Shown here: one piece after another, positions 1 through 48,974 of the stretch
Layout of the letters: the number at the start of each line of letters is the position of its first letter
Position numbering within the stretch: the first letter of the stretch is position 1
Assembly (NCBI GenBank): GCA_023251725.1
Contig: JAHEYG010000014.1
Span: 1-48,974, forward strand
Source of the DNA: Sphingobacteriaceae bacterium
GTDB lineage: Bacteria; Bacteroidota; Bacteroidia; B-17B0; Aurantibacillaceae
Direction of reading: 5' to 3'
DNA: 48,974 nucleotides
Translations under genes and position numbers: made by a program
The notes under the pieces: generated by a model
Databases searched by the model: none
Told to the model about the DNA's origin: nothing
What the model saw: only the letters and a program-made list of their open reading frames with translations

Positions 1-1277
1 GCGTTAAGCGTTTTACTTAAAATTAATTTACCTGAAACATCTGTTACAGAGTAAGTCGATTTAAGCGGAAGATTATCAATATAAAATTCGTTATTGGTTG
101 GATTTGGAAATATATTAATCGCATCCATTTTAGGGTTTATTTCATTTATACCCGATGGCATTAAACTAAATACTTTTTGCGAATAGCCCGAATATCCGAT
201 TCCGCCCAGCGAAAGAGTATAAGTTCCGAATGTAGAAGTGGTAAGGGTTGGCGAATTAATGGTTCCGGTTGGTCCGTTCCACTGGTATGAATTAAATCCT
301 TTTGGTGCCACTAAAGTTTTTGACCCAACTAAAATTAAATTGTTCACCTGATTTAATGTCATAGGAGATACACCATCTGTGTAAGTTAGTGGTGCGCACA
401 TAGCATCGTAATACATATAACCCGCATGCGCTCCGCCGGTACAATCTCCTGCGGTAACTGAAATATTTACTGCGTTACCGATGTAAGGTGTTAAATCAAT
501 TGCACTGATAATCCACGGTGTGTAAGAAAAATTTCCGGCCGGTAATAAACCGCCGGTTACTAATGATAATGAAGGCACGGCCGGACAACTTAATCCGGGA
601 ACTGTAACAGAATAATTAGGCATGGTTGGAGCCACAATTAAATTTCCTAAGGTATCTTGCAAAGTTAAATTATAAAACGGTTGATCGCAGCAAACATGCC
701 CCGTGCCATCAAACACCAATAAAAAAGCATACACAAATAAATTGTTTGCAGCAGTAACTTTAAACGACTGCGACATTCTTTCCATAGCGAAATTAGGAAT
801 GGCATCATTTATTTTTGCGAAAAAATTTCCGGTGCCACCGCCTGCTCCAAAAACTGAATTAATTGTAAATGTTGGAACATTAGGATCAACCACGCCATTG
901 CTCATAATGGTATAATTAGTGAGTGAACCAGGACAACAACCCAATAAACTGCAAGACCCATTAACAATAGGATTTGATCCACTTGAAACCGCCCAACCAA
1001 TAGCGTTTCCGGTTTCGAAATCAATATTGGTGCAGCCCGGATTGTAAGTATAAGTTTGACTTGGTTTATTATTTGTATTTATCGTATTCGTATTCCCATC
1101 AACAAATTGTTTTCTTGAACGCTCAACGTAATTTTTAATTTCTTCAGCATTGTATCCGATGCTTCGCGCCTGATCAATGTAAGATTGTTCATTAAAAATA
1201 TTATTTGATTTATTAGTTTGCGCCGGAGTATTTTTAAACGCAATAATGCAAGAAACAAAAAGTAGAAATTTTTTCAT
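1..1277 (-). CDS. T9SS cargo protein, type A sorting domain (C-terminus cut by window edge)
   Basis: The frame is open from an ATG at 1277 to the left edge (about 425 codons); the last part of the C-terminus lies outside the window. Residues 1-20 form a signal peptide (MKKFLLFVSC..., cut near TPAQ). A region of about 60 mostly polar residues follows, then a beta-rich domain starting with GCTNIDFETGNAIGW (about residues 81-95) and ending near YYDAMCAPL. An Ig-like segment and the start of a type A sorting domain (INIFPNPTNNEFYI) come last. This is a secreted or surface-anchored T9SS substrate. The central domain resembles residues 108-310 of the PKD protein at 37148. Its substrate or adhesive role is unknown. 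Confidence 0.85.
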   Translation of the reverse strand, partial: MKKFLLFVSCIIAFKNTPAQTNKSNNIFNEQSYIDQARSIGYNAEEIKNYVERSRKQFVDGNTNTINTNNKPSQTYTYNPGCTNIDFETGNAIGWAVSSGSNPIVNGSCSLLGCCPGSLTNYTIMSNGVVDPNVPTFTINSVFGAGGGTGNFFAKINDAIPNFAMERMSQSFKVTAANNLFVYAFLLVFDGTGHVCCDQPFYNLTLQDTLGNLIVAPTMPNYSVTVPGLSCPAVPSLSLVTGGLLPAGNFSYTPWIISAIDLTPYIGNAVNISVTAGDCTGGAHAGYMYYDAMCAPLTYTDGVSPMTLNQVNNLILVGSKTLVAPKGFNSYQWNGPTGTINSPTLTTSTFGTYTLSLGGIGYSGYSQKVFSLMPSGINEINPKMDAINIFPNPTNNEFYIDNLPLKSTYSVTDVSGKLILSKTLN

Positions 1278-1380
1278 ACGGATTTTTTTGATTTTTATAA
1301 AGCTAAAATAAGAATCGATTTAGTGCAAATTAAGAATGAAATCAATGAGCAAAACTGCTATCTAAATGAGTGAAATTATT

Positions 1381-2520
1381 TTAGGAAATAACTTTTAATA
1401 TATCTTTTACCGACTTAGCCTTTTGGCGTGCTTTAATTAAATCGTCGTCCATAATGGTAACGTGCCCCATTTTACGAAAAGGTTTGGTGGTTGTTTTCCC
1501 ATAGAGATGAATGTACACGCCGCTGAATTTTATTACGTCGTCAAATCCTTTGTATTTAGCAGGACCTTCAAATCCTTTTTCTCCCAATAAATTTACCATT
1601 ACGCTTGGTTTAATTATGGCGGTTTCACCCAAAGGTAAATTTAAAATGGCACGCCAGGTTTGTTCAAATTGCGATATTAAATTGGCTTCAATGGTATGGT
1701 GCCCGCTGTTGTGAGGGCGAGGAGCGATTTCGTTCACTAAAATTTTTCCGTCTTTCGTTAAAAATAATTCTACCGCTAATAAACCAATTATATTTAATTT
1801 TTCGGCCACTCTAATCGCAATGGAGTAAGCTTCTTTTTCTTCGTGTTTTTTTAAATTAGCTGGCGACAATAAAAATTCAACCAGATTGGCCTCATCGCTA
1901 AATTCACATTCTACAGCGGGAAAACATTTTGTTTCGCCGTTTTCGTTTCTTGCAACTATTACCGAAATTTCTTTTTCACATTCTACCAATCGTTCCAATA
2001 CGCTGGATTCGTTAAAAGCTTTTTCTAATTTTTGGGGATTCAGTAATTTCACAACGCCTTTGCCATCGTAACCGCCTTTGCGTAATTTTTGAAAGAACGG
2101 AAAAAATTCGGCGTACTTGTTTATTTCTTCTTTTTTCTCAATTAAAAAAAAGTCGGCCGTCGGAATGTTATGGCGCTGATAAAACATTTTTTGCAAACCT
2201 TTATCCATTATCAATTCAATGATTTCGGGCTGCGGATAAATTTTTACACCTTCCTTTTGTAATTTTTTTAGTGCGTCGGTATTTACATTTTCGATTTCAA
2301 TAGTAATAAGATCTTTGTCTTTCCCAAAACGGTAAACCGAATCGTAATCGGTAATACTACCTTTAGTAAACTGCGAAATATTTTTGCAAGGCGCCATCGG
2401 GTCGGGGTCCATAACCGAAATGTTTAAATTAAAATTAATGGCGTTTTGTATTAGCATGCGGCCGAGTTGTCCGCCTCCTAAAATTCCTATTTTTATTTCC
2501 TGTGGGTCAAATGCGCTCAT
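1381..2520 (-). CDS. purK: 5-(carboxyamino)imidazole ribonucleotide synthase
   Basis: This is the ATP-grasp enzyme that carboxylates aminoimidazole ribonucleotide with bicarbonate in de novo purine synthesis; its product is used by PurE. The 379 residues match the family's length. The N-terminal nucleotide-binding motif GILGGGQLGRML is at about residues 12-23. The ATP-grasp core contains KLRKGGYDGKGV and the metal-ligand region VNEIAPRPHNSGHHT, a PurK signature. The start is ATG. The gene stands alone: purE is not adjacent, and the upstream region is shared with divergent pheT. Confidence 0.96.
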   Translation of the reverse strand: MSAFDPQEIKIGILGGGQLGRMLIQNAINFNLNISVMDPDPMAPCKNISQFTKGSITDYDSVYRFGKDKDLITIEIENVNTDALKKLQKEGVKIYPQPEIIELIMDKGLQKMFYQRHNIPTADFFLIEKKEEINKYAEFFPFFQKLRKGGYDGKGVVKLLNPQKLEKAFNESSVLERLVECEKEISVIVARNENGETKCFPAVECEFSDEANLVEFLLSPANLKKHEEKEAYSIAIRVAEKLNIIGLLAVELFLTKDGKILVNEIAPRPHNSGHHTIEANLISQFEQTWRAILNLPLGETAIIKPSVMVNLLGEKGFEGPAKYKGFDDVIKFSGVYIHLYGKTTTKPFRKMGHVTIMDDDLIKARQKAKSVKDILKVIS

Positions 2521-2590
2521 CTTTATAAAATGTTACACAAAGTAACGAGAAATTTCATTTATTTGTTAACTTTAAACCGTATTTTTTCAA

Positions 2591-2622
2591 GATTAAAGAT
2601 GAAAGACATAAGATTAAAGATT
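2591..2622. repeat. Heptamer repeat (AGATTAA-type)
   Basis: About four and a half units of seven bases (AGATTAA, AGATGAA, AGACATA, AGATTAA) lie just upstream of pheT, in the purK/pheT divergent spacer. A 24-base stretch at 2599-2622 recurs with two mismatches at 44652-44675. Confidence 0.6.
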
Positions 2623-2637
2623 TTACGATAAATTACA

Positions 2638-5121
2638 ATGAAAATTTCTTACAATTGGTTAAAGACCATTATAAACATTGATATTCCTGCCAATGAACTG
2701 GCAGCATTATTAACCGATTGCGGATTGGAAGTGGAAGCTATTGAAACCTTCGAATCAGTCAAAGGCGGACTAAAGGGTGTTGTGGTGGGAGAAGTTTTGG
2801 AAAAAGAAAAACATCCTGACGCGGATCGATTAAGTTTAACAAAAGTAAATGTAGGAACCGAAATTTTATCAATTGTTTGTGGTGCATCAAATGTAGCGGC
2901 AGGGCAAAAAGTTTTAGTTGCCACTGTTGGCAGTACGTTATATCCCAGTTCGGGCGGGCCTATCGAAATTAAAAAATCGAAAATTCGTGGTGCCTTAAGC
3001 GAAGGGATGATTTGTGCCGAAGATGAAATTGGTGTGGGAAAAAGTCATGACGGTATTTTAGTTTTACCTGCCGATACAAAAATGGGAACGTTGGCTTCAG
3101 ATTTTTTTAAACTAGAAAACGATATTGTTTTTGAAATTGGATTAACGCCCAATAGAAGCGATGCCGCTTCGCATTTAGGTGTAGCGCGCGATATTTTTGC
3201 AGTTTTAAAAACAAAAGATGAAAAAAGTATTGCAGAAATTAACTTACCCGGCATAAAAGAAATTCCGGAAGCTTCTAATTTAACTAAGGTAGAAGTTGTA
3301 GTTGAAAAATCGGATGCTTGTCCCCGTTATAGCGGTTTGGTGATTAGCGGCATTAAAGTTGCTGAATCTCCAGCATGGTTACAAAATAAATTAAAAGCTA
3401 TTGGTGCGCGGCCAATTAATAATGTGGTGGATATTACTAATTATGTTTTGCACGAATTGGGTCAGCCGCTGCATGCTTTTGATTTGGATAAAGTGCAGGG
3501 CAATAAAATAATTGTAAAAACCTGCAAAGAAGGAACTGTTTTTAAAACGCTTGATGGAATTGAGAGAAAATTATCGGGCAACGATTTAATGATTTGCGAT
3601 GCTAAAGGTCCGATGTGCATTGCCGGTGTGTTTGGTGGATTGGAGAGCGGTGTAACAGAAACTACAAAATCTATTTTTTTGGAGAGCGCATTTTTTAGTT
3701 CAGCTTACGTTCGTAAAACGGGGAAACATCACGGTTTAAAAACCGATGCTTCGTTTCGGTTTGAGCGTGGTACTGATCCTAATATTACTTTAACGGCATT
3801 ACAAAGAGCAACAAGATTGATTTTAGATATTTGTGGCGGGACCGTTAGTATGGAATCTGTAGATATTTATCCCAACAAATTGGAACCTTATAAAGTGCCC
3901 TTCTCTTATGATAATTGCAGAGATTTGATTGGGAAAAATATTGATACAAAAATTATTAAAAACATTATTACTTCTTTGGGAATTGAAATTGAAACCGAAA
4001 GCAGCGATGGATTATTGCTAAATGTTCCGCGGTTTAAAACCGATGTTACACGTGAGGCAGATGTTATTGAGGAAGTAATGCGTATTTACGGTTATAATAA
4101 TGTTGAAAGTAGCGCACATTTTAATTTTTCTGTTCCATCTTTTGATTCTTCATCGTCTTATAATTTAGAGAATGTAATTTCTAATTTACTTATTGGGAAT
4201 GGATTTAGTGAAATGATGTCGCTTTCTTTATCGAAAGAAAGTTTGTACAACGCCAATGAAAATTTGGTGAAAGTGATTAATCCGCTGAGTTCAGATTTAA
4301 ATGTGTTGCGTTCGCAAATGCTTTATAGCGGAATGGAAGCGATTCATTACAATACTAATTACAAAAATAATGATTTGAAATTTTTTGAGTTTGGGAAAAC
4401 GTATTCGAAGAACGTTGCTTCGACCACCTCGACCACCTCGACCGCCTCGACGGGCTCGGCGACCGAGGCTACTGGGGCTGCCGATTTTCCTTATGAAGAA
4501 ACTAAGCATTTAAGTTTATTGGTGAGCGGGAAAAAAATTAAAGAAAATCCTTATCATAAAAGCGAAGGATTTGATTTTGCATATTTGAAAGCTTGTGTAG
4601 ATGCCATTTTATTGAAAACGGGAATTACAAATTACACCGTTGAAGATTGCACAAATGCAGATTTGAGTTACGGATTAAATTACATTTCCAAAAAAACAAA
4701 CTTGGTGCAGTTTGGTTGCGTAAATAAAAATTCTTTAAAGAAATTTGATTTAAGTCAGAATGTTTTTTATGCCGATTTTAATATTGATTTGCTTTTAAAA
4801 TTAAATTCTAAAAATAAAACAGAACATTCTGAAATACCTAAATTTCCATCCGTGCGTCGCGATTTAGCTATGTTATTGGATAAAAACGTAAAGTATAAAC
4901 AAATTGAAGACTTGGCTTATTTAGCAGAGCGCAAACATTTAAAGGAAGTAAATTTGTTCGATATTTACGAAGGCGATAAAATTGCGCAAGGAAAAAAATC
5001 ATACGCTGTAAGTTTTACTTTATTAAACGAAGAAAATACTTTAACCGACAAACAAATAGAAAGTATTATGGAGAAGTTGGTGAATACTTACAAAGAAAAG
5101 CTGGGCGCAGAATTGAGGTAA
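2638..5121 (+). CDS. pheT: Phenylalanine-tRNA ligase beta subunit
   Basis: This is the beta subunit of the cytoplasmic (alpha-beta)2 PheRS, which charges tRNA-Phe; pheS is not in the window. At 827 residues it is slightly longer than the usual 790-810. The order is: N-terminal domain with EMAPII-like tRNA-binding fold (about 40-150, GVVVGEVLEKEKHPDADRL), B3/B4 editing domain (HELGQPLHAFDLDKV), B5 domain, catalytic-like core (SLSLSKESLYNANENLVKVINPLS), and C-terminal anticodon-binding FDX-ACB domain (PKFPSVRRDLAML to the end). Residues 595-614 are a low-complexity Ser/Thr/Ala stretch encoded by GC-rich nonamer repeats, which look like an in-frame insertion. The ATG start gives the canonical MKISYNWLK N-terminus. 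Confidence 0.97.
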   Translation: MKISYNWLKTIINIDIPANELAALLTDCGLEVEAIETFESVKGGLKGVVVGEVLEKEKHPDADRLSLTKVNVGTEILSIVCGASNVAAGQKVLVATVGSTLYPSSGGPIEIKKSKIRGALSEGMICAEDEIGVGKSHDGILVLPADTKMGTLASDFFKLENDIVFEIGLTPNRSDAASHLGVARDIFAVLKTKDEKSIAEINLPGIKEIPEASNLTKVEVVVEKSDACPRYSGLVISGIKVAESPAWLQNKLKAIGARPINNVVDITNYVLHELGQPLHAFDLDKVQGNKIIVKTCKEGTVFKTLDGIERKLSGNDLMICDAKGPMCIAGVFGGLESGVTETTKSIFLESAFFSSAYVRKTGKHHGLKTDASFRFERGTDPNITLTALQRATRLILDICGGTVSMESVDIYPNKLEPYKVPFSYDNCRDLIGKNIDTKIIKNIITSLGIEIETESSDGLLLNVPRFKTDVTREADVIEEVMRIYGYNNVESSAHFNFSVPSFDSSSSYNLENVISNLLIGNGFSEMMSLSLSKESLYNANENLVKVINPLSSDLNVLRSQMLYSGMEAIHYNTNYKNNDLKFFEFGKTYSKNVASTTSTTSTASTGSATEATGAADFPYEETKHLSLLVSGKKIKENPYHKSEGFDFAYLKACVDAILLKTGITNYTVEDCTNADLSYGLNYISKKTNLVQFGCVNKNSLKKFDLSQNVFYADFNIDLLLKLNSKNKTEHSEIPKFPSVRRDLAMLLDKNVKYKQIEDLAYLAERKHLKEVNLFDIYEGDKIAQGKKSYAVSFTLLNEENTLTDKQIESIMEKLVNTYKEKLGAELR
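4417..4474. repeat. In-frame GC-rich nonamer array and palindrome within pheT
   Basis: Units of nine bases (TCGACCACC twice, TCGACCGCC, TCGACGGGC, TCGGCGACC) run from about 4418, and a palindrome GCCTCG (4444-4449) / CGAGGC (4464-4469) lies inside. The local GC content is far above that of the surrounding gene. Because the unit is a multiple of three, the reading frame is kept and encodes repeated STT/STA residues. Confidence 0.8.
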
Positions 5122-5169
5122 AACTAAGTATGTTTTTTTTATTGATAAAATAAAAAAGGAAAATCACTT

Positions 5170-5619
5170 ATGGTTGATGTTTTAACAGAAATACAAATTA
5201 ATTGTTCTCGCGACAAAGTATTTGAATATGCCTCAAATCCTGATAAGGCGCCCGAGTGGTATATAAATATTAAAACTGCTGAATGGAAATCACCAAAACC
5301 ATTACAAATTGGTTCAAAGGTTGCTTTTGTCGCACAATTTCTTGGTAAAAAACTTTCCTATACTTATGAATTTGTAGAATTGATTCCAAATGAAAAATTA
5401 GTAATGCGAACATCTGAAGGTCCTTTTCCAATGGAAACTACTTATACTTGGGAATCTTTGGAAAATAATTCAACCGGGATGACATTAAGAAATAAAGGTA
5501 ATCCAACAGGTTTCTCAAAAATTTTTGCTCCGTTTATGGCTTCGATGATGAAAAAAGCAAATATCAAAGATTTACAAAAATTAAAGGAAATCCTCGAAGA
5601 TAAAAGCGTTTCTAAATGA
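5170..5619 (+). CDS. SRPBCC-family protein (polyketide cyclase/dehydrase-like)
   Basis: The 149 residues form one SRPBCC (START-like) helix-grip fold. It begins with the typical strand and helix ([25 protein letters not shown]) and continues through [22 protein letters not shown] to a long C-terminal helix ending [12 protein letters not shown]. Such proteins bind a hydrophobic ligand in a cavity; no specific ligand can be read from the sequence. There is no signal peptide, so it should be cytoplasmic. An AAGGA stretch about 9 bases before the ATG is a Shine-Dalgarno-like site, uncommon in this phylum. It lies 48 bases after pheT and may be co-transcribed, and it converges on the parvulin gene. 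Confidence 0.8.
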
Positions 5620-5637
5620 TAATTGTTAAATCCCAAC

Positions 5638-6060
5638 TCACTTCACCTTCACCAGAAAATGCCTCAAATCAACCGCTTCTCCGTGTGCCGAAATTAATTG
5701 TATAAAATGATATCCGAATCGGGTTTCAAAAACTTCAGAGATTTCTCCTTCTTTTAAACTAAATGCTACGTCTTCAAATTCGCGCACCATTCTTCCGCGT
5801 TCAACATTATTAATTCTTCCGCCAAATTTTGCTGAGCCGGGGTCTTCGCTGTAAAGCGCCGCCAAATCGTTCATGCTCTCGCCTTTTATTACACGCTGCC
5901 TGTAAGATTCAATTTTTTTAAAGGCTTCTTGTTTCGATTTTTCAAACGCAGAAATATTTTTTTCGATTAAAGAATCTTTTACTTCAATAGTTTTATTTTC
6001 CGCAGGCTTCTGAGCTTTTATAAAAAACGGTAATAATATCACTAAAATTATTTTTCTCAT
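5638..6060 (-). CDS. Parvulin-type peptidyl-prolyl isomerase (short)
   Basis: A 140-residue exported protein: signal peptide 1-17 (MRKIILVILLPFFIKAQ), a helical linker, then one parvulin (rotamase) domain at about 50-130 with ALYSEDPGSAKFGGRI and FEDVAFSLKEGEISEVFETRFGYHFIQL. This should be a periplasmic foldase acting on envelope proteins. The last residues, VDLRHFLVKVK, resemble the first strand of another parvulin domain (usually RHILIK), so the protein may be a shortened relative of the two-domain SurA-like proteins. The ATG is one base downstream of the PAP2 stop codon, so the two genes are surely co-transcribed at the end of the Bat run. Confidence 0.88.
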   Translation of the reverse strand: MRKIILVILLPFFIKAQKPAENKTIEVKDSLIEKNISAFEKSKQEAFKKIESYRQRVIKGESMNDLAALYSEDPGSAKFGGRINNVERGRMVREFEDVAFSLKEGEISEVFETRFGYHFIQLISAHGEAVDLRHFLVKVK

Positions 6061-6061
6061 T

Positions 6062-6688
6062 TTAATTTACTATTTCTTTTTTATCAGAATTTTTTTTCTT
6101 TTTATTTCGCATCCATTTATCAATTTGCCAGGTAAGCAATGCAGTTCCTGCTCCTAAAATAGCGCCACACAAAACATCACTAGGATAATGTACGCCTAAA
6201 CGCATTCGCGAGTATCCAATAAAACTTGCTAATAAATATGCAGGCACGGCCACGTACCATTTTTTTGTACTCAATGTTAAAGATGTTGCCGTTGCAAAAG
6301 CTAAATAAGTGTGTCCTGAAGGAAATGAATAATCACTTGCATCAGTTCGCATAACAATATCATTGGGATAAGTTACAAATGGACGTGGTCGCTGAACACT
6401 GTATTTTAGTGCTTCGGTAAATAAAACTGCAGCGGCAATGGCAATAATTGTTTTGCATCCGCTGCGCATTAATTCTTTGTCTTTATTAATATATCCAACC
6501 AATAAAATTCCTCCCGCACTTAAACCGGCAAAAGGAAACACACTTGTAGAAGTAATTTTCATAGCAGCGTCCCATTGAGAATATTCATTTTGATTAATGC
6601 TTTTCAATAAAATTAAATCGGTATTTTGGGAAAATGATTTTTTTGAGAAAAGAGAAAGGATTATTAATGTACTTACACTACGCTTCAT
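6062..6688 (-). CDS. PAP2-family membrane phosphatase
   Basis: The protein has 208 residues, an N-terminal signal or membrane segment and several further membrane helices. All three acid-phosphatase motifs are present: K95 to R102-P103 (KYSVQRPRP), PSGH at 123-126, and SR(160-161) to H167 and D171 (SRMRLGVHYPSD). It should remove phosphate from a lipid phosphate such as phosphatidate or undecaprenyl pyrophosphate on the outer face of the inner membrane; the exact substrate cannot be read. It sits 48 bases after batE and one base before the parvulin gene, in the same operon direction. Confidence 0.92.
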   Translation of the reverse strand: MKRSVSTLIILSLFSKKSFSQNTDLILLKSINQNEYSQWDAAMKITSTSVFPFAGLSAGGILLVGYINKDKELMRSGCKTIIAIAAAVLFTEALKYSVQRPRPFVTYPNDIVMRTDASDYSFPSGHTYLAFATATSLTLSTKKWYVAVPAYLLASFIGYSRMRLGVHYPSDVLCGAILGAGTALLTWQIDKWMRNKKKKNSDKKEIVN

Positions 6689-6736
6689 TGAATTACTAAT
6701 TAATCATTTTATTAATAACGAAATATCCATTTCGGT

Positions 6737-7489
6737 TCAAAATACACCGACCTCAGACAATTTTAGCCATCCTTCGTTACCATTCTCGAGCTTTATTAAA
6801 ACCCAATCGGCATTGAGTTCAATAATTCTTACACGTGTACCCTCGTGCAAACCAAATTTAGAAACAGAAACCGAAGTTGGCTCTGTAAATACTTTAGTTT
6901 GAGGCGCCGTGATGACGGCAAAATTATTTTGTTGATTTGCTTTTACTGCCGAGTATCCCAAAAAATAAATAATAAAAAATCCTATCACAGCCATCACCGA
7001 AATAAAAAATGAAAAACGCTTTAATCCAATCGATGGAGCGCTAACGAAAATAAATAAAAATAAAAATGTAATGGCGCACAATAAAATACTTAACCATGCC
7101 CACGAAGTGGTGCTGAAACTACTCAATACATTTGTTTTAACGGCACTGATAAAAAAGTTTTCTTTCGTCTCAATTTTATCAATGGTTTTTGAATAGGCAA
7201 TGCTTAAATTATTTTTTACATCTTCATCGTTAGGATTTATTTTTTTAGCGAGCTCGTAATTGTAAATGGCTCTTCCTAACTCATTATTTCTATAATAAGC
7301 ATTTCCTAAATTGTAAAATAATTTATCAGAATTGTATCCTTCCTTAATTAATTGCTCATAAGAAGCGATGGCATTCTTATATTGTCGATTATCATAGGCT
7401 TTCTCCGCTTTAGTTAATAAATCGTTCGACTTAACCACGAATGCTGTAAGCACAAATAAAAATGCATATATAATTTTATTCCTAAACAT
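6737..7489 (-). CDS. batE: BatE: TPR and SH3-like membrane protein
   Basis: A 250-residue protein with a signal segment (about 1-21), TPR repeats at about 25-105 (YDNRQYKNAIASYEQLIKEGY, LFYNLGNAYYRNNELGRAIYNYELAKKINPN), two membrane helices at about 130-180, and a C-terminal bacterial SH3 domain (about 190-250, TKVFTEPTSVSVSKFGLHEGTRVRI ... WLKLSEVG). This architecture matches BatE of the Bacteroides aerotolerance (Bat) locus. The gene overlaps the end of batD by 8 bases, indicating translational coupling. The molecular role of BatE is not established. Confidence 0.9.
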   Translation of the reverse strand: MFRNKIIYAFLFVLTAFVVKSNDLLTKAEKAYDNRQYKNAIASYEQLIKEGYNSDKLFYNLGNAYYRNNELGRAIYNYELAKKINPNDEDVKNNLSIAYSKTIDKIETKENFFISAVKTNVLSSFSTTSWAWLSILLCAITFLFLFIFVSAPSIGLKRFSFFISVMAVIGFFIIYFLGYSAVKANQQNNFAVITAPQTKVFTEPTSVSVSKFGLHEGTRVRIIELNADWVLIKLENGNEGWLKLSEVGVF

Positions 7490-9353
7490 TTTTTACTTCA
7501 TCTTCAATTTTTGAAATTAATTCTATTGTATTATTATAAACCATCTGCAAATCACCCGACACAGCCCCCGGCGCGTATTTAGCATACTCGCACTGATTCA
7601 AAGTGTCCATTAATTTTGTTTGCGTTGGCTCGGTAATTTGCCGGGCCGTTAATTCTTTGGTAATATTTTCTTTAGATAATTCAGAAAATGGTAAATTAAA
7701 TTTATTTCCTAAATAATTATTCATGGCATTCATGACTTCAGTATAAAAATCTTCTTTTTTATTTTCTTTCATCAGCTTCTCGGCTTTTACCAATTGTTTT
7801 TTAGCCACACGAGCCGCTTTACGTTCGTTTACGACCACCAAATTGCTATTGAGTTTTAAATAATATTTTCTATAACCAAAAGCGCCACCAAATAATAAAA
7901 GCGGCAATACCATTAACCAAACGTGTTTATTTGAATTAAAAAATTCAGAATCAGTTTTGGCTAATTCAAAGCTTCCTTTTTTAATATAACGAATATCATT
8001 CTCGGTTTCCTTTATCTCTTGTTTCAAATGATCGAACACCTGAGCGGCGGCATTACTTTTTCCGTCGCCGGGAGTTACCGAAATTTTTATTTCTGGAGAA
8101 GGAATGGAAACGTATTTTTTTTTCTCAGCATCAAAATAAGAAAAATTAAACGGACCCAAATTAAACTCACCGGGTTCACGCGGAATAATTAAATAATCGT
8201 AAACAATTGTTCCGTTTACGCCCCCGGTGCTTGTAATGTTCTCTTTTACTTTTGGCTCGTAAGTTTCTAATCCGGCCGGTAAATTTAATTTTGGGGGCTC
8301 CAATAATTTAATATTTCCTCTTCCGCCGACCGTTATCTTCAAATTAAAAGCATCGTTGGCTTTTAAGGTTTTTCTATTCGCCTCCACTTTATAAGTAAAA
8401 CTCCCTACCCCACCCGAAAATTCAATAGGTTTATTTTGCTCAGGCAAAGCGTCCACATCTAAACGAATGGGTTTACTTTTTACTTTAACGGCTACATCTT
8501 CAAAACCACTATTACCAAAAAACTGCTCGAAAATATTTCTTGGCTTTGCATTGCTTTGCTTTCTTACCACACATTCTAATTCTGTGGGATCAATATTTAA
8601 TTGTCCGGTTCGTTGCGGAAAAACATAAGTACGGCTAAATTCTCCCACATAATAATTTACTCCTTCTAAATTCTCAACCTGCAATTGAATATTTTGATTC
8701 CCCTCTTGTTGTTGCGACCAAAACCCATTGTAGGAAGGAAATTTCACGTTTTGAAATCCACGCAAATCTAAACGCGAATACACTTTTTGCGTAACCAAAA
8801 CTTGTTCTCCCAAATAACATTTCATTTTACTTACCGATGTTCTTATAAAAACTTCTTCGCCGGTAACTTTCGTGGTATAAGCTGCTTTATCGCCTGGATT
8901 TTGTTGAGCAGTATTAGCCTGAATATTTTGTTGTTGCTGCTGTTGAGGATTCACATTTCCTTTTACAGCTTCAATCGCCATTGGAGCATTCTGAAAACTT
9001 TGTCCACCTACAACAATAACCATTGAACCAATTGCTAATTTTCCTTCTTTTTTTGCCGCAATCAAATAAGCAATGGTACATGAAGAAGAAACGTTCCCAT
9101 TTACGTATTGCATGCTGGTACTTTGGTTCGGACCCGAATACACATCAAAATCTTTAAAAACCGGTGGCGTAAAGGTTTGCGGCGTTGCGTTAACGCTAAA
9201 CATAACCTGAAAAGGAACGCCCACCTGAACTTTATTAGAAGAAACCTGTACGGTCACTTTCTGAGAAAATAAGTAAGAAAAAGAAAAAACCATCACGGCA
9301 ACAAGTGTTATTCTTGCAACAAAATAATTTCTTCTATTAACATTTCTCAACAT
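7482..9353 (-). CDS. batD: BatD: oxygen-tolerance-family membrane protein
   Basis: A 623-residue protein with an N-terminal membrane or signal segment (about 15-31), a long extracytoplasmic part made of several Ig-like beta domains (start KVTVQVSSNKVQVGVPFQVMFSVNA; conserved FGGVGSFTYKVEAN-like region near 320), one membrane helix at about 478-497 (HVWLMVLPLLLFGGAFGY) and a basic cytoplasmic tail with helical repeats. This is the BatD layout (family also called oxygen tolerance). A poly-Gln stretch is present near 137-143. It follows batC after a 35-base gap and overlaps batE. Confidence 0.92.
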   Translation of the reverse strand: MLRNVNRRNYFVARITLVAVMVFSFSYLFSQKVTVQVSSNKVQVGVPFQVMFSVNATPQTFTPPVFKDFDVYSGPNQSTSMQYVNGNVSSSCTIAYLIAAKKEGKLAIGSMVIVVGGQSFQNAPMAIEAVKGNVNPQQQQQQNIQANTAQQNPGDKAAYTTKVTGEEVFIRTSVSKMKCYLGEQVLVTQKVYSRLDLRGFQNVKFPSYNGFWSQQQEGNQNIQLQVENLEGVNYYVGEFSRTYVFPQRTGQLNIDPTELECVVRKQSNAKPRNIFEQFFGNSGFEDVAVKVKSKPIRLDVDALPEQNKPIEFSGGVGSFTYKVEANRKTLKANDAFNLKITVGGRGNIKLLEPPKLNLPAGLETYEPKVKENITSTGGVNGTIVYDYLIIPREPGEFNLGPFNFSYFDAEKKKYVSIPSPEIKISVTPGDGKSNAAAQVFDHLKQEIKETENDIRYIKKGSFELAKTDSEFFNSNKHVWLMVLPLLLFGGAFGYRKYYLKLNSNLVVVNERKAARVAKKQLVKAEKLMKENKKEDFYTEVMNAMNNYLGNKFNLPFSELSKENITKELTARQITEPTQTKLMDTLNQCEYAKYAPGAVSGDLQMVYNNTIELISKIEDEVKNV

Positions 9354-9388
9354 TCTTAATTTTTCATTTTAAATTTTTAATTTCTTTA

Positions 9389-16703: not shown

Positions 16704-18047
16704 TTATATAAATTTTAAGATCTCCTTCTCTACTTCCTCACTGTCCCACTTATTTTCTATACCGGGAATTGCCATTATTTTATCCATGATGGATTGCTGG
16801 CGCTCGCCTTCTTTTTTTGCGGTGCTGTAACGAATATGCGGACTGTAAGTCACCATCGAGTAAAGCGGAATCCATTTATCGGGATATTTTTCGTTGAAGC
16901 GAGCTTCTATTTTCTTTTGCAATAAAAAAGTTTTGTCGGCTGTTTTATCGCGCATCTCAATAAAATTTGAGATGGCTAAATCGGCAATAGCATCGCCGTC
17001 GGGTTTGCGCAAGGTTTCGTATTCGGGAAATATTTTTGTCCAGTCTTCTTTATGTTTATCAATTAATTCGTTTAATACAACACAATCTTCAAATCCACAA
17101 TTCATTCCCTGACCGAAAAACGGAACGATAGCGTGAGCCGCGTCGCCTATTAATCCTATTTTGTTGTCGAATGTCCACGGAAAACATTTTACGGTTACCA
17201 ACGAAGAAGCCGGATTATTCATAAAATCATCAATAAGTGTTGGCATTAACGGTACGGCATCTGAAAATTCGGTTTCGAAAAAAGTTTTTATTTGTTCTTT
17301 AGTTTTTAAATTGGCAAATGATTTTTCGCCCTCGAAAGGTAAAAATAAAGTGCAGGTAAAGTTTCCATCGAGATTTGGAAGCGCAATCATCATAAAACTT
17401 CCACGAGGCCAAATGTGCAAAGCATTTTTCTCCAATAAAAAACTACCGTCTTTTCCGGGGGGAATAATAAGTTCTTTATAACCCGCCGAAATATAATGCT
17501 GATTATATTCAAAACGATCGCTCGCTAATTGCATGTTTAACCGGGAAGCGGCAAAAGCGCCATCGGCTCCAAAAATTAAATCGCTTTTGCTTTGAGTTAT
17601 TTTTTTAGTGTTGTTATTTTCGAAGTAAGAATTTAAAGTTGCTCTATCGATTTGAGTACAACGTTCATCAAAATAAATTTTCACATTTTCTTGCTGCTCT
17701 GCTAAATCCATTAAACGCATATTTATTTCGGCGCGCGATACCGAATATATAGCCTGATTATTTTTCCCGTAAGGTTGAAAACCTTTTGAACCATCTTTAT
17801 TATGAAGAAAACGGCCATACATAGGGATGGCAATTTTTTTTATTTCCTCAGCAATACCAACTCCTTCCAACCCGCTCCATCCTCTATCGCTAAGAGCAAG
17901 ATTAATGGATTTACCGGCCGACAAAGTTGTTTTGCGCATATCGGCACGGCGTTCGTAAATATTTATTTTGTAACCGCGTTTGGCTAAATAAATAGAAACC
18001 AAAGATCCCACTAAACCGGCACCGATAATATTTACACTTTTATTCAT
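16704..18047 (-). CDS. kmo: Kynurenine 3-monooxygenase
   Basis: A flavin monooxygenase that hydroxylates L-kynurenine to 3-hydroxykynurenine with NADPH and O2, on the route from tryptophan to quinolinate and NAD. The ATG at 18047 gives 447 residues starting MNKSVNIIGAGLVGS, which places the FAD-binding GxGxxG at 9-14; an in-frame TTG five codons upstream is rejected. Other marks are INLALSDRGWSGLE, the FAD motif LIGDAAHAIVPFFGQGMNCGFEDC, and a hydrophobic-rich C-terminus. No other kynurenine-pathway gene is in the window. Confidence 0.95.
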   Translation of the reverse strand: MNKSVNIIGAGLVGSLVSIYLAKRGYKINIYERRADMRKTTLSAGKSINLALSDRGWSGLEGVGIAEEIKKIAIPMYGRFLHNKDGSKGFQPYGKNNQAIYSVSRAEINMRLMDLAEQQENVKIYFDERCTQIDRATLNSYFENNNTKKITQSKSDLIFGADGAFAASRLNMQLASDRFEYNQHYISAGYKELIIPPGKDGSFLLEKNALHIWPRGSFMMIALPNLDGNFTCTLFLPFEGEKSFANLKTKEQIKTFFETEFSDAVPLMPTLIDDFMNNPASSLVTVKCFPWTFDNKIGLIGDAAHAIVPFFGQGMNCGFEDCVVLNELIDKHKEDWTKIFPEYETLRKPDGDAIADLAISNFIEMRDKTADKTFLLQKKIEARFNEKYPDKWIPLYSMVTYSPHIRYSTAKKEGERQQSIMDKIMAIPGIENKWDSEEVEKEILKFI

Positions 18048-18059
18048 AATTGTCTGGAG

Positions 18060-18091
18060 CAATATTAGCTAAGAAAAATCGAAAAATCAAA
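18060..18091 (-). promoter_or_regulatory. Probable kmo promoter
   Basis: On the minus strand, TTTG (18088-18091) is followed after 20 bases by TAATATTG (18060-18067), one mismatch from TAnnTTTG. The ATG at 18047 is 12 bases beyond the -7 element, so the leader would be very short. Confidence 0.5.
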
Positions 18092-18133
18092 CTGCTCAGA
18101 AATGAATTTTTAAATAAAATGGATAAGTTCTCC

Positions 18134-18205
18134 GTTATAAGGTTATAGGGTTATAGGGTTATAGGGTTATAGGGTTATAGGGTTACAGGGTTACAGGGTT
18201 ATTTA
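18134..18205. repeat. Octamer tandem repeat (GTTATAGG)n
   Basis: About nine units of eight bases: GTTATAAG, five perfect GTTATAGG copies, two GTTACAGG copies and a decayed last unit. The array lies upstream of kmo, between it and the stop codon of the DUF1801 gene. Confidence 0.95.
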
Positions 18206-18235
18206 TTAATTAAAATAAATTAGCCTTGTAAACGA

Positions 18236-18847
18236 TTAACGTTTCTTATACTTATCGTGCATCATTTGTTTTTGGCTGAGTTTAGAAATTGCCTGAAATA
18301 TTCTTTTTACCCTCGTCTCCGTTTTTTTGGCATCGTTTATCCAAAGCATATATTCTTTTCGGTGGGAAAAAGCCAATTGTTCGAAATAATTTAAAACACC
18401 GGATTTTTTAAATTCTTTTTTTACATCGGCGGGAATTATTATGATTTTAATTTTTGTTTCGGTTAATTTTTTCCCCTTCAAATTATTTTCAATCGCTTCA
18501 AATAAATATTCCAGTAAAATAGTTTCGTTTATTTCTTGTACTTCTGTAAATTCAAGGTGACGGTTATGCAATGTTCCCGGATTTGCAATCAATATCTTTT
18601 TTTTATCCTTTAACAAAACGCCCTGAAAAAAAACAAAATTCACTTTGGTTTTAAATCCGGCGTAACCACAAACCATTCCGCCTAAATAATAATTCGGTCC
18701 CCATTTCCAGTCCTCAATTATTTTGGGGTGACTTTTTAAAACAATTTCTCTGAGTCGGTTGCATACTTTTTTACTCCAATTTGGGAGAGAACCGATATAA
18801 TCGTCAATTTTAACCGAAGCTTCTATATCGTGTTTTGCTTTAGCCAT
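18236..18847 (-). CDS. DUF1801 and YdeI/OmpD-associated domain protein
   Basis: The ATG at 18847 gives 203 residues (MAKAKHDIEASVKIDDYI); upstream extension from a TTG is not supported. The first half is a DUF1801-like fold (about 10-120, WSKKVCNRLREIVLKSHPKIIEDWKWGPNYY ... FVFFQGVLL), and the C-terminal part has the YdeI/OmdA motif (IPADVKKEFKKSGVLNYFEQLAFSHRKEYMLWINDAKKTETRVKRI). Members of this family have no firm biochemical function. The start lies only 17 bases from the divergent tilS start, so both promoters must overlap the opposite gene. Confidence 0.85.
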   Translation of the reverse strand: MAKAKHDIEASVKIDDYIGSLPNWSKKVCNRLREIVLKSHPKIIEDWKWGPNYYLGGMVCGYAGFKTKVNFVFFQGVLLKDKKKILIANPGTLHNRHLEFTEVQEINETILLEYLFEAIENNLKGKKLTETKIKIIIIPADVKKEFKKSGVLNYFEQLAFSHRKEYMLWINDAKKTETRVKRIFQAISKLSQKQMMHDKYKKR

Positions 18848-18860
18848 TTTGTTACCTTTG
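18834..18860 (+). promoter_or_regulatory. Candidate tilS promoter
   Basis: TACCTTTG at 18853-18860 matches TAnnTTTG, with TTTG at 18834-18837, a somewhat short 15-base spacing. Only four bases separate the -7 element from the GTG at 18865, so transcription should begin at or very near the start codon. Confidence 0.5.
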
Positions 18861-18864
18861 TTGC

Positions 18865-20208
18865 GTGAAAAAAGGATTTGAATCAAACATAGCAAAAAAC
18901 TTACTGTTTTCAAAAAAAGACAAATTACTATTGGCATTTAGCGGTGGAATTGATTCGGTTGTTCTTGCAATGCTGTTAAAAGAGTGTGGATATAAATTTG
19001 AATTAGCACACTGCAATTTTAAATTAAGAGGAAAAGCGTCAGAGGCAGATGAAACATTTTGTAAAGAATTTTCTAAAAAAAATAAATTAACTCTTCATTC
19101 AAAATCGTTTAACACGAAAGTATTTGTAAAAGAAAATAAAATTTCGGTGCAGATGGCCGCCCGCGAATTAAGATACGCCTGGTTTAAGGAACTGGTTAAA
19201 AAAAATAAATATAATTATATTTTAACGGCGCATCATGCCAACGATAATATTGAAACTTTGTTGGTGAATTTAGTTCGCGGCACAGGCATTAACGGTTTAA
19301 AAGGTATTCCCAAAAAACAAAATTACATTGTTCGTCCGCTTTTATTTGCCACAAAGGATGAAATAATAAAATACGCCAAACAAAATAAATTAAAGTTCAG
19401 AAATGATAGCAGCAACGATGAGATAAAATACAAACGAAATTTTTTGCGGCACGAAATCATTCCCAAATTAAAAAAATTAAATCCCTCTTTAGAAAATACA
19501 TTCGCCCACAACATCAAATTATTTAACCAGTCGGCAGGCCTTGTAAAAGATTTTGTAATTCTTAAAAAATCGGAAATTGTTTCGTTTCAAAACAATTCTG
19601 TGAAGATTAATATTGAAAAATTATTGAAAGAGGAAGCCAATGAATTATTATTACACGAATGGCTGTATCCGTTTGGGTTTAATCCGGTGCAAACCGAACA
19701 AATTATTGAAAGTTTAAATCACAAAACACCAGGTAAATTATTTATTACAGAAACCCATAAAGCTTTAATTGACCGGAATTTTATTATTGTTGAATCAAAT
19801 CAGAAACAGGAAATAAAAAAAGAATTTATTCTTAAAAGTTTGAGTGACTTAAAAAAGTTACCACTAAAATTAGAATTTGAAAAAAGCTCTGACAAAAAAA
19901 TAATTTCGGGTGCTAATATTGCTCAGTTAGATTTTGAAAAATTAAAATTCCCCTTACAAATCAGAAAATGGAAACAGGGCGATAAATTTAAACCATTGGG
20001 AATGACCGGCTTTAAAAAATTAAGTGATTTTTTGATCAATCAGAAATTATCGGTTTTTGAAAAAGAAAATATTTGGTTACTTTGCAGTAATAACGAAATT
20101 GTTTGGGTTATTGGCTGGAGGGTTGACGACCGTTATAAAATTACCCGCGAAACAAAAACCGTTCTAAAACTTGTAATGAGCGAAGTCGAATTATTAAAAT
20201 CAGAATAA
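18865..20208 (+). CDS. tilS: tRNA(Ile)-lysidine synthase
   Basis: It modifies C34 of the CAU-anticodon tRNA-Ile to lysidine, using ATP and lysine, so that AUA codons are read as Ile. The 447 residues carry the PP-loop motif SGGIDS at 26-31, LAHCNFKLRGKASEADE, and the tilS signature TAHHANDNIETLLVNLVRGTGINGLKGIP; the C-terminal domain has IRKWKQGDKFKPLGMTGFKKLSDFLIN. The start codon is GTG, immediately downstream of a -7 promoter element. The stop codon TAA is followed directly by the TTG start of the next gene. Confidence 0.96.
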   Translation: MKKGFESNIAKNLLFSKKDKLLLAFSGGIDSVVLAMLLKECGYKFELAHCNFKLRGKASEADETFCKEFSKKNKLTLHSKSFNTKVFVKENKISVQMAARELRYAWFKELVKKNKYNYILTAHHANDNIETLLVNLVRGTGINGLKGIPKKQNYIVRPLLFATKDEIIKYAKQNKLKFRNDSSNDEIKYKRNFLRHEIIPKLKKLNPSLENTFAHNIKLFNQSAGLVKDFVILKKSEIVSFQNNSVKINIEKLLKEEANELLLHEWLYPFGFNPVQTEQIIESLNHKTPGKLFITETHKALIDRNFIIVESNQKQEIKKEFILKSLSDLKKLPLKLEFEKSSDKKIISGANIAQLDFEKLKFPLQIRKWKQGDKFKPLGMTGFKKLSDFLINQKLSVFEKENIWLLCSNNEIVWVIGWRVDDRYKITRETKTVLKLVMSEVELLKSE

Positions 20209-20757
20209 TTGCAGGAACCAGGATTAATATTTGAAGAAAGACAATACTTAGGGCACAATCGCCTGAGTATCATCTGGCGCATGGTTATTGCCGTATTTTG
20301 TTTTATTGGTTATTATTGGAGTGTAAATCCGGAACCGGTTCAAATAGCCATGTTTAATATTGGTGCTTATCCAATACACATTTCTAATTCGGGAAGAGCG
20401 TTTTTTTTGCTTGGTCTTCTTATTTTAATCATATCCGCGGTGTTAATTTACATTATGCACATGCATGTGAGAGTGTATAAAGGTTATATGATTATTGATG
20501 GTTTCGGCGCCGCTCGCAGAGTAAAAATCGATTTCAGTACTATTGAAAGTATTCGCAAAAGCCGATACAAAAAAAACATTTTCCGCAGGGCGGTTTACAA
20601 TTTACATTATACCGGCATTATTAGATTTTACACCTATGGCGAAGATTTTGTTGATCTTAAAGACGCAACAGGTTTTGTGTATCGCATTGGGAGTCAACGC
20701 GCCCATGAATTATACAATGCGATAGAGTCGCAAATAAAATTTGAAAAGTTTATGTAA
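20209..20757 (+). CDS. Membrane protein, unknown function (PH-like C-terminal part)
   Basis: A 182-residue protein starting with TTG directly after the tilS stop codon. Two membrane helices lie at about 24-44 (WRMVIAVFCFIGYYW) and 65-87 (FFLLGLLILIISAVLIYIMHM). The remaining cytoplasmic part (about 88-182) looks like a small beta domain: VRVYKGYMIIDGFGAARRVKIDFSTIESIRKSRYKK ... IRFYTYGEDFVDLKDATGFVYRIGSQRAHELYNAIES. That pattern fits a bacterial PH-like domain, but I cannot name the family. Zero spacing to tilS suggests translational coupling. Confidence 0.75.
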   Translation: MQEPGLIFEERQYLGHNRLSIIWRMVIAVFCFIGYYWSVNPEPVQIAMFNIGAYPIHISNSGRAFFLLGLLILIISAVLIYIMHMHVRVYKGYMIIDGFGAARRVKIDFSTIESIRKSRYKKNIFRRAVYNLHYTGIIRFYTYGEDFVDLKDATGFVYRIGSQRAHELYNAIESQIKFEKFM

Positions 20758-20808
20758 CCATTTTGAATTTTATAACGTATAATTATGGTACGCTAAATCC
20801 AAAACCCT

Positions 20809-21102
20809 ATGGAAATGAATACTGCCACTTTCGAAAAAATAGAAAAAGAAAAAATTTCGGATTTAAAATTTCCTGACAAAGAAGTTTTACTGGATTCGGA
20901 AAAAATAAAAGAAAGGGCTGCCGAATTAAATCGCGCTTTGCTTTTAGGAAATTTAGAACACACCAAAATTAAAATTTATTTTGAAGATGAAAGTTCCAGA
21001 AAAGTAGTTGAAACTACTGTATGGGGCGTTACCGACAAGCGAATTATTTTAAAACAAGGGGTGGTGATTCCCATTATAAGAGTGCATCAAATTAAAATTT
21101 GA
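20809..21102 (+). CDS. Small conserved-looking protein, function unknown
   Basis: A 97-residue soluble protein. The N-terminal half is helical and charged (KIKERAAELNRALLLGNLEHTKIKIYFEDES) and the C-terminal half consists of beta strands (VVETTVWGVTDKRIILKQGVVIPIIRVHQIKI). No signal peptide is visible. It lies 51 bases after the preceding membrane protein gene, in the same direction, and converges on cdsA with a 7-base gap. I do not recognise a named family. Confidence 0.75.
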   Translation: MEMNTATFEKIEKEKISDLKFPDKEVLLDSEKIKERAAELNRALLLGNLEHTKIKIYFEDESSRKVVETTVWGVTDKRIILKQGVVIPIIRVHQIKI

Positions 21103-21109
21103 TTCGATT

Positions 21110-21991
21110 TTAAGAATTAATCCAGTTCAAATACAAATACAAAAACGGTATTGCAAAAATTAAACTATCAAAGCGATCGAGTATACCGCCGTGGCCGGGC
21201 ATTATTTTTCCGGAATCTTTTATGCCGGCTTGTCGCTTTAAAAGCGATTGAAATAAATCTCCCATTGTTCCGAATACAATAATTATGGCAGCCATTACCA
21301 TCCATTGAATTAATTTTATTTCGGGAAACCAATTGGCAATTATAAAAACAGAAGCCATTGTAAGAATAGCGCCACCAATTGAACCTTCCCAGGTTTTACC
21401 AGGAGATATGCGTTCGTACAATTTATGTTTTCCCAATAAACTTCCTGTTAAATATGCAGAAGTATCGTTGACCCAGATTAATAAAAATATTCCTAAAATA
21501 ATATGCGAATTGTAAAAAGAACCGTCTAAAAAATTATTTTCTTCCTGAATTACAATGACAGATTTATTGATGCATGAAATATTATTTAATAATACGAAAG
21601 GTAAAACCACATAAATAATTCCCGCAAGAGTATACGCCGCATTCATAACGGGTGTTTCGTGTTTTGAGAATAAGGAATTAATAAAAATAAAAAACGGCAA
21701 AATAAAAGCAACAATAAGCATCTGATTCCATCCCATAAAAAAATTAAATCCTGCATTTGAAATTAAAGCAGATAAATATAAAATTACCGCACTAAGGCAA
21801 CCCAAAACTTTAAAAGGTTTTGCTCCCAGTTTTTCAGAAACAGAATAAAATTCCAATAATCCCCAAATAGAAATTACAAAAAACAATAGCGAAAAGCTTA
21901 GAAAATTATAAAGTATACAACTCAGTAAAACGCCAACAAAAACTGCTGCTGTTAAAGCGCGTTGGGTAAGTGTTTTAAAATTTAACGCCAT
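21110..21991 (-). CDS. cdsA: Phosphatidate cytidylyltransferase (CDP-diglyceride synthase)
   Basis: It makes CDP-diacylglycerol from phosphatidate and CTP, the branch point of phospholipid synthesis. The 293-residue integral membrane protein has about eight helices and the CdsA signature near the C-terminus: SPGKTWEGSIGG followed by GTMGDLFQSLLKRQAGIKDSGKIMPGHGGILDRFDSL, which includes the conserved Asp residues. The ATG start at 21991 is immediately followed upstream by an AT-rich repeat element. Confidence 0.95.
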   Translation of the reverse strand: MALNFKTLTQRALTAAVFVGVLLSCILYNFLSFSLLFFVISIWGLLEFYSVSEKLGAKPFKVLGCLSAVILYLSALISNAGFNFFMGWNQMLIVAFILPFFIFINSLFSKHETPVMNAAYTLAGIIYVVLPFVLLNNISCINKSVIVIQEENNFLDGSFYNSHIILGIFLLIWVNDTSAYLTGSLLGKHKLYERISPGKTWEGSIGGAILTMASVFIIANWFPEIKLIQWMVMAAIIIVFGTMGDLFQSLLKRQAGIKDSGKIMPGHGGILDRFDSLIFAIPFLYLYLNWINS

Positions 21992-21992
21992 T

Positions 21993-22154
21993 GACTATGA
22001 TTAAAATGATTTTTTTGAATGCTTTGATGATTTATTTGATTTTAAATGATTCTTAAAAAAATCTCAACGACACACGAAAGCCGTTATTGTTTTCCGGAAA
22101 ACATTTAGCCTGATATAAAAATCATGTAATCATTTAATCAAATTAATCATAGTC
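21993..22154. repeat. AT-rich element bounded by a 12-base perfect inverted repeat
   Basis: The left end GACTATGATTAA (21993-22004) and the right end TTAATCATAGTC (22143-22154) are exact inverse complements. Inside each end are TGAT-containing units of about nine bases, pointing inwards (21993-22051 and 22119-22154). The element occupies the entire spacer between cdsA and the next gene. Confidence 0.75.
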
Positions 22155-22502
22155 TTATTCGGTTATTTTAACTGCTTCGTAGCACCTTACTTCTCCCGCA
22201 GCGCCCATAAACTCGGCGTCGATATCAACCAGTCCCACTTTTTTAACCTGTTCTTTACTTAGCGGTTTTGCAGGATACCAGCGGTCTTCAATTAATTTAA
22301 GTTCTACTTCTTTATTACTTAAAATCTGATTCAATTGTTTTTGAGTTACGAACACAACACCCTGATCTTCCTCTTCATCTTCGGCTTGTAAAACATTGCC
22401 CACCACTTTTAATTTTGGGACCTCAGGTTTATATTTAAACTCTAAATCGCTTTGCGAGTTAATCTCAATGTATTTTATTGCGGTTATATGAATTTCGGCC
22501 AT
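22155..22502 (-). CDS. Unknown small cytoplasmic protein
   Basis: A 115-residue protein without signal peptide or membrane segment. It has an acidic linker (LQAEDEEEDQGVV) near residues 39-50, and a second half that looks like a folded alpha/beta domain (VFVTQKQLNQILSNKEVELKLIEDRWYPAKPLSKEQVKKVGLVDIDAEFMGAAGEVRCYEAVKITE). I do not recognise the family. It is transcribed away from the histidine kinase gene region after a 107-base gap and ends against the inverted-repeat element. Confidence 0.7.
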   Translation of the reverse strand: MAEIHITAIKYIEINSQSDLEFKYKPEVPKLKVVGNVLQAEDEEEDQGVVFVTQKQLNQILSNKEVELKLIEDRWYPAKPLSKEQVKKVGLVDIDAEFMGAAGEVRCYEAVKITE

Positions 22503-22609
22503 TTCTCTATCTAATTTACGTTATAATTAATGCAAGTTTAACTATTAAAGGTTTTATACACAAAATTAATTTTTAAGGCGGGAGCAATTTTTGTTAATAA
22601 ATTCTTTTT

Positions 22610-23659
22610 TTACACTCTATTAAGGGTAAAAGTAAAGGTAGTTCCCTCCTCCGAATTACTTTTTACACTAATGGTTTTTTGATGCGCTTCAATAATATGC
22701 TTCACAATTGCCAGTCCCAATCCGGTTCCGCCCTGCTCACGACTTCTGCCCTTATCTACACGGTAAAAACGTTCGAATACACGCGGCAAATGAACTTCAG
22801 TAATTCCAATTCCGTTATCGGTAATTTCGGTAATTACTTCATCGTTGTATAAACTAAAATTGACTTCAGTTTTACCGCCTTCTTTACCATATTTAATGCT
22901 GTTGGTAATAAGATTAACCAAAACCTGTCTTATTCTGAATTTATCAGCGAAAACTAAAAGCGGTTTGTCGGATTTTTTTGAAAATTTAAGCGCAATTTTT
23001 TTTTTGCCTGCCTGAATATCGAGTTGTTCAAAAATATCTTTGGTAATTGTAACGATATCGAATTTTTCGAACTCTAATTCTAAAGAACCGGTTTCGAGTT
23101 GCGTAATAGTTTCTAAATCGTCTATTATATGAATGATGCGTTCAACACTTTTATCGGCACGTTTTAAATAATCGACATTAATTGTCGGGTCATTAATTCC
23201 GCCATCAATTAAAGTAGAAACATAACCCTGAATATTAAATACCGGTGTTTTTAATTCGTGGGAAACATTGCCCAAATATTCTTTGCGATAACTATCTAAA
23301 TTTTTAAGATGTTCGATTTCTTTTTGTCGTTCTGCTGCAATTTTTTTTGCCTCGAGTTTTAATTGGGAGATGGGATCTATTTCTTCGAGCTGAAATTTAG
23401 TATCGGGAATTTCGTTTTGGGGGAGGATTTGCGTCAGCTCTTTACGCACTAAATTAATTTTATCGAAAATAAAAGGGTTGTAAATAAAATAAAAAATAAA
23501 AAATGAAACAATGAAGAATAAAAAAAACAAAATTAATACAGAAGCCAGATCGATTTGATGATTCACAAAATATTGCCAGATGATACTAGCTAACGAACAT
23601 AAAAACGCATTGAGTAAACTCAGTAAAATAACTAAAGCGGGTATTTTTACGTTTTTCAA
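22610..23659 (-). CDS. PhoR-like sensor histidine kinase
   Basis: A 349-residue kinase with two membrane helices (about 8-28 and 40-62) and almost no periplasmic loop, a linker, then the dimerisation domain with H134 in NVSHELKTPVFNIQGYV. The ATP-binding domain has the N box NLITNSIKYG, G1 ITDNGIGI, F box FERFYRVDKGRS and G2 GGTGLGLAIVKHI. All catalytic motifs are intact. It resembles the phosphate-sensing PhoR type. No response regulator is adjacent, so its partner is unknown. The start is only two bases beyond the valS stop codon, which suggests one transcript. Confidence 0.92.
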   Translation of the reverse strand: MKNVKIPALVILLSLLNAFLCSLASIIWQYFVNHQIDLASVLILFFLFFIVSFFIFYFIYNPFIFDKINLVRKELTQILPQNEIPDTKFQLEEIDPISQLKLEAKKIAAERQKEIEHLKNLDSYRKEYLGNVSHELKTPVFNIQGYVSTLIDGGINDPTINVDYLKRADKSVERIIHIIDDLETITQLETGSLELEFEKFDIVTITKDIFEQLDIQAGKKKIALKFSKKSDKPLLVFADKFRIRQVLVNLITNSIKYGKEGGKTEVNFSLYNDEVITEITDNGIGITEVHLPRVFERFYRVDKGRSREQGGTGLGLAIVKHIIEAHQKTISVKSNSEEGTTFTFTLNRV

Positions 23660-23661
23660 AT

Positions 23662-26343
23662 TTACAGAGAAGTTAGTTGTTGCTCGATGGCTTTTATTTT
23701 TGCTTCGGCATCGGCTTGTTTTCTGCGTTCAAGTTCAATCAATTCAGGTTTTGCGTTAGCCACAAATTTTTGGTTAGATAACTTTATCTGTACACTTTTT
23801 AAAAAGCCTTTATTGTACTCGAGTTCTTTCGACAGACGGATTTTTTCTTCCTCTTTATTTATATTTCCCTCGAGGGGGATAAAAAATTCGATAGTTCGAA
23901 CAATAAAACCGTAGGCATTTTCAATTTTAGAGGTAGTGTATTTGTAATCTCCTAAATTACAAAGTTTAATGGCAATGGGATCGAGTCGACACTGCTCTCT
24001 TTGCGTTTTGCTTAATTCGAATACATCGAGTTTTTGCTTAGGAGAAATATTTTTTTGCTGCCTGAAATTTCTAACAGAGGTTACAACTTCTTTTAGAACA
24101 TCAATCTTATAAATAATATCTGATTCAGCTTTTCCCGAAACCGGCCAATATGCCATTATTATACAATCCATTTCGTTTCTTTCCTTAATTAAATGCCAGA
24201 TTTCCTCCGTAACAAAAGGCATCCATGGATGTAAAAGAGTCAAAATTTTCTCCAAAAAAATAACTGTTGCATCGAACGTTGTTTTATCAATTGGATTTGC
24301 TTTTCCATTTACAAATTCGGGTTTAATCATTTCTAAATACCACGCGCAAAAATCATCCCATACTAATTTATAAGTCGCCATTAAGGCATCACTCATTCGG
24401 TATTTGTTGTAATGTTCGTTAATTATTTCAAGTTGTTCATCAAATTTGGCCCCAAACCATTGTACCGATGTATTATTGGCAAGCGACTGTTCAGCATTTG
24501 AAATTTCCCAACCATTAATTAATTTAAACGCATTCCAAATTTTATTCCAGAAATTTCTTCCCTGTTCGCAATGACTTTCATCAAACATTAAATCATTTCC
24601 GGCAGGCGAACACAATAACATTCCCACACGCACACCATCGGCGCCGTATTTTTCAATTAATTCTAATGGCTCCGGCGAATTTCCTAAACTCTTACTCATT
24701 TTTCTTCCCAACTTATCGCGAACAATTCCGGTGAGATAAACATTAGTAAAAGGTTTTTCGCCGCAATATTCGTAACCGGCAATTAGCATCCGCGCTACCC
24801 AAAAAAATAAAATTTCGGGAGCAGTCACCAAATCGTTAGTAGGATAATAATATTTTAAATCTTCATTGGCATTTTTAAATCCGGTTTTAATTGCTTTAGG
24901 ATCAAAAACAGTGATTGGCCATAACCACGATGAGAACCAGGTATCGAGAACATCTTCATCTTGTTTTATATTTTCTGTTCGGAGTTCAGGGTTCAGCGTT
25001 CGGAGTTTTTCGAATGCTTCTTCTTTTGTTTTGCAAACAATGGTGTTTCCTTTATTATCGTGCCAGGCGGGAATGCGTTGTCCCCACCACAACTGCCTAC
25101 TAATACACCAATCGTGTACATTTTCCATCCAGTGTTTGTAGGTATTAATAAATTTTTCGGGAATTAATTTTACATTATTATTTAAAACATTTTCTAAAGC
25201 AGGCTTACTAATGGTATCCATTTTTAAAAACCACTGCATACTTAAGCGCGGTTCGATAACAGCGTTGGTGCGTTCGCTGTAACCCACTTTATTTTTTATG
25301 TCTTCAATTTTTTCAACTAATCCTTGCTCAGATAAATCTTTTACAATTTGTTTCCGGCAAGCAAATCTATCCATCCCAACATATGCACCGGCTGCCTCAC
25401 TAATTTTTCCCTCGCTGGTTAATGCATCAATCACCGGAAGTTTATGTTTTATTCCCAAATTATAATCATTAATATCGTGAGCCGGTGTAACTTTTAATGC
25501 GCCGGTTCCAAATTCCAAATCAATATAATCATCAAAAATAATTGGCACCACTCTGTTTACAATCGGAATAATTGCATTTTTACCTTTTAAATGTTTGTAG
25601 CGTTCATCGTTAGGATGCACACAAACTGCAGTATCGCCCATAATAGTTTCGGGACGAGTTGTTGCAACAACGATGTAATCCGTATTTGCAAGTTCGGCGT
25701 TCGGGGTTCGGGGTTCGGAATTAAGATTCTCAATTTTATATTTTACAAAAATTAATTTACTATTGGTTTCTTTATGAATTACTTCTTCATCACTCACAGC
25801 AGTTAATCCTTGCGGGTCCCAATTTACCATTCGAACACCGCGGTAAATTTGTTTCTTATTATACAAATCAATAAACACATCAATAACCGCTTCGCTTAAA
25901 TCTGCTTCCATGGTAAAGCGCGTTCTATCCCAATCGCAACTCGCTCCTAATTTTTTTAATTGTTCTAAAATTATTCCTCCGTATTTTTCTTTCCATTCCC
26001 ACGCGTATTTTAAAAAATCTTCGCGGCTCAAATCGGTTTTATTAATTCCTTTTTCTTTTAACAGCGCCACTACTTTCGCCTCAGTTGCAATACTTGCGTG
26101 ATCGGTACCCGGAACCCAGCAAGCATTAAATCCCAACATACGCGCACGACGAATTAAAACATCCTGAATAGTATTATTAAGCATGTGACCCATGTGCAAA
26201 ACGCCGGTAACATTTGGAGGCGGAATTACAATAGTGTATGGCTTTCGTTTATCGGGAGTAGATTTAAAAAAATTCTTATCCAACCAATATTGGTACCATT
26301 TATTTTCGGCTTCTTTAGAACTGTATGATTTTGTAATTTCCAT
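23662..26343 (-). CDS. valS: Valine-tRNA ligase
   Basis: A class I aminoacyl-tRNA synthetase. The ATG at 26343 gives 893 residues and the canonical N-terminus MEITKSYSSKEAENKWYQYW; 39 further in-frame codons upstream are not supported. The HIGH-type motif is HMGH (50-53) in PPPNVTGVLHMGHMLN. The editing (CP1) domain has VATTRPETIMGDTAV, and KMSKS is at 548-552. The C-terminal coiled coil reads EEEKIRLSKELEYNKGFLKSVQIKLSNQKFVANAKPELIELERRKQADAEAKI. Two heptamer-repeat stretches are inserted in frame, near residues 209-217 and 447-456, in loops rather than catalytic motifs. Confidence 0.97.
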   Translation of the reverse strand: MEITKSYSSKEAENKWYQYWLDKNFFKSTPDKRKPYTIVIPPPNVTGVLHMGHMLNNTIQDVLIRRARMLGFNACWVPGTDHASIATEAKVVALLKEKGINKTDLSREDFLKYAWEWKEKYGGIILEQLKKLGASCDWDRTRFTMEADLSEAVIDVFIDLYNKKQIYRGVRMVNWDPQGLTAVSDEEVIHKETNSKLIFVKYKIENLNSEPRTPNAELANTDYIVVATTRPETIMGDTAVCVHPNDERYKHLKGKNAIIPIVNRVVPIIFDDYIDLEFGTGALKVTPAHDINDYNLGIKHKLPVIDALTSEGKISEAAGAYVGMDRFACRKQIVKDLSEQGLVEKIEDIKNKVGYSERTNAVIEPRLSMQWFLKMDTISKPALENVLNNNVKLIPEKFINTYKHWMENVHDWCISRQLWWGQRIPAWHDNKGNTIVCKTKEEAFEKLRTLNPELRTENIKQDEDVLDTWFSSWLWPITVFDPKAIKTGFKNANEDLKYYYPTNDLVTAPEILFFWVARMLIAGYEYCGEKPFTNVYLTGIVRDKLGRKMSKSLGNSPEPLELIEKYGADGVRVGMLLCSPAGNDLMFDESHCEQGRNFWNKIWNAFKLINGWEISNAEQSLANNTSVQWFGAKFDEQLEIINEHYNKYRMSDALMATYKLVWDDFCAWYLEMIKPEFVNGKANPIDKTTFDATVIFLEKILTLLHPWMPFVTEEIWHLIKERNEMDCIIMAYWPVSGKAESDIIYKIDVLKEVVTSVRNFRQQKNISPKQKLDVFELSKTQREQCRLDPIAIKLCNLGDYKYTTSKIENAYGFIVRTIEFFIPLEGNINKEEEKIRLSKELEYNKGFLKSVQIKLSNQKFVANAKPELIELERRKQADAEAKIKAIEQQLTSL
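24977..25004. repeat. In-frame heptamer repeat within valS (copy 2)
   Basis: Four seven-base units (GTTCGGA, GTTCAGG, GTTCAGC, GTTCGGA, plus strand). On the coding strand this encodes LRTLNPELRTEN, in a variable loop before the segment DVLDTWFSSWLWP. Confidence 0.9.
25692..25719. repeat. In-frame heptamer repeat within valS (copy 1)
   Basis: Four seven-base units (GTTCGGC, GTTCGGG, GTTCGGG, GTTCGGA, plus strand). On the coding strand this encodes SEPRTPNAEL, just before the editing-domain motif DYIVVATTRPET. Confidence 0.9.
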
Positions 26344-26401
26344 TAATGACTGACGATAACAAATTGATAACAAGAAATTTTTGTTAAATTTCGCAAAAAT
26401 A

Positions 26402-26432
26402 CTTGAAGTATGACAGGCTTGTGTTATCTTTG
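26402..26432 (+). promoter_or_regulatory. Promoter of the DUF1573 gene cluster
   Basis: TATCTTTG at 26425-26432 matches TAnnTTTG exactly. CTTG at 26402-26405, 19 bases upstream, is a near match to the -33 TTTG. The leader to the ATG at 26472 would be about 33 bases. The divergent valS has its own TATTTTTG at 26394-26401 (minus strand). Confidence 0.7.
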
Positions 26433-26471
26433 GTATGATTTTAGTGTACATAATAAACAAAAACCAATAAT

Positions 26472-26981
26472 ATGAAAAAGATAATTTTAACTTTAGGACT
26501 AATTGCAGGCTTAACTGCTTTAACTAATGCTCAAGAACCTGTTCATGCCCCGGGAGACGGTCATAACCATGACGCTGTTGCGCAACCCACCACTGCTCCG
26601 GCAAGTTTAGCCGATATTAAATTTGATAAAACCGTACACGATTACGGTAATATTAAACAAGGTGATAATGGTGAATGTGAGTTTAAATACGTTAATAATG
26701 GGAAAGAGCCATTAATTATTACTAATTGTGCAGGAAGCTGCGGTTGTACTGTTCCTATTTGTCCGAAAGAACCAATTTTACCGGGCAAGAGTGGTGTAAT
26801 AAAGGTGAAATATGATACACAACGTGTTGGGCCTATTTACAAAACGGTAACCGTTAACTCCAATGCAAAATCGGGTACTCAAACTTTATCAATTAAAGGA
26901 AGTATTGAAGCAAAACCTGTTGAGGAAGCATTTCCTACCAACAAGCAATCTGTTGGTGCACCGGTTGAGAAGAAGTCGTAA
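26472..26981 (+). CDS. DUF1573 protein, first of three
   Basis: A 169-residue exported protein: signal peptide 1-20 (ending LTNAQ), a His/Ala/Pro-rich spacer (HAPGDGHNHDAVAQPTTAPAS), then one DUF1573 immunoglobulin-like domain at about 48-150 (IKFDKTVHDYGNIKQGDNGECEFKYVNNGKEPLIITNCAGSCGCTVP ... ILPGKSGVIKVKYDTQRVGPIYKTVTVNSN). The GSCGCT cysteines are typical of the family. Such proteins are abundant and secreted or periplasmic in Bacteroidota, with no known biochemical role. A 21-base gap to the second copy indicates an operon. Confidence 0.92.
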   Translation: MKKIILTLGLIAGLTALTNAQEPVHAPGDGHNHDAVAQPTTAPASLADIKFDKTVHDYGNIKQGDNGECEFKYVNNGKEPLIITNCAGSCGCTVPICPKEPILPGKSGVIKVKYDTQRVGPIYKTVTVNSNAKSGTQTLSIKGSIEAKPVEEAFPTNKQSVGAPVEKKS

Positions 26982-27002
26982 TATTATTTAAAGAACCAGA
27001 AT

Positions 27003-27464
27003 ATGAAAAAAATTGCAACTCTATGCGTTTTATTTGCAGCAATGTGTTTTGCAGGTAAAGCTCAAGAATCGGTAGTTCCGGATAACGACCCTAATGCTCC
27101 TGAAATTAAAGTGGAGAACGAAGTTTTAGATTTTGGCATGGTAGATTACGATGCTAATGGAATTCGTGAATTTAAATTTAAAAATGTTGGGAAATCGCCA
27201 TTAACGATTACCAGTGTACAAGGCGAGTGCGGTTGTACATCTACAACCATTGACGGGAAACCGGGATGGCCGCAAGAACCTATATTACCCGGTAAAAGCG
27301 GAGTTATTAGAGTTAAGTATGACACCAAACGTGCCGGCCGTTTCGAAAAAAATGTAACCATTACTTCTAACGGAAAAATGAGTACCATTAAAGTAAAAAT
27401 TAAAGGCGAGGTAAAAGCCGCGCCGGTTGAAGAAGTAAAACCTGCTCCAACAAATGGAAAATAA
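27003..27464 (+). CDS. DUF1573 protein, second of three
   Basis: A 153-residue protein with signal peptide 1-20 (ending GKAQ) and a single DUF1573 domain at about 35-136 (EIKVENEVLDFGMVDYDANGIREFKFKNVGKSPLTITSVQGECGCTS ... ILPGKSGVIRVKYDTKRAGRFEKNVTITSNG). The C-terminus is Pro/Val/Lys-rich. It is a clear tandem duplicate of the first gene. Its 3' end overlaps the proposed start of the third gene by 11 bases, and a terminator-like hairpin follows at once. Confidence 0.92.
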   Translation: MKKIATLCVLFAAMCFAGKAQESVVPDNDPNAPEIKVENEVLDFGMVDYDANGIREFKFKNVGKSPLTITSVQGECGCTSTTIDGKPGWPQEPILPGKSGVIRVKYDTKRAGRFEKNVTITSNGKMSTIKVKIKGEVKAAPVEEVKPAPTNGK

Positions 27465-27882
27465 TATTTTAAGTGATTTTAAAAATCCTCCGAAAGTTCG
27501 GGGGATTTTTTATTTACAGACATTATTCGTTGTTATTTTTTGTTTTTTTTCGTTGAGAATTTTTTCGCAGGCTCAAATGAAATTTACTGAATCTAAAAAA
27601 AGTTTTGGTACTGTAAAAAAAGGTGAAATGGTGATTTTAGAATATGAATTTACAAACTCGGGAACTGAACCTTTAATAATTACTGAAACAAAAGTAGAAT
27701 GTTCATGCACTGGCGTAGAGTTTCCGAAACAACCCATAGCGCCCGGCCAAAACAATAAAGTAATTGTAAAATTTGATACCAAAAGTGTTTGGGAAAGACA
27801 AGACCGTATTGTTGAAATTTTTTATAACGCCAAAAGCTCTCCGGCTAAAATTAGATTTAAGGGTTTTGTACAAAAAAAATAA
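27454..27882 (+). CDS. DUF1573 protein, third of three (start uncertain)
   Basis: The first ATG (27454) gives 142 residues: a short polar leader (MENNILSDFKNPPKVRG), a hydrophobic signal segment (about 18-40, FYLQTLFVVIFCFFSLRIFSQAQ) and a DUF1573 domain (MKFTESKKSFGTVKKGEMVILEYEFTNSGTEPLIITETKVECSCTG to the end). It is more diverged than the first two copies. The polar leader is coded by a terminator hairpin (27480-27510), so the natural start may instead be a non-ATG codon after the hairpin. The gene converges on the methyltransferase gene with a 3-base gap. Confidence 0.8.
   Translation: MENNILSDFKNPPKVRGIFYLQTLFVVIFCFFSLRIFSQAQMKFTESKKSFGTVKKGEMVILEYEFTNSGTEPLIITETKVECSCTGVEFPKQPIAPGQNNKVIVKFDTKSVWERQDRIVEIFYNAKSSPAKIRFKGFVQKK
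27480..27510 (+). terminator. Terminator-like hairpin inside the start of the third DUF1573 gene
   Basis: AAAATCCTCCGAA pairs with TTCGGGGGATTTT around a tiny loop (AG), followed by a T-run. The form matches the terminator at 37011-37040. It is placed 16 bases after the second gene's stop codon and within the annotated third gene. Confidence 0.8.
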
Positions 27883-27885
27883 TCT

Positions 27886-28671
27886 TTACTTTTTAATTGG
27901 CTGTTCTAATTGCCTGAAAAATTCGCTGCAAATAATGGCAGTGGCCATGGCAGCATTTAGCGATTCGGTTTTATTGTTTGCCGCTGCAGGAATAGTGATG
28001 GGATGAGTTATTAAACTTAAATTATTTTCTGCAATACCGTTTGATTCGTTTCCAATAACAATTAACCCGTTTTTGAGCGCTTGTTGGTAAATGTTTGCGC
28101 CATTGATTACCGCGCCGTAAACGGGGAAATTACTTTTTGAAATAACCTCTTTAAGTTCGCAATAATTTATTTTAACTCTTAAAAAAGCACCCATTGAAGC
28201 CTGAATGGTTTTGTTATTGTAAATATCTGTGCTATTGGGCGAGCAAAAAATTTCTTTTATCCCAAACCAATCGGCCATTCTAATAATGGTTCCTAAATTT
28301 CCCGGGTCACGAATGTCATCCAAATAAAACGAAAATTTTTCCTCAAAATTAAATTCTGCTGCTGAGTCCTCAAAATCATTATTCCCAAAATAATAACAAA
28401 CCGCCAATGCACCATTAGGATTTGTTTGTGAACTAATTTTTTTAAGTTCATCATCGCTAATTAAATGGTAGTTGATTTTTTTATCGGTTACTAAATTGGA
28501 ATACCGTAAAATATAATCGTTAGTCACAAAAAGTTCTTTAATTAATTTAGGATTTTGTAATATAATTTCTTCTATAATTTTTACGCCTTCGGCTATAAAC
28601 AAATTATCCTCGTCTCTAAATTTCTTTAAATGCAGGGCATTAACTTCTTTAATTTGGTTTTTACTAATCAT
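27886..28671 (-). CDS. SpoU (TrmH)-family RNA 2'-O-methyltransferase
   Basis: A 261-residue protein: an N-terminal substrate-binding domain (KEVNALHLKKFRDEDNLFIAEGVKIIEEII), then the SPOUT knotted domain. All three family motifs are present: LDDIRDPGNLGTIIRMADWFGIKEIF, LIVIGNESNGI and ITIPAAANNKTESLNAAMATAII. It should methylate a ribose 2'-OH in rRNA or tRNA using S-adenosylmethionine. The layout resembles RlmB/TrmH-type rRNA methyltransferases, but the target cannot be assigned. Confidence 0.92.
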   Translation of the reverse strand: MISKNQIKEVNALHLKKFRDEDNLFIAEGVKIIEEIILQNPKLIKELFVTNDYILRYSNLVTDKKINYHLISDDELKKISSQTNPNGALAVCYYFGNNDFEDSAAEFNFEEKFSFYLDDIRDPGNLGTIIRMADWFGIKEIFCSPNSTDIYNNKTIQASMGAFLRVKINYCELKEVISKSNFPVYGAVINGANIYQQALKNGLIVIGNESNGIAENNLSLITHPITIPAAANNKTESLNAAMATAIICSEFFRQLEQPIKK

Positions 28672-28713
28672 AATTTAGCTAAATTCGCTTACGTATAAAA
28701 TTAACCAATATTC

Positions 28714-28771
28714 TACTATGATTTAAATGATTTATTTGAAGACTATGATGAATACTATGATTGTAAATGAG
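28714..28771. repeat. AT-rich nonamer-like repeat
   Basis: Units of about nine bases containing TGAT (TATGATTTA, AATGATTTA, TTTGAAGAC, TATGATGAA) closely resemble the left arm of the element at 21993-22051. It lies in the divergent spacer between the methyltransferase gene and tamL. Confidence 0.65.
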
Positions 28772-28780
28772 TAGGATAAT

Positions 28781-31303
28781 ATGCTTTTCGTAAACCTGAA
28801 GCCTTTGGTATATATACTTTATAAAAAACATTTAAACTTTAAGTTTGCCTTTATTGGCTTTACAATATTACTCAGTTCGTGTAACATCACCAAAACATTA
28901 ACCAAAAACGAATACCTGGTCGAAAAAAACAAAATTGTTGATTTAGATAAAACCCGTTTATCAAAAGAAAGCATTGAAGCTTTCATCCGTCAAAAACCAA
29001 ATCGCAAAATTTTATTGGTGTTTCCTTTTAATTTATGGCTCTATAATCAAGTCGATAAAAATAAATTGGTACGTAAAAAAGCGTTGCGCGATATACGGTT
29101 TGAACAAATTAACGAAAAACGCATAGCAGAAAATAAAATAAAAAACGCCAAAAGATTAAAAAAAGGTAAAGCGCCTTTACAACCAAAACTAAAAGACAAA
29201 GATAAACCCACCATTCGCGAAAGTATTTTAGAAGCCGCAGAAGCTCCGGTTATTTTAGATTCGTTTATTATTAAACAAACTGTTCACCAAATTTCGAAAT
29301 ATCTTTTTTCGAAAGGGTATTTCTATGCCAAGGTGCGCGATAGCATTGCCATTAATAAATCACAAAAAAAAGCAAAAATATATTACTTTTTAAATCCGGG
29401 TAAACTTTATTTAATAGATAAAATTACTTACGATATTCCTGACGAAAATCTGGCACATTATATTTATCCCGATTCTTCGGGCTGTTTAATTAAACACAAC
29501 AGTGCTTTTGACGCGGAAATAATGCAGAGCGAACGACAGCGTATTACCACCAATCTTTTAAACAATGGTTTTTATTTTTTTGAAACTGATTTTATTTTTT
29601 TTAACATCGATTCAAATACGGTTAATCAAAAAATTAATCTCGCAATTTGTGCTAAAAAATTTCCATCGTTTGTTACCGATCAAAAAGATTCTGTTATTCA
29701 AACTGTTCATCCCCGATTCACCTTAAATAATATTTACATCATTACCGAAAACATAAAAGGTATTTATAAAGACGAATTTTTTAAAGATACTACCCGTTTT
29801 AATGAGTATATGTTTTTACACAATGTGGCCTTGCCTTACCGAAAAAGCATTATTACCGATAACATCGAATTTTTTAAAGGCCAAATCTTTCAAAAAAATC
29901 TTGCCGAAAAAACTTATAAACGCTTATTGAATCTCGGGCTGTTTCGAAATATTTTAATTCAGTTTTCAAAAAACCTTAATCTTAATAACACTTTAGATTG
30001 TTACATCGTTTGCAGTCCGTTAATTAAACAATCTATTACTATAGAAACCGAAGGCACAAACACCTCAGGTAACCTTGGCATTGCCGGAAATATTTTATAC
30101 TCCAATCGCAATTTATTTAAAGGCGCCGAACTGCTCGAAATAAAACTTAACGGCTCGGTGGCGGCTCAAAAACAATTTAATACCACCGGGCAAAGTAATA
30201 TCGATAATGTAACGAGTACATTCAATACTTTACAATTCGGACCCGAAATAAAATTTTCGGTACCCCGCGTGGTGTTTCCTTTTTCGTTGTTCCCGTTTAA
30301 AAAAGATGCGTTTCCGCGAACGTTTATTAATTCGTCGCTAAATTATCAGGAACGGCCAGAGTTTAGCAGAATAATTACCAATATTAATTATGGCTTTAGT
30401 TTTAGAACCAAGCAAGGTTTATTGAAACACGATTTAATTCCTTTTGAAGTATATTTAGTAAAAGCCGACTTATATGGCAATTTTAAAAAAGATTTATTGG
30501 CGCTCAACGATCATTTTTTACTGAATTCATTTATCGATCATATTACAACTCTTTCTAAATATTCTATTACTTATAATAACCAGCAAAATTTAAATTCTAC
30601 GCCCACCAAAAAAGTTTTAACCTATCTTAAAGTTAACTTCGCTTCTTCCGGAAATATTTTGCGGGCGGCGTATGATATAACTAATCAGCCCAAAGATTCA
30701 CTGGGCAGATATTATATTTTTCAAACACCCTTCGCACAATTTGTAAAATTTGATTTCGATTTCCGTTTGTACGTTCCATTGTATCACAAAAGTCGTGTAG
30801 TATACCGATTTGCTTCGGGCATTGGAAAACCTTTGCAAAATTTAAATGTGCTGCCGTACGAACAAAGTTTTTTTAGTGGTGGCCCTAATAGTGTTCGGGC
30901 GTGGCGCGCACGCACTTTAGGTCCGGGTTCTTACTCGCAGCCCGACTCTATTAAAGCACGGTATGATAAAGTGGGCGATGTATTAATTGAAGCAAATATT
31001 GAATACCGTTTTCATATTTTCAGAGATTTTTTTGGTGCGTGGTTTGTTGATGCCGGAAATATCTGGCTTACTTATAATGATCCGGCAAAACCCAATGGCG
31101 ATTTTCAATTCGACAGGTTTTATAAAGAGTTTGCAATTGGTAGCGGTTTTGGTTTAAGATGGGATTTAAATTTTTTTGTGTTACGATTAGATGCAGCGGT
31201 TCCGTTACGCGATCCAAGTCGGGCCGAAAACGACCGCTGGCTATTTGATAAAGATCCGCAAAAGAATATCATTTTAAATTTCGGAATTGGTTATCCGTTC
31301 TAA
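28781..31303 (+). CDS. tamL: TamL-type outer-membrane assembly lipoprotein (Omp85 family)
   Basis: An 840-residue Omp85 protein with a lipoprotein signal: FAFIGFTILLSSC, with C34 as the lipidated residue, then NITKTLTKNEYLVEKNKI, the typical opening of Bacteroidota TamL. POTRA-like domains follow (about 150-430, with LNNGFYFFETDF and KRLLNLGLFRNI), then a beta-barrel (about 430-840) ending in the phenylalanine-terminated strand NIILNFGIGYPF and containing the surrogate-base motif region GGPNSVRAWRARTLGPGSY. It would act with TamB in outer-membrane protein or lipid handling; tamB is not in the window. The first ATG is used. Confidence 0.92.
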   Translation: MLFVNLKPLVYILYKKHLNFKFAFIGFTILLSSCNITKTLTKNEYLVEKNKIVDLDKTRLSKESIEAFIRQKPNRKILLVFPFNLWLYNQVDKNKLVRKKALRDIRFEQINEKRIAENKIKNAKRLKKGKAPLQPKLKDKDKPTIRESILEAAEAPVILDSFIIKQTVHQISKYLFSKGYFYAKVRDSIAINKSQKKAKIYYFLNPGKLYLIDKITYDIPDENLAHYIYPDSSGCLIKHNSAFDAEIMQSERQRITTNLLNNGFYFFETDFIFFNIDSNTVNQKINLAICAKKFPSFVTDQKDSVIQTVHPRFTLNNIYIITENIKGIYKDEFFKDTTRFNEYMFLHNVALPYRKSIITDNIEFFKGQIFQKNLAEKTYKRLLNLGLFRNILIQFSKNLNLNNTLDCYIVCSPLIKQSITIETEGTNTSGNLGIAGNILYSNRNLFKGAELLEIKLNGSVAAQKQFNTTGQSNIDNVTSTFNTLQFGPEIKFSVPRVVFPFSLFPFKKDAFPRTFINSSLNYQERPEFSRIITNINYGFSFRTKQGLLKHDLIPFEVYLVKADLYGNFKKDLLALNDHFLLNSFIDHITTLSKYSITYNNQQNLNSTPTKKVLTYLKVNFASSGNILRAAYDITNQPKDSLGRYYIFQTPFAQFVKFDFDFRLYVPLYHKSRVVYRFASGIGKPLQNLNVLPYEQSFFSGGPNSVRAWRARTLGPGSYSQPDSIKARYDKVGDVLIEANIEYRFHIFRDFFGAWFVDAGNIWLTYNDPAKPNGDFQFDRFYKEFAIGSGFGLRWDLNFFVLRLDAAVPLRDPSRAENDRWLFDKDPQKNIILNFGIGYPF

Positions 31304-31374
31304 GTTTATATATTTATTTTTTAATTTAAAATTGTTGCAAATTGTTAGATGTATTTAAAATATACAAGCGAAAT

Positions 31375-32250
31375 ATGAAGGTAACGGGTTTTACCATTAT
31401 TAGAAACGCTATAAAATTTGATTACCCGGTAGTAGAAGCCATTAATTCTGTTTTGCCCTTGTGCGACGAATTTATTGTAGGAGTTGGAAATTCGGAAGAT
31501 GAAACTTTGGCATTAATTAAAAGTATTGATTCTCCCAAAATAAAAATAATGGAAAGTGTGTGGGATGATAGTTTACGGGAAGGCGGAAAATTATTATCGG
31601 TGGAAACCAATAAAGTTTTTGATGCTATTGACCCCTCGAGCCATTGGTGTTTTTACATTCAAAGCGATGAAGTGCTTCATGAAAAATACCATGAGGTGAT
31701 TTTAAAAAGGATGCAAACTTTTAAAAATGATAAAACTGTTGAAGGCATTTTATTTAACTACAAACATTTTTATGGCAATTATAATTACGTTGGGAATTCG
31801 AGGCGCTGGTATAAAAGTGAAATAAGAATTATTAAAAATGATAAAAATATCCGTTCTTACAAAGATGCGCAGGGCTTTCGCAAAAAAGATGATACAAAAC
31901 TAAATGTAATACATAGCGATGCTTCTATTTATCATTATGGTTGGGCAAAGCCACCTAAAGCTCAGCAGGCTAAACAGCAAACCTTTCATAAAATGTGGCA
32001 CGATGATGAATGGCTCAGTAAAAATATTGGTATAGCCGAAGAATTCGATTACTCTAACATTGATAATTTAAAAATTTTCAAAGGCACTCATCCTAAAGTA
32101 ATGATTGAAAAAATTCAAAAAGATAATTGGGATTTTAAATACGATGATTCAAAAATTAAAATATCGATGAGGGATAGAATAGCGCTTTTTATTGAGAAAA
32201 AAACAGGATGGAATCCGGGCGAATATAAAAATTACAAATTGTTGAAATAA
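31375..32250 (+). CDS. Glycosyltransferase family 2-like protein
   Basis: From the ATG at 31375 (291 residues, MKVTGFTIIRNAIKFDYPVVEAINSVLPLCDEFIVGVGNSEDETL) it has the GT-A fold opening of family 2. An in-frame TTG 11 codons upstream is rejected. The acidic motif SDEV near residues 100-103 is the likely DxD equivalent, after HWCFYIQ. The C-terminal half is Trp- and Lys-rich. It probably transfers a sugar from a nucleotide sugar; acceptor and sugar are unknown. It follows tamL by about 70 bases in the same direction. Confidence 0.85.
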   Translation: MKVTGFTIIRNAIKFDYPVVEAINSVLPLCDEFIVGVGNSEDETLALIKSIDSPKIKIMESVWDDSLREGGKLLSVETNKVFDAIDPSSHWCFYIQSDEVLHEKYHEVILKRMQTFKNDKTVEGILFNYKHFYGNYNYVGNSRRWYKSEIRIIKNDKNIRSYKDAQGFRKKDDTKLNVIHSDASIYHYGWAKPPKAQQAKQQTFHKMWHDDEWLSKNIGIAEEFDYSNIDNLKIFKGTHPKVMIEKIQKDNWDFKYDDSKIKISMRDRIALFIEKKTGWNPGEYKNYKLLK

Positions 32251-32253
32251 AAA

Positions 32254-33588
32254 TTACACGGATTTTATTTTCGGAACAAAAAACAACAATACAAAACCAA
32301 TTACAAAAAAAGAAATAAGTGCTAATACCGACTGACGCATACTTCCGGTTAAACCTTCGATGAGGCCAAAACTAAATGTTCCGAACACAATTCCCACCTT
32401 TTCCGAAACATCAAAAAAACTAAAATAACTGGTGTGATCTTTTGTTTCGGGTAATAATTTTGAGTAGGTGCTTCTCGATAAAGCCTGAATACCTCCCATC
32501 ACCAAACCAACCGCGGCAGCAATACAATAAAATTCGAACGGTGTATTAATAAATAAAAAAACACTAACACAAATAACTATCCACAAAAATATGGCAATCG
32601 ATAATCCTTTTAAGTTTCCCATTTTCGAAGAAATCCATGAAAACAAAAATGAACCTGCAATTCCTAAAAATTGAATTAATAAAATACTTATTATTAATGC
32701 TGTTTTTTTATAATTTTCGTCGGGCCAGTCAATTTCTTTTGCGGCAAATAAAGTGGCCATATACATAACGGTTTGCACGCCCATGTTATAAAAAAAATAC
32801 GATCTCAAAAATCGTTTCAATGCTATTTGGTTTTTTAATTCTTTAAGAACGTGAAGTAATTCTTTAAAACCTTTGGTTAAGGGGTTTCCTTCATTGATAT
32901 TTCCGCTTGGTTCACCTTTTGGTAAAAATTTTAAAGTGTATTGTGCAAAACCGAACCACCAAACCGCAACAGTTACCAATGCAATTCGGGCATCCAATCC
33001 GGGGTAATCAAATAATTTTGAAAATGTTTTGGTTAAAATAAAAATCAAATTAATAATCAGCAAAATTGAACTTCCCAAATATCCCAGTGCAAAACCGCGC
33101 GCGCTTACTTTATCCTGCATTTCAATACTTGCAATTTCGGGCAAATAGGCATTGTAAAAAACCAAAGAACCCCAATAACCAATGGTAGCGGTTAAAAAAG
33201 GAACCATTGAAATAACAATATGTTCTTTATCAAAAAAAAATAATCCGGCACACGAAAACGAGCCAAGAATACAAAACTGCGCCAGAAACCGTTTTTTATT
33301 TCCTTTGTAATCGGCAATGCCCGATAATAACGGTGCAGTTATACACACAACCAATAGTGCCAAAGAAACAAAATAAGAATACAATTCGGTATTTTTAAAA
33401 ACAAATCCACCAAGCGAAATATCGCTATTTACAATATTTCCTGCCACATCATGTGTTGTTTGGTATTCGAAAAATGTCGGAAAAATAGCGGAATTAATTA
33501 CTAATGGAAAAACCGAATTGGCCCAATCGTAAAAGGTCCACGCTTTTATTATTTTTTTATCATCCTTTTTTATTTCACTCATATTCAT
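32254..33588 (-). CDS. UMF1-type major facilitator transporter
   Basis: A 444-residue integral membrane protein with about 12 helices. The opening KKIIKAWTFYDWANSVFPLVINSAIFPTFF is characteristic of the UMF1/Atg22-like MFS family. Other marks are GFALGYLGSSILLIINLIFI and ALSRSTYSKLLPETKDHTSYFSFFDVSEKVGIVFG. The substrate is unknown. ATG codons at 33588 and 33582 are both possible starts. The gene is read after the OmpA gene's heptamer repeat region in the same direction. Confidence 0.92.
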   Translation of the reverse strand: MNMSEIKKDDKKIIKAWTFYDWANSVFPLVINSAIFPTFFEYQTTHDVAGNIVNSDISLGGFVFKNTELYSYFVSLALLVVCITAPLLSGIADYKGNKKRFLAQFCILGSFSCAGLFFFDKEHIVISMVPFLTATIGYWGSLVFYNAYLPEIASIEMQDKVSARGFALGYLGSSILLIINLIFILTKTFSKLFDYPGLDARIALVTVAVWWFGFAQYTLKFLPKGEPSGNINEGNPLTKGFKELLHVLKELKNQIALKRFLRSYFFYNMGVQTVMYMATLFAAKEIDWPDENYKKTALIISILLIQFLGIAGSFLFSWISSKMGNLKGLSIAIFLWIVICVSVFLFINTPFEFYCIAAAVGLVMGGIQALSRSTYSKLLPETKDHTSYFSFFDVSEKVGIVFGTFSFGLIEGLTGSMRQSVLALISFFVIGFVLLFFVPKIKSV

Positions 33589-33594
33589 TTATTC

Positions 33595-33629
33595 GCTAAC
33601 TATTAACGGTTAACAGTTAACGATTAACT
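33595..33629. repeat. Heptamer repeat (GTTAACN-type)
   Basis: Five seven-base units (GCTAACT, ATTAACG, GTTAACA, GTTAACG, ATTAACT) lie between the UMF1 gene and the OmpA-family gene, and supply two bases of the TAG stop codon of the latter. Confidence 0.85.
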
Positions 33630-34713
33630 AATTCTTAATTATTTCAAACTCTACCCTTCTGTTCTTGGCTTTTCCTTCATCGGTATCGTTAGAGGCTACT
33701 GGTATCGTGCTTCCGAAACCTTTAAAGTACATTTTATTTTGAACGCCTTTTTTAATAAGATATTCAAACACTTCGCGGGCACGCTGCTCAGATATTTTTT
33801 GATTTTTAAACTTAAATCCGCTGTTGTCGCTATGTCCGTTAATCCGAATTTCCATTTGAGGATGCCGAATTAAATATTGAGAAAGTTTGTTTAATTCAAT
33901 ATAAGATTCGGGTAGTAAATAATAATGGCCCAATTGAAAGAAAATATTTTGCAACGCTATTTTTGAACCCACTTTTACATCTTTACTTACATCCAACACC
34001 GAATCTTCTTCATTGGCTTTAAAACTTCCTACATATTCGATGGCTACTTTTTCTTCCGGTTCTTTGGCTTTGTAAATCGAAATATTATCCAAAAAATAAT
34101 ACGATTCTTTAAATCCGAACTTAAAAATATCAATGCGAAACATTTCTTTAGCGATGTTTGGAGAAAAGTTACCTATGGTAATATATTTCTCACCCCCATC
34201 GGCCTTGTATTTACCCGAAATTTTAAACCACTGATAATTATTTATAAAACCTCCTTTTTTACAAATACTATCAATAATGCATGATTTTACAGCATCTCCC
34301 TGACTGTGATAACCTGCCTTAGAAAACAAAACTCCCAACGATTTTAAAACACCATTACTCCAGTACGCCAACCGCATGTACATTTCAAAGTTATAGGTCG
34401 TTCCTCGGTGAAAAGCTTCAGCTAACCTTACTTGAGCGTATTCCTTGTATCTTTTTTGGAATCGTAATCCGGCGAAACACGAACCGGCATAAGCACCTCT
34501 ACGGGTACTCGTATCATCAGATAAAGGTTCCTGATAAAAATCTACAGATGCAATTCCTTGCCAGGGAATGGCTTGTTTTATTAGTACCGATTTTTTACGG
34601 TAATTTTCGAAACTTCCGTTGGGAACAATGTTTTTTTGAATGGGTTCAGGAGGCTGAGCTTTTGAATTTACAAAAACGCTAATCAAAATTATGAACCATA
34701 CCTTTTTCAGCAT
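33628..34713 (-). CDS. OmpA-family outer-membrane protein
   Basis: A 361-residue protein with a signal peptide (1-19, ending SKAQ), an N-terminal beta-rich domain (about 25-215, VPNGSFENYRKKSVL ... YYFLDNISIYKAKE), which looks like a carbohydrate-binding-type jelly roll found in many Bacteroidota OmpA proteins, and a C-terminal OmpA peptidoglycan-binding domain (about 245-361, INGHSDNSG ... ISEQRAREVFEYLIKKG ... KGFGSTIPVASNDTDEGKAKNRRVEFEI). It should tether the outer membrane to peptidoglycan. A -7 element TATATTTG on the minus strand at 34740-34747 lies 26 bases before the ATG. Confidence 0.92.
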   Translation of the reverse strand: MLKKVWFIILISVFVNSKAQPPEPIQKNIVPNGSFENYRKKSVLIKQAIPWQGIASVDFYQEPLSDDTSTRRGAYAGSCFAGLRFQKRYKEYAQVRLAEAFHRGTTYNFEMYMRLAYWSNGVLKSLGVLFSKAGYHSQGDAVKSCIIDSICKKGGFINNYQWFKISGKYKADGGEKYITIGNFSPNIAKEMFRIDIFKFGFKESYYFLDNISIYKAKEPEEKVAIEYVGSFKANEEDSVLDVSKDVKVGSKIALQNIFFQLGHYYLLPESYIELNKLSQYLIRHPQMEIRINGHSDNSGFKFKNQKISEQRAREVFEYLIKKGVQNKMYFKGFGSTIPVASNDTDEGKAKNRRVEFEIIKN

Positions 34714-34739
34714 TTTTCGCCTTAGAATTTACCTCAACA

Positions 34740-34747
34740 CAAATATA
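34740..34747 (-). promoter_or_regulatory. -7 element of the OmpA-family gene
   Basis: TATATTTG on the minus strand fits TAnnTTTG; no clear -33 TTTG is found at the right distance. The divergent rpsT promoter lies just beyond it. Confidence 0.55.
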
Positions 34748-34785
34748 CTTTTTAAGGCTTTAGAGGTGAATATTTGTTTTTAACA

Positions 34786-34815
34786 TTTGATTATTTATAA
34801 AAAATGCTATATTTG
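34786..34815 (+). promoter_or_regulatory. rpsT promoter
   Basis: TTTG at 34786-34789 and TATATTTG at 34808-34815 with an 18-base spacer: a textbook Bacteroidota promoter. The leader to the ATG at 34854 is about 32 bases. Confidence 0.8.
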
Positions 34816-34853
34816 CACTCCTAATTTTTTAGGATTAATTAAAACGTATAAAA

Positions 34854-35111
34854 ATGGCAAATCACAAATCATCTATCAAGCGAATTCGCTCTAACGGCGC
34901 AAAACGTTTGCAAAATAGGTTTTACGCAAAAACCACTCGTAATGCTGTAAAAGTATTACGAAGCGCTATTGCTAAAAAAGAAGCGTCTGAGTTATTACCT
35001 AAGGTATCTGCCATGCTTGATAAATTGGCAAAACGCAATATCATTCACAAAAATAAAGCTTCAAATTTAAAGTCGAAACTCACTAAAAAAGTGAATTCAA
35101 TAGCCAAATAA
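34854..35111 (+). CDS. rpsT: 30S ribosomal protein S20
   Basis: An 85-residue basic helical protein with the family opening [36 protein letters not shown] and the closing [21 protein letters not shown]. It binds 16S rRNA early in 30S assembly. It is a single-gene unit with its own promoter and terminator, as is common for this gene. Confidence 0.98.
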
Positions 35112-35141
35112 TCGTTTTTTACAGCCTTTATTTTAAACATT

Positions 35142-35168
35142 AAAGCCCCAAAACAAGGGGCTTTTTTT
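35142..35168 (+). terminator. rpsT terminator
   Basis: AAAGCCCC pairs with GGGGCTTT around a short A-rich loop, followed by a run of T. Confidence 0.9.
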
Positions 35169-35251
35169 ATTTATCAATATATTTGAAATAAAAGCGCTGA
35201 TTATTTAAATTTTTTTTTATTTTTGCTTGCTGTTTATAAAACACCTCTATT

Positions 35252-36991
35252 ATGAAATTACAAATTTTACGCACATTAACCGCAAGTTTATCAGTTGCAG
35301 TTGTATTCACCGGCTGCGATGGGCTCGGTAAAATGATAAAAAAACAAAAAGACATTAGCTATAGTGCTACACCAAATCCAATTGAGATGCATGGTGACAG
35401 TATTCAGTTCAGCGTAAGCGGTAAATTTAGCCCTAAATTATTTGGGAAAAAGATTACTCTTACTATTACTCCTGTTATTAAATATGCCGGTGGTGAAAAA
35501 GCCCTGAAAGTGGTGGTATTACAAGGCGAGAAAGCAACCGGTACAGGACAAACAATAAGTAATGAAAAAGGAGGCACTTTTGCTTATACTTCTGATAAAT
35601 TTCTTTATGAGCCCGGAATGAAAGTAGCTAAAGTGGAGCTTCGCGGTAAAGGCACAGTTAAAAAGAAAGAAAAAGATTTTGCACCTGTTGAAATTGCCGA
35701 TGGCACAATTATTACCCCATTATTGGTGCGTAACGACGAAAAAGGTATTTACGGAAAAGATGCTTTTGTTAAACTTGTACCAATGAATCAGGAGACTCAT
35801 GTTTATTACACCATTAGCAGCGCTGCTGTTCGACCCGCTGAAATGAAAAGCGAGGAGATGAAAAATATCAATAAATTTATTTCAGAAAATATTAACTCAC
35901 CTTGGTATGAGTTCAAAGGCATTGATGTTTCTGCTTATGCCTCTCCGGATGGAGAAACTGAGAAGAATACACATTTAGCAGGTGACCGTGCCAAATCAGG
36001 TTCTGAAGCCATGTTGTCTGAATTTAGAAAGAACAAAAACAAAGACAATAAATTCGGTAAAGAAAAAGACCAATATAAAGTTGGAACTACCGGTGAAGAT
36101 TGGGATGGTTTCAAAAAATTAATGGAAGAATCTGCATTGGCCGATAAGGATTTAATTTTACGTGTATTAACCATGTACACCGACCCTAATCAACGCCGAA
36201 CTGAAATTAAAAACCTTTCTAAAACTTACAAAGAATTAGCCGAAAAAATATTACCCAAATTACGTCGCTCTATTATTATTGTTAATGTAGATAAAAAATC
36301 ACGCACCGACGAAATGATTTCTAAATTATGTACTTCTTATCCTGATAGTTTATCGGTTGAAGAATTACTTTACGGTGCTAATTTAGCTACCGACATTAAT
36401 ACTAAAACTCAGATTTACGGAGCCGCAGAAAAAAAATACGGTACCGATTGGAGAACTTCAAATAATTTAGGTGTTGCTTTATTAGTACAAAATAAAGTTA
36501 GCGAAGCAGGCGAAGCATTTAAACGTGCCGAAACTAACGCCGCCGGTAATCCAATTTTAATGAACAACCTTGGTATTATTGAAGCTAAAGCAGGTAACCG
36601 TCCGGCGGCAATGGCACTTTATGATAAAGCAAACGGAGCAGGTAATGAAGTAGGATATAACAAAGGTATTTTACAAGTTAGAAATGGTAAATACAGCGAT
36701 GCCGCATCAAGTTTTGGTGAATATAAAAGCTTTAATAAGGCTTTGGCTCAAATGTTGTCAGGAAGTCCTGATGCTGTTAATGCTACTATTGATGCAGGAA
36801 GCGAAAAAGATATGGCGCTTAGTTTTTATTTAAAAGCTGTGACTGCCGCGCGCAAAAGCAGCACAGCAGATGTAATTACAAACTTAAAAACAGCTATTGA
36901 AAAGGATGGTACTTTAAAAGCAGCCGCTAAGGATGATGCAGAATTCATCAAACTTAAAGCTGACGCTGGTTTTACCGCTTTAATTAATTAG
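35252..36991 (+). CDS. Outer-membrane lipoprotein with OmpA-like and TPR regions, function unknown
   Basis: A 579-residue protein with a lipoprotein signal (LSVAVVFTGC, lipidation at C22). Order: a beta-rich domain (about 35-160), an OmpA-like region (about 205-330, FKGIDVSAYASPDGETEKNTHLAGDRAKSGSEAM, which resembles the OmpA pattern of a beta strand, a D/E loop and an N-x-x-LS-x-x-RA helix), and then C-terminal TPR-like repeats (about 385-560, NNLGVALLVQNKVSEAGEAFKRAETNAAGNPILMNNLGIIEAKAG). Such proteins occur widely in this phylum without a defined role; one possibility is a scaffold at the inner face of the outer membrane. The coding sequence ends in a strong terminator. Confidence 0.85.
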   Translation: MKLQILRTLTASLSVAVVFTGCDGLGKMIKKQKDISYSATPNPIEMHGDSIQFSVSGKFSPKLFGKKITLTITPVIKYAGGEKALKVVVLQGEKATGTGQTISNEKGGTFAYTSDKFLYEPGMKVAKVELRGKGTVKKKEKDFAPVEIADGTIITPLLVRNDEKGIYGKDAFVKLVPMNQETHVYYTISSAAVRPAEMKSEEMKNINKFISENINSPWYEFKGIDVSAYASPDGETEKNTHLAGDRAKSGSEAMLSEFRKNKNKDNKFGKEKDQYKVGTTGEDWDGFKKLMEESALADKDLILRVLTMYTDPNQRRTEIKNLSKTYKELAEKILPKLRRSIIIVNVDKKSRTDEMISKLCTSYPDSLSVEELLYGANLATDINTKTQIYGAAEKKYGTDWRTSNNLGVALLVQNKVSEAGEAFKRAETNAAGNPILMNNLGIIEAKAGNRPAAMALYDKANGAGNEVGYNKGILQVRNGKYSDAASSFGEYKSFNKALAQMLSGSPDAVNATIDAGSEKDMALSFYLKAVTAARKSSTADVITNLKTAIEKDGTLKAAAKDDAEFIKLKADAGFTALIN

Positions 36992-37010
36992 TTTTTTGAT
37001 ATTATATATT

Positions 37011-37040
37011 AAAACCCTCCGAAAAATCGGGGGGTTTTTT
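37011..37040 (+). terminator. Terminator after the TPR lipoprotein gene
   Basis: AAACCCTCCGA pairs with TCGGGGGGTTT around an AAAA loop, followed by T's. Confidence 0.9.
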
Positions 37041-37121
37041 GTTTTGAGTAAAATAGAGTAAGCATTTAGTAAGGTAGGCGTAAGACTTATTTAGAAATAC
37101 CATCGCATCGGTCTTAATCTA

Positions 37122-37129
37122 TATATTTG
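37122..37129 (+). promoter_or_regulatory. -7 element of the PKD-protein gene
   Basis: TATATTTG lies 18 bases before the ATG at 37148. No TTTG is found at the expected -33 distance, so expression may need an activator or be weak. Confidence 0.55.
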
Positions 37130-37147
37130 TACCATAAATTATAAATT

Positions 37148-39838
37148 ATGAACAAGCTATTTTTATCGTCCCTTTTTATCGCTTCGTCGATATTATCGTA
37201 TTCTCAGTCGAAGAATACAATTGACTCTTTAGCAGGATTTGATTTTGCCGGAGCCCTTGAACATGCCAGTCATGCCAAAGCTTCGCAGCAAAAAAACGAC
37301 ATGATGTTGCATGCTAAAAGATCTTATATTGATAAGAAATTTAACTTATACAATCAAAATCAAAGAACCAATCCGAATAACGAAAGTTCACATTCCGGAT
37401 TAAATACAAACAATAGCATAGGTAATAAACCTCCCGGAAACGGAACCCTTCAAGGACCTCAACCGGTTGGTTGTAATAATGTAGATTTTGAAGCTAATAA
37501 TACAACGGGGTGGACTGTTACAGGAGATTTCGGTATTACAAGCGGCGCGTCAATTGATCCATTTGGAGGTTTTCCATGTGTATTTCCGGGCGGACTGTAT
37601 TCATTAAGATTGAATGATAATAATACCAGTTGTGTAGGCGCCAATAAAAAAGTAAATTTTGGAGCAAGTGCTTCACGAACTATTGCTGTAACACCGCTGA
37701 ACAATCAATTTCAATTTCATTTTGCTGTAGTAATTTTAAATTTTCCACACACAGCTAATGCAGCAGCCAATTTTCAAGTTAATTTTTATGATCAAAACAA
37801 TAATAAAATTGCCTGCCCTACTTATTCTTGTTATTACGCATCACCTCCAAACGCCTTTGTAGGCCTGCCGGCGGGAATTGCGCAAACTGCTACCTCGCAG
37901 GGATTGCAAATTTGCGGTAATGGTAATTATCCTGTAACGTATGTGCCTTGGCAGACCGTTGCCAGCGATTTAAGTACTTATAATGGTCAAACTGTAAAAT
38001 TGGTTATTACTTGCGACTGGTGTTTGTATAATTACGATTGGGCATATTGTTATATTGATGCCGATTGTGGCGCTCCTTTACCTACAACGCCAATTATTTC
38101 TTGTTCAGGTTTATTAACAGGTCCTCCGGGTCAGGTAAGTTATACTTGGACACCTCCGGTTGGTCCAACTGTTGTTTCTCCAACATTAATGGCTACAACT
38201 CCGGGTACCTATATTTGCGCTACTACAGGATTTATTACTTGTCAGGCGGGCAAATCATATACATATATTGTAAGGCCTTCACCTACTCCTGCTTTTTCAA
38301 ATAATACTTCATGTTTAGGAGCGGCAACTTCTTTCACCAGTAATTCAACTCTTAATGGCGGACCGCCCATTACAAATTATCAATGGAGTTGGTTTGATGG
38401 TACAGGTAACACCGTTGGCATAGGACAAACTAATCCTGTTCATACATTTACCGCAAGCGGCACACAAACAGTTATGCTAGTCGTCACCAATTCTAACGGT
38501 TGTAGGGATAGTATTACTCAGCCCGTCACTGTAAATGGTTTGCCTATAGTGGATTTTACATACAATACTATTTGTCAGGGTGCGCCAACTAATTTCACCA
38601 ATACAACAAATGCCAATGGAAATACAATGACGAATTGGTATTGGGATTTTAATGGTGATGGATTACCTGATAACACAACTATGAATCCAAGTTTTACTTC
38701 TGTTCTGAGTGGTAATTTTTGGGTTGGATTAGTAGGTGTAACCAACACGGGATGTTCTGATACGGTAAAAAAACTGGTTAGTGTTTTTTCGAAACCTATT
38801 GCGAGATACGGCTATACAAAAACATGTTTAGGAGCTTATACTTATTTTGCTGATAATTCTTATTTAGTTGGGACAAACGGAATAATTAATTCTTGGGCCT
38901 GGGATTTTGATAATAATTTAGGAACCATTGAAGCACTTGGACAAAATGCGATTACCATATTTAATTCTTATGGTCCGCATACAACTAATTTAATTGTTAC
39001 CACATCTTTTGGTTGTAAGGACACTGCTTCGCTTACTATGTTTGTGAATCCTATTCCTGTAGTGGATTTTAGTGCCGATCAAACTCAGGGTTGTGCAAGA
39101 TTACCTGTTAAGTTTACCGCTAATTCAACTATTATTTTAGGAAGTATTGATTCTTATTCGTGGAGTGTTGGCGACCATACAACATTTACCGATCCTAACC
39201 CTTCTCACACATATCCTGCCGGTATTTATACCGTTACTTTGTGGGCCGTATCTGATAGTGGATGTGTGGCTTCAAAAGTAAAAAACAGTTACATTAATGC
39301 CTGGCCATCGCCTTTTGCAGATTATACTGTGAGTCCGCAAACTACAGATATTTTAGAGCCTTATGTGAGCTTTACAAATTTAACTCTTGATTACAGTAAG
39401 TTCTGGTGGTATTTTGGAGATAAGCCCGGTTGCGATTCTACTACACATCATCCTACACATATTTATGACAGTGATTTTGGCTCACAGTATATGACTACCT
39501 TAATTGTAAAAAACTCTTATGGCTGTACCGATACAACACAGCGCTTAGTTGTAGTGAATCCGAATTATGTGATTTATATACCTAATGCCTTTACGCCTAA
39601 TGCCGATGGAATGAACGATGTTTTTCAGGCCAAGGGATATTACATAAATAAATTTGACATGCAGATTTTTGATCGATGGGGCGAATTAGTTTTTACTACT
39701 AATGATATTAATAAAGGATGGGATGGAACGATTAAAGGTATAGCTATAGAAAACAGTGTTTATGTTTGGAAAGCAATTGTTATTGATGTGAAATTAAAAC
39801 GACACGAACTCACGGGACATGTAACATTAATGAAATAA
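37148..39838 (+). CDS. PKD-repeat T9SS cargo protein with type B (gliding-type) C-terminal domain
   Basis: An 896-residue secreted protein. Signal peptide 1-20; a polar, Asn-rich region (about 30-105); a beta domain (about 108-310) starting GCNNVDFEANNTTGW and ending IDADCGAPLP; five PKD-like repeats (about 380-800, openings such as PTPAFSNNTSCLGAATSF, LPIVDFTYNTICQGAPTNF, KPIARYGYTKTCLGAYTYF, PIPVVDFSADQTQGCARLPVKF, PSPFADYTVSPQTTDILEPYVSF), most with paired cysteines; and the gliding-motility-associated C-terminal domain (about 808-896, YIPNAFTPNADGMNDVFQAKG ... FDRWGELVFTTNDINKGWDGT ... GHVTLMK). It is probably a surface adhesin or filament exported by T9SS and attached by SprF/PorP-type partners, which are not seen here. 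Confidence 0.92.
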   Translation: MNKLFLSSLFIASSILSYSQSKNTIDSLAGFDFAGALEHASHAKASQQKNDMMLHAKRSYIDKKFNLYNQNQRTNPNNESSHSGLNTNNSIGNKPPGNGTLQGPQPVGCNNVDFEANNTTGWTVTGDFGITSGASIDPFGGFPCVFPGGLYSLRLNDNNTSCVGANKKVNFGASASRTIAVTPLNNQFQFHFAVVILNFPHTANAAANFQVNFYDQNNNKIACPTYSCYYASPPNAFVGLPAGIAQTATSQGLQICGNGNYPVTYVPWQTVASDLSTYNGQTVKLVITCDWCLYNYDWAYCYIDADCGAPLPTTPIISCSGLLTGPPGQVSYTWTPPVGPTVVSPTLMATTPGTYICATTGFITCQAGKSYTYIVRPSPTPAFSNNTSCLGAATSFTSNSTLNGGPPITNYQWSWFDGTGNTVGIGQTNPVHTFTASGTQTVMLVVTNSNGCRDSITQPVTVNGLPIVDFTYNTICQGAPTNFTNTTNANGNTMTNWYWDFNGDGLPDNTTMNPSFTSVLSGNFWVGLVGVTNTGCSDTVKKLVSVFSKPIARYGYTKTCLGAYTYFADNSYLVGTNGIINSWAWDFDNNLGTIEALGQNAITIFNSYGPHTTNLIVTTSFGCKDTASLTMFVNPIPVVDFSADQTQGCARLPVKFTANSTIILGSIDSYSWSVGDHTTFTDPNPSHTYPAGIYTVTLWAVSDSGCVASKVKNSYINAWPSPFADYTVSPQTTDILEPYVSFTNLTLDYSKFWWYFGDKPGCDSTTHHPTHIYDSDFGSQYMTTLIVKNSYGCTDTTQRLVVVNPNYVIYIPNAFTPNADGMNDVFQAKGYYINKFDMQIFDRWGELVFTTNDINKGWDGTIKGIAIENSVYVWKAIVIDVKLKRHELTGHVTLMK

Positions 39839-39860
39839 AAATTAAGAAATAAATTAAAAA

Positions 39861-39894
39861 AGAGCCTTCATTGTATAGTGAAGGCTCTTTTTTT
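39861..39894. terminator. Bidirectional terminator
   Basis: A 10-pair perfect stem AGAGCCTTCA / TGAAGGCTCT with A-runs before and T-runs after. It can end the plus-strand PKD gene transcript and the minus-strand tRNA transcript. Confidence 0.9.
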
Positions 39895-39919
39895 GTGCAA
39901 AATTATTTGTTCAATTCAG

Positions 39920-39993
39920 TAGCGAAGGGGGGACTCGAACCCCCGACCTCAGGGTTATGAATCCTGTGCTCTAACCAGCTGAGCTACCTCGCC
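39920..39993 (-). tRNA. tRNA with anticodon CAU, probably elongator tRNA-Met
   Basis: A 74-base cloverleaf on the minus strand: acceptor GGCGAGG / CTTCGCT (G1 with U72 wobble, discriminator A73), D arm GCTC-AGCTGGTTA-GAGC, anticodon arm CAGGA-TTCATAA-CCCTG (the last pair is A31 with C39), variable AGGTC, and T arm GGGGG-TTCGAGT-CCCCC. CCA is not encoded. The anticodon CAU could be elongator Met or Ile2 (lysidine-modified by TilS); G1-U72 argues against the initiator, which has an unpaired C1-A72. The 39994-40238 stretch beyond it, to the next gene, shows no gene that I can support. Confidence 0.93.
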
Positions 39994-40238
39994 ATTAAGG
40001 GCGGCAAAGTTAATGTTTTTTAGAAACCATTTATTCCTTCCCAAAAATTAAGCCTAATTTACAATTATTCCTATAATAACAATTGATTCTAATAAGCTGG
40101 TTTTAAGGTAATTAATAATATATTTTGAATGTCTCATCCTGCTCATTAATCCTACTATTATTAGCTACAGTTTTTATTTCTTAAAAGTAATTGCGGGATG
40201 CAAAAAAAGTTATATATTTCAGAAATAAATTTCCAAAT

Positions 40239-41153
40239 ATGTCGAAAAAAGGCAAGGTTTCGTCGGGAAAAAAGACCAAAAAAAAATCTGTTAAGTCTTC
40301 CGTTAAAAAGGCGACTAAATCGGGTAAGGCTGCTTCTAAAAAAAAGGTAGCTAAAAAACCGTTGCCAAATAAAAGTAATAAATCAAAAAAAACCATTAAA
40401 ATTTCTAAATCCATATCTAAAAATAAAACCGGAAAAATAATCGCTAAAAAAGTGATTCATAAAAAAACAGTTAAAGCACCTGTTTCTCATCCAAAAAAAA
40501 CAGCCTCTACAAAAGAAATATTGGTTCCTAAAATAAAAACGGTTACAATTTCGAACGAAAAAGTTCACGAACTTTCTAAAAAGCCCTTTTATATTAAAAA
40601 AGACGATGCTCCAATTCCGGAATACAAGCCTATTATAAAACCAACCATAAAAGTTGACAACAGTTCAAAAGATGGTTTTCCTACAACATTAAAAACCACA
40701 AACGCTACCTCATTTGTCTCCACGCCTTCAAAAAAAGCAGACTCCTATTCAATTAAACCCGAAAAAGAACCGGCCGGAAAATTTGAATTAGAGTTTGTGA
40801 TTAAAGCTTCCGGCGAATTATTATATGAATTTTTAATTACACCGAGCGGATTATCGGAATGGTTTTGCGACGACGTAAACATACGAAACGGTATTTATAC
40901 TTTTGTTTGGGACGGACAGTTACAACAAGCGCGTTTATTAAAAACCGTTGAAGAACAATTGGTAAGATACCAATGGGTGGATAAAACTGATGGCAGTTAC
41001 TTTGAATTTAAAATTCAAAAAGACGATTTAACCAATGATATTTCTTTAATGATAACTGATTTTGCTGCTGAAAAAAACGAACAGGAATCAGCAAAATTAC
41101 TTTGGGCAAGTCAAATTGATAAATTGCTTCACGTAATGGGTTCTTACTTTTAA
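40239..41153 (+). CDS. START-like domain protein with lysine-rich histone-like N-terminal tail
   Basis: From the ATG at 40239 (304 residues; an in-frame TTG 16 codons upstream is unlikely, and TATATTTC at 40212-40219 lies close to the ATG). The first 91 residues contain about 34 lysines and no acidic residue, with Ser, Ala and Pro between, much like a eukaryotic histone H1 tail or bacterial AlgP/HctA-type tails. A Pro/Lys/Ser linker follows (about 92-180), and then a START-like (SRPBCC) domain at about 185-304 (GKFELEFVIKASGELLYEFLITPSGLSEWFCDDVNIRNGIYTFVWDG to VMGSYF). The isolated domain is common in this phylum; the tail is unusual. It could bind DNA, RNA or acidic surfaces (inference). 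Confidence 0.85.
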   Translation: MSKKGKVSSGKKTKKKSVKSSVKKATKSGKAASKKKVAKKPLPNKSNKSKKTIKISKSISKNKTGKIIAKKVIHKKTVKAPVSHPKKTASTKEILVPKIKTVTISNEKVHELSKKPFYIKKDDAPIPEYKPIIKPTIKVDNSSKDGFPTTLKTTNATSFVSTPSKKADSYSIKPEKEPAGKFELEFVIKASGELLYEFLITPSGLSEWFCDDVNIRNGIYTFVWDGQLQQARLLKTVEEQLVRYQWVDKTDGSYFEFKIQKDDLTNDISLMITDFAAEKNEQESAKLLWASQIDKLLHVMGSYF

Positions 41154-41172
41154 ATTTATTTATAGCTATCTT

Positions 41173-41203
41173 CGGCCTCTCTATTTCGAGGGGCTTTTTT
41201 ATT
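41173..41203 (+). terminator. Probable terminator of the START-like gene
   Basis: GCCTCT / AGGGGC (one G-U) around an eight-base loop, followed by a T-run. The ATG of the next gene is only a few bases further on. Confidence 0.7.
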
Positions 41204-41214
41204 TAAAAAAAATT

Positions 41215-42438
41215 ATGAAAAAAATTATTTTATTTTTTGTTTCAATTTCACAGTTTGCAATAGCGCAAACAATTTCTAAAAGTAATTTACAAAAAAATCT
41301 TTCTTATTTAGCTTCCGACAAATTAAACGGAAGAGGAACTTCATCGCCGGATGAAAAAGTGGCGGCAGATTATATTGCTTCTGAATTTAAAAAAATTGGA
41401 TTAGCAGCCGGAAACACTTCTTCTTATCTTTATAATTTTGTATTTAAACAAGGCGCCGGCTTGCACGATACATCAACCGCCAATTCGAAAGAACGAAAAG
41501 GAATAAATGTTTTGGGTTATTTAAATAATGATGCGCCTTATACTATTGTTATTGGTGCACATTTCGATCATTTAGGATTGGGGCATGACAAAAATAGTTT
41601 AGACGCAAATCCCGAAAATAAAATTCATAATGGTGCCGATGATAATGCCAGCGGAACAGTTGGTGTAATTGAATTGGCTAATTATTTTGCTAACAATAAT
41701 AAAAAAGAAAAATATAATTTTTTATTTATGTGTTTTTCGGGAGAGGAATTAGGATTGATTGGTTCTAAAAAATGGTGCGACCAACCAACCATCGCTTTAA
41801 ACAGCATTAATTACATGATAAATTTAGATATGGTAGGAAGATTAAACGACAGTACAAAAAAGTTATTGGTGTATGGCGTTGGAACCTCTCCGGTTTGGAT
41901 ACCCCTACTCGATTCTTTGAAATCAATTTTCAGTATTAAGAAAGATAGTGCGGGGATTGGTCCGAGCGACCAAACTTCTTTTTATTTAAAAGATATTCCG
42001 GTGTTGCATTTTTTTACGGGACAACATAGTGATTATCATAAACCAAGTGATGATGCAGAAAAAATTAATTACAAAGGAGAAGTTGAAGTTTTAAATTTTA
42101 TTGTAAAAATTATTGAGGCCTTAGATAATTCGCCAAAACTTACATTTTTAAAAACACGTAATACAGAATCCGGTAAAAGTAGTTTTAAAGTAACGATGGG
42201 AATTATGCCCGATTATGCTTTTGAAGGTAAAGGTGTAAGAGTGGATGGTGTTTCTGATAATAAGCCGGCCGCAAAGGCCGGCGTTTTAAGAGGAGATGTA
42301 ATTATAAAATTTAGTGATTTGAATATTGGTACCATTCAGGATTACATGAAGGGACTTCAAAAATTTAATAAAGGCGAAACTACAAAAATAAAAGTTTTAA
42401 GAGACGGAAAAGAAATTGAATTGAATGTTACGTTTTAA
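41215..42438 (+). CDS. M28-family zinc aminopeptidase with PDZ domain
   Basis: A 407-residue exported protein with a signal peptide 1-18 (ending AIAQ), then an M28 peptidase domain (about 25-305) and a PDZ domain (about 325-407). Metal ligands are recognisable: H116 in GAHFDHLG, D142/D143 in GADDNASG, E177-E178 in FSGEELGLIG, D205 in NLDMVGR, and His in GQHSDYHKPSDD. The PDZ part (GIMPDYAFEGKGVRVDGVSDNKPAAKAGVLRGDVIIKF) probably regulates access or binds C-termini. It should cleave N-terminal residues from peptides in the periplasm or outside the cell. Its stop codon overlaps that of the convergent desaturase gene. Confidence 0.93.
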   Translation: MKKIILFFVSISQFAIAQTISKSNLQKNLSYLASDKLNGRGTSSPDEKVAADYIASEFKKIGLAAGNTSSYLYNFVFKQGAGLHDTSTANSKERKGINVLGYLNNDAPYTIVIGAHFDHLGLGHDKNSLDANPENKIHNGADDNASGTVGVIELANYFANNNKKEKYNFLFMCFSGEELGLIGSKKWCDQPTIALNSINYMINLDMVGRLNDSTKKLLVYGVGTSPVWIPLLDSLKSIFSIKKDSAGIGPSDQTSFYLKDIPVLHFFTGQHSDYHKPSDDAEKINYKGEVEVLNFIVKIIEALDNSPKLTFLKTRNTESGKSSFKVTMGIMPDYAFEGKGVRVDGVSDNKPAAKAGVLRGDVIIKFSDLNIGTIQDYMKGLQKFNKGETTKIKVLRDGKEIELNVTF

Positions 42439-43409
42439 AAATTTATTCCCACCATTTTTTGAGTCTCGTGATCCCAAACTTTTAATTTAAAGCAGGCCAT
42501 AATATCTTTTGGTTTAAGCGTTGTTTTTTTTGGATTTTGTAATTCAGGAAACGCTTTCATTACTTCCGGCAAACGGTAAAACGGAATCCTAGCATTGATA
42601 TGATGAATGTGATGATAGCCCACATTAGCAGTAATCCATTTTAGCGGCCACCACGATACATCCAAAAAACTTGACGATTCTAATGCAGCGCCTTCGTAGG
42701 TCCACTCTTCATCACCTGCAAATGTTACTCCCGGAAAATTATGTTGTGCATAAAACAAATACGTGCCAATGCCACCAAAAATAAAATGCGGAATAATGCA
42801 AAGAAAAAGCCAGGTTTGCCATCCTAAAAAATGAAAAACACAATACTGATAAGTATAATGTATTATCAAAGCCAATAACGAATCAGCATGTTTTCTAAAA
42901 CCTGTAATAATTGATTTCACACATATACCAAGCGTGAAGGCGAAAAAATATCCGCAAGCAATCGTAAGCGGATGACGAACAAATAAATAATGAAATTTTT
43001 CGGCTTTGCTGCATTTCATAAATTTTTGTTTCGAATAAATTGGAAAATAACCAATGCTGGAGAAAGATAATTTTGAATTGTTTTTATGATGGTCGTCGTG
43101 ACTTTCTCGCCAAATACTTTTTGGTGCCAAAACATAAATTCCAAAAATGGTGAATATGATGTCGCCCAATAAAGATTCGTTTAAAATAGACTTATGCTGC
43201 TGATCGTGATAAATACAAAACATTCTTACAATCACTAATCCCGTAAAAATGCTGCATATTAACCGCAGTGGCCAAAAATGGATTAGTAAAATACTTGAAA
43301 AACTCAATAGTAAAATAAAAAGGGTAGAAAGAGTATATAGCCAGCTCTTTTTACGATCTTCTTTAGCATAAGGTCCGGTTGCTAATATTAATTGTTTGCC
43401 TTCTAACAT
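42435..43409 (-). CDS. Membrane fatty acid desaturase (copy 1)
   Basis: From the ATG at 43409 (324 residues, MLEGKQLILATGPYAKEDRKKSW), with four or more membrane helices and the three histidine boxes of the integral-membrane desaturase family: HDQQH (68-72), HDDHH (104-108) and HHIHH (266-270), plus AQHNF. It should insert a double bond in a fatty acyl chain of membrane lipids using O2 and di-iron; acyl substrate and position are unknown. In-frame ATGs upstream (43433, 43415) are less likely, because the paralogue has none. A -7 element TATATTTG lies at 43418-43425, eight bases before the ATG. Confidence 0.88.
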   Translation of the reverse strand: MLEGKQLILATGPYAKEDRKKSWLYTLSTLFILLLSFSSILLIHFWPLRLICSIFTGLVIVRMFCIYHDQQHKSILNESLLGDIIFTIFGIYVLAPKSIWRESHDDHHKNNSKLSFSSIGYFPIYSKQKFMKCSKAEKFHYLFVRHPLTIACGYFFAFTLGICVKSIITGFRKHADSLLALIIHYTYQYCVFHFLGWQTWLFLCIIPHFIFGGIGTYLFYAQHNFPGVTFAGDEEWTYEGAALESSSFLDVSWWPLKWITANVGYHHIHHINARIPFYRLPEVMKAFPELQNPKKTTLKPKDIMACFKLKVWDHETQKMVGINF

Positions 43410-43417
43410 TTGCATTT

Positions 43418-43425
43418 CAAATATA
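43418..43425 (-). promoter_or_regulatory. -7 element of desaturase copy 1
   Basis: TATATTTG on the minus strand, ending eight bases before the ATG at 43409. This implies a leader of only a few bases. The paralogue has the same arrangement. Confidence 0.55.
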
Positions 43426-43546
43426 TAAATCAATAGGCAATTATCAAAATGCGATTTTAGCTAGAGAAATGAGCCATAAAACGCTTTTTTTAGCCTTTTT
43501 ATGAGAAATTTGCAGGAAGAAACATTGAGAAATAGAATAATTTTTG

Positions 43547-44512
43547 TCAAATTCCAACCATTTTCTGAGCATCGTAATCCCATACTTTTAATTTAAAGCA
43601 GGCAATGATATCCTTTGGCTTTAGAGAAGTTTTTTTGGCATTTTGAAATTCGGGGAAAGCTTTCATCACTTCCGGTAAACGGTAAAACGGAATTTTAGAA
43701 TTAATGTGATGAATGTGATGGTAGCCAATATTTGCAGTGGCCCATCGCAGTGGCCAGGTTAATTCCATATAACTCGACGATTCAAGGGCCGCGCCTTCGT
43801 AAGTCCAATCTTCGTTACCACTAAATGTTGAGCCCGGAAAATTATGCTGAGCATAAAATAAATAGGCACCCATTCCGCCGGAAATTAAATGAGGAATTGC
43901 GCAGAAAAAAATCCAGGTTTGCCATCCCAAAAAATAAAATATGCAAAACTGATAAGCATAATGAACAATTAAAGCGACTAAAGAATCGAGATGTTTGCTG
44001 AAGCGATTAATTATAGATTTATAACACATGCCCCACATAAATGCAAAAAAATATCCGAAGGTAATTGTTAGAGGGTGGCGAATAAATAAATAATGAATTT
44101 GTTCGGCGCGACTACATTTCAAAAATTTTTGTTTCGAATAAATTGGATATGAGCCGATGCTGGCACTGAATAATTTTGAATTATTTTTGTGGTGGTAGTC
44201 GTGACTGCGGCTCCAGATATTACTTGGTGCTAAAACGTAAAATCCGAAAATGGTAAAAATAATATCAGCGAGTTTTGATTTATACAAAATAGATTTGTGT
44301 TGATGGTCGTGATAAATTACAAACAAGCGAACAATTACAAATCCCGCAAAAATACTGAGCAATAAACGGAGGGGCCAAAAGTGAATCAATAAAATTGCAG
44401 ATAAACCGGCTATTAAAATAAATAATGTTGAAAGTGTATAGAACCAACTTTTTTTTCGGTCTTCTTTAGCGTAAGGTCTTGTTGCTAATATTAATTGTTT
44501 TCCTTCTAACAT
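43547..44512 (-). CDS. Membrane fatty acid desaturase (copy 2)
   Basis: From the ATG at 44512 (321 residues, MLEGKQLILATRPYAKEDRKKSW). It is a close tandem paralogue of the preceding desaturase, with histidine boxes HDHQH, HDYHH and HHIHH all intact. A longer open frame to 44662 is spurious: it reads nonamer repeats as SIPSISS-type residues and lies upstream of the conserved start. TATCTTTG at 44521-44528 (minus strand) is eight bases before the ATG, as in copy 1. The duplication may allow different acyl substrates or different regulation, such as by temperature (inference). Confidence 0.88.
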   Translation of the reverse strand: MLEGKQLILATRPYAKEDRKKSWFYTLSTLFILIAGLSAILLIHFWPLRLLLSIFAGFVIVRLFVIYHDHQHKSILYKSKLADIIFTIFGFYVLAPSNIWSRSHDYHHKNNSKLFSASIGSYPIYSKQKFLKCSRAEQIHYLFIRHPLTITFGYFFAFMWGMCYKSIINRFSKHLDSLVALIVHYAYQFCIFYFLGWQTWIFFCAIPHLISGGMGAYLFYAQHNFPGSTFSGNEDWTYEGAALESSSYMELTWPLRWATANIGYHHIHHINSKIPFYRLPEVMKAFPEFQNAKKTSLKPKDIIACFKLKVWDYDAQKMVGI

Positions 44513-44520
44513 TTGTTTTT

Positions 44521-44528
44521 CAAAGATA
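44521..44528 (-). promoter_or_regulatory. -7 element of desaturase copy 2
   Basis: TATCTTTG on the minus strand, ending eight bases before the ATG at 44512, exactly as in the paralogue. Confidence 0.55.
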
Positions 44529-44558
44529 CAAAGCAAAGTGCAATAAATGAAAAAAGAG

Positions 44559-44643
44559 GATGAAGGGATTGAAGAGACTGGAGGGATTGAAGGGACGGAA
44601 GAGATTGAAGAGATTGAAGGGATTGAAGAGATTGAAGGGATTG
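44559..44643. repeat. Nonamer tandem repeat (GATTGAAGG/GATTGAAGA)
   Basis: About nine units of nine bases with G/A alternation at the last position and a few substitutions (GACTGGAGG, GACGGAAGA). It lies upstream of desaturase copy 2 and downstream of the acyltransferase gene. Read in one frame on the minus strand it encodes SIPSISS-type residues, which wrongly extends the desaturase frame. Confidence 0.93.
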
Positions 44644-44651
44644 TTTGGAAT

Positions 44652-44675
44652 ATGAAAGACAAAAGATAAAAGATT
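44652..44675. repeat. Heptamer repeat (AGATAAA-type)
   Basis: ATGAAAGACA, AAAGAT and AAAGATT units of period seven; matches 2599-2622 over 24 bases with two mismatches. Confidence 0.6.
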
Positions 44676-44725
44676 CGTTTGTTCTCTAGTTCAAAATAAC
44701 AAAATTTATTTGGTTTTATTTACCG

Positions 44726-45601
44726 CTATTTTGGGCGTTTGTGTTTCCACCGGCGATGACTCCATAACCAAATTTCGGGTTGTTTAATAATATCAGATTC
44801 TAGTTTTTTAGTATGAAGTTCTGATATTTCTCCTTCTTTAGTGTTTTTTGGTTCCGCTATTAATATTTCTGCATTTACTTCGTAAAATCCTCTTTTTACT
44901 CTGTTAACTGTAACATAAACTACCGGAAAATTTAATTTCTGCGCAATTTTTTCTGTTCCCCAAAAAACGGATGTTTCCTGATTTAAAAATTTTGTCCAGT
45001 AAGCACTTTCGGGCGCGGGTGTTTGGTCGGCAATAAATGCGGTGGCATTTACTTCGTTTTTATTTTTAATCATTTCGCGAATGGTATTATTCATCGCATA
45101 CAATTTTGTACCAAAGCGCGAACGCATGTTGTAAGTTAATTTATCGAAATATTTATTGGTGAGCGGATGGTAAATAACATACAACTGCTGTTTACATATT
45201 AAACTAAAAGTATTGCCGGCCCATTCCCAATTACCAAAATGACCCATTACAATAATGCAACTCTTTTTTTCGGCATTTAATTTTTCGAAAATAGCCATCG
45301 TTTCATTGGTAAATTTACAATGTTGTTTTGCTTTTTGCTGTGAGATAGTAAGTGTTTTAAATGTTTCTAAAAATAAATCGCACAAATATTTAAAAAATTT
45401 CTTCTCCAATTGTTTTAATTCGGTATGCGATTTTTCGGGAAAAGAATTTTTTAAATTCTCATAAACAATTTTTTTTCTGTATCCTAAAATATAATACATT
45501 AAAAAAAAGAATACATCAGAAACTAAATATAAAACAGGAAATGGTAAAACAGATACCAGGTAAATAAACGGGAGTCCGATATAATAGCCGATGGCTTTCA
45601 A
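44726..45601 (-). CDS. LpxL/HtrB-like lipid A (lysophospholipid) acyltransferase
   Basis: A 291-residue protein with N-terminal membrane segments (about 1-40), then the acyltransferase core with the catalytic H121 to E126 pair in GHFGNWEWAG and FIADQTPAPESAYWTKFLNQETSVFWG. This matches the LpxL/LpxM family, which adds secondary acyl chains to lipid A in the inner membrane. It lies next to two fatty acid desaturases, a suggestive but unproven association for outer-membrane lipid tailoring. Confidence 0.9.
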   Translation of the reverse strand: MKAIGYYIGLPFIYLVSVLPFPVLYLVSDVFFFLMYYILGYRKKIVYENLKNSFPEKSHTELKQLEKKFFKYLCDLFLETFKTLTISQQKAKQHCKFTNETMAIFEKLNAEKKSCIIVMGHFGNWEWAGNTFSLICKQQLYVIYHPLTNKYFDKLTYNMRSRFGTKLYAMNNTIREMIKNKNEVNATAFIADQTPAPESAYWTKFLNQETSVFWGTEKIAQKLNFPVVYVTVNRVKRGFYEVNAEILIAEPKNTKEGEISELHTKKLESDIIKQPEIWLWSHRRWKHKRPK

Positions 45602-45762
45602 ATTCAGAAATAAAAAACTAAATTACTAAATGTTTATGAAAGAAATTAATAAGGGCGGTCGGGATAAGGAATTTTTATTCTGTCATTTAATTGCAAATGT
45701 AAATACACCCGAAATCAATAAAATGGCCCTTAATATTAAAAATTTATAAGCGAATTCGAAAA

Positions 45763-45987
45763 TTAAATAATCTGGCCGCACTCAGATTCGGCCTGTTTCT
45801 TTATTCGAAGTTCAATGAACAAGGCATTAAGAGTAGAAGCGAAATTTTGTTCGCTACATTCTTTTAATTCTGTTTCTCCAAACAAATGGCTGTATTTCAA
45901 AATTACCGGAATCATCTCTTCCCTGTTAATGCCTCTTTTGGAATTATTGACGATTAAATTGCGGTGTTCGTTATCTGAAAAATTCAT
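45763..45987 (-). CDS. Small protein, function unknown
   Basis: A 74-residue frame with an ATG start and no signal peptide or membrane segment. It appears helical (MIPVILKYSHLFGETELKECSEQNFASTLNALFIELRIKKQAESECGQII). I recognise no family, and an overlapping open frame exists on the other strand, so it could be spurious. It is isolated, with about 160 bases to the acyltransferase gene start and 169 bases to the Kelch gene. The codon pattern is not unlike its neighbours. Confidence 0.45.
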   Translation of the reverse strand: MNFSDNEHRNLIVNNSKRGINREEMIPVILKYSHLFGETELKECSEQNFASTLNALFIELRIKKQAESECGQII

Positions 45988-46037
45988 AAAATTTAATTAA
46001 GAGTAAATTGAAATTATTAGTACCGAAATAGAAAGGC

Positions 46038-46082
46038 CCGTCCAAAATACTATCATTTGAAAGTCCTGGATGGTCATTTTTT
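46038..46082. other. Isolated terminator-like hairpin
   Basis: CCGTCCA (46038-46044) can pair with TGGATGG (46067-46073) around a 22-base loop, followed by TC and a short T-run. No plus-strand gene lies immediately upstream. It could be a terminator of an unannotated small transcript or chance. Confidence 0.3.
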
Positions 46083-46156
46083 GGTTATGATTTTTGGTTT
46101 TCATTGAGAAAAGGTGCTGAGAATTTGGTGTTGTTTAATCATCGTTAATAAAAAAA

Positions 46157-47590
46157 TTATTGTTTCACAAATTTTTTGACCATTTTTTTATCTCCAGAAA
46201 TTACAGAAATAAAATAAACTCCTTCGCTTAATTCGTTAATATTTATTTGGGATGCGTTTAAATCGTTAATTTGTGTTTTTAATACTACTTTTCCAATGGC
46301 GTCGGTAATTGTAATTTCCTTATTTATTTCGTCTGAATTATCTGATTTGATTGATAATATTGAAGTGGCCGGATTAGGAAAAATATCAAATTCAAACTCC
46401 GTTTTATTCTTACAAATATCTGAAACTACAATAGCTGAATAATTGAATCTCCCATCAAAATCGGTTTGCTTTAACCGATAGTAGGTTGTTTCATTGCTCA
46501 AATTTTTATCTGTAAAATTATAATTAAGTGTTTTGTAACTGTTACCTGCACCTTTTACAATTCCAATGCTTTTAAAATCCACTCCGTTCACTGATCTTTC
46601 AATGTCGAAATAATTATTATTTTTTTCGCTGGCCGTACTCCACTTAAGTTCATGATGATTCAAATCGCATTTTGCAGTGAAAGAAATAAGTTCTATTGGT
46701 AAAATTACAGGCGGACAATTTTCTTCGTTAGTACCAACAGTAATAGCACCGGTAAATCCGCCTAGTGCATAAACGCATGAAGTAGTTGACGCAGCCGCCA
46801 CTCGATATCTTGCTTGAACTAAATTTCCGCCATTTGACCACGAATTAGAAGAAGGATTATAAAATTCGGTGCTATTTGTTGTGGGAAATCCACCAATAGC
46901 CCAAACAATGCCGCCTATAGAAGTCACCCCGTGAAGATACCTAGCACCGGTTAAATTAGCTCTAACGGTCCACGTATTGCTAACAGGATCATAAGACTGG
47001 TTAGAATTTAATGGTGCTGCATTATATCCTCCTACTGCATAAATCTGTCCGTTGCTTTGGGCGCATGAAACCTGATAGCGGGCTGTGGGCATTGCCGCTT
47101 TGGTAACCCAGGTATTACTGGCAATATCGTATTCTTCATTGGTTGTTAAAAGTACTCCATTCCATCCTCCTATAACATAAATTTTTCCGTTGTATTCTGC
47201 CGCCCCAAGCCCCATTCTGCTGGTTGGCATCGGAGCCTTATTGGTCCAGGCATTTGTACCGGGGTCATATTCTACAACGGTGTTCAAATATCCTCCTCCT
47301 AATGAACCGCCAAAAACATAAATTTTACCATTAGATGCGCCTACTACCGCCGGATAAGTACGGGCACCCGGCATTGGTGCTAAGGTAGTCCAGGCATTTG
47401 AAACCGGATCATATCTTTGGTTAGTTGCCATATCAACTCCGTTATTTCCTCCAATCATATAAATAAAACCATTTAAAGAACCTGCTCCCGGGCCCCATAC
47501 AGCTGTAGAGGCCGGTGTTTTAAGTGCCCATTGCGGAAAGGCTTCCATTGAAACAACACTTAATATTAGAAACAAAATATTTTTTTTCAT
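46157..47590 (-). CDS. Kelch-repeat T9SS cargo protein with type A sorting domain
   Basis: From the ATG at 47590 (477 residues, MKKNILFLILSVVSMEAFPQ, signal peptide cut after about 20). Six Kelch repeats (about 25-290) repeat the pattern ...IYVIGGWNGVLLTTNEEYDIASNTWVTKAAMPTARYQ... and should close a beta-propeller. A fibronectin-like linker region follows (about 295-390, VILPIELISFTAKCDLNHHELKWSTASEKNNNYFDIERS), then the type A sorting domain (about 400-477, FDIFPNPATSILSIKSDN ... LSEGVYFISVISGDKKMVKKFVKQ). It is secreted by T9SS and attached to the surface; ligand unknown. The TTG at 47605 five codons upstream is rejected. Confidence 0.92.
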   Translation of the reverse strand: MKKNILFLILSVVSMEAFPQWALKTPASTAVWGPGAGSLNGFIYMIGGNNGVDMATNQRYDPVSNAWTTLAPMPGARTYPAVVGASNGKIYVFGGSLGGGYLNTVVEYDPGTNAWTNKAPMPTSRMGLGAAEYNGKIYVIGGWNGVLLTTNEEYDIASNTWVTKAAMPTARYQVSCAQSNGQIYAVGGYNAAPLNSNQSYDPVSNTWTVRANLTGARYLHGVTSIGGIVWAIGGFPTTNSTEFYNPSSNSWSNGGNLVQARYRVAAASTTSCVYALGGFTGAITVGTNEENCPPVILPIELISFTAKCDLNHHELKWSTASEKNNNYFDIERSVNGVDFKSIGIVKGAGNSYKTLNYNFTDKNLSNETTYYRLKQTDFDGRFNYSAIVVSDICKNKTEFEFDIFPNPATSILSIKSDNSDEINKEITITDAIGKVVLKTQINDLNASQININELSEGVYFISVISGDKKMVKKFVKQ

Positions 47591-47819
47591 TTTTATTATT
47601 TTCAAACAGAAACCTTATTTGCGGGTTCTTTTATCAAATTTAAACACCAATTAAGGTCTTTATTCGGAATTTACCTCAAATGCAAGTTTTTAAGGCTGAA
47701 AAGCAAATAAATTATCCGAAACAATGAGTAAATTCGATGTTAATTTTTTTTACAACACGCGGTTATTATAAATTGAATTGAATAACCAATTATTTTAATG
47801 TGGTATCAGATAATTAGCC

Positions 47820-48974
47820 ATGACTTTAAAAGGCAAATATATTTTTACACTTTTAGGAGGCTTATTTTGTCAGGTTTATGTGATGTCACAAAAAATTACA
47901 ACAGGCAACATCAAAATTGAGACTCTCACTTCCATTTTAAAATCCAATAAGAATGATACAGTTGTCATTAATATTTTGAATAGTATGGCTACTCAATTCG
48001 GAAGAACGGGCAATTATCCGAAGGCTTTGGAATATGTTCAAGCGGCGCAATTAAAATTTGAAACATTAAATATTTCATTAAGTAGCATTATTATGAAAGC
48101 GGCTAAAAAAGGTTACGCCAATTCTTTCAGAATAAAAGGTGTTATTTTTAACCTGATAGGCAATTATGAAAAAGCTATAGATAATAATCTCAAATCTATA
48201 GCTCTTATAAAAGAATCAGGCGACAAGCAGGAGCTCGCTATTGCTTACAGTGGATTGGGTCATATTTATTTTGCTCAGGGTAATTTTAAAAAGTCAAATG
48301 AATATTTCAGTTTGTCCTTAAAAATAACAGAAGAGCTTGGAAATAAACAAGAATTAGCGAGGGCATATAACAACATGGGCGTATTTTATTTTAAACAATC
48401 GGATTATAATTTATCATTAGAATATTATCTGAAAGCATTAAAAATTCATGAAGTTTTTAAAGATGAACACGCCATTGCTTATTCTTATTTTAATTTGGGA
48501 ACAGTGTATTTTATAAAGGGAGTATTTAAGAAAGGCTTAAATGCCAATTACCATTGGAAAGGATTTAAGGATACTGCTATTAATAACTATAATTTTATTG
48601 AAAAGGAAATTTCGAACCGCAACCCCCTCGAAAAAGCAGCCGTTTTTTTGAATCAATCATTCATTCTGGCTAAAAAAACGGGTGATAAAAGATTAATAAG
48701 GGAAGTTTATAATGCGCTGGCCGAATTGTATAATAAAATGCAGCATTATAAAGCTGCTTTTGAGTATAGTAATTTATACTCGTTAATGAATGATACCCTT
48801 TTTAATGAACAATCAAATAAACAGCTGACAGAAATGAACACCAAATATGAAACGGAAAAAAAAGAAAAAGAAATTATTATGCTAAATATGGAAAGAGAAA
48901 TAAAGGAAGCCGAGATTTTGTTACAAAGAAAGAACCAGCAAATGATTGTGATTTCGGCCATGATATTGTTTGTA
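47820..48974 (+). CDS. TPR-containing signalling protein (C-terminus outside window)
   Basis: From the ATG at 47820 the frame stays open to the right edge (385 codons). A signal peptide or anchor (about 1-24, LLGGLFCQVYVMSQ) is followed by about five TPR units (for example YANSFRIKGVIFNLIGNYEKAIDNNLKSIALIKESGD, AIAYSGLGHIYFAQGNFKKSNEYFSLSLKITEELGN), a coiled coil (about 330-375, NTKYETEKKEKEIIMLNMEREIKEAEILLQRKNQ) and the start of a membrane helix (MIVISAMILFV). This is the layout of Bacteroidota TPR sensor kinases or LuxR/SpoIIE-type proteins; the output domain is outside the window, so the type is undecided. It is divergent from the Kelch gene, with a 229-base spacer that shows nothing clear. 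Confidence 0.85.
   Translation, partial: MTLKGKYIFTLLGGLFCQVYVMSQKITTGNIKIETLTSILKSNKNDTVVINILNSMATQFGRTGNYPKALEYVQAAQLKFETLNISLSSIIMKAAKKGYANSFRIKGVIFNLIGNYEKAIDNNLKSIALIKESGDKQELAIAYSGLGHIYFAQGNFKKSNEYFSLSLKITEELGNKQELARAYNNMGVFYFKQSDYNLSLEYYLKALKIHEVFKDEHAIAYSYFNLGTVYFIKGVFKKGLNANYHWKGFKDTAINNYNFIEKEISNRNPLEKAAVFLNQSFILAKKTGDKRLIREVYNALAELYNKMQHYKAAFEYSNLYSLMNDTLFNEQSNKQLTEMNTKYETEKKEKEIIMLNMEREIKEAEILLQRKNQQMIVISAMILFV

Follow-up and report, generated by a model that had tools for sequence, protein, structure and literature searches.

Analysis of a 48,974-nucleotide stretch of a Sphingobacteriaceae genome (here called the window) revealed a gene whose product joins a long, histone-H1-like basic tail at its N terminus to a START_2 domain. 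The open reading frame (ORF) is located on the plus strand (40239..41153) and encodes 304 amino acids plus stop. Both halves of the protein are of a known kind, and a description of their combination was not found in the open-access literature searched. By analogy with AlgP and PhaF, which have H1-like tails, the most likely role of the tail would be to tether the START-like/Aha1-like domain to the nucleoid, a reading to which we give an even chance. The fusion provides a direct clue to where START_2 proteins carry out their work, and natural pairs of tailed and untailed forms within one class, and even within one family, make this question testable. Few bacterial proteins with H1-like tails are known, and the fusion extends this group by a new partner domain.

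Composition and architecture of the fusion protein

The basic tail comprises residues 1 to 91 (40239..40511, plus strand) and is predicted to be disordered. Translation confirmed the composition given in the first-pass annotation, with 34 lysines and no aspartate or glutamate in this segment. Arginine is absent as well, the net charge is +34, and the first acidic residue of the protein is at position 93. Given 8.7% lysine in the other long ORFs of the window, the binomial probability of this lysine count is 7e-14, and the lysine-richest stretch of 91 amino acids in these ORFs contains 20 lysines. The tail carries KKVA/KKPA/KPAP-type repeats, akin to the KPAA repeats in AlgP and PhaF; alanine accounts for ~6% of it, and the tails of relatives come nearer to the A/P-rich type. 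Long, disordered, rich in K, A, and P, and with few acidic residues, it is of the kind known from AlgP and PhaF. When used as a query against its own genome, this low-complexity sequence yielded no further significant match (next match, E = 0.37).

The tail is followed by a linker of residues 92 to 180 (40512..40778, plus strand), which is also predicted to be disordered, has a net charge of about +6 (+6 for residues 92 to 178), and ends in ...SY.[IV]KPEKEP.GKFE. The stretch at 40647-40790, which runs into the domain, is better conserved than the remaining linker, and the same region was seen in L009 to L057. The consensus of the pre-domain linker in the window's lineage is SKIASIxSSITNPxKKxxSYxxKPEKEPxGKFE, and this conserved stretch is perhaps a docking motif.

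A complete START-like domain had been proposed to follow, and residues 181 to 301 (40779..41141, plus strand) indeed matched START_2 (PF19569) with an E value of 3.2e-40 and 137 bits against a gathering cutoff of 23.6, covering positions 6 to 125 of the 126 in the profile. The domain region is acidic, with a net charge of -9 for residues 179 to 304. AHSA1 (PF08327) reached 14.7 bits, below its gathering score of 22.1, and an NCBIfam profile search with the window protein gave no match. A sequence search of the PDB returned 2lio (3.7e-18). In the AlphaFold2 model, tail and linker had pLDDT values of about 45 to 59 (about 50 for the tail), consistent with disorder, and the domain was modeled as a helix-grip fold with a pLDDT of about 92 (92.5). 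The closest solved folds were Aha1/AHSA1-type and other SRPBCC proteins (2m89 and 3q63), which share the fold of the domain (TM score of about 0.75) but differ in sequence (17 to 19% identity). Many of the solved structures close to the domain have no described function, and a search of a viral structure library gave no significant match. Residues that are invariant or nearly so in the domain lie in the WF..D.V segment and the FxW motif and include the D and W of DF...LW. No function of START_2 is described in the open-access literature searched; it is the fold class that would suggest a reading of the domain as a lipid or small-molecule sensor.

As judged by likeness, the closest working analogues of the tail would be AlgP and PhaF of Pseudomonas, whose H1-like KPAA-repeat tails are known or believed to bind DNA and to position granules (PMC9239181). 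In these proteins, as in the window protein, a folded or helical functional part is combined with a long, disordered Lys/Ala/Pro-rich H1-like tail, which in AlgP and PhaF provides a link to nucleoid or granules. In contrast to both, the window protein carries its tail at the N terminus, and its partner domain is START-like, not phasin or helical. The shared feature of the tails is their composition, and homology is not claimed. Hc1 (PF07432) is likewise lysine rich and basic, but it is a stand-alone protein of about 60 amino acids, and the window protein did not match its profile at E values of up to 1.

Start of the gene and distribution of the tail

Among 61 genomes of the window's family, 54 contain the START_2 domain, and in all 54 the frame that holds it spans 270 amino acids or more; one genome (G031) has a second START_2 match as well, in a 177-amino-acid frame near a contig end. 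All tails of the family that were read directly are lysine rich and start mostly with MSKKxKxSS or MS[NT]K. A chimera in the metagenome-assembled genome (MAG) or a frame artifact was ruled out by the presence of the same long frame in every family genome with the domain.

In-frame ATG codons of the window ORF are found only at residues 1, 271, and 300, i.e., none lies between the first residue and the domain, and GTG or TTG codons ahead of the domain occur only at residues 42, 72, and 95. A longer, TTG-started frame would be mechanically possible from 40191, but it is position 40239 that carries the conserved MSKKxK.. start. Bacteroidota promoters carry TAnnTTTG as their -7 element. A motif that we take to resemble it, TAnATT[TG]C, was found within 70 nt upstream of the tail ATG in 59 of 78 tailed relatives, compared with 2.5 (maximum, 7) in shuffles, a count that is not a probability as the relatives are nonindependent. 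Ahead of the domain, the motif was found in 1 of the 78. The promoter-like element of the window gene, TATATTTC (40213..40220, plus strand), starts 26 nt 5' of the ATG, and in many family members the distance is 23 to 27 nt. Since no ATG lies between the first residue and the domain and the promoter-like element lies in front of the tail, a START_2 product without the tail seems very unlikely. A start after the tail was ruled out on the same two observations. The first-pass annotation had named a missing tail in close orthologues, together with such a later start, as signs of a spurious fusion; with the long frame in every genus and family member that carries the domain (54 of 54), lysine-rich tails in those read directly, and no further ATG before the domain, neither was seen.

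Across the class Bacteroidia, a START_2 gene was present in 341 of 396 genomes sampled (about 86%), usually as a single copy. Most Bacteroidia have this same single-copy gene without a tail. Frames of about 125 to 190 amino acids were found in the well-sampled groups f42, f36, f41, f15, f22, f33, and others, and the basic tail was absent from the orthologues of these groups that were read directly. These short orthologues, with 2lio as a solved relative, thus share with the window protein the domain that is nearly universal in the class but differ in frame length and in the missing tail. Tails were read in the window's family (f1) and in f4, f6, f7, f9, f16, f19, f21, f28, f29, f38, f88, f110, and f115, i.e., the tailed architecture exists in at least 13 further families of the class, and many uncultured Bacteroidota have it. 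Tail length in f16 ranges from 51 to 167 amino acids, f29 includes both tailed and untailed members, and the f9 representative (L117) comes from a GC-rich genome and encodes a protein identical to that of the Flavobacteriales MAG L101. An extension of 52 amino acids in L129 was left out of the tails, as the frame seems to be spuriously lengthened there. The proposed H1-like fusion therefore holds and extends to many families; its description as unexpected is right in comparison with the common tail-less orthologue, but not within the window's own lineage, where the tail is the rule.

Trees of the domain require five to seven changes between the tailed and untailed states and would suggest independent origins of the tail. 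As a constraint to a single tailed clade was not rejected (AU P values of 0.8 and 0.13) and the 123 alignment columns are too few, we do not claim such origins as established. One START_2 fusion near those of the window's family (77% identity over residues 161 to 302) stands in a record titled Parachlamydiaceae (L049), which is probably a misbinned contig.

Conservation of charge in the tail

The exact sequence of the tail is weakly conserved among relatives. Over the first 95 residues, dN/dS ranged from 0.16 to 0.53 in 17 close pairs, values that are rough because several synonymous distances were saturated and the alignment is of low complexity; for the domain, dN/dS in close pairs was 0 to 0.06 where computable. 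Replacements in the tail were mostly A/V, A/S, A/P, and I/V, and only 3 of the 105 replacements involving lysine were to or from aspartate or glutamate. The first 100 residues of 79 tails contained 38.7 ± 4.3 lysines plus arginines and 1.8 aspartates plus glutamates. In four tails from loci with 66 to 68% GC, lysine dropped to 17.5 and arginine rose to 17. The dN/dS values below 1, the few changes between lysine and acidic residues, and the swap of lysine for arginine at high GC argue that charge is kept more than sequence, and the tail evolves under purifying selection that maintains its positive charge. Bacteroidota MAGs with 66 to 68% GC, three of them titled Flavobacteriales, contribute L101, L102, L103, and L105; their START_2 tail is rich in Arg, Lys, Ala, and Pro (about 240 to 290 amino acids) and is the same tail in an arginine version.

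Within 800 kb sampled from a congener (642 ORFs), only the orthologue of this gene attained a net charge of 30 per 90 amino acids, and the next most basic 90-amino-acid stretches had net charges of 27 and 25. In this sample of one congener, such a tail is thus restricted to this gene. Genome-wide lysine enrichment was ruled out for this congener, since no similar tails occurred in the 800 kb.

Gene neighborhood and candidate targets of the tail

Upstream of the gene, the window contains a tRNA-Met gene (39919-39993, minus strand). The downstream neighbor encodes a PDZ-domain-containing M28 peptidase, which is the next gene in the window's genus; it was found in this position at six loci, all of them tailed. 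In other lineages, a PAP2 phosphatase gene directly follows START_2 on the same strand (30 loci in several families), and LptF/LptG is encoded next to or near START_2 (20 loci), which hints that the domain is concerned with envelope lipids. Both neighbors occur with tailed and tail-less orthologues alike, so that this pairing is uninformative on the tail.

In the nucleoid-tethering reading, a cytoplasmic START-like protein of the SRPBCC/Aha1 type would bear an N-terminal tail that is intrinsically disordered and resembles histone H1. Via its charge, this tail would bind nucleoid DNA nonspecifically and thereby tether the acidic START-like domain, together with whatever this domain binds, to the chromosome. 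Binding of nucleic acids, as put forward in the first-pass annotation, is plausible for such a tail, and from its likeness to AlgP and PhaF we infer DNA as the main target as well as the tethering role. Several points speak against a DNA tether. The same tail chemistry serves the binding of RNA, polyphosphate, or membranes, and RNA, polyphosphate, and the acidic membrane are possible targets in place of DNA. Furthermore, the tail is missing in most Bacteroidia, and the conserved neighbors in other lineages are related to lipids, not to the chromosome. HU-family proteins were found in all seven genomes tested, with two per genome tested in the window's family, so the nucleoid is not short of other architects. 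An Hc1 (PF07432) gene was found in none of 37 genomes of the window's family searched, including the window's own; with HU present and Hc1 not found in these 37 genomes, the tail could add an H1-like function.

Basic disordered regions can also promote RNA coacervation, and Rho of Bacteroides thetaiotaomicron condenses via its disordered region (PMC13269538). A tail that binds RNA or ribosomes, so that the START-like domain accumulates on RNA or in RNA condensates, would fit with this, and with a ribosomal-protein-like ORF among the next most basic proteins of the sampled congener. We consider this unlikely, as the tail has no accompanying RNA-binding domain and long K/A/P repeats (KKPA, KPAP) are better known in DNA-binding H1-like proteins. 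A similarly low probability applies to binding of polyphosphate granules or of the acidic inner-membrane face, by which a lipid-handling START-like domain would be brought to the membrane. AlgP, which is H1-like, is associated with polyphosphate granules (PMC9239181), and the 30 PAP2 and 20 LptF/G loci of other lineages place envelope-lipid genes beside START_2; however, the window's genus has the M28 peptidase gene and no lipid gene next, the pairing is shared with tail-less orthologues, and basic motifs that bind membranes typically have aromatic or bulky hydrophobic anchors interspersed, which the tail appears to lack.

The tail might also have no specific target and be an extension for solubility or expression, a product of drift through poly-AAA codons in AT-rich genomes. 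Lysine codons are A rich, the genomes are mostly AT rich, and relatives share little of the tail's exact sequence, but dN/dS below 1, the maintained charge, the swap to arginine at 67% GC, the MSKKxKxSS start conserved in the family, and the absence of other such tails from the congener sequence sampled make drift highly improbable. Starting from nucleoid tethering, a bolder and doubtful extension is that a large and mostly uncultured part of the Bacteroidia made a near-universal, single-copy START-like protein chromosome bound via an H1-like tail, possibly repeatedly. Such proteins would form a nucleoid-associated class that binds ligands or partners and couples the nucleoid to the state of lipids or metabolites.

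Elsewhere in the window, two adjacent paralogous genes on the minus strand (42435-43433 and 43547-44662) are fatty-acid-desaturase-like, and a lipid A acyltransferase-like gene (44726-45601, minus strand) adjoins them. At its 5' end, the second desaturase frame contains a 9-bp/27-bp repeat array (44561-44643), read as SSIPSI-type repeats, and the real start of this gene may lie after the array (MLEGKQ). A further repeat, the octamer GTTATAGG in 8.6 copies (18134-18202), is located between the minus-strand ORFs 16704-18062 and 18236-18937.
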